NCBI RefSeq assembly: GCF_005484945.1
Contig: NZ_CP034035.1
Location: 2,604,001-2,668,000 of the forward strand
Origin: Brenneria rubrifaciens
GTDB lineage: Bacteria; Pseudomonadota; Gammaproteobacteria; Enterobacterales; Enterobacteriaceae
Direction: 5' to 3'
Length of the DNA stretch: 64,000 nt
Shown: positions 1 to 64,000 of the stretch, one piece after another
Position numbering within the stretch: position 1 is the stretch's first letter
Layout of the letters: each line of letters starts with the position of its first letter
The notes under the pieces: model-generated
What the model was told of the DNA's origin: nothing
The model's database searches: none
The model's input: the letters and a program-made list of their open reading frames with translations, nothing else
Made by a program: the position numbers and the translations under genes

Positions 1-2047
1 CGTGCGCCTGAGCGTGTTCAAACCGATCGCCCAGCCCCGCGCCGGCGACAACTCGCCAGACCAGACCACCACCATCATTCGCGCCAACTCCTCCATCAAT
101 GCGGCAGAACCGTTACAGATAAGCCATGTTGAAGCGCTGCTGAGCTCCAACCAGCAGGACATCCTGATGGAAGACATTATCGCCCGCTACCATGAAAATA
201 CCAAAGATGCGGAAGTGGTGCTGGTCGAAGGTCTGGTTCCAACTCGTAAACATCAGTTCGCTAACGCGCTGAACTACGAAATCGCCAAAACCCTGAACGC
301 GGAAATCGTCTTCGTACTGTCGCTCGGCAACGACTCGGCGGCACAGTTGAAAGAGCGTATCGAACTGGCACGTTCCAGCTTCGGCGGCAGCAAAAATAAA
401 AGCATCACCGGCGTGATTATCAACAAATTGAATGCCCCGGTAGATGAGCAGGGGCGAACTCGTCCCGACCTGTCTGAAATTTTCGATGATTCCACCAAGG
501 CCAGCGTTGCCAATATCGATCCGAAACAGCTGTTTGCCAACAGTCCATTGCCGATACTGGGCTGTATTCCGTGGAGCTTTGACCTGATCGCCACTCGTGC
601 AATCGATATGGCGAAACACCTGAATGCCCGTATTATCAACAACGGGGATATTCAGACCCGCCGCGTTAAATCCGTGACGTTTTGCGCACGCAGCATTCCT
701 CACATGCTGGAACATTTCCGTCCGGGCTCACTGCTGGTTACCTCCGCAGACCGCCCTGACGTGCTGGTTGCCGCTTGTCTGGCAGCAATGAACGGCGTGG
801 AAATCGGTGCTCTGCTGCTGACCGGCGGCTATGAAATGGACCCTAGCGTCAGCAAACTTTGTGAACGCGCTTTCCAGACCGGCCTGCCTGTCTTTATGGT
901 CAAAACCAACACCTGGCAAACTTCGCTCAGCCTGCAAAGTTTCAACCTTGAAGTGCCGGCCGACGATCATCAGCGCGTGGAAAAAGTTCAGGAATACGTG
1001 GCGCGCCACATTGATACCCAGTGGATCGATTCACTGAGTGCCGAATCTGAGCGTTCACGCCGCCTGTCGCCGCCAGCGTTCCGCTATCAGTTAACCGAAC
1101 TGGCACGTAAGGCCGGTAAACGCATCGTTCTGCCTGAGGGTGATGAACCACGTACCGTCAAAGCCGCGTCCATCTGTGCTGAACGAGGTATCGCGCATTG
1201 CGTACTGTTGGGTAACCCGGAAGAAATCCAGCGTGTCGCCGCCGCTCAAGGCGTAGAATTGGGTAAAGGTATCGAGATCATCGATCCGGTTGCCGTTCGT
1301 GAACGCTATGTCCCACGTCTGGTCGAACTGCGTAAAAGCAAAGGTATGACCGAAGTCGTTGCGCGTGAGCAGTTGGAAGACAACGTCGTTCTGGGTACGC
1401 TGATGCTGGAACAAGGCGAAGTTGACGGTCTGGTTTCCGGTGCGGTTCACACCACAGCCAATACCATCCGTCCGCCGTTGCAGTTGATTAAAACTGCGCC
1501 GGGCAGTTCTCTGGTATCTTCCGTGTTCTTCATGCTGCTGCCTGAGCAGGTTCTGGTTTACGGCGACTGCGCCATCAATCCAGATCCCACGGCTGAACAG
1601 TTAGCTGAAATCGCGATCCAATCCGCCGATTCCGCTACCGCTTTCGGTATCGATCCGCGCGTTGCCATGATTTCCTACTCTACAGGTAACTCCGGCGCCG
1701 GTAGCGATGTGGAAAAAGTTCGTGAAGCAACCCGTATTGCTCAGGAAAAACGCCCTGACCTGATTATCGACGGCCCGTTGCAGTATGACGCGGCTATCAT
1801 GGCGGACGTTGCAAAATCCAAAGCGCCGAACTCGCCGGTTGCAGGTAAAGCAACCGTGTTCATTTTCCCCGATCTGAACACTGGCAACACCACCTACAAA
1901 GCGGTACAGCGTTCAGCAGATCTGATCTCCATCGGACCGATGTTGCAAGGTATGCGCAAACCGGTTAACGACCTGTCGCGCGGCGCACTGGTGGACGATA
2001 TCGTTTACACCGTTGCCCTGACTGCGATCCAGGCGACTCAGCTTTAA
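1..2047 (+). CDS. pta: Phosphate acetyltransferase, 5'-truncated by window edge
   Basis: Pta interconverts acetyl-CoA and acetyl phosphate in the cytosol and, with acetate kinase, forms the Pta-AckA pathway. The reading frame is open to the first base. By comparison with the 714-residue E. coli protein about the first 31-33 residues (start of the DRTGG/BioD-like nucleotide-binding N-terminal domain) lie outside the window, so the GTG at position 2 is not the true start. The visible protein runs from [12 protein letters not shown] through the regulatory N-terminal half to the C-terminal PTA_PTB catalytic domain (roughly the last 320 residues, beginning near [20 protein letters not shown]). The stop is TAA. 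Its intrinsic terminator directly downstream has been split by an IS4 copy. E. coli yfcC, which follows pta there, is absent. Confidence 0.97.
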
Positions 2048-2088
2048 CTGATGCCCCCTTGGTCACTAAAACGCCAGCCCTTCGGCTG

Positions 2089-3514
2089 TAATGCCGATCA
2101 GTTAAGGATCGGTTGACCGATCCAGTGGCTGTGTAAGAATCCGGAAATGCTCACCCGTTTCCGGATTTTTTTATGCACATTGGACAGGCTCTTGATCTGG
2201 TATCCCGTTACGATTCTCTGCGTAACCCGCTGACTTCTCTGGGTGATTATCTGAACCCGGAACTCATTTCCCGCTGTCTTGCCGAAGCCGGCACCGTCAC
2301 CCTGCGCAAACGTCGTCTGCCGCTGGAAATGATGGTCTGGTGTATCGTCGGTATGGCCCTTGAACGTAAAGAACCCCTCCATCAGCTCGTTAATCGGCTG
2401 GACATCATGCTGCCGGGCCGTCGTCCCTTTGTCGCACCCAGCGCTGTGATCCAGGCCCGTCAGCGTCTGCGAAGCGAGGCCGTCCGCCGCGTGTTCACGC
2501 AAACAGCGCAGCTCTGGCATAACGCCACGCCGCATCCGCACTGGTGCGGCCTGACCCTGCTGGCCATCGATGGTGTGTTCTGGCGAACACCGGACACGCC
2601 AGAAAACGATATCGCCTTCCCCCGCCAGACGCATGGCGGGAAACCAGGACTCTACCCGCAGGTAAAAATGGTCTGTCAGATGGAGCTGACCAGCCATCTG
2701 CTGACGGCAGCTGCCTTCGGCACAATGAAAAACAGCGAAAATGAGCTCGCTGAGCAACTTATAGAGCAAACCGGAGATAACACCCTGACGTTAATGGATA
2801 AAGGCTATTACTCACTGGGGCTGTTAAATGCCTGGAGCCAGGCGGGAGAGCACCGCCACTGGATGCTTGCTCTCAGAAAGGGAGCTCAGTATGAAGAGGT
2901 CGGAAAACTGGGTAAAGGCGACCATCTGGTGAAGCTGAAAACCAGTCCACAGGCACGAAAAAAGTGGCCGGGTCTGGGAAATGAGATGACAGCTCGTTTG
3001 CTGACCGTGACGCGCAAAGGAAAAGTCGTCCATCTGCTAACGTCGATGACGGACGCCATGCGTTACCCCGGTGGAGAAATGGCAGACCTGTACAGTCATC
3101 GCTGGGAGATCGAACTGGGATACAGGGAGATAAAACAGACGATGCAGCTGAGCAGGCTGACGCTGAGAAGTAAAAAGCCGGAGCTTGTGGAGCAGGAACT
3201 GTGGGGGGTATTACTGGCGTATAATCTGGTGAGATATCAGATGATAAAAATGGCGGGACATCTGAAAGGATACTGGCCGAATCAGCTGAGCTTCTCAGAG
3301 TCATGCGGAATGGTAATGAGAATGCTGATGACCCTGCAGGGCGCTTCACCGGGGCGAATCCCGGAGTTGATGGGTGATCTTGAAAGTATGGGGCAACTGG
3401 TAAAGTTACCGACAAGAAGGGAAAGGGCCTTCCCGAGAGTGGTAAAGGAGAGGCCCTGGAAATACACCTCAGCCCCGAAAAAGGGCCAGTCAGTTGCTTA
3501 ACTGACTGGCATTA
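2089..3514 (+). mobile_element. IS4 (1426 bp), complete with target duplication
   Basis: The 18-bp terminal inverted repeats are TAATGCCGATCAGTTAAG at 2089-2106 and, in reverse complement, TAATGCCAGTCAGTTAAG at 3497-3514 (two differences). The span is exactly 1426 bp, the known length of IS4. A 14-bp direct repeat CAGCCCTTCGGCTG flanks it (2075-2088 and 3515-3528). Uninterrupted termini, an intact transposase and a perfect target duplication indicate recent, probably still mobile, insertion. Confidence 0.97.
2173..3501 (+). CDS. insG: IS4 transposase InsG
   Basis: DDE transposase of 442 residues, full length for the IS4 family type element and recognisably near-identical in sequence to the E. 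coli IS4 transposase (begins [16 protein letters not shown]). The IS4-family signature Y-x2-R-x3-E-x6-K is visible as [15 protein letters not shown] in the C-terminal third, with conserved acidic motifs LLAIDGVFW and TLMDKGYYS upstream. It catalyses excision and reinsertion of the element. The stop TAA lies within the right inverted repeat. No internal stop or frameshift was seen, so it is probably functional. Confidence 0.97.
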
Positions 3515-3647
3515 CAGCCCTTCGGCTGGCGTTTTTTTTAACTCATATCCCGTCGTCATAATCGTGAGTACGACTTGGGACGACATCCCCCATCAGGCCG
3601 GTGTTTGATAGCGATGAGATACACTGAAAACAAGTTAAGAGACGGAT

Positions 3648-4262
3648 TTACTTCTCGGTTTCAGCCGATTCGCCGTCACCGGAAAATCCCTGACTTTCAA
3701 GCTCTACTTTAGTTTGCGCTTCATGGAGCAGCGGTTTGCCGTAATCCTGTTCGTTGTAGCGCGTTAACCATAGCGACAAGGCTTTAAGTGAATCAGGCGT
3801 AAACTCGTCACAGCGAGCGGTAATTTCTTCCGGCGACAACCAACTGACTTCATCAACCTCGGATTCCTGTAACGCAAATGGTCCATGCGTGACACAACTA
3901 AACAGCCCGCCCCACACCCGACAGTTTTCCGCCTCGTAATAAAACAGCCCATGCTCAGCGAACGGAACACCGGCAATACCGAGCTCTTCTTCGGCTTCAC
4001 GCCGTGCGGACTCAAGCATCTGCTCGCCGCTTTGCACCACGCCGCCCGCCGTCGCATCCAACCATCCCGGATAGAAATCTTTGATTTCGGTACGGCGCTG
4101 CACCAGAATTTTGCCCATGCCATTATGCACAACAATGTAGGTCGCTCGATGACGAAGACTTTGAGCACGCATCTGCTGACGACTCGACTGAGCAATGACC
4201 TCATTGTTCTCATCGACAATATCCACCCACTCCGTGCCTGCTGACCGATTTTGTTCCGCCAT
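3648..4262 (-). CDS. yfcD: Nudix hydrolase YfcD
   Basis: Cytosolic Nudix-family protein of 204 residues. The Nudix box G-x5-E-x7-REUxEExGU is complete ([23 protein letters not shown], about residues 73-96), so the metal-binding glutamates for nucleoside-diphosphate-linked substrate cleavage are present. The natural substrate of YfcD is not established; the family resembles isopentenyl-diphosphate isomerase-type Nudix proteins. ATG start at 4262. It lies upstream in the opposite orientation to pta/IS4 and next to yfcE as in E. coli. Confidence 0.93.
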
Positions 4263-4338
4263 CCTTTAAAACCCTTTAGTCTTAGCGCATTGCAGCGCGC
4301 ATCTGTTTAAAATAATAGATTTTATTGACTGTCTTAAA

Positions 4339-4890
4339 CTAGTGCCTAATTATCACCTGTGCAATAGGCTCGCCAGCAGACAGAGGAAGAACACGCAAGA
4401 CATCATCTTCCAGCGTTCCATAGCTCGCCGGGAAACCACCTTTAGGCAGACTGACGGACCCCGGATTGAAATGGTAGATCTCTCCCCGTTGTTCGGCGAC
4501 CGGAATATGAGTATGTCCATAAACCAGTACATCGCCAACATTCATTGGCGGTAAGTTTTCAGGATGATAAAGGTGACCATGCGTAAGGAAAAGGCGATTC
4601 TTCGGCAATAGCACATGTTGCCAAGGTGCGGTGATAGGGAAATTCAGCAGCATCTGATCCACTTCGCTATCACAATTTCCGCGCACCGCGATAATACGTT
4701 TGTTATAGGCGTTCAACCGGGTCGCCACTTCCGCTGGCTGGTAGTTGTCCGGCAACGGATTGCGAGGCCCGTGATTCAGAAAATCCCCTAACAGAATCAG
4801 CCAGTCTGCGCCACTTTGTTCGAACAGACGCAACACCTGTTCAGTCGCACTCAAAGAACCATGCAGGTCAGATGCAAACATCAACTTCAT
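4339..4890 (-). CDS. yfcE: Metallophosphodiesterase YfcE
   Basis: Calcineurin-like phosphoesterase, 183 residues from the ATG at 4890 (E. coli YfcE is 184). This start is preferred because a GGGGGA ribosome-binding site lies just upstream; the frame extends 15 bases further to a TTG inside that site. Metal-ligand motifs are in order: FASDLHGS, GDFLNHG, RGNCD, LTHGH and YGHTHIP. The family enzyme hydrolyses phosphodiesters with Mn2+; its physiological substrate is unknown. In E. coli yfcF follows; here the ethanolamine genes lie next instead. Confidence 0.94.
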   Translation of the reverse strand: MKLMFASDLHGSLSATEQVLRLFEQSGADWLILLGDFLNHGPRNPLPDNYQPAEVATRLNAYNKRIIAVRGNCDSEVDQMLLNFPITAPWQHVLLPKNRLFLTHGHLYHPENLPPMNVGDVLVYGHTHIPVAEQRGEIYHFNPGSVSLPKGGFPASYGTLEDDVLRVLPLSAGEPIAQVIIRH

Positions 4891-5026
4891 CGTTTTATCC
4901 CCCAACGTGTCGTCATAACCATGATGGGATCAGTTTAACAAAGTTGAGCGATCGGTCTTACTATGAATTCAACATAAATAGCGCCGTAACCGGTTCCCGA
5001 TCCCAGACTTGCGGCTACGCCGAACA

Positions 5027-5818
5027 TCAACGCGACATCAGCAACGACGGCGGCTTAATCCGTCCGTGCAGTGCCGGGTTATCACTTTCATCTTTAAGTT
5101 GAACACCCGACAAACGGCGCTGGAAAGATTGCTCCAGCAACCAGGCCAACTTAAATGCCGCCAAAGGGTAATCCAACCCTTCCGGGCGAATGTTAGAGAG
5201 ACAGTTGCGCTCCGACTCAAGCCGACGGGTGTGCGGTCCCCAGGTCATATAGACACTCAGGCTATCCGGCGACGACAGGCCGGGGCGTTCGCCAATCAGG
5301 ATCGCAACCGCTTTGGCCTGTATGCACTCACCGATATCATCACCCAGCGCGACACGAGACTGATGAGCCAGCACAATAGGCGCCAGAGAAAGCCCCAGCA
5401 GTTCCAGGTATGGCTGCAACGCCAATATTAATGGCACTGCCTGCCGGTGCACCGCTTTGGAAGACAAACCGTCTCCGATAACCAAAAGCAGATCAGGTTG
5501 CCGGGCTGATGAACTCATTAGCAGTGCTCGGCTCGGCTCCGACAGCCGACGGCCTAAATCGGGCCGGCACAGATACTGCTCCCGCGTTTGAGCCGCACTG
5601 TGAACCGTCAGCGTTTTCAATCCGGCGTCGTCCAGTTCATTCGCCAGCGCTTCACTGTCAAAAACCTGATGAACGGCATCCCTGGCCTGCGCATGGGCCA
5701 TGCCGAATTTCAACAGTTCGCGGGTCGGCAGACTCGCTCCGGTACGCCCCAGGGCAATACGCGCAGCCGTAAATTCGCGCAGCGTCTCCCAGGGATTGTC
5801 GTGGATCGCCTCGCTCAT
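5027..5818 (-). CDS. eutC: Ethanolamine ammonia-lyase small subunit
   Basis: EutC, 263 residues, the small subunit of the adenosylcobalamin-dependent lyase that splits ethanolamine into acetaldehyde and ammonia. Family hallmarks are the N-terminal arginine-rich start (TAARIALGRTGASLPT), LLVIGDGLSSKAV and the C-terminal EQSFQRRLSGVQLKD. Its ATG overlaps the eutB stop (ATGA, 5815-5818), so translation is coupled to eutB. It is the last gene of eat-eutB-eutC. No microcompartment, reactivase (eutA) or aldehyde dehydrogenase genes are present locally, so products and cofactor repair must be handled by genes elsewhere. Confidence 0.95.
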   Translation of the reverse strand: MSEAIHDNPWETLREFTAARIALGRTGASLPTRELLKFGMAHAQARDAVHQVFDSEALANELDDAGLKTLTVHSAAQTREQYLCRPDLGRRLSEPSRALLMSSSARQPDLLLVIGDGLSSKAVHRQAVPLILALQPYLELLGLSLAPIVLAHQSRVALGDDIGECIQAKAVAILIGERPGLSSPDSLSVYMTWGPHTRRLESERNCLSNIRPEGLDYPLAAFKLAWLLEQSFQRRLSGVQLKDESDNPALHGRIKPPSLLMSR

Positions 5819-7206
5819 ACACGTCCCTCCAGATAAGGCTGATGTTGCAATAGCGGGTGCTGGCTGCCGGTATCACGCAAGCGTCCCTGGGCGTCAATGA
5901 TGCGCATTTTCTCCAGCCATTCGCCAAACTCAGGCGCATGTTTCAGCCCCAGTAGTTCGCGAACATAAAGCGCATCGTGGAAAGAGGTGCTCTGATAGTT
6001 CAACATGATGTCATCCGCGCCCGGAACCCCCATCAGGAATGTCAACCCGGCATTGGCGAGCAGCGTCAGCAACGTATCCATGTCATCCTGATCGGCCTCT
6101 GCGTGGTTGGTATAGCACACATCGCACCCGAGCGGGACGCCCATCAGCTTGCCGCAAAAATGGTCCTCCAGACCGGCGCGGATAATTTGTTTACCGTCAT
6201 ACAGGTATTCAGGGCCGATAAAGCCCACCACCGTATTCACCAAAAACGGGGAGAAACGGCGGGCAACCGCGTAGGCGCGCGCTTCACACGTTTGCTGATC
6301 CACTCCGTGATTCGCATTGGCCGACAGGCAACTGCCCTGCCCGGTTTCAAAATACATCACGTTGTGCCCCAGCGTGCCGCGTTTCAGGCTTAACGCCGCC
6401 TGATACGCCTCTTCCAGCGTCGCCAGATTAAAACCGAAACTACAGTTGGTCGCTTCCGTACCGGCGATTGATTGAAAAACCAGATCAACCGGCGCACCGC
6501 GCTCCATCAGTTGCAGCGTATTAGTGACGTGTGTCAGCACACAGGATTGGGTCGGAATTTCAAAGCGGCCAATCACATCGGCCAGCATGTAATTGAGTTT
6601 TTCCAACAGCGGCAGGCTGTCGCTGGCAGGATTGATTCCCACCATCGCATCACCGCTTCCGTACAACAACCCGTCAAGCATGCTGGCGGCGATACCCTTT
6701 AAATCGTCCGTCGGATGATTAGGCTGTAGCCGCACACTGATATGGCCCGGTAACCCCAGGGTATTGCGAAACCGGGTAACCACCTGGCATTTCTTCGCGA
6801 CCAAAATCAAATCCTGATTGCGCATCAGTTTACTGACGGCGGCCGCCATTTCCGGCGTAATGCCTTTAGCAACCTGGGAGAGCAGCGCGCTGTCCGTGCG
6901 TTCGCTTAACAACCAGTCGCGGAAATCCCCCACGGTCAGGTGAGAAACTGGGGCGAACGCCGCTTCATCGTGTGAATCGACAATCAGCCGAGTGACCTCA
7001 TCCTGTTCGTAAGGAATAAGCGCCTGCTGCAAGAACGTCTTCAGCGGCAAATCCGCCAGCGCCATGCGTGCCGCCATGCGTTCCTCGGCGCTTTGCGCCG
7101 CCACGCCCGCCAGAAAATCACCGGAACGGGCAGGCGATGCTTTCGCCATCAGCTCACGCAGATCGTGAAAACGATAGCTGTGGAGACTCAGCGTTGTCTG
7201 ATACAT
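5815..7206 (-). CDS. eutB: Ethanolamine ammonia-lyase large subunit
   Basis: EutB, 463 residues (E. coli 453), the TIM-barrel catalytic subunit that binds ethanolamine and pairs with EutC around adenosylcobalamin. Diagnostic segments include YGSGDAMVGINPASDS, FGFNLATLEEAYQA, YFETGQGSCLSA and CDVCYTNHAEADQDD. It lies 78 bases downstream of the permease gene eat and is fused by an overlap to eutC. Occurrence as a permease-EutB-EutC trio, without the eut microcompartment operon, is the arrangement known from Pseudomonas-type ethanolamine utilisation as a nitrogen or carbon source. Confidence 0.96.
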   Translation of the reverse strand: MYQTTLSLHSYRFHDLRELMAKASPARSGDFLAGVAAQSAEERMAARMALADLPLKTFLQQALIPYEQDEVTRLIVDSHDEAAFAPVSHLTVGDFRDWLLSERTDSALLSQVAKGITPEMAAAVSKLMRNQDLILVAKKCQVVTRFRNTLGLPGHISVRLQPNHPTDDLKGIAASMLDGLLYGSGDAMVGINPASDSLPLLEKLNYMLADVIGRFEIPTQSCVLTHVTNTLQLMERGAPVDLVFQSIAGTEATNCSFGFNLATLEEAYQAALSLKRGTLGHNVMYFETGQGSCLSANANHGVDQQTCEARAYAVARRFSPFLVNTVVGFIGPEYLYDGKQIIRAGLEDHFCGKLMGVPLGCDVCYTNHAEADQDDMDTLLTLLANAGLTFLMGVPGADDIMLNYQSTSFHDALYVRELLGLKHAPEFGEWLEKMRIIDAQGRLRDTGSQHPLLQHQPYLEGRV

Positions 7207-7284
7207 CCATTCGCCTCCATCGTTATGCGGCAGCGGCCCGCGATCAGATAGCGAGCCGTCATTTTCGCTATGGGAAACCGTTTG

Positions 7285-8670
7285 TTACTTGGAAACCGTT
7301 AACTCCGGGTCAAACGCCGCCGTCTCACGCGAAGTGCCGGTCAGACGGAACCAGCCGTAGCCCAGCAACATCATGACCGCAAAAATCATCGCCAGCAGCG
7401 GGTTGTAGTACACCATAGCGGCCAGACAGATCACCGCCATTACCAGCGCAAACGCCGGGGCAAACGGATACCACGGCGCACGGAACGGACGCGCCAGATT
7501 CGGCTCGCTGCGGCGCAGTTTGAAAAGCGACGCCATTGACGTGATATACATAACAATCGCGCCAAATACCGACATCGTCACAATGTTGGCGGTTAACGGT
7601 TGACCACCGAGGGTCACCAGCGAATCAGAGAATATCGCGGCAATGCCGACAACGCCTCCCGCCAGAATAGCGCGATGCGGCGTGCGGAAACGAGTATGCA
7701 CGCGAGCCAGTGGCTTAGGCAGATAACCGGCGCGGGCCAGCGCAAAGATCTGGCGCGAGTAGCCCATGATAATGCCGTGGAATGACGCCACCAGACCAAA
7801 CAACCCAAGCCAAACCAGCATATGCAACCAACCGCTGTTACTGCCGACAATCTGCTTCATCGCCTGAGGTAACGGGTCGTTGATGTTAGACAACTGTCGC
7901 CAGTCGCCGACGCCGCCTGCGAACAACATTACGCCAATCGCCAGCATCGTTAAGGTCAGAATACCGCAGATGAAAGCGCGCGGAATGGTACGGCGGGGAT
8001 CTTTGGCTTCCTCGGCCGCCATCGCCGCCCCTTCAATCGCCAGAAAGAACCAGATGGCAAAGGGGATAGCGGCAAAGATACCGGATATCGCAACCGTGCT
8101 GAATAAGTCGGAACCCGCCCATCCGCCGCTGGCGAAATTGCTCCATTCAAAGCCTGGCGCAACCACGCCCATAAACACCAGCAACTCGAATATGGCCAGC
8201 AGCGTGACCAATAGCTCAAATGTTGCGGCGATACCCACGCCAAGAATATTGAGTCCCATAAATATCAGGTAAGCGCTGACCGCCACCCATTTGGGATCCA
8301 ATGACGGGAACTGCACATTCAGATAGGCGCCGATAGCCATCGAAATGGCAGGCGGTGCAAACACAAATTCAATCAGCGTGGCAAATCCGGCGATAAAGCC
8401 CCCTGCCGGGCCGAACGCACGATAGGCGTAGGCGAACGGGCCGCCGGCGTGTGGAATGGAAGTGCTCAGTTCAGTGAAGCTGAAAATAAACGCGCAATAC
8501 ATCGCGGCAATCGCCAGCGCAGTAATCAGAAAGCCTAATGTGCCGGCCTGCGCCCAACCATAACTCCAGCCAAAATACTCGCCCGAAATCACCAGACCTA
8601 CGGCAATGCCCCACAAGTGGAAACTGCCCAGTGTCCGTTTCAACCCCGGTTCTGCTTGTTTGTTTTCCAT
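7285..8670 (-). CDS. eat: Ethanolamine permease (APC family)
   Basis: Amino acid/polyamine/organocation superfamily transporter, 461 residues from the ATG at 8670, chosen for the GGGGAT ribosome-binding site 7 bases upstream; the open frame extends 30 codons further without similarity. About 12 hydrophobic segments are visible, starting with LWGIAVGLVISGEYFGW, the family-typical GEYFGWSYG in helix 1, and FFLAIEGAAMAAEEAKDPRR after helix 6. It presumably brings in ethanolamine for the adjacent EutBC. A sigma-54-type promoter sits about 40 bases before the start. Confidence 0.92.
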   Translation of the reverse strand: MENKQAEPGLKRTLGSFHLWGIAVGLVISGEYFGWSYGWAQAGTLGFLITALAIAAMYCAFIFSFTELSTSIPHAGGPFAYAYRAFGPAGGFIAGFATLIEFVFAPPAISMAIGAYLNVQFPSLDPKWVAVSAYLIFMGLNILGVGIAATFELLVTLLAIFELLVFMGVVAPGFEWSNFASGGWAGSDLFSTVAISGIFAAIPFAIWFFLAIEGAAMAAEEAKDPRRTIPRAFICGILTLTMLAIGVMLFAGGVGDWRQLSNINDPLPQAMKQIVGSNSGWLHMLVWLGLFGLVASFHGIIMGYSRQIFALARAGYLPKPLARVHTRFRTPHRAILAGGVVGIAAIFSDSLVTLGGQPLTANIVTMSVFGAIVMYITSMASLFKLRRSEPNLARPFRAPWYPFAPAFALVMAVICLAAMVYYNPLLAMIFAVMMLLGYGWFRLTGTSRETAAFDPELTVSK

Positions 8671-8709
8671 CTTGCCATCCCCTGATACCAACCTAATCTC
8701 AAGGTGTGG

Positions 8710-8725
8710 TGCAAAGAGTGTACCA
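8710..8725 (-). promoter_or_regulatory. Candidate sigma-54 (RpoN) promoter for eat-eutBC
   Basis: On the minus strand the sequence reads TGGTACACTCTTTGCA. Against the -24/-12 consensus TGGCAC-N5-TTGCA it differs at one core base and has the exact GG-to-GC spacing. It ends about 40 bases upstream of the eat ATG. This predicts dependence on RpoN and an enhancer-binding activator; none is encoded next to the operon. Confidence 0.7.
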
Positions 8726-9061
8726 GATGGAAAGAAACCACAAACGCAGGCGCTTTCCAAATCCGTTTCTCATTGCACTGCGCCGTTTTGAGACACACTG
8801 CCCCGTAATGCAGCAGCTTATGCGTGCTTTAAGAGCAATGTTCCCGAAACCGTAAACAGTGTGATGAATTGATCTATTGCTGATATTTCAGATGCTAAAA
8901 TGGAAGGGTGATCTTGTGGATTCTGGAAATGCCTTTTGACCAAACATAGTAATTGGGCCCAATATAAATGGGTCACTGAACATCGGCATGAGCCATCGTC
9001 ACCCGATGCCACTGTGTTTTATGAAGTAAACGTTTTATGAAATGAAACGGAGGCGCCAATC
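8726..9061. other. Intergenic region between eat and yfcG
   Basis: About 335 bases with no convincing gene. The minus-strand side should hold activator sites for the sigma-54 promoter; two loose repeats resembling AAAACGG/GAAACGG are seen near 8765-8800 but are not strong. The plus-strand side leads to yfcG with ribosome-binding site CGGAGGCG just before 9062. Confidence 0.5.
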
Positions 9062-9685
9062 ATGATCGATCTTTATTATGCCCCTACACCTAACGGGCAC
9101 AAAATTACCTTGTTCCTTGAAGAAACCGATCTGCCTTATCAGCTTCACCGCGTTAACATTGGTACGGGTGAGCAGTTTAAACCCGAGTTTCTGGCTATTT
9201 CGCCTAACAACAAGATTCCGGCCATTGTCGATCACCAGCCAGCCGACGGCGGCAAGGCTATCAGTTTGTTTGAGTCTGGCGCTATCCTGCTGTATCTGGC
9301 AGAAAAACATAGCGTGCTGCTCAGCAAAGATCTGCGCGAGCGCACCGCAACCCTGCAATGGCTGTTCTGGCAAGTCGCGGGATTTGGCCCCATGCTGGGG
9401 CAAAACCACCATTTCAATCACTATGCGCCTCAACCGGTTCCCTATGCGATGGAACGCTATCAACAAGAAACCCAGCGTTTGTATCGCGTACTGGACAAGC
9501 AGCTTCAGAAAAATACCTGGCTGGCCGGCGATCGCTACAGTATTGCCGATATCGCAACCTATCCGTGGGTCGTCTCTTACGCGCGTCAACGTATTGAACT
9601 GGATGATTATCCGGCGGTAAAAGACTGGTATGCACGTATTAGCGAACGTCCGGCTACAGAACGCGCTTATAATTTGGCAGAATAA
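9062..9685 (+). CDS. yfcG: Glutathione transferase-like disulfide-bond reductase YfcG
   Basis: Nu-class glutathione transferase homologue, 207 residues (E. coli YfcG 215). The N-terminal thioredoxin-fold domain (about 1-85) begins MIDLYYAPTPNGHK with the conserved TPNG and the SNK/NNKIPAI cis-Pro loop and FESGAILLYLAEK glutathione-binding segment. The helical C-terminal domain follows with LWLxxQ-like QWLFWQVAGFGPMLGQ. The family member reduces disulfides such as 2-hydroxyethyl disulfide with glutathione. It is transcribed away from the eut genes; the neighbouring yfcF of E. coli is missing. Confidence 0.93.
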   Translation: MIDLYYAPTPNGHKITLFLEETDLPYQLHRVNIGTGEQFKPEFLAISPNNKIPAIVDHQPADGGKAISLFESGAILLYLAEKHSVLLSKDLRERTATLQWLFWQVAGFGPMLGQNHHFNHYAPQPVPYAMERYQQETQRLYRVLDKQLQKNTWLAGDRYSIADIATYPWVVSYARQRIELDDYPAVKDWYARISERPATERAYNLAE

Positions 9686-9875
9686 TCATCATTCTCTCTT
9701 CATTACGCCGGCCTGCCGCTATTCTTCTGGTATGTTACCGATACACACGAGAAGCGGCGCCGAAACGGGACAAGGCGCGAAATATTCGCCTCGGCGCGGA
9801 TTGAAATCCGCCCGGTATGAGACAACGCTCAGCGCGTCGACTTCAGGTCAAAAAAGGAAAATTGAGGGTTAATGA

Positions 9876-10247
9876 ATGTCATACCGTAATACCGATGCCA
9901 TAATTCGCATAAAAAACCTGCGGCTTCGTACCTTCATTGGTATCAAGGAAGAGGAGATCAATAATAAACAAGATGTGGTAATTAACGTTGTGGTCCATTA
10001 CCCGGCAGCACGTTCACGCAACAGCGAGAATATCGACGATGCGTTGAATTACCGCACCATCACCAAAAACATCATTCGCCATGTCGAGGAAAACCGCTTC
10101 GCTCTGCTGGAAAAATTAACCCAGGATGTGCTCAATATCGCCAGCGATCATGATTGGATCACCTATGCTGAAGTAGAAGTGGATAAACTGTTTGCCTTGC
10201 GATACGCCGATTCCGTCTCCATGACCATGTGCTATTACAAGGCGTAG
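9876..10247 (+). CDS. folX: Dihydroneopterin triphosphate 2'-epimerase
   Basis: FolX, 123 residues (E. coli 120), a paralogue of dihydroneopterin aldolase FolB. It epimerises 7,8-dihydroneopterin triphosphate to the monapterin form used for tetrahydromonapterin. Seen: [28 protein letters not shown] at the N-terminus, the catalytic glutamate/tyrosine context of the tunnelling fold, and [10 protein letters not shown] in the middle. It is followed 57 bases later by yfcH on the same strand, probably as one unit. Confidence 0.95.
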
Positions 10248-10304
10248 GCCCGTCACCGTGCTCAAAAAGCCAACTGGACAATAAAGGGATAAGCGAGGCC
10301 AAGC

Positions 10305-11228
10305 ATGCAATTACTCATTACCGGTGGAACCGGCCTTATCGGACGTCATCTGATTCAACGTTTACTCTTGCTTTCTCATCATGTCACCGTCTTGACCCGT
10401 GATCCCGAGCGCGCCAGGCGGGTATTGGGCGACCAAGTGGAATACTGGTCCACGCTAAACAACAAAACCTCGCTTAACGGTTTCAATGGCGTCATTAATC
10501 TGGCTGGTGAGCCCATTGCCGACAAGCGTTGGACGACGCAGCAAAAAAAGCGCCTGAGCCAGAGCCGCTGGAACATTACCGAACAGCTCGCCAAGCTGAT
10601 CAGCGCCAGTAGCGAGCCGCCTTCCGTGCTTATCTCCGGTTCTGCCGTGGGCTATTACGGCGATCAGGGTTCCGCACTGGTCACAGAAGATGAAACGCCC
10701 GTCAATGAGTTTACCCATCATCTGTGCGCCCGTTGGGAAGCACTGGCGCAATCGGCGGAAAGCGACAAAACCCGTGTTTGCCTGTTGCGTACCGGCATTG
10801 TGCTTTCCGCCGAAGGGGGGGCGCTGGCAAAAATGCTGTCCATTTTCCGGCTGGGACTCGGCGGACCAATGGGGTCGGGGAAACAGTATATGTCGTGGAT
10901 TCATATTGATGACATGGTAAACGGGATTCTTTATCTGCTGGACAACCCAATACTCAGCGGACCATTTAACATGGTTTCCCCTTATCCGGTACGCAACGAA
11001 CAGTTTTCAGCTACGCTGGCGCAGGTACTGAACCGGCCCGGTTTTCTGCGCGCGCCGGCTTTCGCCATCAAGTTGCTGATGGGAGAAGCGTCAACGCTGG
11101 TACTGGGTGGACAGCGCGCGCTGCCAAACCGGTTGGAAGCGGCAGGGTTCGGCTTTCGTTTCTTTGAGCTGGAGGAAACCTTGAAAGAGATCGTTACACA
11201 GAAAGATAGCGAGAGGAAAGCTGGCTGA
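10305..11228 (+). CDS. yfcH: SDR-family nucleotide-sugar epimerase-like protein YfcH
   Basis: 307 residues (E. coli 297). N-terminal Rossmann fold with [15 protein letters not shown] (the GxxGxxG NAD(P) motif, residues 7-13) and a C-terminal DUF1731 tail ([21 protein letters not shown]). SDR active-site tyrosine is visible in [11 protein letters not shown] and the family motif [10 protein letters not shown] follows. It belongs to the YfcH/SulA-like epimerase group whose substrate is not known. It converges on hisP with only 23 bases between the stops. Confidence 0.92.
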
Positions 11229-11251
11229 CCGACAGGGCAGCCAGAGAGAGG

Positions 11252-12025
11252 TCACTTCAACGCGCCAGACAGAAACTGCTGTAAACGCGGACTTTTGGGA
11301 CTACCGAACACGGCGTCAGGCGGCCCTTCTTCTTCAATCACACCCTGGTGAAGAAAAATTACATGGCTGGAAACGTGGCGCGCAAACTCCATTTCATGCG
11401 TGACTACCACCATCGTTTTCCCTTCTTCAGCCAGCTTCTGCATAATACGCAGCACCTCGCCAACCAATTCAGGGTCAAGCGCCGAGGTCGGTTCATCAAA
11501 CAGCAACACTTCCGGCTCCATTGCCAACGCCCGCGCAATCGATACGCGCTGCTGCTGACCGCCGGAGAGATTGACCGGATATTTATCCTGCGCCGCCCCG
11601 GAGATACCGACCTTATCCAGATAAAAAACGGCACGTTCCCTAGCTTCCGCTTTGCTCAGCCCCAGAACCTGCATTGGCGCTTCCATCACGTTTTCCAACG
11701 CGGTCATAAAGCTCCACAGATTAAAGTGCTGAAACACCATAGTCAGGCGTGTACGCAACAGTTGGAGTTGTTTTTTATCAAACACTTTCAACTGACCATC
11801 GCCGTCCTGCACCATGCGAATCTCCTGATCGTTGACGTGAATCGTCCCCTCACAGGGTTTTTCCAGAAAGTTGATGCAACGCAGCAATGTACTTTTACCG
11901 GAACCGGATGATCCGATAATCGAAATTACGTCCCCGGCATTAGCCCGTAACGAAATGCCTTTCAGCACTTCATGCTGACCATAACGTTTATGCAGATCCG
12001 TCACCATCAGCTTGTTATTCGACAT
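11252..12025 (-). CDS. hisP: Histidine/lysine-arginine-ornithine ABC transporter ATPase
   Basis: HisP, 257 residues, ATP-binding subunit of the periplasmic histidine permease. Walker [10 protein letters not shown] (about residue 39), signature LSGGQQQR, Walker [12 protein letters not shown] and the H-loop VVTHEM are all intact. In relatives the order is hisJ-hisQ-hisM-hisP, and HisP needs the HisQM membrane subunits. Here hisP follows hisJ directly with a 160-base gap, so its membrane partners are missing from the locus. Ribosome-binding site AGGA precedes the ATG at 12025. Confidence 0.95.
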
Positions 12026-12185
12026 ACGTTGTTCCTGCTTTTAATGGGATGACGGTGATAACAATGTCAGTTACAGCGAACTCAACGCCCCCAGTTTTTT
12101 CGGTGAGGCATTCCCTTCAGGGAGCCTCACCTCAAGTGTTTCTGATAACGGGTGGTGTCCGCAGTCGGCAATCAATACCGGAGGT
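12026..12185 (-). other. hisJ-hisP junction with stem-loop, hisQM absent
   Basis: 160-base gap. On the minus strand GGTGAGGC and GCCTCACC (+ strand 12100-12129) form an 8-bp stem without a U-run, comparable to the processing/attenuation hairpin that commonly follows hisJ. No residue of HisQ or HisM can be read in any frame. Confidence 0.7.
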
Positions 12186-12965
12186 TTAACCGCCGTAGAC
12201 ATCAAAATCAAAGTATTTTTTCGCAAAGGTGTCGTAGGTGCCGTCTTTACGCATTTCATCAAAAGCCTTATCCAGTGCGGCTTTCAGCTCGGTATCCGTT
12301 TTACGCAGGCCCATGCCGGTGCCTACGCCGAAAAATTTGTCATCCTTTACCGCAGGCCCCGCGAATTCGTAACCTTTACCGATATTCTGTTTCAGAAAAC
12401 CTTCACTGCCCGCGACTTCATCCTGAAATGCAACATCAACGCGCCCAGCCGTTAAATCGGCATAAATGAGTTCCTGATTCGGGTAAGCGATAATCTCAAT
12501 CCCTTTGGGCTGCCAATGCGCGTTGGCATAAGATTCCTGGGTGGATGCCTGCAATACGCCAACACGTTTACCCTTTAACGACTCTGGTGTTGGCTCAATG
12601 CCTGAACCTTTCTTGGCAATCAGGCGGGCATTCGCCGCATAAAGTTTTTCAGTAAAAGCAATTTCCTGTAACCGTTTTTCAGTGATGGAAAGTGAAGAGA
12701 TGATGGCATCAATTTTTTTGGCTTTCAGCGAGGGAATTAATGCATCGAAATCACTTTCGACAAACGTACAGTTAACAGCAATACGCTTACACAGCTCTTT
12801 TGCCAGATCGATATCAAACCCTACCAGTTCACCGCTGGCGCTCTTCGATTCGAAAGGCGCGTAGCTGGGATCAGTACCAATTCTAATATTCTTGGGAATA
12901 TCCGCCATGGCATTCCCTGCCGCCAAAATGAACGCTAACGGTAAAATTTTTATCAGTTTTTTCAT
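12186..12965 (-). CDS. hisJ: Periplasmic histidine/LAO-binding protein
   Basis: 259 residues from the ATG at 12965, preceded by AAGGG; an upstream in-frame start adds 14 residues without a ribosome-binding site. Cleavable signal peptide [20 protein letters not shown], then the mature SBP_bac_3 fold beginning [17 protein letters not shown]. The ligand-site and hinge regions ([36 protein letters not shown]) and the C-terminus [11 protein letters not shown] match HisJ more closely than ArgT. It captures histidine (and possibly basic amino acids) for an ABC permease whose hisQM genes are not in place. Confidence 0.93.
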
Positions 12966-13394
12966 ATCGCTACCCTTATCAATGAGAGATTGAAAATCAA
13001 AAATCACTTATGGACGCCAGAACGGATTATCGATTTTAAGAACGGTTTATGGCTTTAAAAACGGCTAACGTCATTGCTGTATGTCTTACACTGCGGTGTA
13101 TTGCAGTTTTCATGCCAAAATAAGACATTTGTATCAACAAAGACAAGATGATACGGCCAGCGAACTGGGGGCAGACTCATCACTTGATTACCGTTGCTCT
13201 CGCCGTGTTATTACTGAGGCGGCATAACAACATTGGGGCACCGCGCATGCTCGCCGCCAGCACCGATGCACAATTAGAGTGCACACATGCCACACACAAG
13301 TGCACAATAATAAAAAAGCCCCATATTGGGGCATACTCTTATCGTTCTTGTCTTGTCGCGCTATTTTATCCTGCGTGTAAAAAACATGCAGTGT
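12966..13394. other. Intergenic region hisJ-ubiX
   Basis: About 430 bases holding the hisJ promoter region (near 13010-13140) and a terminator serving ubiX. I see no gene in it; a short plus-strand open frame at 13148-13417 has no coding character and runs through the terminator. Confidence 0.55.
13309..13332 (-). terminator. Intrinsic terminator downstream of ubiX
   Basis: On the minus strand the stem GCCCCA-ATA-TGGGGC (13318-13332) is followed by TTTTTTA. It lies about 60 bases past the ubiX stop and separates ubiX from hisJ. Confidence 0.8.
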
Positions 13395-13967
13395 TCACGC
13401 CCCTTGCCAGCGAGTAAAGAGATCTTCCGGCGGCGTAATATCAAGCTGATCGAGCACTCGGTTCACCGTCTGATCGATGATATCCTGCACACTTTGTGGG
13501 CGATGATAAAAAGCAGGCACCGGCGGCATGATGATCGCGCCGAGTTCTACCGCCGTCATCATCATCCGCAAATGTCCCCGATGCAACGGGGTTTCACGCA
13601 CGCAAAGCACCAACGGACGACGTTCTTTCAGCACAACATCCGCCGCGCGCGTCAGCAAATTATCGCTGTAGCTGTGCACAATACCTGACAGCGTTTTTAT
13701 CGAGCAGGGTAATATCACCATTCCGTCGGTTTTAAAGGAACCGGAGGAAATACTGGCGGCAATATCGCGCGTATCATGCACGACATCCGCCAGGATTTGG
13801 ACATCACGCAAGCTCAAATCAGTTTCCAGCGACAGCGTCTGCCGGGCCGCCTGGCTCATGATAAGGTGCGTTTCTATCCCTTCCACAGCCTGCAAAACCT
13901 GCAACAAACGAATGCCATAAATCACACCGCTGGCACCGGAAATACCAATAATGAGTCGTTTCATCAA
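13395..13967 (-). CDS. ubiX: Flavin prenyltransferase UbiX
   Basis: 190-residue flavoprotein (E. coli 189) that joins dimethylallyl monophosphate to FMN, making the prenylated cofactor for UbiD decarboxylase in ubiquinone synthesis. The N-terminal nucleotide motif IGISGASGVIYGIRLL, the SSGSFKTDGMVILPCS segment, DVVLKERRPLVLCVRETPL (phosphate/dimethylallyl site) and the C-terminal QTVNRVLDQLDI are present. As in E. coli it lies downstream of purF, but here a symmetrical terminator separates the two. Confidence 0.96.
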   Translation of the reverse strand: MMKRLIIGISGASGVIYGIRLLQVLQAVEGIETHLIMSQAARQTLSLETDLSLRDVQILADVVHDTRDIAASISSGSFKTDGMVILPCSIKTLSGIVHSYSDNLLTRAADVVLKERRPLVLCVRETPLHRGHLRMMMTAVELGAIIMPPVPAFYHRPQSVQDIIDQTVNRVLDQLDITPPEDLFTRWQGA

Positions 13968-14065
13968 TACTGCCTCTGACTGGTTGCGTGCGATTAACCG
14001 ACGCGAAATAGGTGATCTGCGCTGACGTTATAGCCGTCATGATTAACGATAGGCAAGAAATAGAC

Positions 14066-14098
14066 AAAAGGGAGCACGCCAGAACGTCCTCCCTTTTT
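14066..14098. terminator. Probable bidirectional terminator after purF
   Basis: AAAAGGGAG at 14066-14074 pairs with CTCCCTTTT at 14089-14097, giving a stem with T-runs on both sides. On the minus strand it follows the purF stop by about 50 bases. Confidence 0.7.
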
Positions 14099-14146
14099 CA
14101 CTCATTACTTTACAACATTACATCGTGGTAAAAAGGCGTTTGCTGC

Positions 14147-15664
14147 TCAGCCTTCGTTATGCAACTCCAAATCTTCCACTTCGTTCTGGCTGCGCAACGC
14201 TTTAGCATCATCATTACGCAGCATTTCAAGATAGTCGAGGTAACCCTGATCGACATCTTTGGTCACATACACGCCGTTAAACACAGAACATTCAAACTGG
14301 GCAATATCCGGGTTATCTTCACGAGCTGCCGCGATAAGATCGCCCAGGTCCTGAAAAATCAGCGCATCCGCGCCAATAAGCTGGCAGATCTCGTCAACCT
14401 CGCGACCGTGGGCAATCAGCTCATTCACGCTCGGCATATCAATACCGTAAACGTTAGGGAAGCGAATTTCCGGGGCGGCAGAGGCCAGATACACGCGCTT
14501 GGCTCCGGCTTCGCGCGCCATTTCAACGATCTGCTCGGACGTTGTACCACGTACGATGGAATCATCAACCAGCAACACGTTCTTGTCACGGAATTCCGCA
14601 CGGTTGGCGTTCAGCTTACGGCGTACCGATTTACGTCGCGCCTGCTGGCCCGGCATGATAAACGTCCGACCCACATAGCGGTTTTTCACAAATCCCTGAC
14701 GATAGGGTTTGTTGATGATACGTGCAATTTCCAGCGCGATATCACAGGACGTTTCAGGAATAGGAATAACCACATCGATATCCAAATCTTCCCATTGACG
14801 CGCAATTTTCTCACCGAGCTTTTGCCCCATACGCACTCGGGCGCTGTAGACGGAAATTTTGTCGATGAAAGAGTCAGGGCGCGCAAAGTAGACGTACTCG
14901 AACAGGCAAGGGTTGCTCTTTGGATTATCGGCGCACTGGCGGGTAAACAACTGCCCTTTTTCAGTGATATAGATCGCTTCACCTGGCGCGACATCACGCA
15001 AAAATTCAAAACCCAGGGTGTCCAGCGCCACGCTCTCCGACGCCACCATATATTCACAGCGTCCATCGTCCAGATCGCGTTTACCGATCACCAGAGGACG
15101 GATACCGTTTGGATCGCGAAAGGCGACCATCCCGTGCCCGATAATCATGCTCACACACGCATAAGCACCACGAATTTGCTGGTGCGTCGCCGCCACTGCC
15201 GCAAAAATATTATCGGCCTCCAGAGGATAGTGCTGAAAACGATCCAGCTCTCTGGCAAAGATGTTTAACAGAACTTCAGAATCAGACGTGGTGTTGACAT
15301 GGCGACGCTCTTGCTCAAACAGCTTTTTGCGCAGTTCGTGAGCATTAGTCAGGTTACCGTTATGCGCCAGCGTGATCCCAAATGGCGAGTTAACGTAAAA
15401 AGGTTGCGCTTCCGACGCGCTTGAGCTGCCCGCGGTAGGATAACGCACATGGCCAATGCCCATGTTTCCTTGTAAACGTTGCATGTGTCGTGCTTCAAAC
15501 ACATCTTTCACCAGGCCGTTGGCTTTGCGTAGGCGAAAACAGTTTAAGGCATCAATGGTGATGATGCCTGCGGCATCCTGCCCACGGTGTTGCAACACCG
15601 TTAACGCGTCATAAATCGACTGGTTGACCGGCGTAAAACCGGCAATACCGACAATACCGCACAT
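14147..15664 (-). CDS. purF: Amidophosphoribosyltransferase
   Basis: PurF, 505 residues, first committed enzyme of purine synthesis (PRPP + glutamine to phosphoribosylamine). After Met removal Cys2 ([15 protein letters not shown]) is the N-terminal glutaminase nucleophile, with RYPTAGSSS and [16 protein letters not shown] in the Ntn domain. The C-terminal phosphoribosyltransferase domain carries the PRPP motif [14 protein letters not shown] (about residues 364-377). It follows cvpA by 20 bases and is expected to be co-transcribed from the PurR-controlled promoter upstream of cvpA. Confidence 0.97.
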
Positions 15665-15684
15665 GGTGTTTTTTCCTCTCAGCG

Positions 15685-16185
15685 CTACCGCAGCGTGACA
15701 TGCTGCGGCAAGAAACTTGACGTGCTTTGCAGGTAGTCAAAAAACCACCTGATAATATAACTGAACTGCGGAATTAACTGGGACTGCTGCCAGTCGGCAC
15801 TCTGTGAAAAACCGGTAAAGGTATCCAGAAAGAATAGCAGTGCGGAGACAATCAACACCCCCCGCAGTGCGCCGAAGCAAATGCCCAGTACACGATCGGT
15901 GCCCGATAATCCGGTGCGATCAACCAGTGAACCGATCACATAGTTGACGATAGCCCCCACAATCAACGTCGCAATAAACAGAATGGCAATCGCGATACCG
16001 TTACGGACCAGTTCGTCGTCAAAACGGGTGAAATAAACCGCAAGGTAGACGTAATAATTGCTGGCGACAAAAAACGCACATCCCCAAGTCACCAGCGACA
16101 ACGCTTCACGTACAAATCCTCGAATCAGGCTAACCAGAGCCGAAAATCCGATGATGCCAATAATGACGTAATCAACCCAAACCAT
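15685..16185 (-). CDS. cvpA: Colicin V production-associated membrane protein CvpA
   Basis: Inner-membrane protein of 166 residues with four hydrophobic segments ([73 protein letters not shown]). Family [21 protein letters not shown] is conserved. CvpA is required for colicin V export and affects envelope homeostasis; its mechanism is not established. It is the first gene of cvpA-purF with a PurR box 76 bases upstream. Confidence 0.95.
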
Positions 16186-16260
16186 GAACGATCCTAATCA
16201 ATAAACGATGCTATCGGCAAGCACTGCGACATCCTGTTTGCGGCGAATTCTAACAGAAAA

Positions 16261-16275
16261 AGAAAACGATTGCGT
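16261..16275 (-). promoter_or_regulatory. PurR operator upstream of cvpA-purF
   Basis: The minus strand reads ACGCAATCGTTTTCT, one base from the PurR consensus ACGCAAACGTTTTCT. Its position, 76 bases before the cvpA start, matches the known PurR control of the cvpA-purF operon. Hypoxanthine/guanine-bound PurR should repress here. Confidence 0.88.
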
Positions 16276-16325
16276 AACGTATTTCCGCCGATTTCAGCAA
16301 TAGACACTAAAGACTCGCACCCGCC

Positions 16326-17021
16326 TTAACGCACACTGTGCGACCTCACCTGCCCGCTCAGCCCGCTAAGTTGTTGCAGTTCGCCCAACGATGCCTGCAA
16401 CTTCTGCCTGGAGGCATCTGGGCCGACATAAATACGGGTAATTTGCCCTGGCACCGGCGTCGCGGGGACGGTATAAGCCCGATAGCCGGAAAGACGAAGC
16501 TTGGCGACAATCTCATTTACCTTGTCTGCATTTTTCAGCGCGCCAAGCTGGACGATATAGGCTTGTCCGGCAGGCGCCTGTTCCCTTGCCGGCATTTCGG
16601 TTCTGGTCTCCGGTTTCTTCTCGGGTTTGGTTTCAGGTTTCGGTTCCGGCTTTTCCTCCGGTTTAGGTTGTTCTCTCGATGCCACCGGCGGTTGAACAGG
16701 CGGTTGTTCAACCACGGTTGGCGGCGCCGTCACGTCTGCGGGCGCATTCGCGGCGGGAGGCGGATTCTGCGCGGATGGTGCCGCTGACTCATCCTGTGTT
16801 GCCGCGTCCGCCCCTTCCAGCGGCGGGTTCATCAAAGGCTGATTCAGCGAAGGCAGGGAGTCGAGTTCATTACTGTCTCCCGGTTTGGGGCTCAGCGGGA
16901 TCGCCGCAAACTCATCTTCATAGTGCTTTTTTTTACCATCCAGCAAGCCGGGCAAAACAATCACGCCTAATGCGACAAGAATGATAGTACCTACCAGGCG
17001 ATTCTGAAATTTACTCGCCAT
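16326..17021 (-). CDS. dedD: Cell-division SPOR protein DedD
   Basis: 231 residues from the ATG at 17021 (MASKFQNRLVGTIILVALGV), supported by GGAGGAG just upstream; the frame extends five codons further. One N-terminal transmembrane helix, a long Pro/Glu/Lys-rich periplasmic linker (PEEKPEPKPETKPEKKPET-like) and a C-terminal SPOR domain (about the last 75 residues, AYIVQLGALKNADKVNEIVAKLR) that binds denuded septal peptidoglycan. The start overlaps the end of folC by 11 bases. The linker is longer and more repetitive than in E. coli. Confidence 0.93.
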   Translation of the reverse strand: MASKFQNRLVGTIILVALGVIVLPGLLDGKKKHYEDEFAAIPLSPKPGDSNELDSLPSLNQPLMNPPLEGADAATQDESAAPSAQNPPPAANAPADVTAPPTVVEQPPVQPPVASREQPKPEEKPEPKPETKPEKKPETRTEMPAREQAPAGQAYIVQLGALKNADKVNEIVAKLRLSGYRAYTVPATPVPGQITRIYVGPDASRQKLQASLGELQQLSGLSGQVRSHSVR

Positions 17022-18279
17022 TCGACTCCTCCTCATCCAGCGCTTCCATTACTTGCGCTACCGTATGAAAAGATCCACACACAACCACGGTATCCTGTTT
17101 CGTCGATACCGTCATCGCCTGGCGCCAGGCGCTGGCAACATCGGAGAATAACTGACAGCGATCCAAATACCCGGCCAACTGCTCAGCCGTGGCGCCGCGC
17201 GGGCCTTCCAACGGCGCGCAATACCATTCATCCACCAGCGGCCGCAAATGGCCCAGCGTACCTGGAATGTCTTTGTCCGCCAGCATACCCACCACCGCGC
17301 GAATCTTCCCCGTTTTCGGCAAGGCCGCCAATCGGCCGGCAAGATACGCGGCGGCGTGCGGGTTGTGCGCCACATCCAGAATCAGCATCGGCCTTTGGCG
17401 GACAATTTGGAAACGACCGGGCAATACCGCCTGTTTCAGCCCCTGACGAATGGCCTCTTCGCCAATATTCAGCGGTGAGTAGTTTAATGCGGCCAGCGCG
17501 GTGGCCGCATTCGCCAACGGTATGTTCGGCATGGGTAGCCCTGACAGTTCGCGCTGCTTGTTCTGCCAGCTCCAGCCATCGCGCTGGATAGAGAAATCCC
17601 AGTCCCTGCCGCGACATAGCAGCACCGCCCCTTTTTCATCGGCGACATCCGCCATTGAAACCGGCATATCAGGCTCGCCCACCACGGCGGGATTATCCTG
17701 CCGGAATATCCCGGCTTTTTCCCTGCCGATACTTTCACGCTCGTTACCCAGCCAGTCAGTATGATCGAGCGCGATACTTGTTACGACCGCAACATCCGCA
17801 TCAACGATATTGGTCGCATCGAGACGACCGCCCAGACCGACTTCCAAAATCACAACGTCCAGATTCGCCTGCTTGAATAGCTGCAACGCCGCCAGCGTAC
17901 CAAACTCAAAATAGGTTAGAGAAACCGCCCCTCTTACGGCTTCGATATCGGCGAAAGCCTGACAGTGACGTGATTCGGGCAGTTCAGCCCCTTGAATCCG
18001 TACCCGCTCGGTATAACGCAGCAAATGAGGCGAGCTGTAGACACCGACGCGCAGTCCGGCAGAGATCAGTATCGATTCCAGAGTACAGCAGGTCGTGCCC
18101 TTGCCATTGGTTCCTGCGACGGTAAAAACAACCTCGGCGGGCTGTAATAATTGAAGCTGGTCGGCAACCTGCTTAATGCGCTCCAGTCCCAAATCAATGG
18201 CCTGGGCGTGCAGGTGCTCCAGATAATGAAGCCACGTGACCATAGGCGACGTGGCTTGGGGTATTTGAAGAGTATCCAT
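17011..18279 (-). CDS. folC: Dihydrofolate synthase / folylpolyglutamate synthase
   Basis: Bifunctional FolC, 422 residues. It adds glutamate to dihydropteroate and then extends the polyglutamate tail. The Mur-ligase-type P-loop TVAGTNGKGTTC (about residues 53-64), the Mg-binding YFEFGTLAALQLF and LEVGLGGRLDATNIV segments, SIALDHTDWLG and the C-terminal LDVAHNPHAAAYLAGRL are all seen. It is co-directional with accD upstream and overlaps dedD downstream. A 13-bp hairpin lies in the accD-folC space. Confidence 0.96.
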   Translation of the reverse strand: MDTLQIPQATSPMVTWLHYLEHLHAQAIDLGLERIKQVADQLQLLQPAEVVFTVAGTNGKGTTCCTLESILISAGLRVGVYSSPHLLRYTERVRIQGAELPESRHCQAFADIEAVRGAVSLTYFEFGTLAALQLFKQANLDVVILEVGLGGRLDATNIVDADVAVVTSIALDHTDWLGNERESIGREKAGIFRQDNPAVVGEPDMPVSMADVADEKGAVLLCRGRDWDFSIQRDGWSWQNKQRELSGLPMPNIPLANAATALAALNYSPLNIGEEAIRQGLKQAVLPGRFQIVRQRPMLILDVAHNPHAAAYLAGRLAALPKTGKIRAVVGMLADKDIPGTLGHLRPLVDEWYCAPLEGPRGATAEQLAGYLDRCQLFSDVASAWRQAMTVSTKQDTVVVCGSFHTVAQVMEALDEEESNGE

Positions 18280-18312
18280 GAGTCCCGTTCACTGGCTTAC
18301 GGTTCGTTTTAT

Positions 18313-18356
18313 ACAGGAAGCGTGAATGCTGCCTGAGGCGGACTCACGCTTCCTGT
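18313..18356. repeat. Perfect 13-bp inverted repeat between accD and folC
   Basis: ACAGGAAGCGTGA (18313-18325) and TCACGCTTCCTGT (18344-18356) are exact reverse complements around an 18-base loop that itself contains GCCTGAGGC. No T-run follows in the minus direction, so it looks like an mRNA-stabilising or attenuation structure between co-transcribed genes and not a clean terminator. Confidence 0.85.
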
Positions 18357-18368
18357 TCATCTATTCAG

Positions 18369-19283
18369 CTACACTTCATCCTGTGATTCAGATGTAGCAT
18401 CGCCGCGGTGTTCAACCATATCGTTGCCTGGTTCCGGCCGATTGGTCAGCTTAGCGAGAATCGTCGCCAGCTTATAACGCATATCCGGGCGACGAACGAT
18501 CATGTCGATAGCGCCTTTTTCAATCAGGAACTCACTGCGCTGGAAGCCCGGCGGGAGTTTTTCGCGCACGGTCTGTTCAATGACGCGCGGCCCCGCGAAA
18601 CCGATCAGGGCTTTGGGCTCAGCGATGTTCAGATCGCCCAACATCGCCAGACTAGCAGATACCCCGCCCATGGTCGGATCGGTCAGGACCGAGATGTACG
18701 GCAGCCCGCGCTCACGCATTTTAGCCAATGCCGCGCTGGTTTTCGCCATCTGCATCAGCGACATCAAGGCTTCCTGCATACGGGCGCCGCCGCTGGCGGA
18801 GAAACAGACCAGCGGGCAACCCTCTTCCAGCGCCTGTTCGACCGCGCGAACGAAACGCGCCCCAACCACAGAAGCCATCGAACCGCCCATAAAAGCAAAC
18901 TCAAAGGAAGCGGCAACGACCGGCATACCATATAACGTCCCTTTCATGACGATCAGGGCATCTTTTTCATCAGACTGCTTCTGCGCCGCGACCAGACGGT
19001 CTTTATATTTTTTTGAATCCCGAAATTTCAAGACATCTTTCGGTTCCAGTTCGCTACCTAACTCCACCGAGCCTTCTTTATCCAGAAAAGCTTGCAGGCG
19101 AGCGCGAGCGGAAAGACGCATATGGTGGTCGCACTTCGGACAAACTTCCAGATTGCGCTCCAGTTCCGCACGATACAGTACCTGACCGCAACTATCACAT
19201 TTGGTCCACACGCCCTCTGGAATGTTCGCTTTACGAGTCGGGGTGATATTGCTTTTGTTAAGAATTCGTTCAATCCAGCTCAT
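18369..19283 (-). CDS. accD: Acetyl-CoA carboxylase carboxyltransferase subunit beta
   Basis: AccD, 304 residues from the ATG at 19283, exactly the E. coli length; an in-frame upstream extension of 18 codons is not supported. With AccA it transfers CO2 from carboxybiotin to acetyl-CoA, giving malonyl-CoA. The N-terminal four-cysteine zinc ribbon (CDSCGQVLY...CPKCDHH, residues 27-52) and crotonase-fold motifs ([44 protein letters not shown]) are intact. Confidence 0.97.
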
Positions 19284-19514
19284 TGATAACCTTTCTGCTT
19301 GAACCTGGCACATGCCAGTCCGCTGTTCATACGTCAACTATTCCCTGACAATACTGCCAATTAAAAAATGCCCAAGACGCACGTCAAAGCGATATTAAGG
19401 CATTGGCATCAAGGATTGTTCCAAGAACAGACCATAAATGCCGCCCATTAAACCATAACGATCCGGTACTGTGGATAAAAAACTGGTCAAATCGGACGTT
19501 ACACGACTTTTCAC

Positions 19515-20177
19515 TTATTCCGCATTGCCGCGCGCCGCCGCTCTGCGGTGCCGAATAATCTCTATAATACCCGGCAGGATAGAGACAAAAATAATTGCGA
19601 CAATCAGTAATTTCAGATTTTCCTGCACGATCGGCAAATCACCGAACAGATACCCGGCGTAGGTAAACAAAACAACCCACAGCAGCGCCCCGATAACATT
19701 ATAAGCCGCGAAATGACGGTAGCTCATATGCCCCATCCCGGCGACAAAGGGCGCAAATGTTCTCACAATCGGGACAAAGCGCGCCAGAATTATTGTTTTT
19801 CCGCCGTGACGTTCATAAAACTGATGCGTTTTATCCAAATAGCTGCGCCGGAAGATTTTTGAATCCGGGTTACTGAACAACTTTTCACCGAACAGACGGC
19901 CAATGGTGTAGTTTACCGCATCCCCCAGAATCGCCGCGGTAATCATCAGGAAAACCATCGTATGCACATTCAGGTCATTCGATGGCAACGCAGCCAACGC
20001 CCCCGCCACAAACAGCAATGAATCGCCCGGCAAAAAAGGCGTCACCACCAGCCCGGTTTCACAAAACAAGATCAGAAACAAAATGGCATAAATCCAGACA
20101 CCGTATTGCGCGACCAGTTCCGCCAGATGCACATCAATATGCAGAATAAAATCAATAATAAACCGTATAAATTCCAT
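19515..20177 (-). CDS. dedA: DedA-family inner-membrane protein
   Basis: 220-residue DedA/SNARE-associated family protein with several hydrophobic helices. The conserved E and R of the family are in [20 protein letters not shown] and [25 protein letters not shown]. DedA proteins act in envelope lipid handling and membrane-potential homeostasis. It lies between truA and accD as in E. coli, 46 bases after truA. Confidence 0.95.
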
Positions 20178-20223
20178 AAAAACATCTCTTTTAATGGAAA
20201 ATGATGATACACACCACTCTCAT

Positions 20224-21066
20224 TCAGAATTCATCATGCAAAAATAGCGGCCCCATTGGGGGGTGCGGCAAAGCAAAACGCTTGGGATAGTCCACCGCGA
20301 CCAGATACAACCCTTCCGCTTTGGCCGTGGCCGCCGCCAGTGAGCGATCTTTTGCCGCCAGCAGTTCCGCTATCCACCTTTCCGACTGGTTGCCACAGCC
20401 AATTTCCATCAGGCTGCCGACAATGTTGCGAACCATATGATGTACAAACGCATTGGCCTTAATATCTACCACGATATAAGCGCCATGACGCGTGACCTTT
20501 AAATGATTTACATTGCGCCACGGAGTACGCGACTGACACTGCACCGCGCGAAACGAGGTAAAATCATTCTCCCCCACCAGGCTTTGACCCGCGCGCGCCA
20601 TTCGTTCGGCATCCAGCGGCAGATAACAGTGCGTAACGCCCCGCGCCAGTACCGCGGGACGATAGCGATGATTATAAATCACATAACGATAGCGGCGCGC
20701 CGTGGCGCTGAAACGGGCATGAAAATCATCATCCACCCTTTTCACCCAGCGCACCGCGATATCTGATGGCAGATTCGCGTTCACCCCCATCGTCCAGGCG
20801 GCATCTTTACGCACCGCCCGCGTCACAAAATGCACCACCTGCCCTGTTGCATGCACGCCCGCATCGGTACGCCCGGCACAGAAAACGGCGATCGGCTCAT
20901 TCGCCACTTTACTCAAGGCTTGCTCAAGGCATTCCTGCACGCTGCCGACTTCCGCCTGACGCTGCCAACCATAGTAGCGGCTGCCATCATATTCAATTCC
21001 CAGCGCAATTTTCAGCGGGGCGCGATCACCGCCCTGAACCGCCGCCGCCAACATCGGTTCCGACAT
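20224..21066 (-). CDS. truA: tRNA pseudouridine(38-40) synthase
   Basis: TruA, 280 residues from the ATG at 21066, which overlaps the usg stop as TAATG; a further upstream start would extend 27 bases into usg. It isomerises uridines 38-40 in tRNA anticodon stems. The catalytic aspartate is in [19 protein letters not shown] (about residue 70). Also visible are [17 protein letters not shown] and the C-terminal [17 protein letters not shown] motif. Confidence 0.95.
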
Positions 21067-22076
21067 TACCCCAGATACTCCCGCACCAAACATTCCGCCG
21101 TTTCCAATGCCATTATCGCGCCGCCAAAACGAACGTTATCAGCCACCGACCAGAACTGAAGCTGTTCAGGAATACCATAATCATTGCGCAAACAGCCGAT
21201 GCTCAGTTGTACATTGCCAGAGGCGTCCTCCACCTGGGTCGGATAGTCCTGTTCATCGCTTATCTGAACCTCATCCACCGTCAACAGTTCGTTACGCGCC
21301 TCTTCCGCAGATAGCGGACGCAAGGCCTCCAGATGAACGACCTGAGCATGGCCGTAAAACACCGGTGACTGAATGCAGGTGACGGAAAGCGGCAATCCTT
21401 CATCCTGCAACACTTTACGCACTTCGTTCACCAGACGACGCTCCTCACGCACACTGCCTTCGTTATCCGGTAACAGGGGCAACAAATTGAACGCCAATTG
21501 CTTCAGGAAAATGCCGGTTTCCGGCGGAATACCATTCAGCAGACGCGCGCTTTGTCCTGCCAAATCGCTCACCGCCGCTTTGCCGCGCGCAGAAACCGAC
21601 AGCATGGAGGTAACATGCAGACGGGACAGACCCGCGATATCCGTCAGCGGTTTGATCGCCACCAACAACTGACTGGTCAGGCTGTCCGCCACCGCGACAA
21701 TATTGCGATTGCGGTAATCCGCCAGTACGTGGTTATTCACCCCCGGCACCACCAGCGGCACATCCGGCTCCAGCGCGAACAGACCGCTGCTGTCAATCAC
21801 CAGACACCCAGCGTTACCGGCTTCTTCCGCATAACGCTGGCTGGCTTCCTGACCGGCGACAAAGAACGCCAGTTGTGCCTGCGACCAGTCGAAATCCGCA
21901 GCGTCCTCGACCGGGCAGGATTTCCCATTAAAACGTAAGATTTCGCCCACGCTACGTTCACTGGCCAGCGGATACAGTTCGCCCACTGGAAATTCGCGTT
22001 CCTGTAGCAATTCCAGCAACGCTGAACCCACAGCGCCCGTTGCGCCAAGCAGAGCAATATTCCAGCCGTCAAACAT
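21066..22076 (-). CDS. usg: Aspartate-semialdehyde dehydrogenase-like protein Usg
   Basis: 336 residues. Rossmann N-terminus [19 protein letters not shown] and overall ASADH-family architecture. At the position of the family's catalytic cysteine the sequence reads [20 protein letters not shown], with no cysteine, consistent with Usg being a non-catalytic or divergent paralogue of Asd. Its true role is unknown. The gene is translationally coupled to truA and lies 42 bases after pdxB. Confidence 0.92.
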
Positions 22077-22118
22077 GTGGTTTCTCTCCCCAATTTATGA
22101 ATACAACACCCATTGAGA

Positions 22119-23255
22119 TTACGGTGTGATCGCCGCGCTAGCATTGAATCCCAACTTAGTCAGGCATTCCGCGCTGGCGGCATCGGCGCAGATAACATGG
22201 AGTGACGACCATTCGCGTCGTTCCTGATAATGCTTACGCAGGCGGTCAAATCCGCCGTCCTGATGAACAGCCTGACGTAACAGGGCATCATCACGGCGCA
22301 CATCATACACCAGATGCGCCAGACGCTTTAGTAACGCTTGATCCAGCGGTGACGTCAGCGTGACGCCGGCGAATTCAGGCGCAGGAAGTAAAGAGGACAA
22401 GGCAACCCGCTGCGGATTGCCGGCAAACTGGCTCCAGGCTTCAAAAACCTGAGTCGTGCCACGGGCTTTGCCTTCGAGCGTATAACCCGCGATGTGCGCC
22501 GTACCGATATCGACCCGCTTCAGCAGTTCGCTGGACAGCGCGGGCTCCGGCTCCCAAACATCAAGGATCACGCTGAGTTTTTTTCCGCGCTTCAGAGCAT
22601 CCAGCAGCGCCTCATTATTCACCACCGGGCCGCGGCAGGTGTTAATCAGAATGCGTCCGTCGGCGAAGTTATCCAGCACGGCCGCATCAACCAGATGTTT
22701 TGTCCGGTAAGGGCCTTCCGCATACAGGGGCGTATGCAGAGTCAGAATATCAGCATCCCGAACCAGCGTTGCCAGCGGCAAAAAAGCTTCATCATCGCCA
22801 CGATCCGCTCTGGGCGGATCGCACAGCAGCGTTTTGACGCCCCACGCTTGCAACCTGGTATTCAGCCTGCCGCCCACATTTCCCACGCCGACGATCCCCA
22901 CCGTTTTGTCACGCAGTTGAAAACCATCGCGTTCGGCGAGCATTAGCAGGGAAGAGAGGACATATTCCACCACCGCGATGGCGTTACAGCCCGGCGCGGC
23001 GGAAAAGCGGATGCCATTCGCGGCAAGCCAGCTCTGGTCAACATGGTCGGTGCCCGCCGTTGCACTGCCGACAAACTTCACCGATGTTCCGGCCAGCAGT
23101 TCAGCATTGACTTTCGTTACCGAACGCACCATCAAGGCATCGGCGCCTTTCAGGGTTTCAGACGGCAGAGGACGCCCCGGTACAGCCCGCACCTCACCCA
23201 AACGGCTAAACAACTCGAGGGCATACGGCATATTTTCATCAACCAGAATCTTCAT
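22119..23255 (-). CDS. pdxB: Erythronate-4-phosphate dehydrogenase
   Basis: PdxB, 378 residues, NAD-dependent step of the DXP-dependent pyridoxal phosphate pathway. D-isomer 2-hydroxyacid dehydrogenase fold with [21 protein letters not shown] (GxGxxG near residue 120), catalytic arginine in [18 protein letters not shown], and [16 protein letters not shown] with the active-site histidine. The C-terminal PdxB dimerisation domain (about the last 90 residues) distinguishes it from other family members. A stretch near residue 276 is compatible with E. coli length (378). Confidence 0.96.
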
Positions 23256-23488
23256 TCGTTTCCCCGGTAACCTGCTACCCAGTCAAAAAGAGGGTGGCTA
23301 TTTTGCCACTGAATGAGGGGGATGCCCAAGGGCTTATTCACCGCCCCCGCCGCAAGCGATGATCGATACCTCACAAGCATCATGATTGACCCTATAAACC
23401 GTCATGTGTTTGATCAGTGCCTGATGGAAACGCAGTCATTCAACACATTCAAAGCGGCGGTGTTAAACTGGATGCTTTTCTGCGCTGT

Positions 23489-24391
23489 ATGAGAAGTATT
23501 AATTTGAACGCATCGTTTCCCATCATTGCCGTCCTGATCTGGTCGATCAATATCATCGTTAATAAACTGTCCGCTGCGGTGATTGATCCTGCCGCGATCT
23601 CTTTTTATCGCTGGCTACTGGCTTTTTCGGTCATGACCCCTTTCATGCTGCCGGGCGTGCGGCGCCATATCGCCACGATCCGTCAATATGGCTGGAAACT
23701 GCTGGTACTCGGTCTGCTGGGCATGGTGCTATATCAAAGTCTGGCGTACTATGCGGCGCAAACCATCAGTGCATTGATGATGGGGATCATGGGGTCGCTG
23801 CTGCCGTTACTGACGGTGATCCTCAGTATTCCGCTACTGCGCATTGCGCCTACGCTCGGCATCTTGCTGGGCGGCGCATTGTCACTGGGGGGCATTGTGT
23901 GGCTTGTCAGCGGGGGGCGCCCGGAACAGATTCTCGAACAGGGTATCGGTCCCGGTGAAATCATGATGTTCTGCGCGGCCAGCGCTTATGCCTTGTACGG
24001 CGTGTTGACCAAACGGTGGAGTATCCCACTGCCCAACTGGTTGTCGCTCTATGTGCAAATCGCTTTTGGCGTCATATTGCTGATCCCTAATTTCCTGTTA
24101 ACCGACAATGTGCGGCTCAACAGCCAGAACTTGCCATTGGTGATTTTCGCCGGGGTCATGGCATCGATTCTGGCGCCTTACCTGTGGATTCAGGGCGTGA
24201 TGCGACTGGGCGCCGGCACCACCGCTATCTTCATGAATCTGACGCCGATATTCACCGCAATCATCGCCATTATGTTTTTGCGAGAATCATTGCAGGGTTA
24301 TCATTTGATTGGCGGCGGCATAACGCTGCTGGGCGTGGTGCTGGCGCAGCGTTTGCGGCGCCCTCTGTTTAAGCGGTCCCCTCGCGATTAA
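23489..24391 (+). CDS. DMT-superfamily (EamA) permease
   Basis: About 300 residues from the ATG at 23489, the start that places the first helix (FPIIAVLIWSINIIVNKL) at the N-terminus; no clear ribosome-binding site is seen and an in-frame start at 23417 is possible. Ten hydrophobic segments in two EamA repeats, with YRWLLAFSVMTPFMLPG in the first and VMASILAPYLWIQGVMRLGAGTTAIFMNLTPIFTAI in two parts of the second. Drug/metabolite exporter family; substrate unknown. It occupies the pdxB-flk interval, transcribed away from pdxB. Confidence 0.8.
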   Translation: MRSINLNASFPIIAVLIWSINIIVNKLSAAVIDPAAISFYRWLLAFSVMTPFMLPGVRRHIATIRQYGWKLLVLGLLGMVLYQSLAYYAAQTISALMMGIMGSLLPLLTVILSIPLLRIAPTLGILLGGALSLGGIVWLVSGGRPEQILEQGIGPGEIMMFCAASAYALYGVLTKRWSIPLPNWLSLYVQIAFGVILLIPNFLLTDNVRLNSQNLPLVIFAGVMASILAPYLWIQGVMRLGAGTTAIFMNLTPIFTAIIAIMFLRESLQGYHLIGGGITLLGVVLAQRLRRPLFKRSPRD

Positions 24392-24481
24392 CGCCGTTTT
24401 TTGGCCGTAATGCGGCTATCGAAGCCGAATGGAGCTTGCTATGATCCCTTTCATTTACCGCCAACGGTGAGGATAGCCAGT

Positions 24482-25702
24482 ATGCAACCTGTAAGCGGCC
24501 CGGGAGCCCCACTGCCGGGCGAACGCCCGGTCAACGCCACGACATCCCCATCCACCGTCGGCCCTTCCAGCGGCGGGGATCTGCCGCTGACCCCGGCACA
24601 GCGCATCACGCTTGAAAACCTGGTGCTCAAAGTGGCGGCGCTGACGACAGCAAAAGCCAACGAAGTCTGGAGTAATGTGAAGCAAGATCTGGGATTGACG
24701 CAAACCAGTGAACTTCAGTCTCGTCACTATCAGCCCGCGGAGCAACTGCTGCAAACGCGATTAACCCAAATTCAGGATAACGCTGGACGACAGCAGTTGC
24801 TGCAACGTCTGACCGACATGCTGCCGCAGGGGAATAATCGTCAGGCCGTCAGTGATTTCATCCGCCAACAGTTCGGTCATACAGAACTGGGTTCACTGAG
24901 CAAGGCGCAGTTGCAACAGGTGGTGACGCTAGTGCAACAAGGGCAAATCGTCCAATCGACCACCTCGGCAAACGTATCTCAGACCGCGCTTAGTGCGTCT
25001 GACCGTCCGTTGCTTCCCACCGAGCAAAACAGTTTGAATCAGTGGGTGAACCGCCTGGCGGCTCAAACTGGAGAACAGCCTGGCAAAATCTGGACGACGC
25101 TGATGACCATGCAGAATTTAAAGGCGGGAGACGCCATTCCCTTAAAAAATCTGCAACTGCTGACCCAGTTTCTGCAAACGCAAGTGGCGTTGCAGCAGAC
25201 GAGTACATTGTTACAAACGTCATCGTCATTACCGCAATCTCCCGCACAGGCAAACGCGGCGGACAATGCCATACCGGGGCAAGCCGCCCCTGGCAATTCG
25301 CAAACAGCGGCCAACGCGCCGCTGCCGACATCACAACCCGGCGCGCAGACGACGGCGGTGTTTGCCGCATCCAACCTCGCCGTATTGCAAGGCGTGTTAC
25401 AACCGCCCCTCGCGGCTGACGAACAGCAAACGCTGCTGGATTACACGCAGAATCGTTTCAACGTTGGATTACAAACGCCACTCACACCCATGCAAATGAG
25501 TGACGTTCTAACGTTCCTGTTCACACAGCGTCTGCGATCGCAGGAAAATGAGCAGACGGCATTACCGCTGTATCCGCTACCGCTGTTTAATCCGTTGATC
25601 GCTTCGCTGCCGCTTAACTGGCAATCCCTGTTCCAGAAACCCCTGTTTTTGGTGATTGCCAGCGTCTGCGTCGCTGTCTTTGTGCTATGGGTGTTAGTTT
25701 AG
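24482..25702 (+). CDS. flk: Flagellar hook-length/secretion checkpoint regulator Flk
   Basis: 406 residues from the ATG at 24482 (MQPVSGPGAPLPGERPVN), which has GAGGA upstream; the frame is open 27 codons further. Low-complexity Pro/Gln-rich segments alternate with conserved blocks (LLQRLTDMLPQGNNRQAVSD, FIRQQFGHTELGSLS, ASDRPLLPTEQNSLNQWVN). A single C-terminal transmembrane anchor (PLFLVIASVCVAVFVLWVLV) makes it a tail-anchored inner-membrane protein. In E. coli/Salmonella Flk prevents premature hook-protein export. It is larger than E. coli Flk (331) owing to expanded linkers. Confidence 0.88.
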   Translation: MQPVSGPGAPLPGERPVNATTSPSTVGPSSGGDLPLTPAQRITLENLVLKVAALTTAKANEVWSNVKQDLGLTQTSELQSRHYQPAEQLLQTRLTQIQDNAGRQQLLQRLTDMLPQGNNRQAVSDFIRQQFGHTELGSLSKAQLQQVVTLVQQGQIVQSTTSANVSQTALSASDRPLLPTEQNSLNQWVNRLAAQTGEQPGKIWTTLMTMQNLKAGDAIPLKNLQLLTQFLQTQVALQQTSTLLQTSSSLPQSPAQANAADNAIPGQAAPGNSQTAANAPLPTSQPGAQTTAVFAASNLAVLQGVLQPPLAADEQQTLLDYTQNRFNVGLQTPLTPMQMSDVLTFLFTQRLRSQENEQTALPLYPLPLFNPLIASLPLNWQSLFQKPLFLVIASVCVAVFVLWVLV

Positions 25703-25722
25703 TCGCCAGCCTGCGGCACCAA

Positions 25723-25757
25723 CAAAAACACCCTGCCGACATCACGTCTACAGGGTG
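25723..25757 (-). terminator. Intrinsic terminator downstream of fabB
   Basis: On the minus strand CACCCTG (25751-25757) and CAGGGTG (25729-25735) form a stem followed by TTTTTG. It lies about 25 bases after the fabB stop, in the short convergent gap with flk. Confidence 0.7.
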
Positions 25758-25780
25758 AAGGGGAACCGCGCCAAACGCGA

Positions 25781-26998
25781 TTACTTCGCTAATTTGCTCA
25801 TCACCAGCGCGGCGTTAGTACCGCCGAAGCCGAAGCCATTCGACATCACCGTCGTCAGCTTACGCTCGGTGGGTTCGGTGATGATATTCATCCCTACCCC
25901 ATGTTCATCCAGCGTATCGATGTTGATGCTTGGCGCAATGAAACCATGTTCCAGCATCAGCAGCGTATAAATCACTTCCTGGACACCTGCGGCGCCCAGT
26001 GAGTGGCCGGTCATCGCTTTGGTGGCGGAAATCGCGGGCACATTGTCACCGAACACTTCACGGATCGCGCCCAGTTCTTTCACATCGCCCACCGGCGTCG
26101 ACGTACCGTGCGTATTGATGTAATCGATCGGGGCTTTAACGTCCTGGAGCGCCATCTTCATGCAACGCACCGCGCCTTCACCTGACGGCGCAACCATTTC
26201 GGAACCATCAGACGTTGCGCCATAGCCGATAATTTCCGCATAGATATGCGCGCCGCGCGCCAGCGCGTGTTCCAGCTCTTCGACCACGACCATACCGCCG
26301 CCGCCGGCGATAACAAAGCCATCACGATCCGCATCGTATGTGCGTGACGCTTTTTCCGGCGTTTCGTTATATTTGGTAGAGAGCGCGCCCATGGCATCAA
26401 ATTCACAGGCCAGTTCCCAGCACAGTTCCTCACCGCCGCCGGCAAACACAATATCCTGTTTACCCATCTGAATCTGTTCGACCGCATTGCCAATACAGTG
26501 TGCGGAAGTGGCGCAGGCGGAACTGATGGAGTAGTTAACGCCGAAAATTTTGAACGGCGTTGCCAGACACGCGGAAACGCCGGACCCCATGGCTTTGGTG
26601 ACCACATAGGGGCCAACGGCTTTCAGGCCGCGCGAGCTGCGCATGGCGTCAGCGCCTAACACCTGATTACGGGCGGAGCCGCCGGAACCGGCAATCAGCC
26701 CCACACGCGGGTTGCACTGATACATTTCAGGAGCCAGACCCGCATCTTCTACGGCTTGTTCCATTGACAGGTATGCGTAGATAGAGGCATCACTCATGAA
26801 ACGTACAACCTTACGCTCAATCAGTCCGGCAGTATCCAGTTTGACATTGCCCCAGACGTGACTACGCATGCCGGAATCTTTCAGCTCTTGAGAGAAAGTA
26901 ATACCCGAACGCCCTTCACGCAAAGACGCCAGAACTTCCTGCTGGTTATTACCTATGCTTGATACGATCCCCAGACCAGTAATCACTGCACGTTTCAT
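25781..26998 (-). CDS. fabB: 3-oxoacyl-ACP synthase I
   Basis: FabB, 405 residues, the condensing enzyme needed for unsaturated fatty acid elongation. Active-site cysteine in [10 protein letters not shown] (about residue 163), histidines in [11 protein letters not shown] (298) and [12 protein letters not shown] (333), all in the expected spacing. The C-terminus [13 protein letters not shown] is intact. The divergent fabB-mnmC region carries FabR-like and FadR-like operators, matching the known control of fabB by the unsaturated-fatty-acid regulators. Confidence 0.97.
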
Positions 26999-27045
26999 TC
27001 AATACCTCTTCCACTTATAAAATTTGGGATTTCGCATCGCACTTT

Positions 27046-27063
27046 AGCGTACAGTTGTAAGCT
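27046..27063. promoter_or_regulatory. FabR operator upstream of fabB
   Basis: AGCGTACA-GT-TGTAAGCT is an 18-bp near-palindrome differing by one base from the FabR/FadR-type consensus AGCGTACA-N2-TGTACGCT recorded at fabA and fabB. It lies 48-65 bases before the fabB start. Confidence 0.8.
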
Positions 27064-27064
27064 G

Positions 27065-27081
27065 AACAAGTCCGATCAGCC
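27065..27081. promoter_or_regulatory. FadR-like site adjoining the FabR operator
   Basis: AACAAGTCCGATCAGCC (reverse complement GGCTGATCGGACTTGTT) matches about 12 of 17 positions of the FadR consensus AACTGGTCGGACCAGTT. FadR is a known activator of fabB; the site abuts the FabR operator. Confidence 0.6.
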
Positions 27082-27157
27082 GAACTTTTGCTAAATTTGC
27101 GCCTTAGCACTCTGCTCGTTAGAATCGCCGCATCGCTTGAATAATGAGTTATTTGCC

Positions 27158-29176
27158 GTGAACAACCGTCCCATCCAGCATGCATCATTAAACTGGAACG
27201 AACAGGGTACACCTGTATCGCAACAATTTGATGACGTCTATTTTTCCAATCAGGATGGGTTAGCGGAAACCCGATATGTGTTTTTACAGGGCAATCAGTT
27301 CCCTGAACGATTTCTAACGCACCCGCGCGCCAGTTGCGTCATCGCGGAAACCGGCTTCGGCACCGGGCTTAATTTTCTGGCGCTGTGGCAGGCCTTCGAC
27401 CAATTCAGAACCCAATGGTCAGAAACGACATTGCAGCGTCTGCATTTCATCAGTTTTGAAAAATTCCCCCTGCGGCAGCAAGATCTGGCCGTCGCACACG
27501 CGCAGTGGCCCGAACTGGCTCGCTACGCAGACGCGCTACGCCAGCAATGGCCTTTTCCGCTGCCGGGCTGTCATCGGCTGATTCTGGCTGAGGGGCGAAT
27601 CACGCTTGATCTGTGGTTTGGCGATGTGAATGCGCTGCTGCCCGCCTTAGATGACTCATTAAATCACCAGATTGACGCCTGGTTTCTGGATGGTTTCGCC
27701 CCCGCGAAAAACCCGGATATGTGGACGGACAATCTGTTCCAGTCCATGGCGCGACTGTGCCGCGAACAAGGCACGTTCGCCACGTTTACCGCCGCGGGAT
27801 TCGTCCGGCGCGGGTTACAACAAACCGGGTTCAGCGTCAGTAAAATCAAAGGATTTGGACAGAAGCGCGAAATGCTGAGTGGCATCCTTCCCGCCGCGCT
27901 CCCGGCCCCGTCGTCAATGCCGTGGTATGCGCGTCCTGCGGCAACGCCTACCCATGACATCGCGATCGTTGGCGGCGGTATCGCCAGCGTATTAACCGCT
28001 CTTGCCCTGCAAAGACGCGGCGCCACCATCACGCTCTACTGCGCGCAAGCGCAACCCGCCATGGGCGCATCGGGCAACCGACAAGGCGCGCTCTACCCAT
28101 TGCTGAACGACAAGCATGATGCACTTTCACGCTTTTTCGCCACCGCCTTCACCTTCGCCCGCCGGCAGTATGCTGCGCTGGCCGCGCAGGGCGTGGCGTT
28201 TGAACATCAGTGGTGCGGCGTCAGTCAACTCGCCTATGATGAAAAAAGCGCCCGCAAGATCGAACAGATTCTGCGGGGTAAATGGCCGAGGGAATTGGTG
28301 TTGGGCGTCACCGCGCGACAGTTGGAAGAAAAGAACGGTCTGGCTCTGGGCGTGGGCGGCGTGACCTACCCCGACGGCGGCTGGCTTTGTCCGGCGGAGT
28401 TGACCGCTTCGGCCATCACGCTGGCTAAGAAACAAGGGCTGATCGCCAGAATGAATACCCCGGTCGCCGCCATTGCACCAACGGATGACGGCTGGACACT
28501 TACGCTCGGCGAGGGGCAACAGGCAACCCATGCCGCGCTGATCCTGGCGAATGGTCATCAGCTTTCCGACTGGCCGCAAACCCGCCGGTTACCCTGCTAT
28601 CCGGTACGCGGTCAGGTCAGTCATATCCCGACCACCCCGGCATTACAGCGGCTGCAACAGGTGCTGTGCTATGACGGCTATCTGACGCCCGTCAGTCCGC
28701 GGCATCAGGAGCATTGTATCGGCGCCAGCTACCGGCGCGGCGATACCGGCAATGATTATCGGGAAGCGGAACAGCAGGAAAATTGCCAACGCCTGTTGAG
28801 CTGTCTGCCCGCCGCCGGCTGGACGGCGCAAATCGATGTCAGTGGCCGTAAGGCGCGTCAGGGCGTGCGCTGCGCATTGCGCGATCACCTGCCGTTACTG
28901 GGCGCTGTCCCTGATTACCGCCGAACGCTCGACGTTTATCAGGATCTGCTCCACCGCCAGCGCGACACGCAAAATCTGCCGTCCGCCCCCGTCTATCCGA
29001 ACCTGTTTATCATCGGCGCGTTGGGGTCGCGCGGACTGTGCTCTGCTCCGTTGTCAGCGGAAATACTGGCCTCGCAGATTTATGGCGAACCGCTGCCGTT
29101 AGACCGGGAAACACTGGCGGCGCTGAGCCCGAATCGCTTTTGGATCAGGAAATTGTTGAAAGGCAGACCGGTCTGA
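27158..29176 (+). CDS. mnmC: Bifunctional tRNA 5-methylaminomethyl-2-thiouridine enzyme MnmC
   Basis: 672 residues from a GTG at 27158; this start aligns [20 protein letters not shown] with the E. coli N-terminus, whereas the upstream TTG adds seven unmatched residues. The N-terminal methyltransferase domain (about 1-245) carries the SAM motif [17 protein letters not shown]. The C-terminal FAD oxidase domain starts [18 protein letters not shown] (about residue 270) and ends [18 protein letters not shown]. It removes the carboxymethyl group from cmnm5(s2)U34 and methylates the result. Divergent from fabB. Confidence 0.95.
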
Positions 29177-29237
29177 CAGAAACGTTAAAGAAGGAATGCC
29201 CACCCCCGCGGGCATGACCAACACCGCGCCGCGTCAC

Positions 29238-29525
29238 CTAGTGCGTTTGTGAATTCTGCGCCTGCTGGAATAAGTTTTCCCACATACGGTTAACCAGAAT
29301 TTGATCCGGCGGAGAAAGTTCGCCATTCTTTATCGCTTTATCAATACTTTCGCTGACGCGGACATTTAACGCTTCCAGCGTATGCTCGCCGTTTTCTTCG
29401 GCTTCCGCCACGGACACAGTCAAATGACCGCGCAAGTAGCCACCGGCAAACAGTTCGTCGTCGCTGGCATGCTCCACCATATCGTCAATCAGCGCCAGAA
29501 TGCGCGCTTCAAATTCTGCGATCAT
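29238..29525 (-). CDS. yfcL: YfcL family protein
   Basis: Acidic 95-residue protein (E. coli 92) of unknown function, conserved in enterobacteria at this locus. It starts [20 protein letters not shown] and contains the conserved [20 protein letters not shown]. It precedes epmC, yfcA and mepA read on the minus strand and is the last gene of that run (epmC ends 33 bases upstream of its start). Confidence 0.9.
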
Positions 29526-29557
29526 TTATTACCCTCAGTTAATCTGTTCCTTCGTAT

Positions 29558-30121
29558 TCAGCTCAGATCGGCCGGATACGGAAAGCATTCCGCCGTCAGC
29601 GGCGGCGTATTGTAAAACGATTGTAAGGCACGAATAAAGCGCGCGGGACGCGGGGGGATTCCCTGCTGTAAATACGTCATCACCTGCGCGTGTACGCGAC
29701 GCTGGAAATCAATGCGATCCGGCTCGCTGTCGCCATTGAGATTATCGCAACTGACGTTAAACGGAAAATCCGCCGCCACGCAGAATAGCCACTCAAAAGC
29801 CTGCGGCTTAATTTCAACCACTTCAAACTGGCTTTGTGTGGCCGCGTCACGCCCGTCCGGGCAATACCAGTAACCAAAATCAACCAGCAAACGACGCTGT
29901 TTCCCCGCGACGCACCAGTGGGAAATTTCGTGCAGCGCGCTGGCGTAAAAGCCGTGAGCAAACACAACCCGATGATACGGCACCTGTTCATCAGCGGGCA
30001 GATAGATAGGTTCATCGTCGCCTTTAATCAGGCGCGTATTGTATTCACGGCTGAAACAGCCATCGAAAATCTCGATTAACTGCTGATAATGATGAGTTTC
30101 CATCGCGTTATTTATCGTCAT
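29558..30121 (-). CDS. epmC: Elongation factor P hydroxylase EpmC (YfcM)
   Basis: 187 residues using the ATG at 30121, which overlaps the yfcA stop as ATGA; an internal ATG at 30103 aligns better with the E. coli start and cannot be excluded. EpmC hydroxylates the beta-lysylated lysine of EF-P. The metal-site motif LHEISHW (E. coli HEISHW) and the conserved LVDFGYWYCPDGRDAATQSQFE and ADFPFNVSCDNL blocks are present. Confidence 0.93.
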   Translation of the reverse strand: MTINNAMETHHYQQLIEIFDGCFSREYNTRLIKGDDEPIYLPADEQVPYHRVVFAHGFYASALHEISHWCVAGKQRRLLVDFGYWYCPDGRDAATQSQFEVVEIKPQAFEWLFCVAADFPFNVSCDNLNGDSEPDRIDFQRRVHAQVMTYLQQGIPPRPARFIRALQSFYNTPPLTAECFPYPADLS

Positions 30122-30921
30122 GAGAAAAATTGCCCCAACCAGGCGCCGATCTCAGTGCCGTGACTGTCATAGATCAGCTTGCCGCTCATCACGGCGGAAA
30201 CCATCACCAGCATGGGGCGAATCAGCTTCTGCCCTTTGTTCAGGACCATTTTGGCACCGATACGGGCACCAATAAATTGCCCGAGCAGCATCACGGCGCC
30301 CAGTCCCCACACCACCTTTCCGCCAAGGATAAAAAACAGCAGACCGCCAAAATTCGAGGTGAAATTGAGCACTTTGGCATGCGCGGTCGCCTTCGCCAGA
30401 TTAAAACCACCCAGTGCGACAAACGCCAGCGCGTAAAACGATCCCGCGCCCGGCCCGAAGAAACCGTCGTAAAACCCGACACAACCGCCCGCGACCACCG
30501 CAAAAGGCAAGCCGGAAAGACGGCGCTGCCGATCGGTATCGCCAATTTTGGGCGACAACAGAAAATAAAGGCCGATGGTGATGATTAACACCGGCAACAG
30601 TTGGCGCAGAAAGTCAGCATGCATCTGCTGAATCAGCCAGGCGCCAAACATTGATCCCGCAAACGTCAGCGCGATGGCCAGCTTTTGTTCGCTTAAGTTG
30701 ACCGCCCGGCGACGGATAAAGTACAGGCTGGCGGAGAAGGAGCCGCCAACGGCCTGAAGCTTGTTGGTCGCCAGCGCCTGCGCGGGAGAAAGTCCAACCG
30801 CCATCAATGCCGGGACGCCCAGTAAACCGCCACCGCCGGCGATGGAGTCGATAAAACCCGCCAGTATTGCTACCAAAAACAAGATGCCCAACATTTCGGG
30901 CCCAACCGCAAACCAGTCCAT
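30118..30921 (-). CDS. yfcA: TSUP-family membrane protein YfcA
   Basis: 267-residue permease of the TauE/SafE sulfite-exporter-like family, with eight or so hydrophobic segments. Conserved glycine-rich motif AGFIDSIAGGGGLLGVPALMAVGLSPAQALATNKLQ (in two parts) in the N-terminal repeat and GFYDGFFGPGAGSFYALAFV in the second repeat. Substrate unproven for YfcA, probably a small sulfur-containing or organic anion. It follows mepA by three bases, suggesting an operon aroC-mepA-yfcA-epmC-yfcL. Confidence 0.93.
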   Translation of the reverse strand: MDWFAVGPEMLGILFLVAILAGFIDSIAGGGGLLGVPALMAVGLSPAQALATNKLQAVGGSFSASLYFIRRRAVNLSEQKLAIALTFAGSMFGAWLIQQMHADFLRQLLPVLIITIGLYFLLSPKIGDTDRQRRLSGLPFAVVAGGCVGFYDGFFGPGAGSFYALAFVALGGFNLAKATAHAKVLNFTSNFGGLLFFILGGKVVWGLGAVMLLGQFIGARIGAKMVLNKGQKLIRPMLVMVSAVMSGKLIYDSHGTEIGAWLGQFFS

Positions 30922-30924
30922 GAA

Positions 30925-31773
30925 TTATTCCGCAGCAAAATGTTTGTCGACCAACGCCTGGCAAGAGGGATGCAAAGGAGGGGGAGAGGTTTTAGCCGGC
31001 GGTTCGCTGCCCGGTTGTTTTAGCTGGAACCAGCTGGTCAGCTCGGCGCCGCATCCATCGCCCGCGGGCGGCTGATCCTGATCCTGACATTCCAGGCTGT
31101 CTGCCGGGCAGCGTAGACGAACATGCATATGCGCACGATGTCCGAACCAGGGGCGAACTTTTCGCAACCAGTCACGATCGAATCCTGCATCGGCGCATAA
31201 CTGTTTCTTAATCGCCGGGTTCACAAAAATACGGGTGACTCCGCTATCCTGTGCGGCCAGCTTCACCAGCGTCGTAATGTCTGACCGCCAGACGCGCGGG
31301 TTCACCTGACGACCGTTTGCCGTCACCAGATCTATCGGTTGCGGATTCAGCAATTGTTGCTGGCTCCAGCGCTGTTTCGGCAATTGCAGCCAGATGTCCA
31401 CATCCAGACCGGACTGATGACTGGCATGGCCGCTGCTGAAGCGTCCGCCAACCGGCATCCCCATATCGCCAATCAACACATTGGCCGCGGTGCGGCGTTT
31501 CACATTCACGCTCAGACGATGAATAAACGCCAGCAAATCGGGGTGGCCGTAATAGCGCCGCTGATCGACCCGCATCACCTGATAATCCGGCGCCTGTAAC
31601 GGCAGCGGCTGCGCACCGATAATACAACCGTTGGAAAAACTGCCGATAGACTGCGATGCACCCGTTACCGGGTGCGTCATTTCCTGCCAGGGCGTTTTCG
31701 CCCACGCCGTTTTCGCCAACAGCGGCAGGCTAAACGTCAATGCGATAACCCCAATCAACCCTTTTCTCATCAT
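30925..31773 (-). CDS. mepA: Penicillin-insensitive murein endopeptidase
   Basis: MepA, 282 residues, periplasmic LAS-type zinc endopeptidase that cuts D-Ala-mDAP (and mDAP-mDAP) cross-links. Signal peptide [21 protein letters not shown]; metal ligands in [17 protein letters not shown] (HxxxxxxD, around residue 110) and [13 protein letters not shown] (HxH near residue 210). Six mature cysteines typical of the family are present (e.g. [26 protein letters not shown]). It starts 3 bases after aroC. Confidence 0.95.
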
Positions 31774-31776
31774 TTT

Positions 31777-32862
31777 CTACCAGCGGGGAACCTGACTCGC
31801 CACATCCCCACACTGCGCACGCTGACGCAGCAGGTGATCCATTAGCACGATCGCCATCATCGCTTCGGCAATCGGCACCGCGCGAATGCCGACGCACGGG
31901 TCGTGACGTCCGCGCGTCACTATTTCCGTCGCTTCTCCCTGACGATTGATCGTCCTGCCAGGTACCATGATGCTCGATGTCGGTTTAAGCGCCAGATGCG
32001 CGACAATATGCTGTCCGCTGCTGATGCCCCCCAAAATGCCACCCGCATGGTTACTCTGGAAACCATCCGGCGTGATTTCATCGCGGTTCTCACTGCCTCG
32101 CCGGGTCACCACGCCGAAACCGTCGCCGATCTCAACGCCTTTTACCGCGTTGATGCTCATGAGCGCATGGGCCAAATCCGCATCCAGCCGGTCAAAGACG
32201 GGTTCACCCAATCCCGCAGGGACGGACTCCGCCACCACGCTGACTTTTGCCCCGATCGAATCCCCTTCCTTTTTCAGCCCGCGCATCAACTCATCCAGCG
32301 TGTCCAGCTTATCGGCATCCGGGCAGAAAAAAGGGTTCTGTTCAACCAGATCCCAATCTTTAAGTTTGCAAGTCACTTCGCCGATCTGCGACAGATAGCC
32401 ACGAATCTTTACGCCATATTCCCGTTGCAGATACTTTTTGGCGATAGCGCCCGCGGCCACGCGCATGGCGGTTTCACGGGCAGACGAGCGACCGCCGCCG
32501 CGATAATCACGCAGACCGTATTTTTGTTCATAGGTATAATCTGCATGACCGGGACGGAACACGTCTTTGATCTCGCTGTAATCCTGCGAACGCTGATCGG
32601 TGTTTTCAATCAGTAAACCAATGCTGGTGCCGGTGGTTACGCCTTCAAACACGCCTGACAGGATACGAACCCGATCGGGCTCGCGACGCTGGGTCGTGTA
32701 ACGTGACGTCCCCGGACGACGGCGATCCAGATCGTGTTGCAGATCCGCTTCCGTCAGCGGAATTCCCGGCGGAACGCCGTCAACAATGCATCCCAGGGCA
32801 ATACCGTGGGACTCACCAAATGTGGTGACGCGGAAAAACTGTCCAATACTGTTTCCTGCCAT
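31777..32862 (-). CDS. aroC: Chorismate synthase
   Basis: AroC, 361 residues from the ATG at 32862 with AGGAG five bases upstream; an adjacent GTG at 32865 is less likely. It converts EPSP to chorismate with reduced FMN. Family signatures [54 protein letters not shown] and [18 protein letters not shown] are intact. It follows prmB in the same direction with 58 bases between. Confidence 0.97.
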
Positions 32863-32920
32863 CACGACTCCTTAGCATATGCGTATAGGGTTTTAGCGTA
32901 GGCGTAGCTCGCCACGCGGC

Positions 32921-33853
32921 TTAATCTCGATAAGTGCTGAAATGCGCGTTGCAGTCAATTAACTGCGCTTTGCTCAGCATAAATACCCCGTCTCCGCCGT
33001 TTTCAAATTCCAGCCAGGTGAAAGGAATATCCGGGTATTGATCAATCAGATGCACCATGCTGTTGCCAACTTCGCAAATCAGCACGCCGTCATCGCTGAG
33101 GTAATCCGGCGCATTGGCCAAAATACGTCTGACCAGCGTCAAACCGTCATTACCTGCCGCCAACCCCAATTCTGGTTCATGGCGGAACTCCTGCGGCAGA
33201 TCGGACATGTCCTCTTCATCAACGTAAGGAGGATTGGTCACGATCAGGTCATATTGAATGGCGGGCAATTCACGGAACAGATCGGAACGAATCGGGGTAA
33301 CGCGGTGCTCCATGCCATGCTGCTGGATATTCTGCTCGGCCACCGCCAGCACATCGCCGGAAATATCCACCGCATCGACTTCAGCTTCAGGGAATGCCTG
33401 CGCACAGGCGATGGCGATGCAACCGCTGCCGGTACACATATCCAGAATGGCGTTGGGCAACGTTGGCAGCAGATCGCCGAAATGATCGTCAATTAATTCA
33501 CCGATAGGCGAACGCGGCACCAGAACGCGTTCATCAACATAAAATTCGAGGCCGCAGAACCAGGCTTTATTGGTCAGATACGCCACCGGGATTCGCTCAT
33601 TGACGCGACGGATAACGCGCTCGACAATGCGATGGCGCTCGCTGGACGTCAGGCGGGAAGTATAAATATCTTCCGGGATATCGAGCGGCAGAAACAGGCT
33701 GGGCAACACCAACTGTATAGCCTCATCCCAGGCATTATCCGTACCGTGACCGTAATAAACGTTGGCTGCGTTAAACCGGCTGACCGCCCAGCGCAACATA
33801 TCCTGAATGGTATGAAGATCGCTGACGGCTTCATCAACGAAAATTTTGTCCAA
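32921..33853 (-). CDS. prmB: Ribosomal protein uL3 glutamine methyltransferase
   Basis: PrmB, 310 residues (E. coli 310), SAM-dependent N5-glutamine methylation of ribosomal protein L3. SAM motif [20 protein letters not shown] and the glutamine-binding NPPY in [15 protein letters not shown] are present. The N-terminal helical domain starts [20 protein letters not shown]. It heads the run prmB-aroC-mepA and is divergent from smrB. Confidence 0.96.
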
Positions 33854-34023
33854 GTTTGCCTCCGCAGACAGATCGGAATAGAAAATCGGCGCTTAGTTTG
33901 CCATGAAGCCCGCGACAAATCAGCAGATATAACGGGTGGAACTAATGGTTATACTGACTTTTATTTAGCGGCGGAACAGAGACAAGGTAAACTGACCGGA
34001 TATTGATGCAGGGTGAATAACCG

Positions 34024-34566
34024 ATGAATAATAAATATTCGCTGAATGACGAGGAATTGCAACTTTTCCGCACGTCAATTTCCGGTACTAAAAAATTGCG
34101 CCAGGATACTTATACCCATCAGCCACAACGCCGAAAGGTCGGCGAACCGCCAGCCAAACGACTCTTGCAGGAACAGGTTGACGCCAGCTTTTACTTTTCA
34201 GACGAATTTCAGCCACAGTTGGAAAGCGAAGGGCCGACACGTTACCTGCGCCCCGGCGCCAACCATTACGAACTGAAAAAACTGCGCCGGGGCGATTACT
34301 CCCCTGAACTGTTTCTGGATTTGCACGGTCTGACTCAGTTGCAGGCCAAGCAGGAGTTGGGCGCTCTGCTTGCGGCCTGCCGCCGGGAACATGTTTATTG
34401 TGCCTGCGTCATGCACGGTCATGGCAAACACATTCTGAAACAGCAAACACCGTTATGGCTGGCACAGCACCCGGACGTGCTGGCTTTCCATCAGGCTCCC
34501 AAAGAATTTGGCGGCGATGCGGCGTTATTGGTGCTGGTCGCGTTGGAAGCACCGAGTCTGGAATAG
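34024..34566 (+). CDS. smrB: Ribosome rescue endonuclease SmrB
   Basis: 180-residue Smr-domain protein (E. coli YfcN/SmrB 183). In E. coli SmrB cleaves mRNA at collided ribosomes. The Smr domain fills the C-terminal half with the catalytic-loop [15 protein letters not shown] (DLHG, about residue 98) and [17 protein letters not shown] (HGxG). The N-terminal extension binds ribosomes in the family. ATG at 34024; convergent with sixA. Confidence 0.95.
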
Positions 34567-34604
34567 CGGGGATCGGAGGCGCTTTGCGCGCCTCTGCGGG
34601 ACAG

Positions 34605-35087
34605 CTAAGATTTCAGCGTCAGTTGGGCCGGACTGACCAGCCAATCCAGTACGCCGTTGCCAGCGTGCGCCTCGACAGTGACGCTGGCGATGGCGGACGT
34701 GGCAAACATGGGCGCAGTTTCACCGGGACATAACGACGCTACCAGATAGCCGACCATCGGAAGATGCGACACCACCAGCGCCGTCCCCGCCCCTTCTTTC
34801 GCCAGCGCTCGCAGATAACCGGCGACCAACTGCGCGTCGCCGCCCGGCGTCAGTTCAGATAAACATTCATTCTCTTCAGGCAAGGACAAAATGGTCTGTA
34901 CCACGTCCAGCGTTTCCCTGGCTCGTAAATAAGGACTTACCAGGACATGATCAATGTCTATCTGCTGATCATTCAACCAAAACGCCATTTGGCACGACTC
35001 CTCACAACCACGAGCGCTCAGTGGCCGCTGCGCATCACTGGTTGCGTCAGGTACGGCATCACCATGACGCATTATCAAAACTTGCAT
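34605..35087 (-). CDS. sixA: Phosphohistidine phosphatase SixA
   Basis: 160-residue histidine-phosphatase family protein. N-terminal catalytic RHG motif MQVLIMRHGDAVPDA, second-site arginine in SPYLRARETLDVVQ and C-terminal histidine in LVVSHLPMVGYLVASL. In E. coli SixA dephosphorylates NPr of the nitrogen phosphotransferase system. It stands alone between smrB and fadJ. Confidence 0.95.
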   Translation of the reverse strand: MQVLIMRHGDAVPDATSDAQRPLSARGCEESCQMAFWLNDQQIDIDHVLVSPYLRARETLDVVQTILSLPEENECLSELTPGGDAQLVAGYLRALAKEGAGTALVVSHLPMVGYLVASLCPGETAPMFATSAIASVTVEAHAGNGVLDWLVSPAQLTLKS

Positions 35088-35361
35088 ATCACACCGCTAT
35101 GTTGATGAAAAATTTTGATAAAAATCATTTATCATCAGTAAGTTAGTTAAATTATCTTCTTCGCCGGTTATTACGTCCGACCAGGCAAGGCGCCATTATT
35201 ACAGATTACTGCTGTAAATTTAACCGAAATTAAAGCGCGTTTTTATCCTAGCTCTCCAAATCGCCGCTACGCGCGGCGTGACGCTCAGACTAACAGAAGC
35301 CTCCTGATCGCCGACATATCAATTATCAATGCATCACTTTACCCGGGAGAGGAAGGGAACG

Positions 35362-37563
35362 TCAGTTTGGTTCAGGCATCTCGTCATCTGACACTTCATC
35401 CGTCACCGCGGGATAAAAAGTTTGCTGATTTTCGAGCATGGTCAGCAAACGCTCGCAGGGCGCGAAGCGATCGCCGTATTGCTTTTGTAACAGTTGCAAG
35501 GTTTTCACTACCGTTGCCATACCAAGGCGATCCATATAATGGAACGGGCCGCCGAGGAAGGGAGGGAAGCCCACGCCAAAGACCACGCCGATATCACCGT
35601 CACGGGCGCACTGGATCACCTCTTCATCCAGACAGCGAGCCGCTTCATTCAGCATCATCATGACACCGCGCTGGCTAATCAATGCGGGATCAATATGGGC
35701 CTTCGGCGTCACATCCAGCAAAGGATAAATCGTGTCGTCCACCTCTCTTTTTGCGTGCCTGAAACGGCGTTTCTCGCTGTACCGGTAAAAACCTTTCGCG
35801 TTTTTACGCCCTTTGCGGCCATCTTTCAGAATGGCATCAAACGCCGGCGGCGATTTAAACCGCTCGCCCAGCGCCTCGCTCAATACCGGGACAATTTTGG
35901 TGGCGATATCAATACCCACTTCATCCAGCAAGGTCAGCGGACCGACAGGAAAACCGAAACGCACCAGCGCCTCATCAATCGACTCAACCGGTTCGCCTTC
36001 CAGCAGGCAATAGGCCGCTTCGTTAATATAAGGAGCCAGAATACGGTTCACGTAAAATCCTGCGCGGTCAGCAACCACAATGGCGGCTTTACCCTGTTTT
36101 TTCGCCAGCGACACTGTCGTGGCGATTGTTTCCGCACTGGTTTGCGTATGCGGAATCACCTCAACCAGCGGCATTTTTTCCACCGGGCTGAAGTAATGCA
36201 AACCAATCACCTGCTGGGGCCGACTGGCCTGCGCCGCAATCTGGTGGATAGGCAATGACGACGTGTTAGAGGCAAAGATGGTATGGGGAGCCGCGTGCTG
36301 TTCAATCTCGGCAACCATTTTCCGCTTCAGCGACAGATCTTCAAACACCGCCTCAATCACGATATCGGCGTACTCGAATCCCCGATAGTCGGTGCTACCG
36401 GAAATCAATGTCATCAGACGCTGCCGCTCAGCGGGCTCCATCCGCTTGCGCTGTACCTGTTTGGTGAGCAACTGCCAGCTATAATTCAGGGCGTTGTTAA
36501 TTCCCTGCTCGTTGATATCTTTAATCCGAACCGGTAACTCGCCGCGAACCGCCGTCACGCTGGCGATGCCGCCTCCCATCAGTCCGCCGCCCAGTACGCC
36601 CACCCGGTGGAGCGGCTGAGCGTCAGACGAAACGCTAAGCGCTTTTTTCAAGGAGGTTGAGGCAAAAAACAGGTGACGCAACGCGGCAGACTCCGGCGTC
36701 ACAACCAGTTTGCCAAACGCCCTGGCCTCCTGCCGGTAACCTTCCTCAATCCCTTTATCCATGCCGCGTCGGACCACCTGAATGATCCGATCGACCGCCG
36801 GATAATTACCGTGTGTTTTCGCCCGCATCTTCGTCTTTACAATTTTAAACAGCAGACGCCGAATCCCCGGACTGGCCAATAAACGGGCGCGCCATCCCAG
36901 CACCGGCGCTTTGCGTTTACCTTTCCTGATAAGCGTTATCGCCGTCTCCAGCAAAATACTGGGCGGCACTGCGTCGTCAACCAGCCCCATGCTCAATGCC
37001 TGACTCGCGCGGACGCGGCGTCCGGTCAGCATCATATCCAACGCCTTGTTCACGCCGATCAAGCGAGGCAAACGCTGCGTCCCTCCTGAACCGGGTAACA
37101 GGCCAAGTTGAACTTCCGGCAAACCGAGTTCGGTTTTCTCATCCAGCGAACACACACGATAATCACAGGCCAGCGCCAGCTCTAGTCCGCCGCCCAGACA
37201 GGTGCCGTGAATCGCAGAAACAACCGGGAAAGGAAATGATGAAAGACGGGCAGAGATTTCCTGACCCTGCTTTGCCAAATTTTCGCCCTCCCCGGCGCTG
37301 GTGCATTTATCGAGCATGGCGATATTCGCCCCGGCGATAAACGAATCAGGCTTGGCGGAAATCAAAATCAGCCCCCTGAGCGCCGCGTGTTGCTGAGCGC
37401 GTTCAAAAACGCGGGTGATCTGCCCGACAAACTCGCGCTTCAGCGTATTCACTTTTTCTCCCGGCACATCGATCGTCACAATACCGATATTGTCCGGCCG
37501 GATAGTCAGAGAAAAAGCCGAGGTTTCGGCAGAGACGGTCGATAAAGGTTGCTGCTCGTTCAT
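35362..37563 (-). CDS. fadJ: Anaerobic fatty acid oxidation multifunctional alpha subunit
   Basis: FadJ, 733 residues from the ATG at 37563, which overlaps the fadI stop (ATGA) behind GGAGGTGACGCC; a longer frame enters fadI. N-terminal enoyl-CoA hydratase/isomerase domain ([11 protein letters not shown] oxyanion loop; [20 protein letters not shown]) and C-terminal 3-hydroxyacyl-CoA dehydrogenase domains ([18 protein letters not shown] site; [17 protein letters not shown]). It partners FadI in beta-oxidation. A slightly longer tail than the 714-residue E. coli protein is seen. Confidence 0.95.
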
Positions 37564-38873
37564 GGCGTCACCTCCAGTACCATCGCGGCGCCCAGTCCGC
37601 CCGCCGCGCAAGTCGTGGTCAATCCTAGTCCGCCGCCACGACGACGCAGTTCATTCAACGTCTGAGTCACCATCCGGGCGCCGGTGGCAGCAAACGGATG
37701 TCCATAGGCAAGGGAGCCGCCAAGTACGTTGAACTTTTCCATATCCACCTCACCCAGCGGCGAATTTCGCCCCAGTTTATAACGGGCAAACGCTTCACTG
37801 GCAAACATCTTCAAGTTTGCCAGCGTCTGAGCGGCAAATGCCTCATGCATATCGATCAGTGTCAGATCGGCGAGCGTAACCCCCGCTCTCTCCAGCGCCA
37901 GGGGGGAAGCATACGCCGGCCCCAGCAGCATATCTTGCCACACATCAATGGCGCTAAACGCGTAACTGCGCAGATACCCCAACGGCGTGATACCCAGACT
38001 TTTGGCTTTAGATTCACTCATCATCAAAATGGCGGCGGCCCCGTCAGTCAGAGGCGTGCTGTTAGCAGCGGTGACGCTGCCGTGCTTGCTATCGAAAGCG
38101 GGCCGTAGCCGGGCATAGTGTTCCGGGGACGAATCGTGGCGAACAGTATTGTCCTCATGCAACGCCTGCCGGTAGGGAGGCACATAGGCAGTCATGACCT
38201 CATCCAGCAGTTTCCCTTCTTCCCAGGCACGGGCGGCCAGACGATGTGAACGATACGCCAGGGCATCCTGCTCCTCACGCGTAATGCCGTAGGTTTTCGC
38301 CATCTGCTCGGCGGTATCGCCCATTCGCAACCCGGTGGAATACTCGGCGATGACTGGCGCGACAGGCAGCAAATCTCTGGGGCGCAAGCGTGCCAGCAGT
38401 TTAAGTCGCCGGCCCAGGGTGCGGGCTTTGCTCAGATCCAGCAGCATTCTGGCCAGCGGCTTACTCATCCCAATCGGCAATACGGAAGAAGAATCCGCCC
38501 CTCCGGCAATCCCAACTTCAATCGTGCCGGCCATAATGCTCTCGGCAAGGTTGGCCACGGCCTGAAAACTGGTGGCGCAAGCACGGGAAACGCTATAAGC
38601 ATCGGTGTGGACGCTCATGCCCGTGCCCAACACAATTTCTCTGGCGATATTAGGCGCTTCCGGCATTTGAATCACCTGACCAAACACCAGTTGATCCACA
38701 TTTTCAGGATTCACTCCGGTGCGGATGAGTAGCTCGCTCACCACCATTTTCCCCAGATCCATCGCGGGTACACCGTGGTACGCTGTCGCCTGACGAGCAA
38801 ATGGGGTACGTAACCCATTAACAATCGCCACGCGATCGCCATGACAAGTTTTCAGCGGTAACGCCTTGTTCAT
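37560..38873 (-). CDS. fadI: Acetyl-CoA acyltransferase FadI
   Basis: Thiolase of 437 residues from the ATG at 38873 (E. coli 436). Releases acetyl-CoA from 3-ketoacyl-CoA and works with FadJ. Nucleophilic cysteine in [15 protein letters not shown] (about residue 99), the histidines in [12 protein letters not shown] and [17 protein letters not shown], and the second cysteine in [13 protein letters not shown] are present. First gene of fadIJ, with a palindromic FadR operator 38-54 bases upstream. Confidence 0.96.
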
Positions 38874-38910
38874 AAATGCTCCTGTTTGACAGAGAATACA
38901 GCCCATGCAC

Positions 38911-38927
38911 AACAGGTCGGACCTGAA
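38911..38927. promoter_or_regulatory. FadR operator upstream of fadIJ
   Basis: AACAGGTCGGACCTGAA is an almost perfect palindrome and agrees with the FadR consensus AACTGGTCNGACCAGTT at the TGGTC/GACC core apart from symmetric changes. Location between the fadI start and its upstream region fits repression by FadR in the absence of long-chain acyl-CoA. Confidence 0.85.
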
Positions 38928-39160
38928 CTTATTGTTTACTAGATAGTTACATTCCGCAAACCAGTACAGCAGAAAAACGTGAATATCAACAGGGGAACCA
39001 CAGGGTAAAGCGGGGATACGCGCAGGAGGAGAGAAATCTCTCTAGACGTCATCGATATGATAATGACAACAGTAAGGTGTGCTCATTTCCTTTCAGGAAG
39101 CGGCGTTTTAGGAACCGCGTTTCAGGGGCTGACGTTCAGCCCCCGATAGGGTCAAAGGCA

Positions 39161-39457
39161 TTAACGAAGGCCGAGTTGGAAAATCATCGTTTCAGCCTGA
39201 CAACTGAATGTAAAATTAATATCCAGTTTCACCCCGCCTTCAACAGCCTCAATCTTGCTTTCAATCAGGCAAGGCTCGGACTCTACAGTACGGGCTTTTT
39301 CGGTTAACAAACCTAGCATGGATTCCGCCTCGGCACGCTCAGTGAAAACTTTGCTGTAAGAAGCGGTACAGTCGGTGTTATCCATTACCGTGCCAACATC
39401 GACGCAGCAACAGGCGGCAGTTTCTTCAGCACTACATTTGTTTATCGCATTTGTCAT
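39161..39457 (-). CDS. yfcZ: YfcZ/YiiS family protein
   Basis: 98-residue DUF406 protein, unusually rich in cysteine near the N-terminus (CSAEETAACCCVDVGTVMDN), of unknown function. It is conserved between fadI and fadL in enterobacteria, as here. The C-terminal part FSCQAETMIFQLGLR is typical. Transcribed in the same direction as fadIJ, 287 bases before fadI, and divergent from fadL. Confidence 0.92.
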   Translation of the reverse strand: MTNAINKCSAEETAACCCVDVGTVMDNTDCTASYSKVFTERAEAESMLGLLTEKARTVESEPCLIESKIEAVEGGVKLDINFTFSCQAETMIFQLGLR

Positions 39458-39845
39458 CGTTCTTTCCTCTTGCGGGCAATAAGCAGCCGATTTGATCCGG
39501 TGAAAAATCTTCTATCCCCATCTATTTTACTCGTCGGGCTACGTCAGGACTAGAATTTACTGTCCTCGGGGGTAATGAATGACATTCGTCACATACCCCC
39601 TTGTTAGACCCGAGTAAAACTTTCATAAAACCCCCTCATTGAAATCGACCAAACTGTTAACAAGATTTGTTTATGCATCTTTTTATCAACATTTTATATA
39701 CATAGTTTAAGCATGTTGATATCCACCTCTTGTTACTTTGCCAACTGGTCTGATTTGTCAGACCGAATGCGCCCCCTACAATGCGCGTCCCTTGTTACCT
39801 GTGTAACAAAAAAGTAAATAACAAATATATAAAGAGGTTTTGGTC
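39458..39845. promoter_or_regulatory. yfcZ-fadL divergent control region
   Basis: 388 bases without a gene. It contains a FadR site at 39743-39759 and AT-rich DNA at 39650-39720 likely to hold fadL promoter elements. The ribosome-binding site of fadL (AAAGAGG) is at about 39831-39837. Confidence 0.6.
39743..39759. promoter_or_regulatory. FadR operator at fadL
   Basis: AACTGGTCTGATTTGTC, about 87-103 bases before the fadL start. It matches the E. coli fadL FadR site core ACTGGTCTGATTT. The left half (AACTGGTC) is perfect; the right half is degenerate, and a further GTCAGACC overlaps it at 39757-39764. Confidence 0.8.
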
Positions 39846-41123
39846 ATGAACCCAAAAAACCTGTCAAAAAAATCCGCAATTGCGGTTACAGCGGCACTGG
39901 TTTCAGCAAACGCGTACGCTGCGGGTTTTCAACTTAATGAATATTCAACATCAGGACTGGGACGTGCGTTTTCAGGCGAAGGTGCGGTGGCTGACAATGC
40001 AACCTCTGGCAGCCGTAACCCAGCGACCATGACCCTGTTTGATCGCCCTGTTTTCTCCGGTGGCGTTACCTATATCAATCCCGATATTGATCTGAACGGT
40101 TCGAGTTCATCAGGCCAAAACGCCGACGCCAACAATATTGCGCCCCATGCCTGGGTTCCGAACCTGCATTTTATTATGCCGCTCAATGAGCAATGGGCTA
40201 TCGGCGCCTCGGCTGTCACCCACTATGGTCTGGCAACCGATTTCAGCGACAGTTATGTTGCAGGGTCTATCGGCGGAGATACCGACCTGGTGACTTCCAA
40301 CGTCAATCTTAGCGCCGCATACCGTCTGAATCAGCACTTCAGCTTCGGTTTGGGCGTGAATGCCGTTTATTCAGATGCAAAAATCGTTCGCCACGCGGGT
40401 GAATTGTCTTCAGCATTGCCGCCAGCCCTCGGTTTACAACCGTCATCTGAAATATCCCGTCTGGAAGGCAAAGAGTGGGGATACGGCTGGAACGCCGGTA
40501 TTCTGTATGAAGTGGATGAAAATAACCGTTTCGGCCTGACCTACAAGTCTAAAGTCGATGTTGATTTTAATGGCGATTACAGTAATGACATCCCAACCTT
40601 TGCTGGTGGAACAGGGGGGGCAACGATCCCCGGCAAGCTGACGCTGAATCTGCCGGAAATGTGGGAAGCTTCCGCCTACCACCGCGTCGCCCCGAAATGG
40701 GCGGTTCACTACAGCCTGGCTTACACCAGTTGGAGTCAATTCCAGGAGTTGAAAGCGACCGGCAATAACGGTCAGACCCTGTTCGAGAAAGAAGAAAGCT
40801 TCCGCGATGCGTTCCGTCTCGCGCTTGGCGCCACCTATTATTATGACGATAACTGGACTTTTCGTGGCGGTATCGCCTTTGATGACAGCCCGGTTCCCGC
40901 CGACAAACGTTCTATTTCCATACCGGATCAGGATCGTTTCTGGTTGAGCGCCGGGACGACCTATGCTTTCAACAAAGACGCCTCGGTCGATGTGGGCGTC
41001 TCCTACATGCACGGAAAGAAAGTCAGCATTACTGAACCGGCACCTTTCGGCGACGCCACCTATGAATACGGTTCAAATGGCAAAGCCTGGCTATATGGCG
41101 TGAACGTCAACTACGCGTTCTGA
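39846..41123 (+). CDS. fadL: Long-chain fatty acid outer-membrane transporter FadL
   Basis: 425 residues from the ATG at 39846 (an in-frame TTG lies two codons earlier). Signal peptide of about 25 residues ([18 protein letters not shown]), then the plug/hatch sequence [19 protein letters not shown] with the NPA hatch element (SRNPATM). Fourteen-strand beta-barrel ending in the C-terminal aromatic [10 protein letters not shown]. It takes up long-chain fatty acids; the FadR site upstream ties it to fadIJ. Confidence 0.95.
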
Positions 41124-41147
41124 CATCGTCTGTTGGTTTCAGCACAG

Positions 41148-41176
41148 GCAGGTAATTCGCTCTTACCTGCTTTTTT
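41148..41176 (+). terminator. fadL intrinsic terminator
   Basis: GCAGGTAA (41148-41155) pairs with TTACCTGC (41163-41170) and is followed by six T. It lies 25 bases past the fadL stop. Confidence 0.88.
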
Positions 41177-41206
41177 ACCTCTGCCATTGGCACAAATGGC
41201 AGAGGT

Positions 41207-41228
41207 AAAAAAGGCCGCTTTCGCGGCC
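41207..41228 (-). terminator. mqo intrinsic terminator
   Basis: On the minus strand GGCCGC-GAAA-GCGGCC (41213-41228) is followed by six T (complement of 41207-41212), 10 bases after the mqo stop. Confidence 0.9.
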
Positions 41229-41238
41229 TCCTTCACCA

Positions 41239-42822
41239 TTATTCCGGTTTCACTTCAATATAATTCAACTCCAAGGTACTGCTGGTATAACTGCGGATTT
41301 TATTGGTCAACTCAATATTACCATCCAGCTTCTGACCATAAGACGGAATGATTTCCTTCAGCTTGGCCTGCCATTCTGGGGTGACAACCTTATCTTTAAA
41401 CACTTTTTCCATCAGGCTCAACATAATCGGCCCGGAGGTCGACGCGCCCGGTGAAGCGCCCAGCAGCGCGGCAATCGAACCATCTTTTGAGCTGACAATC
41501 TCAGTACCCAATTTCAGCACGCCGCCTTTATCTTCGTCTTTCTTGATAACCTGTACGCGCTGACCGGCAACGGCCAGTCTCCAATCTTCTTTTTTCGCGT
41601 TAGGGAAATATTCCTGCAACGCGGCAAAGCGATCGTCATCATTCATCATCACCTGGCTAATCAGGTACTTAATCAGATCGATATTATCCAGACCAACGTG
41701 AGTCATCGGCATGATATTAGACAGCGTCACCGAACTAATCAGATCCCAAAGTGAGCCATTCTTCAGGAACTTACTGGAAAATGTGGCAAATGGCCCAAAC
41801 AACAGTACCGGCTTACCATCAAAAATGCGGGTATCCAGATGTGGAACGGACATCGGCGGTGCACCGACAGAGGCTTTACCATAGACTTTGGCCATATGGC
41901 GTTTCACGATTTCAGGTTTTTCCGTCACCAGGAATTCACCGCCAACTGGGAAACCGCCGTACAGATCGGCTTCAGGAATGCCGGATTTCTGTAACAGTTG
42001 CAATGCCGCGCCGCCCGCGCCGATGAAGACAAACTTGGCTTTGATAACGCTTTCTTTCTCGCCGTCCTTCAGATTAGCGTAAGTCACGCTCCAGGTATTG
42101 TCCGCATTACGTTTAATATCGCGAACTTCAGCATTAAGGTGCAGTGAGAAATTCTGCTTTTTCTTTAGAGAATCCACCATTTGGCGGGTGATCTCGCCAT
42201 AGTTGACATCAGTCCCGATCGGCATGCGGGTCGCCGCGATTTTCTGCGCCGGATCGCGCCCTTCAATCACCAACGGCGCCCATTCTTTGATGATGTTGGG
42301 ATCTTCAGAAAATTCCATACCGCGGAACAGCGTGCTGTGCTGCATAGCCTGATAACGGCGATTCAGGAAACGGGTGTTTTCATCTCCCCAGACGAAGCTG
42401 ATATGCGGTACGCTGTTAATAAATGAATTCGGATCGTGAAGAACACCGTTCTTCACCTGATAGGACCAAAACTGGCGAGAAACCTCGAATGCTTCACTAA
42501 TCTCCACCGCTTTACTGATGTCAATAGGACCATTTTCGTTATCAGGCGTGTAGTTCAGTTCCATAAAAGCAGAATGGCCTGTACCGGCATTATTCCAGCC
42601 GTTTGAGCTCTCTTCCGCCACATTATCCATACGCTCGACCATGTCGATCGACCAGTCCGGCTGTAGTTCTTGCAAATAAACACCCAGTGTAGAACTCATA
42701 ATCCCGCCGCCGATCAACACTACATCGGTGGTTTTTTCTGCGGTTTTGTTCTCTTCAGCCAGAGCAGATTGGGAAATGCCCAATGCACTCAGACAAAAGA
42801 GCATAGCAAGTAGTTTCTTCAT
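41239..42822 (-). CDS. mqo: Malate:quinone oxidoreductase
   Basis: Mqo, 527 residues from the ATG at 42822 ([21 protein letters not shown]); the frame extends 14 codons upstream without support. FAD-dependent, membrane-associated oxidation of malate to oxaloacetate with transfer to quinone. FAD site [19 protein letters not shown], conserved [31 protein letters not shown] and [17 protein letters not shown]. As in E. coli Mqo it begins with a signal-peptide-like hydrophobic segment. Two perfect palindromes upstream may be operators. In E. coli mqo is not at this locus. Confidence 0.95.
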
Positions 42823-43157
42823 GCTTATCTCTCTATTTATGGTTTTTATCATTGCAGGTAACAAATTGACTTATCCCTTCGCTGACAATGATATTGATCC
42901 TTCTTGTACAACAAGAAATTATTGTTATGATCTTTTTTTGTTAAACAGTGTTTAACAAAAAAATCAGCTTGCTGACTTATAAGATGTGCACCAAAACATC
43001 CTGGCTATACGCTAAGCCGCAACATTATTATTATCTGAAGGATTAAAATAAATTTATGTAAGTAAATAAATAAATGAACAACAATGCAATAACTTTTTTG
43101 AAACAAAAAAAACAGAAACAACGTAAAAGGTAATATTAGCAACATTTTATAAAACCT
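42823..43157. promoter_or_regulatory. mqo upstream region with two perfect palindromes
   Basis: No gene in these 335 AT-rich bases. TTCTTGT-ACA-ACAAGAA is at 42901-42917. A second, longer palindrome has arms TTTTTTTGTTAAAC and GTTTAACAAAAAAA around AGT at 42933-42963. Both lie 80-140 bases before the mqo start, where operators would be expected. Confidence 0.65.
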
Positions 43158-43179
43158 AAAGGCACCCGAAGGTACCTTT
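43158..43179 (-). terminator. Probable mlaA terminator
   Basis: On the minus strand AAAGGTACC-TTCG-GGTGCCTTT (one G-U pair) is followed by AGGTTTTA. It lies about 40 bases after the mlaA stop. Confidence 0.6.
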
Positions 43180-43217
43180 ATTGTTAAGAAGGGAAAGTCA
43201 ATTAAGAGGTTTAAACG

Positions 43218-43976
43218 TTACTCGGCGTCAATTTCGTCGAGTGAGTCCTCAATCGCCGCTGCATTCGGATTGACCTGCGGAGTAATCTGACCGTCGCTGG
43301 CCAGGAAATCATGCCGCTGGAAATACGCCTCACGCATCATCAGGTACGGATCGGAAGAGTTGCGCAGGATGCCATCGGAATCCAGCAACTGAGCGCGAGT
43401 TTCCAGCCCTTCTATCGCCCATTTTCCTGCGGACATCCAGAACGTCAGGTAGCTCATTACCGGATACAGCGTATCCACTACGCCACCGCCATCTTCACGC
43501 AACGTCGCGCTGCCATAGGCCGGCAGCACCACATAAGGCCCGTAGCCCATGCCGTAGTTGCCCAATGTGCTGCCGAATCGACGAGACTCTTCTTTTGCCA
43601 GCTTGGGGTTGGCCATGGACGCCACATCAATCAGGCCGCCCATACCCAGTAAGGTATTCAGGAAGAAGCGATTAAAGTGAATCATCGCTTTATAGGGCTT
43701 ACCCTCAACAAAATAGTTCACCATAGAAGCGGGTTCTTCCAGGTTACTAAAGAAGTTGCTCAGGCCATTACGTGCCGGTCTTGGCACATAGTCGCGCCAG
43801 ACGACCGCCGCAGGCCGCACCAGATAAGGGTCCAGCATGTCGTAGTTAAAGCTGAACATGGTACGGTTAAAGCCTTCAAGCGGATCAGCCCGCCCTTCTT
43901 GAGAGCGATCCCCGGAACTGGCGCAGCCGATAAGTATTACGCTGGCAAACACCACTCCAGTCAGGCGGTAATTCAT
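43218..43976 (-). CDS. mlaA: Outer-membrane lipoprotein MlaA (VacJ)
   Basis: 252 residues. Lipobox at the N-terminus (VVFASVILIGCASS, acylated Cys18). MlaA sits in the outer membrane with porins and starts retrograde removal of misplaced phospholipids through the Mla pathway. Conserved DPLEGFNRTMFSFNYDMLD, GLIDVASMANPKLAKEE, FGSTLGNYGMGYGPYVVLP and the C-terminal acidic tail DSLDEIDAE. Monocistronic between mqo and yfdC; in E. coli fadL and mlaA are adjacent, so mqo is an insertion relative to that order. Confidence 0.95.
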   Translation of the reverse strand: MNYRLTGVVFASVILIGCASSGDRSQEGRADPLEGFNRTMFSFNYDMLDPYLVRPAAVVWRDYVPRPARNGLSNFFSNLEEPASMVNYFVEGKPYKAMIHFNRFFLNTLLGMGGLIDVASMANPKLAKEESRRFGSTLGNYGMGYGPYVVLPAYGSATLREDGGGVVDTLYPVMSYLTFWMSAGKWAIEGLETRAQLLDSDGILRNSSDPYLMMREAYFQRHDFLASDGQITPQVNPNAAAIEDSLDEIDAE

Positions 43977-44333
43977 ATCTGTTCTCCCTGATTATATTGC
44001 GTTATGCCCCACGGCTGAGAATAGCCATTCCCCAATCCCTGCCGGCCCAGGAGAATGTCAATACAGAGCGGTATATAGCCGATAGTTTACCATTTTATGG
44101 TTTCGCTTCTACTTTGGCTTATGCATTCCTACTTTTTCAGATGCTTACCAGATTATTCTCAGAGCTGAAAGGAATGATGAAACCGACCCGATAGGCTGAT
44201 TGAATGAGCTGTCTCAGCACACCTTACGGATATCACTCGATCATAGCATAAACGGGTGACGTGACAGACGCTAACGCCTGTTTTGAAAGCAACTACGCTT
44301 ATAATAAGAAAAGAGAAGTTAGCGAGAACGTCT
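43977..44333. other. mlaA-yfdC divergent intergenic region
   Basis: 357 bases. It must hold the mlaA and yfdC promoters. I see no gene, strong repeat or recognisable operator here. Confidence 0.4.
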
Positions 44334-45293
44334 ATGAATCAGCCCAATGAGAAAAACACGGTTAATGAAGAAAAAAATCATCCCCATAGTGACAGCAGGG
44401 AAGTCAAGAACGAAGAAAACACGCAGGGCAAAGCGATTGAGGTAAATGAGAAGATTTTGCCCTCTCCCGCCGCCGCCATTCATGAGGCACTGCGTCATGA
44501 AGGGCAAAAAGAGCTGCAACGGGATGCGATGGCCTTATTCTGGTCAGCCCTCGCTGCCGGCCTGTCGATGGGGGCATCCTTTATGGCCATCGGCATGCTG
44601 CATATCAATCTGGTTGGCGTCCCCGGTGGATTTTTGCTGGAAAGTTTCGGCTATACCATCGGTTTTGTCATCGTGATTATGGCGCGTCAGCAGTTGTTTA
44701 CCGAAAACACCGTGACGGCAGTCCTGCCGGTGATGCATAAGCTTGTCGGTCACAATTTCTATCTCTTGTTCAGGCTGTGGAGCATTGTCTTAATTGGCAA
44801 TTTGGCTGGCACCGCATTAGCCGCGCTGTCCTTCACCTGCATGCCGATTTTTGATGGCGAAACTCGGAAAGCGCTAATCGATATCGCCATGAAAGTCATG
44901 AAAAACTCACCAAAGGAGATGTTCGCCAACGCCATCGTTTCAGGTTGGGTAATCGCCACCCTGGTCTGGATGCTTCCGCGTGCGGGGGCGGCCAAGATTG
45001 CAGTCATCATCATCATGACCTGGATGATTGCTTTCAGTAACCTCACCCACATTGTCGCTGGCGCTTCTGAGATCTTCTATCTGGTATTTGTCAGAGAAAT
45101 CGCCTGGCAGGACTTTGTCTGGCCATTTGCCCTCCCTACGCTGGCGGGCAACATCATCGGCGGCACGTTTATTTTTGCACTGATGAGCCATGCACAGATC
45201 CGTAGCGATATGAGTGAACAAGCCAAGATGGAAGCGGAAAAACGGGAAAAGCAAATGCGACAGTCTGAAGGAGAAAAAGAGGCGGATTGCTGA
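44334..45293 (+). CDS. yfdC: Formate/nitrite-transporter family protein YfdC
   Basis: 319 residues from the ATG at 44334; an upstream in-frame start at 44283 lacks a ribosome-binding site. Charged cytoplasmic N-terminus (about 75 residues) then six hydrophobic segments of the FocA/NirC fold (ALFWSALAAGLSMGASFMAIG; YTIGFVIVIMARQQLFTENT; SNLTHIVAGASEIFYLVF; LPTLAGNIIGGTFIFALM) and a Glu/Lys-rich tail. Substrate unknown. It stands immediately before argW as in E. coli. Confidence 0.93.
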   Translation: MNQPNEKNTVNEEKNHPHSDSREVKNEENTQGKAIEVNEKILPSPAAAIHEALRHEGQKELQRDAMALFWSALAAGLSMGASFMAIGMLHINLVGVPGGFLLESFGYTIGFVIVIMARQQLFTENTVTAVLPVMHKLVGHNFYLLFRLWSIVLIGNLAGTALAALSFTCMPIFDGETRKALIDIAMKVMKNSPKEMFANAIVSGWVIATLVWMLPRAGAAKIAVIIIMTWMIAFSNLTHIVAGASEIFYLVFVREIAWQDFVWPFALPTLAGNIIGGTFIFALMSHAQIRSDMSEQAKMEAEKREKQMRQSEGEKEADC

Positions 45294-45343
45294 CAGTTTA
45301 AGCAAACGCGCGGGTAAGCGCTTATTCTCACGACAAAAATGAG

Positions 45344-45349
45344 TATAAT
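45344..45349 (+). promoter_or_regulatory. argW promoter -10 element
   Basis: A perfect TATAAT lies 14 bases before the tRNA, with a weak TTATTC -35-like element near 45322 and a GC-rich stretch between the -10 and the tRNA start. Confidence 0.65.
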
Positions 45350-45362
45350 ACCCCCGCTATAA

Positions 45363-45437
45363 GTCCCCATAGTTAAATGGATATAACGAGCCCCTCCTAA
45401 GGGCTAGTTGTAGGTTCGATTCCTGCTGGGGACGCCA
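45363..45437 (+). tRNA. argW: tRNA-Arg, anticodon CCU
   Basis: 75 nucleotides including an encoded CCA end. Acceptor stem GTCCCCA/TGGGGAC, D-loop AGTTAAATGGATA, anticodon arm GAGCCCCTCCTAAGGGCT-type with anticodon CCT, and T-arm GTTCGATTC. It is almost identical to E. coli argW, a well-known integration site for prophages and P4-type islands. A truncated integrase begins 180 bases downstream. Confidence 0.97.
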
Positions 45438-45616
45438 AATGTTAGCCTACCGAAGTATCTCATAGTCTAGTTAACTCATTATTTTCAAACAATTATCTCC
45501 TTTTTATAGCCTACTCAGATTTATCACGGCCCCTGGAAATCCACGCTGTTTTGTTGGTACATATGTTGGTATGTTTAGTTCGATAATGCATATACCATCA
45601 GCGGAGGGTTTTTAAT
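45438..45616. other. Attachment-arm region between argW and int
   Basis: AT-rich and contains tandem TTGGTA motifs (GTTGGTAC-ATAT-GTTGGTAT at 45553-45572), the kind of arm sequence found beside P4-type integrases. A similar arrangement recurs at 57099-57126, a candidate for the other island end. Confidence 0.55.
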
Positions 45617-45898
45617 ATGGCGCTCACTGAGTTAAAAGTGAGAAATACGAAGCCTGCTGAAAAGCCTGCCAAAATGACAGACGGTAATGGTATGCATCTA
45701 TTGATCACCGCAAGCGGTTCAAAATACTGGCGTGTTCAGTATCGCTTCGGTGGCAAACAGAAAACCCTCTCACTGAGCGTTTATCCAGAGGTTTCACTAT
45801 CAGAAGCCAGACAACAAATTGCCAATAACATCGATCCCTGTGAAAAGAGAAAGGCTGAGGAGAAAAGTTTACCGGGATGCTTACAGAAGAACGAGTAA
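45617..45898 (+). pseudogene. Truncated P4-type tyrosine integrase
   Basis: 93 codons, against about 400 in intact relatives. The N-terminal DUF4102/arm-binding domain is well preserved (LKVRNTKPAEKPAKMTDGNG, GSKYWRVQYRFGGKQKTL, SVYPEVSLSEARQQIANN), then the reading frame switches after CEKRKAEEK to unrelated residues and stops. The catalytic domain is entirely missing. GGAGGG precedes the ATG. A 30-codon frame (45877-45969, MLTEERVKYEKAVLLG) follows directly and may be the tail of another deleted island gene. The island can no longer excise with its own integrase. Confidence 0.92.
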
Positions 45899-45976
45899 AG
45901 TATGAGAAGGCAGTTCTGTTAGGCCAGGTAGATGCTAAAAGCAGAAAGCGTAGGGGGAGACGGCTTTAAATTCAAA

Positions 45977-46483
45977 TCAATCAGTGAATTTTTTTCTCGG
46001 GCGTGTTAACCACTCACTCCACGGTATGTCGCGACCTGGATATGCAGGTTTTTTTATGCCCCAAAATTCAACAACCCAGCTACGAATAAAATTTTCTATT
46101 TTAACAGTAAGATAAGTGCCAGCAAATTTTACATTAAACCAATAATAAATAGCGACATCGCTACCTTCATATAAAGATGGGAAAATATAAACGCACCCAA
46201 TACAGATGCTTTCTTCATCATCCAATATGATATAAGAAAATCCTATGCGATCTTGAAAGTCTTGATAGTCCTCTAATATATAACGAAGATTGTCTTCTCT
46301 ACTATTTATGCCTTCAGGCCAATTGTCAGAGAAAATGTCTCCTAATATTTCTTTACTTGCGATTACAGCATCGTAATCTAAATTCGAATAGACGGGGCTA
46401 AGGGGACGAAGGATGAAAAATTCACCATTTACATACATGGGGACGTTAAAGTCGTCTGGAACTATTTTATTAAATTTAGTCAT
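45977..46483 (-). CDS. GNAT-like acetyltransferase, last gene of island operon
   Basis: 168 residues. The sequence has a GNAT-like layout: N-terminal FILRPLSPVYSNLDYDAVIASKE, a beta-strand pair FSYIILDDEESICIGCVYIFP (beta-4/5 with the GCVYIFP core) and AIYYWFNVKFAGTYLTVKIENFI resembling the acetyl-CoA-binding helix region, though the usual Q/RxxGxG/A loop is not clear. It may acylate an amine of the product or confer self-protection; this is inference. It has AAGAGGTAAGG just before the ATG and begins 4 bases after the preceding stop. Distant GNAT homology should be treated as moderate. Confidence 0.6.
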   Translation of the reverse strand: MTKFNKIVPDDFNVPMYVNGEFFILRPLSPVYSNLDYDAVIASKEILGDIFSDNWPEGINSREDNLRYILEDYQDFQDRIGFSYIILDDEESICIGCVYIFPSLYEGSDVAIYYWFNVKFAGTYLTVKIENFIRSWVVEFWGIKKPAYPGRDIPWSEWLTRPRKKFTD

Positions 46484-46486
46484 GCC

Positions 46487-46726
46487 TTACCTCTTGCGCC
46501 TGAATTTAATGTTACTGAAGGTGTTTTCTAATGATGGCGCCAACGCTGAATATGTCGGACGAGCATAAACTTTGAAAATTGAAAAAAAACACCGTTTACA
46601 AATGTCCAAGTTGTAATGTACATCACCTTCAATATATTCAGCACTGATAATGTCTATTTCAGTTTCGATAGAATCAATATCGCTGATACATCCACACATA
46701 TCACATACTTTTTTTAACTTAATCAT
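46487..46726 (-). CDS. Small CxxC protein of island operon
   Basis: 79 residues from the ATG at 46726, which overlaps the stop of the preceding gene (ATGATTAA); a TTG 18 bases upstream is an unlikely start. Two CxxC motifs (CDMCGC near residue 9 and CKRC near residue 43) could bind one zinc, like a zinc ribbon, or support redox chemistry. No family is recognised. Tight coupling to the ATP-grasp gene suggests a partner of that ligase, but no function can be assigned. Confidence 0.7.
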   Translation of the reverse strand: MIKLKKVCDMCGCISDIDSIETEIDIISAEYIEGDVHYNLDICKRCFFSIFKVYARPTYSALAPSLENTFSNIKFRRKR

Positions 46727-48026
46727 ACAAATACTCTGCTGCAAAGTGTAAGTTAATGCCAGATAATCCGAATGCAGCTCCCTGATGAGCGTTTATAACT
46801 CCTGGTTGCTGAACCCCTATGGCAGCGCGAGTAAGATTTCCTATCAAGTTACCATTAAATGTTATTAATCCATGAACGACCGATGACAGACCTTCTTTTA
46901 CTTTACCATTGCGATCAACAGATTGCATATACGATAACTCACCAATTATCCTTTCTTGGATGACCCATAAATTATCGTCAGATAAAGCATCGTCTAAAGC
47001 TTTTAGCCATTCTTCCTGTTGACACATCCAACTACAAACAATGCCATTTCCACCATATCCTTCTGCTGGTTTAAGTACAAAATCACCATCATGAAATAAG
47101 ACAACATTCGAAGGGTTTAATACTTCACTAGACGGAAAGAGAGCCACTATTTCTTTTGCCTCATTAGCTGCAAGCGAATCTTTCGCATAATCAATAAGAT
47201 AAGGAATAAAGGCTTTGTTTGAAAAAATAAGCTCTCTGAAACCGAGTAAAGATACAATCTCTCCCGATCTAATTTTTTTTAAAAAATGACAGTGGTTTTC
47301 TTGAGTTTCATTCAATTCATACAAATTAAACATGGGGATGAAATGTGTAACGGCATGGCCTTTAAAATAGGTACAATCTTCCTTAAAATTAAAATCATTA
47401 ATTGTGCCGGAAATGTATAATCCAGCTTTTGTTTTGTTCATATTAGAAACGAAATTATGTAAATAGAAATCATATTTATGGTATCCTTCTGTTGTCTCTA
47501 TCACCGGGATTATAGAATTTTTACCAACAGTATCAATGATACCTTTAGCGAGAAAATAAAAAGAATTATCAAGATCGGGAACATCTAAGTTAGAACCACT
47601 TACGCGATAAAAGTTGTTACGAACGTTGTTCATAGAAAAGCCATTTAGCCCCCCAAGGCAGAAACCAGTATTGATTTCAATTACTTTCCACATATTATTT
47701 TCGTAAATGATGTCCCATCTTAAAGGAACTGGCGCCATAACGTTGTCTAGCATAATGTAGTCACCCATCCATTTCGGGATGCCTAACTTTTGTAATAAAA
47801 ACTCAAGATTATCGTAATGATTACTCCAAATTTCATTCATAAGATCCTCAATACGAGAGAGTAATCTCTCCAAGCGTTTTATTTGGTTATGTTCATAGAT
47901 CACCGATGTCAATAACCATTCCCAATCGGGGGAAATAATCCCATGCTCTATGGCTTGGGAACGGATTTCTCTCGCATAACATGTGTGCGTTAATTTATTA
48001 TTCGTATAAGCGATTTTATTTGTCAT
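46719..48026 (-). CDS. ATP-grasp-like ligase, probably circularly permuted type
   Basis: 435 residues. The N-terminal half contains APVPLRWDIIYENN and WKVIEINTGFCLGG, which resemble the metal/substrate strand of circularly permuted ATP-grasp proteins (glutathionylspermidine synthetase-like), and the later part contains DFVLKPAEGYGGNGIV, a glycine-rich ATP-grasp loop, followed by LWVIQERIIG. This order (metal strand before glycine loop) is the mark of permutation. Such enzymes form amide bonds from acyl phosphates; a polyamine acceptor is plausible here. Starts 11 bases inside the desaturase gene with GAGGTGG upstream. Assignment rests on motif reading only. Confidence 0.6.
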   Translation of the reverse strand: MTNKIAYTNNKLTHTCYAREIRSQAIEHGIISPDWEWLLTSVIYEHNQIKRLERLLSRIEDLMNEIWSNHYDNLEFLLQKLGIPKWMGDYIMLDNVMAPVPLRWDIIYENNMWKVIEINTGFCLGGLNGFSMNNVRNNFYRVSGSNLDVPDLDNSFYFLAKGIIDTVGKNSIIPVIETTEGYHKYDFYLHNFVSNMNKTKAGLYISGTINDFNFKEDCTYFKGHAVTHFIPMFNLYELNETQENHCHFLKKIRSGEIVSLLGFRELIFSNKAFIPYLIDYAKDSLAANEAKEIVALFPSSEVLNPSNVVLFHDGDFVLKPAEGYGGNGIVCSWMCQQEEWLKALDDALSDDNLWVIQERIIGELSYMQSVDRNGKVKEGLSSVVHGLITFNGNLIGNLTRAAIGVQQPGVINAHQGAAFGLSGINLHFAAEYLYD

Positions 48027-48909
48027 TGAGCCACCTCTGAATATGGTTAATAGCTAAGTGCTCACTGGTGAGATACTCGCTATTTTCAAGTAAAATTTTA
48101 TGTGCTACATGGTGCTTTTCGACACTTAACCAGGGTAGTAAATGATGTACTAAGTGATAGCCATCAAATCTAGGCATTAAAAGTGCGCTTAAAAAACGAT
48201 TTTTTATAATGAAGTTTCTAGATTTATGTATTGAGCTATCATTATTCAGTAATCCGCCATGATCAAGAACATCAGTAAGATGTTTTTGAATTTGATAGAA
48301 ATAGCAATACGGTACAATGAATAAAAATAGAAACCATAAAGGGAAGCTGAATAGTAAAAATGAAAGAGTCAATACATAGCTCAATCGCACAGCATTAGAC
48401 CAAAAAGGGGCGTCACCATCATAAATAATGAAAAAAAAGGTGTCTTTAATTTGACGTAGAAATAGTGCTTGATGAACATGTCGTAAGACACGGCGGCGAG
48501 TCATTTTTTTATGAAGCCCATATTTACGGATTCCATTAAAATCCATATCTTTATCCATATCACCTAAATGTTTATGATGAGTTAGATGTTCTTTTCTTAT
48601 CAATTTGAATTTTGAAAACTCGGCAATAGCGAAAATTTCCCCAAAAAACTCATTAAGTTTTTTATTTTTACAAAAACTGAAATGAATACATTCATGGGAC
48701 ATATTGTTTATGGCTCTAAACCGTGTGCCGATATAAATTGAAATAAATGGAAAGAGCATATAATAAAAGCTACTAAAAGTGACCGCGCAGCATACTGCGT
48801 AAGCAATAATCCATGGAATGACCATGTTACTAAAAGCAACTAAAAAAGCTTCAAACGTGCCTTTTTTAGTGTTTATTTTCTTTATTTTTTCGACGAGATA
48901 CGCGTCCAT
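48016..48909 (-). CDS. Membrane fatty-acid-desaturase-family enzyme
   Basis: 297 residues, integral membrane di-iron protein. Three histidine clusters are visible: HECIHFSF (about residue 71), HLTHHKHLG (about 108) and YHLVHHLLPW (about 245), separated by hydrophobic helices. The family desaturates or hydroxylates lipid or other alkyl chains using O2. GGAGG lies six bases before the ATG and the preceding permease gene ends one base earlier. A desaturase-like gene also occurs in the phaseolotoxin cluster next to an amidinotransferase. Substrate unknown: the fatty acyl chain, or the polyamine/acyl part of the product. Confidence 0.88.
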   Translation of the reverse strand: MDAYLVEKIKKINTKKGTFEAFLVAFSNMVIPWIIAYAVCCAVTFSSFYYMLFPFISIYIGTRFRAINNMSHECIHFSFCKNKKLNEFFGEIFAIAEFSKFKLIRKEHLTHHKHLGDMDKDMDFNGIRKYGLHKKMTRRRVLRHVHQALFLRQIKDTFFFIIYDGDAPFWSNAVRLSYVLTLSFLLFSFPLWFLFLFIVPYCYFYQIQKHLTDVLDHGGLLNNDSSIHKSRNFIIKNRFLSALLMPRFDGYHLVHHLLPWLSVEKHHVAHKILLENSEYLTSEHLAINHIQRWLNDK

Positions 48910-48910
48910 T

Positions 48911-49681
48911 TCAACCTCCTAATCCATTAAATTTCTTTACAGTAGTTTTGTAAGTAAACAGCATAACAGTGAACATTATAACTGTGCTTAAGAGCAGGTA
49001 TTTTATATTCCATTCATTTTTGTTTAGTAATAAGGACACCGGTAACGATGCTGAAAATGCCACTGGAATTATGAAAAGCATCCATTTCACTATTGATGTT
49101 GGATAAATTGCTATGGGAATAAATGAAAGCTCAAAAATCATCTCATGAAAGTAGTCAACAGGCATTTTTCTACTGGTTATAAAAGTAAAGAAATTAAATA
49201 TCATAAAGAAGAAAAGGTTAATTAAAAAAACGCATAATAGAGATATAAAGAAATATCCCCAGCTCAGCGTAGGATTTAAAAGATTCGGTAATGTAACGAA
49301 GCTATATGCAAATAGTAAAGTAATTAAAAAATTGAGGATGTTAAGTGGTTTGCACCAACCGACAAGAACCATTACCCACACGGATACCGGTTTTGTGAGA
49401 TAAACTTCTATTCTTCCTTCCGCAACATTTTCAAAGAAAGTTTCAATGGAGTTAGTAAAAATACTTAAGAGAAGGCCTAAGAGAATGAAAACAGTAAATA
49501 TTAAATTAACTTCTTCTTTATTGTAAACACCCAAACCACCAGAAAATGATGATATTTGATCGATAAAAACAAACTGAATAAAATAATAACTTAGTGAAAG
49601 GATGAATTCACCCAACAAATTTGTGGTATATGCACACTGCCTTTTAACATTCATTCTGAAGTAATAAATTAAAATATTCAT
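48911..49681 (-). CDS. ABC-2-type exporter permease 2
   Basis: 256 residues from the ATG at 49681, preceded by GGTGGG; a longer frame overlaps the first permease. Six hydrophobic segments (e.g. FILSLSYYFIQFVFIDQ, NLIFTVFILLGLLLSIF, FFISLLCVFLINLFFFMIFNF, LLSTVIMFTVMLFTY). The cytoplasmic FFENVAEGRIEVYLTKPVSVW matches the E-G-R/K-x-E-x-x-LTKP motif also seen in permease 1 (IRKGELEVWLTKPFHY), showing the two are paralogues that probably form a heterodimer. Exports the pathway product by inference. Confidence 0.85.
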   Translation of the reverse strand: MNILIYYFRMNVKRQCAYTTNLLGEFILSLSYYFIQFVFIDQISSFSGGLGVYNKEEVNLIFTVFILLGLLLSIFTNSIETFFENVAEGRIEVYLTKPVSVWVMVLVGWCKPLNILNFLITLLFAYSFVTLPNLLNPTLSWGYFFISLLCVFLINLFFFMIFNFFTFITSRKMPVDYFHEMIFELSFIPIAIYPTSIVKWMLFIIPVAFSASLPVSLLLNKNEWNIKYLLLSTVIMFTVMLFTYKTTVKKFNGLGG

Positions 49682-49682
49682 A

Positions 49683-50477
49683 TTACCCACCTGCGCCGTT
49701 ATAAACATTCATTCCTTTAAACCAAACAATACGAATAATTAAGAAAAACACAAAAATGTAAAATATGCCACCAATTAAAAAATGCAGAAAAACTGATTCC
49801 GCATATGTGGTCATATATTCGGCAGGTGCAGAAATAGTAAAATGATAGGGGTTGTACTTCATTAGCGGCATTAGCCAGTCAGGCCAAAATGATGGAGGTA
49901 AAAGTACACCGCCAAGAAGCGCTGAGCTAAATATACTAAATGAGAGTAAAATATTATATTCAATAACCCAGAAGCAAAGCAATGAAAGGCAGAAAGAAAG
50001 GAGAAAGCAGAGCAACTGAGAAATGATTATAATCATTATTACAGCTAAAAGTGTATATAAAAAAGAAACGTCTGCTTTTTCTGCCTCAAGAAAAGATAAA
50101 TGTCTGATAAAAAACAATACTAACACTGGGATTGTATACAAAATGCTCTCACCGAAGAAAGTAAAGAATCTTTGGGCTAAATAATGAAATGGTTTAGTTA
50201 GCCAGACTTCCAACTCACCTTTTCTTATATGTCCAGAGAGAGTCCGAATCATATCATAACCATTATTCATACGAGATAACATTAATGCAAAAGCATAATA
50301 ATAGATAATGTCATTAAAACTGAAGCTATTTATTTTTCCAGTTTGAGATGAAAATATTGAATTCCATAATATAAGTTGAATAATAAATGGTGAAACAGTC
50401 CCCATAAAGAAATCAGTAAAAAACATTGCTCTATCGTTAACGATAGTAAGTAATCCATTCCTTGAATAGAGGTACAT
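49683..50477 (-). CDS. ABC-2-type exporter permease 1
   Basis: About 264 residues if the ATG at 50477 is used, which gives a length close to its paralogue. The open frame extends to 50558 inside the ATPase gene and no clear ribosome-binding site decides the start. Six hydrophobic segments (FFTDFFMGTVSPFIIQLILW, FHYLAQRFFTFFGESILYTIPVLVLF, FLYTLLAVIMIIIISQLLCFLL in parts, IGGIFYIFVFFLIIRIVW). The motif GHIRKGELEVWLTKP is shared with permease 2. DUF990/ABC-2 family; works with the adjacent ATPase. Confidence 0.83.
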   Translation of the reverse strand: MYLYSRNGLLTIVNDRAMFFTDFFMGTVSPFIIQLILWNSIFSSQTGKINSFSFNDIIYYYAFALMLSRMNNGYDMIRTLSGHIRKGELEVWLTKPFHYLAQRFFTFFGESILYTIPVLVLFFIRHLSFLEAEKADVSFLYTLLAVIMIIIISQLLCFLLSFCLSLLCFWVIEYNILLSFSIFSSALLGGVLLPPSFWPDWLMPLMKYNPYHFTISAPAEYMTTYAESVFLHFLIGGIFYIFVFFLIIRIVWFKGMNVYNGAGG

Positions 50478-50490
50478 GGAAAAGAGGGAG

Positions 50491-51510
50491 TTAGTTAAAC
50501 TCTTTAAACTTAACACGTAGCATTTCCTCAAGTGAAGGTGTTGAAACAGAAAAAGCACAGCTCAGCTCGAATGTCAGCTCCCGTATGAATAGAGGGCAAT
50601 CTGAACGTGAAAGAGAAATACTAAGCTCTAAGTCCTCATCCATAAATTCATTTATTTTAATGTTTACTGACGTTTTACTTGATATTTCTCGAATTTTTGA
50701 TGCGACATAGCTTGGCTCTAATCCATTCCCACAAAATAATGTGATTGAAACAAGTGACGGGACAATTTTTTTTAATTCTTCAATGTTACCATGAAACTTA
50801 TTTTTTCCGTTGTGTAGTAAAATTATTTCATCCACATAACCGTCGATATCGCCCATATCATGGCTTGTTATAATGTAGCTCACTCCTCTCTCATGCTTAA
50901 GTGATTTTAAAAGCTCTCGGATTTCATGTTTAGATGTAATATCTAAACCGATAGTCGGTTCGTCTAAAAATAATATTTTTGGTCTAAACGATAAGTTAAA
51001 CGCAAGTTCGCTTTTAACTCGTTCTCCAAGGCTTAAAAGCCTCACCGGTTTATCCATCAGTTTTTTTAAATTTAGTAAGTCTAAAATCTCTCGTAAATCA
51101 CGTTCAAAAGTGTCACGATCAATTCCATACATGGGTTGTACCATTTCTAAGCTGTTACGCAAAGGCAAGTCCCACCACAAGCAGTTTTTGTGACCAAAAA
51201 CTACGCCTAAATTTTTAAAAATATCTTTCTTTTTTTTATATGGATCTGTATCTAAAACTCTAACGTCACCTAAATCTGCACGTTGAATTCCAGATAAAAT
51301 TTTGATAAGTGTTGACTTCCCTGCGCCATTTGGACCGAGAATAGCCAAAGACTGCGCTTCATAAAGCTTAAAACTAAGATCTTCGATCACTTTATGTGAT
51401 GTGTAAGTAGGCCGAATTAAGTCTTTGATTCGGCCGCTTACTCCAATACTATTGAATTTACTTCGATAAATTTTAGAAACATTTCTCAATTCTATCAGCG
51501 GAGCCGTCAT
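50491..51510 (-). CDS. ABC exporter ATP-binding protein
   Basis: 339 residues. Walker A GPNGAGKSTLIK (about residue 60), signature LSLGERVK, Walker B ILFLDEPTIGLD and H-loop YIITSHDMGD are intact, so the ATPase should be active. The C-terminal 110 residues form an accessory domain typical of NatA/CcmA-type ATPases serving ABC-2 permeases. Its ATG overlaps the stop of the ATP-grasp gene (ATGA). With the two permeases it should export a product of the surrounding pathway; it may also give self-resistance. Confidence 0.93.
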   Translation of the reverse strand: MTAPLIELRNVSKIYRSKFNSIGVSGRIKDLIRPTYTSHKVIEDLSFKLYEAQSLAILGPNGAGKSTLIKILSGIQRADLGDVRVLDTDPYKKKKDIFKNLGVVFGHKNCLWWDLPLRNSLEMVQPMYGIDRDTFERDLREILDLLNLKKLMDKPVRLLSLGERVKSELAFNLSFRPKILFLDEPTIGLDITSKHEIRELLKSLKHERGVSYIITSHDMGDIDGYVDEIILLHNGKNKFHGNIEELKKIVPSLVSITLFCGNGLEPSYVASKIREISSKTSVNIKINEFMDEDLELSISLSRSDCPLFIRELTFELSCAFSVSTPSLEEMLRVKFKEFN

Positions 51511-52730
51511 TGCTTTACTCCTAATGTAACATTGTAATTCTCAATCACTTTTTTATATTCTCTATTAATAAGACTGGGTTTACCTGAAAAAATGAACATG
51601 CCTAAACAATCTTTATGATTATAGAATTCTCCACTGGCTATTTCGTCAATTTGTGCGATTTTAAATACTTTCAGTGAGGTTAATTCTTTTAAATTTGGAG
51701 TGGAAACATGAGTCACTTTTTTCGGTACTAAAGAAAGATGATCTTTAGGGTATAATAAGTAGGCATAACCAATGTCTTTATCTGTACAAACCAGCTTCGA
51801 TACCACACCTAATTGTGCTGCTAAATGAATAAGTCTGAGATCAATACCGTAAGTATGTAAGATAGCATCTGTAATTGGCCCCCCTCCTGGGCGGAAAGCA
51901 ATTTCAAGAAGCGATGGCTCTTCTATACCCTCAAATGCTTCAACATGGTAGACCCCATCTGGAAAAGTGAATGCACTTTTCAGTTTTTCAGTAAAAGGCA
52001 ACCACATTGATTGAACTTCATTGTGCGGTACAGAAATGCCCCCTAAAACTTTACCTTTTAAGTAATCTAAAGGGCTACCTTGATATGCACCGACAGATAT
52101 AAATACAATTTTTCCATAAAGCACAACGCAATCTATGTGAAAGATATCTTGACTATTATATTCTTCAATTAAAAACTGTCCTGCATCCATATCTCGATAA
52201 TTATCGGAAACTCCTTTTAGCTCAGCAGGTAACTCCGATAAATTATAAATCACGGAAACACCGACAGCGCCAGCAAGAGAACGGGGCTTCAGCACTACGG
52301 GTAATTTAACTTTTTGCTGTAATACATCGCTCAGATGAAATTCCTCGGGGGTTGATATTTTATGATGTGAGGCAATAATTTTCATCAGTTGCTTGTCTCT
52401 AAACTTTCTTGCATCCTCACATTTTAAGCCTGGAAGCTTCAATCGTTCGCGGGCATAGGCTGATACGAAAAGAGAAAATTCATCATTCGAAATCACCTCA
52501 TTTATCTGATGTAAGGCTAGAATTTTTTCTACAACTAAGGCAACGTCAGTATGAATAGCAAAATCTTTTATAACATAAATGTTATGACTTTCAATGATTT
52601 CTCCGGATACCGTAAAATCTTCGATGAGAAAAACAAATTCATATGATGCGATATTGTATTCTTTCTTCAAAGATTTGATCTTTTCCAAAATGTCTAGCTC
52701 GCATGAAACTAATAATATTTTTTTCATCAT
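51507..52730 (-). CDS. ATP-grasp carboxylate-amine ligase
   Basis: 407 residues with the standard ATP-grasp order: N-terminal pre-ATP-grasp domain (MMKKILLVSCELDILEK), ATP-binding strand KLPVVLKPRSLAGAVGVSVI, FLIEEYNSQDIFHIDCVVL, and the metal-ligand region PSLLEIAFRPGGGPITDAILHTYGID (equivalent to the ExNxRxGG motif). Such enzymes (L-amino-acid ligase/BacD-like, PurK-like) join a carboxylate to an amine. In the hsv/phevamine type pathway an ATP-grasp ligase couples amino acids to amidinated spermidine, so an equivalent step is likely here. It begins five bases after the PaaK-like gene. Confidence 0.88.
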   Translation of the reverse strand: MMKKILLVSCELDILEKIKSLKKEYNIASYEFVFLIEDFTVSGEIIESHNIYVIKDFAIHTDVALVVEKILALHQINEVISNDEFSLFVSAYARERLKLPGLKCEDARKFRDKQLMKIIASHHKISTPEEFHLSDVLQQKVKLPVVLKPRSLAGAVGVSVIYNLSELPAELKGVSDNYRDMDAGQFLIEEYNSQDIFHIDCVVLYGKIVFISVGAYQGSPLDYLKGKVLGGISVPHNEVQSMWLPFTEKLKSAFTFPDGVYHVEAFEGIEEPSLLEIAFRPGGGPITDAILHTYGIDLRLIHLAAQLGVVSKLVCTDKDIGYAYLLYPKDHLSLVPKKVTHVSTPNLKELTSLKVFKIAQIDEIASGEFYNHKDCLGMFIFSGKPSLINREYKKVIENYNVTLGVKQ

Positions 52731-52734
52731 TGAT

Positions 52735-54117
52735 TCAGCATTTATTGATTACAGTTCTTCTTTTATAACTTTTCTCAGGTGGAATCTGGTCAAGTTTTAT
52801 CGGAAAAACAAAGACTTTATGTGTAAAAAGTTTGCTAAGATGATACTGAAAAGCTTCGAATACACTACTATCTTGATTGATATCTATATTATGGCAAACA
52901 TAAAGTACTTCGACGCGGTCTGGGGCGAGTTGTACCACTCGGAACTCTTTAATATTGCTATTTTCTTGACAAAAGAAACGTTCAACCGCGTCCAGTATGC
53001 TGCCGGGTGGAATAGTTTTACCATCAAGTGTAGTAAGCCCTTGATCAGCCCTGCCGTGTAATTTTTTCAAACGTTTAAAATGACTCCCACAGGTGCAGCG
53101 ACCTCCATTATCTTCCATTTCACAAAGATCGCCTTGCTCATATCGAATCATAGGCATTGCTTGATTCCATAAATCTGTACCTACAATTTCTCCTACTCCA
53201 CTACCATCGTAGTTAATAACTTCTAAATGAACATCGTCTTCAACTACATGATAGTGTTTATCTATACATTGCATAGCCATAATATCGAGTTCTTCTGATG
53301 AGTATTCGTCCCTAACTGGAACTCTAAAAATACTTTCGTAACGATCTCGCTCTTCTTGTGTCGTAGTTTCTGAGTTCGTTGTTATTAATTCTACTCCATG
53401 TATGTCCAGCCTTTCACCCAGTACGGCTAATTGTTGGAGATAACTACCTATCGAAGAAATGACCTGTGGTCTTAGATACTTTATGTGTTTCATGGCATAA
53501 AAACCAGGGCAGTCCTGACTTAGAGTAAATACTCTATAATCTCCCAAAACTGATGTATGCCACCAAACGCAATAATGAATATTGTATATCCAGCGAGCGG
53601 GATCTAGCCTGCGGTCTGACATAAATTCAAACATGCGGTATTTATGTAGTATATCCAGGTTTGCACGATGCTGTGGCAATATTATCTGCACTTGCTTTCC
53701 TGAAGAGCCGGAGCTACTCATCCAACGACATTTGGATGGATCGTATTTATCAGATGGCATGCCAACTGGGAAATTTGCGATTACATCGTCTTTGTTAATA
53801 GTCGGCAATGACATAAAATCTTGGTAAGACCGTATTGCCCCCAGTTCGTAACCACACTTTTGATACTTATCGCGATAGAATGGCGAAGTCGTAAACGCCC
53901 AGTCTACTAAGGCGCTTAGTCTATCTAATTTCCATGCATCGAGTTTGTCGCGGTCAAGGGTGAGCCTTTCAATAAAGTCATTATATTCATTGTCCAGCAG
54001 TTCCTTCATTTCTGTTTGACGTTCAACGCTTTCAATTCCTAAAGGTTCAACCTCCGCATGTCGAATAATTGTTTGAATTCCACCATGATGTTCACGGACA
54101 TTATAGATATCAGACAT
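52735..54117 (-). CDS. PaaK-like adenylate-forming enzyme
   Basis: 460 residues of the phenylacetate-CoA ligase/coenzyme F390 synthetase family. Phosphate-binding loop CRWMSSSGSSGKQVQI (about residue 135), DEYSSEELD (A5-like), MPMIRYEQGDLCEM and CTCGSHFKRLKKLHGRADQG (family Cys motif and A8-like region) are present. It should activate a carboxylic acid as AMP ester, perhaps as thioester or directly for transfer. No carrier protein gene is in the operon. The start overlaps the amidinotransferase stop by eight bases (ATGTCTGA). Confidence 0.9.
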   Translation of the reverse strand: MSDIYNVREHHGGIQTIIRHAEVEPLGIESVERQTEMKELLDNEYNDFIERLTLDRDKLDAWKLDRLSALVDWAFTTSPFYRDKYQKCGYELGAIRSYQDFMSLPTINKDDVIANFPVGMPSDKYDPSKCRWMSSSGSSGKQVQIILPQHRANLDILHKYRMFEFMSDRRLDPARWIYNIHYCVWWHTSVLGDYRVFTLSQDCPGFYAMKHIKYLRPQVISSIGSYLQQLAVLGERLDIHGVELITTNSETTTQEERDRYESIFRVPVRDEYSSEELDIMAMQCIDKHYHVVEDDVHLEVINYDGSGVGEIVGTDLWNQAMPMIRYEQGDLCEMEDNGGRCTCGSHFKRLKKLHGRADQGLTTLDGKTIPPGSILDAVERFFCQENSNIKEFRVVQLAPDRVEVLYVCHNIDINQDSSVFEAFQYHLSKLFTHKVFVFPIKLDQIPPEKSYKRRTVINKC

Positions 54118-55210
54118 ACGATTTCAGGCTTCCATTTCGTTTAACATCAAGTGTGGCACAGTGAAACGAACCACCGAATGTTTGAAAGTGTTTAAAAGGG
54201 CATAAAATGGTTTTAAATCCCCATTTATGAAACGCAGACCGTAACAACTCTTCGTCTTTTTCCACAATAACGGTTCTTTCATCAAGCATCAGAACATTTG
54301 TATGAATCCATTTTGATGTCATGAAAAGAGGATGCGAATCATCGAGTGTTGAGGGCGGCGGGGTAAGTATTTCCCAGTCTTTAAAAATGTCTGGGATTTT
54401 TGAAACCCAGGCCTTATTTACTAAAACTTTTCCAGGCGCTAATGGAAGAATTGTTGTATCAATATGCATTGGAGATGCATCATCAAACTCATATATGTGA
54501 ATTCGATAATCTTCACCAAGCGTTCTACGCAGCCACTCAATTCCTTTGTTATTAGTAACATGGCTTCGTTGTCCAATAATATCTTTGCCCATTTTCATAA
54601 AATCAGCCGCGTCAAAAACAGGTTCTGATTCGTTGATCACTGAGCTAAATTTTTCCTCTTGCTCACAATCATGATCAGGTTTCCAAAGCGAGTCTTTAAG
54701 CATTGGTTTTGGGGCGGCCAGCCATTCAGCTCCATTAGAAAAATAATCATTCAGGATTTCTCGAAAAGAAAACGTTTCAAAATACCGACTTCTCCATGCC
54801 ATCGGCACTTCGATGATCTTTTTACCTACTGCAAATAAGCAATCACGAGGCATTGCAGAATAAAAACCACCACCAGTAGTGAAATGTGGTGTCATAATAG
54901 TTTTGTGATGGTTTACTTGTTCTGGCCTACGGACTCTTACTCCTTCACTCTTAAGAATATCAGCCAATTGATTGACTTCTTTTTTGGCTAGATTAATGAG
55001 TTCTTCAGGGAAACGCCCTGCGGCATTCTCCTTAAAAAAATTTTTTGATTTTTTTGGGATGACGGCATCAAGCCCGGCATCCCATTCAGGAATGCGTATA
55101 TCATCTATGATACCAACGATGACTTCTTCAAGTGGATCCCATTCGGTATAAACTTCTACGGGACTTTTATTCGAATAAAATTGAGGAACTTCCTCTGTTT
55201 GAAAATCCAT
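54110..55210 (-). CDS. Amidinotransferase (AGAT/HsvA/AmtA family)
   Basis: 366 residues from the ATG at 55210 (GGAG upstream; a GTG two codons earlier is less well spaced). Close in sequence to vertebrate arginine:glycine amidinotransferase over the core: FDAADFMKMGKDI, QRSHVTNNKGIEWLRR, SPMHIDTTILPLAPG (catalytic His) and GGSFHCATLDVKRNGSL (catalytic Cys, about residue 351). It moves the amidino group of arginine to an amine, giving a guanidine and ornithine. Bacterial relatives include AmtA (lysine acceptor, phaseolotoxin) and HsvA (polyamine acceptor, Erwinia). With speD/speE-like genes immediately upstream a polyamine acceptor is the best inference. Confidence 0.94.
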   Translation of the reverse strand: MDFQTEEVPQFYSNKSPVEVYTEWDPLEEVIVGIIDDIRIPEWDAGLDAVIPKKSKNFFKENAAGRFPEELINLAKKEVNQLADILKSEGVRVRRPEQVNHHKTIMTPHFTTGGGFYSAMPRDCLFAVGKKIIEVPMAWRSRYFETFSFREILNDYFSNGAEWLAAPKPMLKDSLWKPDHDCEQEEKFSSVINESEPVFDAADFMKMGKDIIGQRSHVTNNKGIEWLRRTLGEDYRIHIYEFDDASPMHIDTTILPLAPGKVLVNKAWVSKIPDIFKDWEILTPPPSTLDDSHPLFMTSKWIHTNVLMLDERTVIVEKDEELLRSAFHKWGFKTILCPFKHFQTFGGSFHCATLDVKRNGSLKSYV

Positions 55211-55224
55211 TTTCACTCCAATAA

Positions 55225-56082
55225 TTAGTTATTGTTGCGTAAAGTAAACGGTACTATTGTAGATTTGATTATTGATTGGCTATCAATAAATTTCGGTTTA
55301 TATGAAAGTTTGTTTAGTTTTTCTATCATTCTTTCAGCAGCGTTATTACATTCAAAGTTAGATCCTACTAGCCAAACCCAGTTTTGCTCTTCCATTTCAA
55401 AAAAAACTGTACTCTTAAAGCTAGATTGATATCTTTTAAGGGAATTACGTAAAGTGTTATTCCTCCACCAAGTAGTACATCCCGCTTGAGAGATAAATAC
55501 ACCTTCTTCAGATAGAAGACTTATGATTTTTTCATTAAACGTAGAAGTATACAGACGATTCTGTTGTGCAGAATCTTCTTGCTCATCAGGCAGGTCTAAT
55601 ATAATGATGTCGTACTTATCATTCCTCTTTGCTGCCTCCTCTATGAATTTGTATCCATCATCGATTATAAGATGGATGGGACCTTTTTTTTCTTTATATA
55701 ATCTGACTTCTTCACTACTATAACCGTAAGGTAAGTATTTGGCACAAGCTTCTACACATTCAGCATCAATGTCTACATGGGTAACTTTTTTGGCTCCCAA
55801 TTCAAGAGCGAGTTTGCTAATTACGCCTTCACTCGAACCAATAACTAATACGTTTTCAATTTTTCCGCAAAACAAAGCTGCTGGAATAATTTGTCCCTCA
55901 TGATAAATAAGTTGTGATTCTTCGACGCTTTGTCTTTCATTATTGCAAAACAGGCTTATACCTTGTCCCGTCTTAGCTATTACCATCGACTGATAAGGTG
56001 TTTCTTTTTCAAATATAATTTCGTCGAGATCCCATACACGGCTAACACCTTTTCCAATAGGTTCAATTATTTTTTCAATCAT
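55225..56082 (-). CDS. Divergent polyamine aminopropyltransferase (SpeE-like)
   Basis: 285 residues from the ATG at 56082, overlapping the speD-like stop (ATGATTGA) with GGAG nine bases upstream; a GTG at 56097 is the alternative. Spermidine-synthase fold: small N-terminal beta domain, then SQLIYHEGQIIP (YHE of the family), VLVIGSSEGVISKLALELG replacing the usual GGGDG loop, THVDIDAECVEACAKYLP, IIDDGYKFIEEA and ILDLPDEQ with the catalytic DxxD. Substitutions around the substrate sites suggest a changed amine acceptor. It would transfer aminopropyl groups from decarboxylated SAM. Confidence 0.87.
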   Translation of the reverse strand: MIEKIIEPIGKGVSRVWDLDEIIFEKETPYQSMVIAKTGQGISLFCNNERQSVEESQLIYHEGQIIPAALFCGKIENVLVIGSSEGVISKLALELGAKKVTHVDIDAECVEACAKYLPYGYSSEEVRLYKEKKGPIHLIIDDGYKFIEEAAKRNDKYDIIILDLPDEQEDSAQQNRLYTSTFNEKIISLLSEEGVFISQAGCTTWWRNNTLRNSLKRYQSSFKSTVFFEMEEQNWVWLVGSNFECNNAAERMIEKLNKLSYKPKFIDSQSIIKSTIVPFTLRNNN

Positions 56083-56467
56083 TATTTGTTTCTCCACGAA
56101 TGATGCAAGTTGAATGAACTTTTTTAGGTTTTAAAGCTTTTTCTATTTGTTGAATAGCTACTTTTGGGTCGCAATCCCCACAAGTGAATATATCGACAAA
56201 GGCAGCTGTGTGACTTGGATATGTATGAATAGAAGCGTGAGATTCTGATAAAAGAAGTAAGGTTGTTACACCTTCGGGATAAAATTTATGAGATGTTTCG
56301 TTAAGAATTGTTGCTCCACAAACTTCTACTGCGTTTCGCATTATCTCTGAAAGGTAATTCTCATCATTAAGTAATGAATCCTCAACCCCGTAAAACTCAG
56401 CGAAAACATGATTTCCATTGAACGAGAAACCGGAAGAATCCTTTTTATCCGTTAACATTGTAAACAT
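56075..56467 (-). CDS. S-adenosylmethionine decarboxylase proenzyme (SpeD-like)
   Basis: 130 residues, small prokaryotic (Thermotoga/Bacillus) type and not the larger enterobacterial SpeD. Self-cleavage site Glu75-Ser76 in LLSESHASIHTYP yields the pyruvoyl group; His81 and Cys96 (FTCGDCDP) keep the spacing (5 and 20 residues from the serine) known for the processing and proton-donor residues. It makes decarboxylated SAM, the aminopropyl donor for the next gene. First gene of the 12-gene operon. The start at 56467 has GAGGG very close; the ATG at 56458 is possible. Confidence 0.94.
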   Translation of the reverse strand: MFTMLTDKKDSSGFSFNGNHVFAEFYGVEDSLLNDENYLSEIMRNAVEVCGATILNETSHKFYPEGVTTLLLLSESHASIHTYPSHTAAFVDIFTCGDCDPKVAIQQIEKALKPKKVHSTCIIRGETNND

Positions 56468-56518
56468 ACTCCCTCAAACTTTAACCATTGGAATTAACTA
56501 TTGTTTACATTCGTGCTA

Positions 56519-56547
56519 CTTTTATCAGCATGAAAATTTCTCGTCAA
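56519..56547 (-). promoter_or_regulatory. Candidate sigma-70 promoter of the island operon
   Basis: On the minus strand TTGACG (-35, 56542-56547), exactly 17 bases, then TAAAAG (-10, 56519-56524). This leaves a leader of about 45 bases before speD. No HrpL box was found between here and 57.4 kb. Confidence 0.6.
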
Positions 56548-57382
56548 ATTAATTTTATATTTTTTTGAATGATTTTCAGGGCTATTTATGTAACATGTTA
56601 ATTATTATAATATTATTTTTTCGCGGCAGGCGCTTAACGTTGCATCTTAATTATTTATTTTGAAACTGATTTCACGCTAATCAATTGCGAGCTAACTTTA
56701 ATCCATATATGAAAGATAAAAAGTTAAGTTCGTATATACGCACTTGAAATTGAACTCATTGAGATCATGAGTTAAAAATTTTTTTTAATAATTTATAGAT
56801 ACCTTTATCAGCAATTATCCCCTGCTCCACATTGATCAACACTCTATGATGTCAGTAATATCTTCATCTGACCCTTGTCCATTGCGGCAGAGCTGATTTG
56901 ATGGGTTCGGCAATTTCGTCGTCTGTTCCGCTCCCAGGCACAATCTAATAGAGCGGTTTTCTCACATATGGCAGACATTACTGTTGAAACGTAGGCCTCA
57001 TGCCTACTGCCGACTCCCTGCACCATCATTCGTTAGATAGAGTATAATCGAGGTGATTTTTCCAGCATGAAACAACTGTTTTAGAAAGAGGGTTTTTTGT
57101 TGATATCATTGTTGGTATAAATGGTTATACCTTTATTTTAACCTTATAATTTATAGAATTAAAATTTCGTTCGACTTCGCAGGATCACACTTCTCCCAAC
57201 GTCTACCGCCGTCGACAAATTCCATCTGATATAGCTTTGCACGCCATTATCAAAGAAGCGATCTCTGTATTGCCGCGAGGAATCAGAATGGCGCGAAGGA
57301 TGCGGGATTTAATCTGAAAGGGCAGGAGGACATCAGCACATGATATATCCATGCGCGATTATCCTTCTGGCCTCTTTTCTGC
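56548..57382. other. Right end of island: degenerate AT-rich DNA
   Basis: 835 bases with no intact gene. Strongly AT-rich up to 56820, then a 230-base patch (56830-57060) of higher GC with coding-like fragments in several frames but early stops, probably the wreck of a mobile-element or island gene. An integrase-arm-like repeat is at 57099-57126. Near 57151-57225 a 24-codon minus frame (MEFVDGGRRWEKCD) and around 57245-57320 a plus fragment look like gene debris I cannot identify. Confidence 0.5.
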
Positions 57383-58294
57383 TTACGCTTGCCTTTTACG
57401 CAGACGAGCAATCTGGTTGACGATAAACAGCACGACGGCACCGACGATCAAGCCAATCACCAGATTGGCCACATTGGAAATCAGCACCGCGACAAGACCG
57501 CCAAAACTGTCGCCAAAGGTGGTGATGGCGTGATAAAGACGGGGTATGCCATGAACCACAATGCCGCCACCGACTAAAAACATCGCCAGCGTGCCCACCA
57601 CGGAGAGCACTTTCATCAACCAAGGCGCGGCAACCAACAGGCCGGCCCCGACTTTTTGCGCCACGACGGATGACCGTTGTTCCAACCACATGCCCAGATC
57701 GTCCAGTTTGACGATACCCGCCACAATGCCATAGACGCCAACGGTCACCAGTATCGCAATCCCCGACAGCACCATTACCTGATTAAGTAGCGGCGCTTCA
57801 GACACAATCCCCAGCGTAATTGCAATGATCTCGGCCGAAAGGATAAAGTCTGTACGGATCGCGCCTTTCACTTTGTCGCTTTCATACTCCGCCGAATCAG
57901 CTTGAGCCGCCGCAAGCAGGCGCTGCTGCCGGGCTTCTGGCGTATTCTGATTTTTGTCGCGGTGCAGGCTATGCACCACTTTTTCCACTCCCTCATAACA
58001 AAGATAGGCTCCCCCGACCATCAGCAACGGCGTGATCGCCCAGGGGATGAACGCGCTGATGAGCAACGCAACCGGCACCAGAAAAACCTTATTTAGAAAC
58101 GAACCTTTCGCTACGCGCCAGACCACTGGCAGTTCACGATTCGCCGTTACCCCACTTACCTGTTGCGCATTCAGCGACAGATCGTCACCCAATACGCCCG
58201 CCGTCTTCTTAACGGCCAATTTCCCCATGACGGATATATCATCCAGCAACGTAGCGATATCATCCAATAGCGTCAGTAAACTTGCTCCAGCCAA
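57383..58294 (-). CDS. yedI: DUF808 inner-membrane protein YedI
   Basis: 303 residues (E. coli YedI 305), conserved polytopic membrane protein of unknown function. Starts [24 protein letters not shown], followed by a long soluble segment with [19 protein letters not shown], then several hydrophobic helices and a short basic C-terminus (ARLRKRQA). ATG at 58294. The small gene just upstream ends 11 bases before it. In E. coli yedI is at another locus. Confidence 0.9.
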
Positions 58295-58305
58295 AGCGTC
58301 TTTCC

Positions 58306-58581
58306 TTATTCGGGTTCATTATGTTGACAACAGGGACACATCTGTATTTCAGACACCAGCATAGACGTAATCCCGGCAGAATCCCATTCGACCCTTACAG
58401 GTTGCCCCTGAGACGGTGAATGATGCAGATATTTACTGACTGGGGTTTCCGTCATGCCGGTGATCACTTCCGTGGCGATCAGTGTATCTCCGACAAAAAT
58501 TCGGGCGGTGGCCAGCGATGCAACCCGCCGGTCCCCAGACTGCTGGTATAAATAATTAACGGTTAATTTGATACTGCTCAT
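58306..58581 (-). CDS. Small conserved-looking protein upstream of yedI
   Basis: 91 residues. Beta-rich sequence ([51 protein letters not shown]) that faintly recalls the SoxZ-type immunoglobulin-like fold, ending in a CPCC motif ([12 protein letters not shown]). I do not recognise a family with confidence; the SoxZ resemblance is weak. No good ribosome-binding site is seen. Its position 11 bases before yedI on the same strand supports it being real. Confidence 0.5.
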
Positions 58582-59122
58582 GATGTTACAGGTGTTCGAT
58601 ATAGAAATAGGAATTCAGTGTAACCTGTTAGATGGGGGTTGTGGAGTGAAAGCCAATCAGAGGACAAGACAAGCACCAGTAACGCAATGAAAAAATCATT
58701 TTTATAGGTAAGCACGTTATTCCATCCCCATGCCGTGTCAACACTGTGGCTGAAAATACTTTGGTCATACTTACATTTAGCCTGTCAAAAAGTTAGATAC
58801 CTAATTAATACAGATAGGCTCAATGCATTGTTAGCAATAAAAAAATTTAAACTTATGCATTTTAGATATTAATGAAAAAAATAGATTGGCCGATTTAACT
58901 TACTGGAACGTATTTTTAAGGTCATTCCATCTGTCACAATTATGTCTTTGCCGGGTCTGTCTGGACACCGGGAAAGGGGCTGTATTTCCTGCAATGGACT
59001 CATTACCGCCGCCAGTTAATAAAAAATGGTTTATTTCAATCAATTGGATTCGTTATATTGAAGTAATTCATCGGCTTGAAACTGTCGACATAAAAAAATA
59101 GCGATATGAAGGAGTTAATATT
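58582..59122. other. AT-rich intergenic region
   Basis: 540 bases. A 71-codon plus frame (58886-59101) lacks a ribosome-binding site and coding character. A loosely hrp-box-like element is at 58905-58930. Otherwise nothing definite; the end holds GAAGGAG at 59108-59114 for the next gene. Confidence 0.4.
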
Positions 59123-59677
59123 GTGGTTATTCCAGATATTCAGTCCCTGAATGTAAATCTCCATTCTAATGTACCCACGGTGGGTGTTGCCACGAATGCG
59201 GATGCGGTCACTGCCATCAGCACAGGCAATAAAACTGACACATCAACGACAAACTCTGACTCATCATCCCCCTCAATGACACCAAACAACAGCACTAAGG
59301 TCACGCTGTCGTCCGATAAAAAACGTGCGGTTGATCACGAGCGTGAAGAGAAAAAAGCACCTGAAGATCATCAGGAAGAGCAGCAGAATGACGCCGCCGA
59401 CTACACGCTTACCATGACAGGGATTCCCCTGTACGACGGTAAACTGATTTCCGTGGTTAAATATCCTGACGGGCAATCCGAAATGTTTGATGCTTTCACT
59501 GGAAAACGGATAACTCAGGAAGATCTCGCTTTATTAAGTTTCCTACAGGGGCCGGGTAAAGAGCGGGTATTAACTTTTGATAGCACAATGTCATACAGCA
59601 ATATGTCTGCCGCCGAAGTCTATCAGCAAATTCAGGAAATGCTGCATAACGGTACTGGTAATAACGGATCACTTTAA
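59123..59677 (+). CDS. Unknown Cys-free protein with low-complexity N-terminus
   Basis: 184 residues from a GTG at 59123 with GAAGGAG eight bases upstream. Residues 1-90 are Ser/Thr/Asn/Asp-rich and then charged (TDTSTTNSDSSSPSMTPNN, EREEKKAPEDHQEEQQ), probably disordered; residues 90-184 look folded (YTLTMTGIPLYDGKLISVVK, MFDAFTGKRITQEDLALLSF). No cysteine, no signal peptide, no transmembrane segment. I do not recognise a family. The composition is like some type III or otherwise secreted proteins of plant pathogens, but this is a guess. Lone gene, no partner. Confidence 0.7.
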   Translation: MVIPDIQSLNVNLHSNVPTVGVATNADAVTAISTGNKTDTSTTNSDSSSPSMTPNNSTKVTLSSDKKRAVDHEREEKKAPEDHQEEQQNDAADYTLTMTGIPLYDGKLISVVKYPDGQSEMFDAFTGKRITQEDLALLSFLQGPGKERVLTFDSTMSYSNMSAAEVYQQIQEMLHNGTGNNGSL

Positions 59678-59899
59678 AATTAGAATAATATAACTAAGAT
59701 ACACTGTTATCGTTATGACGATTCTTTATCCTTCGATTAAAAATAGAATTTATCGTTAATAGTCAGGAAATTAACAGGCTGCCATTAAGTTTTATTGATT
59801 AACCGACTGCACAAAGAACCGTATTCTGAATCCCTGTGACCTTGCCGTTACGCAAGGCCAATAGATCTGCAAAATATCCGACAGGTATTAAACGCAAAA

Positions 59900-61282
59900 T
59901 TATTTCAACAACCTGACTTTGCAGCTTTTCCCTTTTATCTTACCCTGCTGAAGTTGATGCAGCGCCCGCTTCGCGCTGGCTTTGCGGATAGCGACGTAGG
60001 CATGCATGGGAAACATATCAATTTTGCCGACTTCCGCCGCGGTTAAACCTGCCTCACCGGTCAACGCCCCCAGAATATCGCCAGGGCGAATTTTGGCTTT
60101 ACGCCCTCCGTCGATACACAGCGTCATCATCTCTGGCGCCAGTTCAGCGACGCCGCTGCGACTGATTTCTGTCGTTGATGCCCAATTGATGGGTATACCC
60201 AGATAATCTTCAAGCAGATGAGCGCGGCTCATCTCCTGCGGTACACACAAACTGACGGCCAGCCCTTGCATGCCCGCTCTCCCGGTTCGACCAATGCGGT
60301 GTACGTGCACTTCGGGATCGAAGGCCAGCTCGAAATTCACCACCAGTTCCAGCTCTTTAATATCCAAACCGCGGGCGGCCACATCGGTCGCAACCAGCAC
60401 GCGGCAACTGCGATGAGAAAAACGCACCAATACCTGATCGCGATCGCGTTGCTCCAGATCGCCATGCAGCGCCAACACACTGATGCCCCGCGAATCCAAC
60501 GCATCGAATACGCTCTGGCAATCACGCTTCGTGTTACAGAACACTACGCAGGATGCTGGCTGGTAGTGGCTCAGAATGGCCATCAGCAGCGGTAAACGCT
60601 GCTCTTTCGTGGTTTCATAAAAACGCTGTTCGATTGCTGGTTCAGCATTCTCATCCACCACGTCGACGCTCAACGGCTGACGTTGAACCCGGGCGCTAAT
60701 CTGTTCGATCTCATTCGGATAGGTGGCGGAAAACAGCAATGTCTGACGATCCGTAGGCGCATAGCCGATCACTTCATCAATCGCGTCCGTAAATCCCATA
60801 TCCAGCATGCGGTCAGCTTCATCCAGCACCAGTACTTTCAGCGCGTCAAGCGACAGAGAATGCTTGCGCAGATGATCCTGAATGCGTCCCGGCGTTCCCA
60901 CCACGATGTGCGGCGCATGAACCAGCGAATCCAACTGGTGCCCCATGGGGTGGCCGCCACATAGCGTAAGGATCTTGATATTCTGCGCAAAACGCGCCAG
61001 ACGGCGCAGTTCTTTGCTGACCTGATCGGCCAATTCACGCGTCGGACACAGCACCAGCGCCTGAGTGACAAATTCCTCGACAACAATCTGATTGAGTAGA
61101 CCGATACCGAAAGCAGCCGTTTTGCCACTGCCGGTCTTCGCCCTGGCGCGCACATCGGCGCCGCACAGGATAGCCGGTAACGTCGCGGCCTGAACCGGGG
61201 TCATTGCGGTATAGCCCAGTTCATTGAGATTGAATAACTGCTCGGCCGGCAGAGCAAGGGAAGAAAAAGAAGTTGTACTCAC
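59900..61282 (-). CDS. dbpA: ATP-dependent RNA helicase DbpA
   Basis: 460 residues from the GTG at 61282 (MSTTSFSSLALP after conversion); a TTG seven codons earlier is unlikely. DEAD-box helicase acting on helix 92 of 23S rRNA in 50S assembly. Motifs in order: Q motif GYTAMTPVQAATLP, I ARAKTGSGKTAAFG, II VLDEADRMLDMGF, III FSATYP, VI HRIGRTGRAG. The C-terminal RNA-recognition domain (about the last 75 residues, KIRPGDILGALTGEAGL to GKSCKVRLLK) identifies DbpA. E. coli residues are conserved throughout. Confidence 0.96.
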   Translation of the reverse strand: MSTTSFSSLALPAEQLFNLNELGYTAMTPVQAATLPAILCGADVRARAKTGSGKTAAFGIGLLNQIVVEEFVTQALVLCPTRELADQVSKELRRLARFAQNIKILTLCGGHPMGHQLDSLVHAPHIVVGTPGRIQDHLRKHSLSLDALKVLVLDEADRMLDMGFTDAIDEVIGYAPTDRQTLLFSATYPNEIEQISARVQRQPLSVDVVDENAEPAIEQRFYETTKEQRLPLLMAILSHYQPASCVVFCNTKRDCQSVFDALDSRGISVLALHGDLEQRDRDQVLVRFSHRSCRVLVATDVAARGLDIKELELVVNFELAFDPEVHVHRIGRTGRAGMQGLAVSLCVPQEMSRAHLLEDYLGIPINWASTTEISRSGVAELAPEMMTLCIDGGRKAKIRPGDILGALTGEAGLTAAEVGKIDMFPMHAYVAIRKASAKRALHQLQQGKIKGKSCKVRLLK

Positions 61283-61413
61283 AATAATTACTCTTATTAC
61301 CAACGGTAACGCGACGAAAGGCTACGCCAGTCTCAAGACGGCGCGTGATTTGCCGCAATAATAACAGAGATGGCCGCAGTTGCCCGATTTACCTGGTATT
61401 TAATATACCGAAC

Positions 61414-61914
61414 CTAGCCCGCTGCGGGCAGCTTCAGAAAAGGCAAAATCCGTGGTTGGGCAATGCGCTGATAATCCTGCGTATTTAGAATAACTGAACG
61501 TTCGAGCGATCCGGCATTGAACGCAAGCTCATCAAACCGGACAAATAACAGAGGATCGGCCACCAGCAACAAATCGGGATGAAAGCTAAACGGCGGAATA
61601 GCGCCAAAAACACAGTGTGTTAAATCGTCCACTTCATCCGGGCTGGCCAGCGAAGCGCGTGTTCCCCCGATCCCCCGGGCCAGACGCGATAAATCAGCCT
61701 GTTGGTCAGCGGGTAAAACGGCCAGAATATGCTGACGCACACGGTTTCCTTTTACGTGGCACACCAGCGCGTTGGCCCCCTGTCCCAACGCGGTCCCGCG
61801 CTGCTGCGCCACCTCTTCAGAACGTCCGGCGCTGGCGTGCTTCACTACACGGTAACGGGCCTGCTGCCGGTCCAGGAACGAACATAATTTTCCGAAAACA
61901 TCTACTGATCCCAT
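61414..61914 (-). CDS. yeaK: Mischarged aminoacyl-tRNA deacylase YeaK
   Basis: 166-residue YbaK/ProX-family editing protein. Strong block similarity to E. coli YeaK: RGTALGQGANALVCHVKGN, AVLPADQQADLSRLA, IGGTRASLASPDEVDDLT, CVFGAIPPFSFHPDL, LVADPLLFVRFDELAFNAG. In E. coli it hydrolyses mischarged Ser-/Thr-type aminoacyl-tRNAs in trans. ATG at 61914; 131 bases upstream in transcription from nothing, i.e. a single gene on the minus strand after the unresolved stretch. Confidence 0.92.
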   Translation of the reverse strand: MGSVDVFGKLCSFLDRQQARYRVVKHASAGRSEEVAQQRGTALGQGANALVCHVKGNRVRQHILAVLPADQQADLSRLARGIGGTRASLASPDEVDDLTHCVFGAIPPFSFHPDLLLVADPLLFVRFDELAFNAGSLERSVILNTQDYQRIAQPRILPFLKLPAAG

Positions 61915-62518
61915 ACGGCTCCCTACTGAAAATCATCATAAAAATGGGCTGAAAGCGGCCATAAAATCCCGGTTTCCCCGCATGTTCATCGTACACCTGT
62001 TTTAACCATTTGGCGGCGGTTAGCACTGAACGCTTTTTAATGCTATTTCTGTAAATATAGTGCCATGCCCCTCTTGAATTATCCCCCGCACTCGGCGTAG
62101 ATTGAGCGCCGATCCCGTCATCAATAGTGTTACCTCTGGTGATGACAACGGGGAAGTGTTTTCCCGCTGCAAGATGGCAAACGGCGCGCATTTCTCTTCC
62201 ATAATAAAACGCACAATCGGGATCGTTGCTGGCGTGGTTTCTGCTGGAGAATATATCGGTGAAGTATTTTTTTATGGGTGTCTCATTCTGTCTGGTTGTT
62301 TGGGTGAGTACCTTTATGCTGATGGTGGAATAACCGGTCATTTGCCTGACAGAAGCGAGTTTACTGTAAGGCACGGAAAGAGATATACAGAATAGCAAAC
62401 GTAAAGCAGGCTGGGGGTGATAACACCTTCAGCCTATTTTTATACCCGACGCGCTTTGCCATGAATTCGGCTTTACCAGGAAAGGAATGGTTCAACAGGC
62501 AGATTACCCACGATCACA
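61915..62518. other. Unresolved 0.6-kb stretch between yeaK and outO
   Basis: No gene is assigned. Overlapping open frames run on both strands (minus 61817-62398, minus 62020-62214, plus 62102-62395). The plus frame begins with TTG without a ribosome-binding site but ends 13 bases before a good plus-strand terminator. The minus frame has coding-like composition (GNTIDDGIGAQSTPSAGDNS) but overlaps yeaK by 98 bases. One of these may be a decayed or unrecognised gene. Confidence 0.4.
62408..62444 (+). terminator. Intrinsic terminator, plus orientation
   Basis: AGGCTGGGGGTG and CACCTTCAGCCT pair over 12 positions (two G-U) around ATAA, followed by ATTTTTAT. No recognised plus-strand gene ends here; it may also act weakly on transcripts from outO. 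Confidence 0.7.
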
Positions 62519-63367
62519 TTAAATATCGCCTATCCCATTAAGCACCACACTAATCACCCCGCCTGCCGCAAGCCAGGGACCAAATGCCAGGGGGTGTTCG
62601 GCATTTTCTCGTCGCGCCCAGCGCCATACCATCGTGATAACCAACCCGCTCAATGCGGCGATGAGCACCAAATTGGGTAATGCTCGCCAGCCTAGCCAGC
62701 CGCCCAGTGCCGCCAGCAGTTTAAAATCACCATATCCCAGCGCATCTTTTCCGCTGAGTAGTTTAAATCCCCAGTACAGTAACCAAAGAGAGAGGTAACC
62801 TGCCACCGCGCCGATCACCGCATCACCCAATGAAACAAAAGTGCCCGACAGATTAAAAATCAAGCCCAGCCAAAGTAAAGGCAGCGTCAGCACATCCGGC
62901 AGGAGCAGTGTTTTCGTATCAATCGCCGCCAGCATTAACAGGAATGATAGTAAAATCAGCGCGCCGCCCAGCGCCATGCCCGGCGGCCACAGCAGCCCTG
63001 CGGTCATGAAGATCAACACGGTCAACGTTTCAATCAGTGGATATTGTGCGGAAACAGACTGCTGACAGCATCGGGAGCGTCCGCGTAGCAATAACCAGCT
63101 CAATACCGGAATGTTGTCTCTCACCGCGATGGCATGTTGACAATGCGGACAGCCGGAAGGCGGCCACCAGAGATTATAACGTGGTTCATCAACGGAGAGC
63201 GGCAAACCAAGCTGGGCGCGGGCTTCACGCTGCCAGCGGCGTTCCAGCATGATGGGTAACCGGTAAATCACCACATTCAGAAAACTGCCCACCATCAGAC
63301 CCGTCAGCGCTAATGCCCCCAACCATCCTGCGGGGAATCCCTCGGCAAATGCCACTATCCCATCCAT
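62519..63367 (-). CDS. outO: Type II secretion prepilin peptidase OutO/GspO
   Basis: 282 residues from the ATG at 63367, which has GGGGGA upstream and gives the length usual for OutO (about 283); the open frame runs 53 codons further upstream without similarity. Type IV prepilin leader peptidase and N-methyltransferase for the Out pseudopilins. Leader-peptidase N-terminal domain with CPHCQHAIAVRDNIPVLSWLLLRGRSRCC in parts (four-Cys zinc motif), PLIETLT, and aspartic-protease motifs MLAAIDTKT and GYGDFKLLAALGGWLG. Follows outM with no outN between. Confidence 0.94.
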   Translation of the reverse strand: MDGIVAFAEGFPAGWLGALALTGLMVGSFLNVVIYRLPIMLERRWQREARAQLGLPLSVDEPRYNLWWPPSGCPHCQHAIAVRDNIPVLSWLLLRGRSRCCQQSVSAQYPLIETLTVLIFMTAGLLWPPGMALGGALILLSFLLMLAAIDTKTLLLPDVLTLPLLWLGLIFNLSGTFVSLGDAVIGAVAGYLSLWLLYWGFKLLSGKDALGYGDFKLLAALGGWLGWRALPNLVLIAALSGLVITMVWRWARRENAEHPLAFGPWLAAGGVISVVLNGIGDI

Positions 63368-63557
63368 GCCAATCCCCCGATATATAAATAATGACGTTGA
63401 GTCAACAATGCCCCGTTTTGAACCGACCGCCTCCATACTTTCATAGTCTGCATGATACGCCAATGGATCAGACAAAGGCGCGTTGGCGATTGCGAAACGC
63501 TGCGCAATTATCGTGAAATACGCCACTGAATATTCTTAGATAAACAGCCATAGCGCG

Positions 63558-64000
63558 TTACCCTTCATCCGCCCTCTCCAGCAACAATCTGGTAATATCC
63601 ACGCTGCCGGGGCTTTGCTCCACGGCATCAACGTTCAGCGTCAGAACCCTTACGCCGTTTTTCCGCTCCAGTTCACTCAGCCAGCGAATGAGCACGTTGA
63701 AATCACTGCGCGCCAGCGTCACCGAAACCTGACTGCCCTGCGGTTGCAGCCGAACGACCGTCAGGCCGTAACGCCCCGTACTCTGCGACACCAGAATGGG
63801 CAGGCTGGTGTCACGGCTCTGGACGTCCTGTTGCGTTTGCCCGCCCGGAGGCAATGTCGCAGCCTGCTTTTGCATCCAGTCGACGGTCTGCCGTTCACGG
63901 GAAATGGCGAGTTGCCATTGGCGTTCGCGGATCTGCCAGGGCTGCCATACCGCGTAATACGCCAGACAAAGCAACAACATGCCGGCACAGACCGACAGCA
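63558..64000 (-). CDS. outM: Type II secretion protein OutM/GspM, 5' end beyond window
   Basis: About 147 codons visible; the frame is open to the window edge (LSVCAGMLLLCLAYYAVWQPWQ), and OutM is usually about 160 residues, so roughly the first 15 are missing. Inner-membrane platform subunit with one transmembrane helix near the N-terminus and a periplasmic ferredoxin-like domain (GLTVVRLQPQGSQVSVTLARSDFNVLIRWLSELE in parts). It partners OutL in the secretion system that exports pectinases and cellulases in soft-rot bacteria. The rest of the out operon lies beyond the right edge. Confidence 0.92.
   Translation of the reverse strand, partial: LSVCAGMLLLCLAYYAVWQPWQIRERQWQLAISRERQTVDWMQKQAATLPPGGQTQQDVQSRDTSLPILVSQSTGRYGLTVVRLQPQGSQVSVTLARSDFNVLIRWLSELERKNGVRVLTLNVDAVEQSPGSVDITRLLLERADEG

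Follow-up and report, generated by a model that had tools for sequence, protein, structure and literature searches.

The window analysed here, a 64,000-nt stretch of the Brenneria rubrifaciens genome (GCF_005484945.1, NZ_CP034035.1:2,604,001-2,668,000, forward strand), contains an operon that is probably an acquired unit of the hsv (phevamine) kind, dedicated to the biosynthesis and export of a decorated guanidine-bearing polyamine. Its 12 genes (45977..56467) all lie on the minus strand and each is an open reading frame in the window (Table 1), which confirms what the first-pass annotation had observed, a same-strand operon with these enzyme classes; its overall interpretation, a guanidino-polyamine conjugate with its own exporter, is partly supported and does not depend on the phaseolotoxin analogy that accompanied it. 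The enzyme classes, the identity of the amidinotransferase as HsvA, the kinship of one ligase with HsvB and HsvC and the fold of a second ligase are supported by sequence or by predicted structure. All active-site motifs that were sought are retained, and the matches to PaaK, GntB and DrrA are far under the equivalog or subfamily cut-offs. The arrangement suggests that HsvA chemistry has apparently become part of a larger, self-contained island unit, one that brings its own exporter and makes its own polyamine.

Table 1. Features of the operon and of its left flank (positions in the window).
Feature	Position	Strand	Size and supporting match
tRNA-Arg(CCT), left island border	45363..45437	+	ARAGORN
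Phage-type integrase, truncated to the arm DNA-binding domain	45617..45898	+	93 aa; PF13356 69.9 bits
GNAT-fold acyltransferase	45977..46483	-	168 aa
Small CxxC...CxxC protein	46487..46744	-	85 aa from first start
ATP-grasp ligase 2	46719..48026	-	435 aa; glutathionylspermidine-synthetase fold by prediction
Membrane di-iron oxygenase/desaturase-like, GntB-like	48016..48909	-	297 aa; PF00487 87 bits
ABC-2 permease 2	48911..49708	-	265 aa; PF06182 78.7 bits
ABC-2 permease 1	49683..50558	-	291 aa from first start, true start perhaps internal; PF06182 65.7 bits
ABC exporter ATPase, DrrA-like	50491..51510	-	339 aa; PF00005 85 bits
ATP-grasp ligase 1	51507..52730	-	407 aa; HsvB/HsvC kinship
PaaK-like adenylate-forming ligase	52735..54117	-	460 aa; PDB PaaK 4r1l E 1.8e-19
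HsvA-type polyamine amidinotransferase	54110..55216	-	368 aa; PDB 5wpi (HsvA) E 6.2e-195
SpeE-like aminopropyltransferase	55225..56097	-	290 aa; PF01564 72 bits, cut-off 22.9
SpeD-like S-adenosylmethionine decarboxylase	56075..56467	-	130 aa, short B. subtilis type; PF02675 121 bits

The amidinotransferase, missed by the Pfam and NCBIfam scans, also matches SxtG (E 8.9e-100) and human AGAT (E 1.6e-98), and carries the motifs FDAADF, MHID and HCATLD, whose Asp, His and Cys, all retained, we take to be the positions of the AGAT triad. It is 74-77% identical to the HsvAs of hsvABC loci; when the three cluster HsvAs were aligned with those of five of the nine hsvABC loci, 248 of 368 columns were invariant and 27 fixed differences separated the two groups. 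The enzyme belongs to HsvA, reportedly called a polyamine amidinotransferase in the title of a published paper, so that its earlier placement on a polyamine route stands. The same title, the adjacency of speDE and the glutathionylspermidine-synthetase-type fold predicted for ligase 2 all point to polyamines and away from a reading that we hold very unlikely, in which the enzyme would amidinate an amino acid (lysine, for instance, giving homoarginine) on the way to a small peptide, speD and speE serving another step. Amino acid amidination was, according to the accessible part of the source (PMC3879358), proposed early on for the hsv operon of P. syringae, but phevamine A is described, in the part available of a later source, as containing a modified spermidine (PMC7343908).

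The decarboxylase scores 119.6 bits against TIGR03330 (cut-off 75.65) and has the motif LSESHAS at residue 73. The first-pass annotation had decarboxylated SAM feeding an aminopropylated polyamine, to which it must now be added that the cluster speD and speE are extra copies of foreign type alongside a native speE-speD pair, the native SpeD lying elsewhere in the genome (C1:2937290-2937487, within a 266-aa frame). The cluster SpeE, whose closest solved chain is 7xif (E 2.5e-25), shares the spermine/spermidine synthase domain with canonical spermidine synthase but lacks its DxTDP-type acceptor motif, having DLPDEQ where the native enzyme has DCTDPIGP. Compared with the native and the Photorhabdus copies, the acceptor loop reads DLPDEQ..QQNRLY in the cluster enzyme and DCTDPIGPGESLF in native SpeE. 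Since this loop is unlike that of the native spermidine synthase, it is uncertain whether spermidine is the intermediate.

ATP-grasp ligase 1 is 39-45% identical to both tandem ATP-grasp proteins in nine of nine hsvABC-type loci, a kinship also recovered in a tree of 14 rows, and it matches the L-amino acid ligase 4wd3 (E 2.6e-12). At E 1e-5, the rest of the genome yielded no second ligase of the HsvB/HsvC type. These results bear on the simpler view that the product is essentially of phevamine type, speD and speE raising the supply of spermidine and the remaining genes contributing minor tailoring and export. The identity and invariant columns of HsvA suggest the same polyamine substrate and thus favour such a view, but we judge it unlikely, given the single HsvB/C-type ligase, the differing SpeE loop and the presence of extra, conserved genes (a second ligase of different fold, PaaK, the di-iron enzyme and the GNAT protein). 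That the ligases change faster (dN 0.49 and 0.54) was considered as a sign of different amino acids being used in each species; the evidence is weak because the five of nine hsvABC loci against which it was checked show the same gradient, with pairwise identities of 0.87-0.98 for HsvA, 0.64-0.96 for HsvB and 0.57-0.92 for HsvC.

Ligase 2 gave only weak ATP-grasp matches and no family name in Pfam and NCBIfam, and forms a small family of its own with seven relatives found. Comparison of its predicted structure with VIA-align assigns it the glutathionylspermidine-synthetase fold, that of enzymes joining acids to spermidine, which supports the original interpretation. Residues R103, E117, N119, K271 and K319 are invariant in ten sequences and may be the ATP/Mg and lysine sites, an assignment made by analogy. 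The protein is only 10-14% identical to glutathionylspermidine synthetase, trypanothione synthetase and the YgiC-YjfC ligases, and at 435 aa we assume it to be too short for the amidase domain of the E. coli synthetase. The cluster also suggests that an orphan protein family may act as polyamine ligases.

The PaaK-like ligase scores 96 bits against NF045666, below the cut-off of 300, and contains SSGSSG, EYSSEE, YEQGDL and KSYKR, a set that we read as adenylate-forming enzyme motifs. In a sample of 394 there were 11 matches at E 1e-20, the ten besides the own genome being 25-30% identical, and in a sample of 369 a single one at E 1e-50; apart from the gene of this genome itself, the order- and class-level samples, which evidently miss known carriers such as Photorhabdus, contained no close copy. 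One plasmid record has a 35% match.

The exporter ATPase has Walker A/B and signature-like motifs and reaches 169 bits against TIGR01188 (cut-off 312). Among named proteins the di-iron enzyme comes closest to GntB (NF041365; 93.4 bits versus an equivalog cut-off of 380), and its histidine boxes at 72, 108 and 252 are retained in three Photorhabdus copies. The CxxC protein, without a family match in the Pfam and NCBIfam scans, keeps both CxxC pairs in two Photorhabdus copies and is possibly a zinc-binding accessory protein. For the GNAT protein, which stayed below the cut-offs of both collections and whose consensus has no clear canonical acetyl-CoA signature, a role in tailoring or self-protection is proposed. 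None of the 12 proteins contains an NRPS or PKS carrier or condensation domain in the Pfam and NCBIfam scans, and the cluster may consequently well escape the usual cluster finders.

The cluster sits on a small horizontally acquired island. The island site is nearly empty in two of the eight other genomes of the genus, and no attR copy of the tRNA end was present at the right border among repeats of at least 16 bases. The earlier statement that no described cluster with this gene set was known needs correcting in two respects: the nearest known system is the hsvABC/phevamine operon, of which the cluster is a larger variant, and the set is not unique, being common to the insect pathogen Photorhabdus and, by protein records, the plant-pathogen genera Erwinia and Pectobacterium. 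All three Photorhabdus loci have the same 12-gene order and show purifying selection; upstream DNA compared with Photorhabdus gave no convincing conservation (best E 0.04). E. coli genomes had no near match, and among 33 plasmid records with HsvA matches three from Pantoea reach 74% identity and 30 remain below 60%. The truncated integrase, a decayed relative locus (L037 in genome G620) and the single interrupted genes in two of the three Photorhabdus records would fit a decaying remnant that yields no product in this genome, but with all 12 reading frames open and the sought motifs retained we consider this most unlikely. Equally unlikely is a role in polyamine stress or detoxification, in which surplus polyamine would be modified and exported and no bioactive compound secreted: for that purpose the operon's own genes for polyamine synthesis, its pair of ligases, its oxygenase and its adenylating enzyme would be costly, and the island is patchily spread (HsvA in one of nine genomes of the genus).

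For the favoured hsv-kind biosynthetic and export unit, we infer as follows what the enzymes use, in which order they act, what is made and whether it serves host colonisation or competition. SpeD would supply decarboxylated SAM, from which the SpeE-like enzyme would place an aminopropyl group on a diamine or other amine, giving a polyamine that goes beyond what the native pathway supplies or adds to it. With arginine as donor, the HsvA-type enzyme would amidinate one polyamine end, and the two ATP-grasp ligases would couple the remaining free amine or amines to amino acids or to some other carboxylic acid. The GntB-like enzyme could hydroxylate or desaturate either an amino acid unit or the chain that bears the guanidine, the PaaK-like enzyme could activate a further acid, the GNAT protein may transfer an acyl group or protect the producer, and the ABC-2 transporter would export the product. 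More tentatively, and with rather less than even confidence, the product may represent a new secreted class: a cluster-made polyamine other than spermidine that is amidinated and oxygenated and to which two ATP-grasp ligases of separate origin, one of them belonging to a hitherto unrecognised glutathionylspermidine-synthetase-like family, attach acids, a molecule with which plant- and insect-pathogenic enterobacteria would act on eukaryotic hosts.

Among known systems, the hsvABC operons of Pseudomonas, Erwinia and Pantoea, responsible for phevamine A, have in common with the cluster the HsvA amidinotransferase and ATP-grasp ligases of the HsvB/HsvC kind. Phevamine is a suppressor of plant immunity and, in the literature surveyed as far as its text was accessible, phevamine A is the only metabolite linked to HsvA enzymes. 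The hsvABC-type loci pair HsvA with two tandem ATP-grasps (nine of nine), whereas the cluster has one such ligase and adds speD, speE, PaaK, the glutathionylspermidine-synthetase-fold ligase, the di-iron enzyme, the CxxC protein, GNAT and the exporter. No match to the other ten cluster genes is listed for any of the nine loci, with ABC ATPase matches below 120 bits left out and several loci reaching contig ends. Two patterns of the hrp box consensus had no match in the 940 bases upstream of the cluster; a box that has diverged from the consensus or lies farther away may exist.

The nearest named kin of the di-iron enzyme, far under the equivalog score, is the guanitoxin L-arginine hydroxylase GntB, a transmembrane enzyme of the guanitoxin route according to the accessible part of its source (PMC10367076). 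A paper on saskemycin, in its available part, is unrelated to the cluster. Edeine, made by NRPS, is another guanidinylated polyamine conjugate, and its producer reportedly has a self-resistance N-acetyltransferase, EdeQ, with which the cluster GNAT may be compared. In the portions available of two sources, edeine holds a guanidinylated spermidine (guanylspermidine) within a peptide conjugate (PMC5960728, PMC11903750). Unusual amino acids make up its longer peptide, whereas no NRPS domain was found in the operon by the Pfam and NCBIfam scans.

The twelve ORFs of the operon follow one another in tandem on the minus strand, exactly at the coordinates assigned to them in the first-pass annotation, and are separated by -68 to +8 bases. 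Their GC content is 31-40% (GC3 24-35%), versus 44-58% outside the island in 2-kb windows.

Position of the operon and of its borders in the window
Feature	Position	Strand	Remarks
tRNA-Arg(CCT)	45363-45437		one border of the operon
Truncated integrase	45617-45898		arm-binding domain only; after tRNA-Arg(CCT)
Operon	45977..56467	minus	5' to 3': speD-like, speE-like, amidinotransferase, PaaK-like, ATP-grasp 1, ABC ATPase, two ABC-2 permeases, desaturase-like, ligase 2, CxxC protein, GNAT
ATP-grasp 1	51507..52730	minus	HsvB/C-kin ligase
Ligase 2	46719..48026	minus	predicted glutathionylspermidine-synthetase fold
DUF808 gene	from 57383		other border of the operon

A single scan of the collection of named genomes returned 12 loci with HsvA, the polyamine amidinotransferase of the phevamine A operon hsvABC. 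All twelve cluster genes were matched in identical order in three of these, all from Photorhabdus (L002, L003 and L013). The amidinotransferase of L013 is split between frames (L013:10001-11100) and the CxxC gene of L002 carries an in-frame stop (L002:18496-18741), interruptions that may be real or assembly errors. The remaining nine loci, from Pseudomonas, Erwinia mallotivora and Pantoea stewartii, are of the hsvABC type, with HsvA followed by two ATP-grasps that each resemble ATP-grasp 1; no match to the other ten cluster genes was listed there, ABC ATPase matches below 120 bits having been filtered out. Protein searches found relatives of ligase 2, PaaK or GNAT in Erwinia pyrifoliae, Erwinia sp. 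Ejp617, Pectobacterium brasiliense, Pectobacterium colocasium and Photorhabdus. Since the three P. brasiliense relatives are each on a contig sized 173882, and those of ligase 2 and GNAT in E. pyrifoliae each on one sized 4122351, these protein records suggest co-location in both species.

Compared with L003, the window shows synonymous differences close to or beyond saturation. In contrast, dN is lowest for HsvA (0.12), followed by PaaK (0.20), SpeE (0.22), GNAT (0.28) and a group made up of the permeases, oxygenase, SpeD and ABC ATPase (0.31-0.41); the two ligases reach 0.49 and 0.54, and the CxxC protein 0.74. Judged by these values, the cluster genes are under purifying selection, which is weakest on the CxxC protein.

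The host has a native speE-speD pair outside the cluster (2936265-2937487), which is of another type than the cluster genes, the cluster SpeD being of the short B. subtilis kind. The acceptor loop of the cluster SpeE, DLPDEQ..QQNRLY versus the native DCTDPIGPGESLF, is kept in the three Photorhabdus copies, and the nearest solved enzymes are 7xif (loop starting DLTD) and thermospermine synthase (DLAD). Given this departure from the native loop and these nearest structures, the acceptor may be other than putrescine. However, 248 of 368 columns are invariant across cluster and hsvABC HsvAs (three of the former, five of the nine latter), against 27 fixed differences between the two groups; this would fit one common polyamine substrate.

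Among nine genus genomes, HsvA is present only in that of B. rubrifaciens, in which neither a second HsvA nor a second HsvB/C-type ligase was found. It occurs in 8 of 392 family genomes (E 1e-60), this one included, the other seven being 37-63% identical; this sample evidently lacks the HsvA-carrying Photorhabdus species. When short stretches surrounding the family matches were compared with the 12 genes, further cluster genes appeared only in G620 (L031). ORFs were listed for four of eight longer stretches (L037, L038, L039 and L041), and that of G620 (L037) contains speD, speE, HsvA and ABC pieces, partial or interrupted, forming a decayed cluster relative at L037:468-4034.

An amidinotransferase locus of a different kind is found in other family genomes (L038:5888-10185 and L039:5186-9384), its HsvA-like gene (51-54%) having as neighbours a membrane protein, a HilA-like dioxygenase and an exporter-like protein. 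In L038, whose copies alone were scanned, the first is beta-carotene-hydroxylase-like at only 17.8 bits and the second scores 113 bits; the third neighbour resembles an EamA-type exporter on visual inspection. The HsvA-like gene at L041:9201-10301 (50%) has neighbours unlike these. Amidinotransferase-like genes of 23-31% identity also occur in 14 records (H22-H35) of Campylobacter, Enterococcus and Synechococcus phages.

Both island flanks were matched in all nine genus genomes (in G399 in part only). They are 63 bases apart in G398 and 303 in G396, meaning that about 11.7-11.9 kb were gained in the lineage of the window or lost in those two. By match positions, they enclose about 3.2 kb in G399, 3.8 kb in G400, 7.3 kb in G395 and 18 kb in G394, while in G397 and G401 they fall on different contigs. 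The stretch from tRNA-Arg to DUF808 (45437-57383 in the window) thus varies from 63 bases to 18 kb, indicating a variable site. This size range, together with a G397 alignment that extends through part of the integrase, gives the tRNA-Arg site the look of a repeatedly used insertion point.

The hsvABC operon was reported beside hrp genes in E. pyrifoliae DSM 12163 (PMC2827408); the main text of that article contains none of the terms spermidine, amidino, polyamine, CapK and desaturase. Two patterns of an hrp box consensus gave no match in the 940 bases upstream of the operon, and in the B. rubrifaciens genome one type III secretion gate match exceeds the family cut-off. No description of a cluster joining speD, speE, HsvA and these ligases was found among the papers listed in the literature search, most subscription literature lying outside it. 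The first-pass annotation had proposed that this gene set, of which it knew no described example, makes and exports a predicted guanidino-polyamine conjugate; the gene set stands confirmed, and the proposal is correct in its main lines. The tandem pair of HsvB/C ligases, one defining feature of hsvABC, is absent from the cluster and HrpL control is unproven, so the operon should be classed not as hsvABC but as a larger form of the hsv/phevamine kind.
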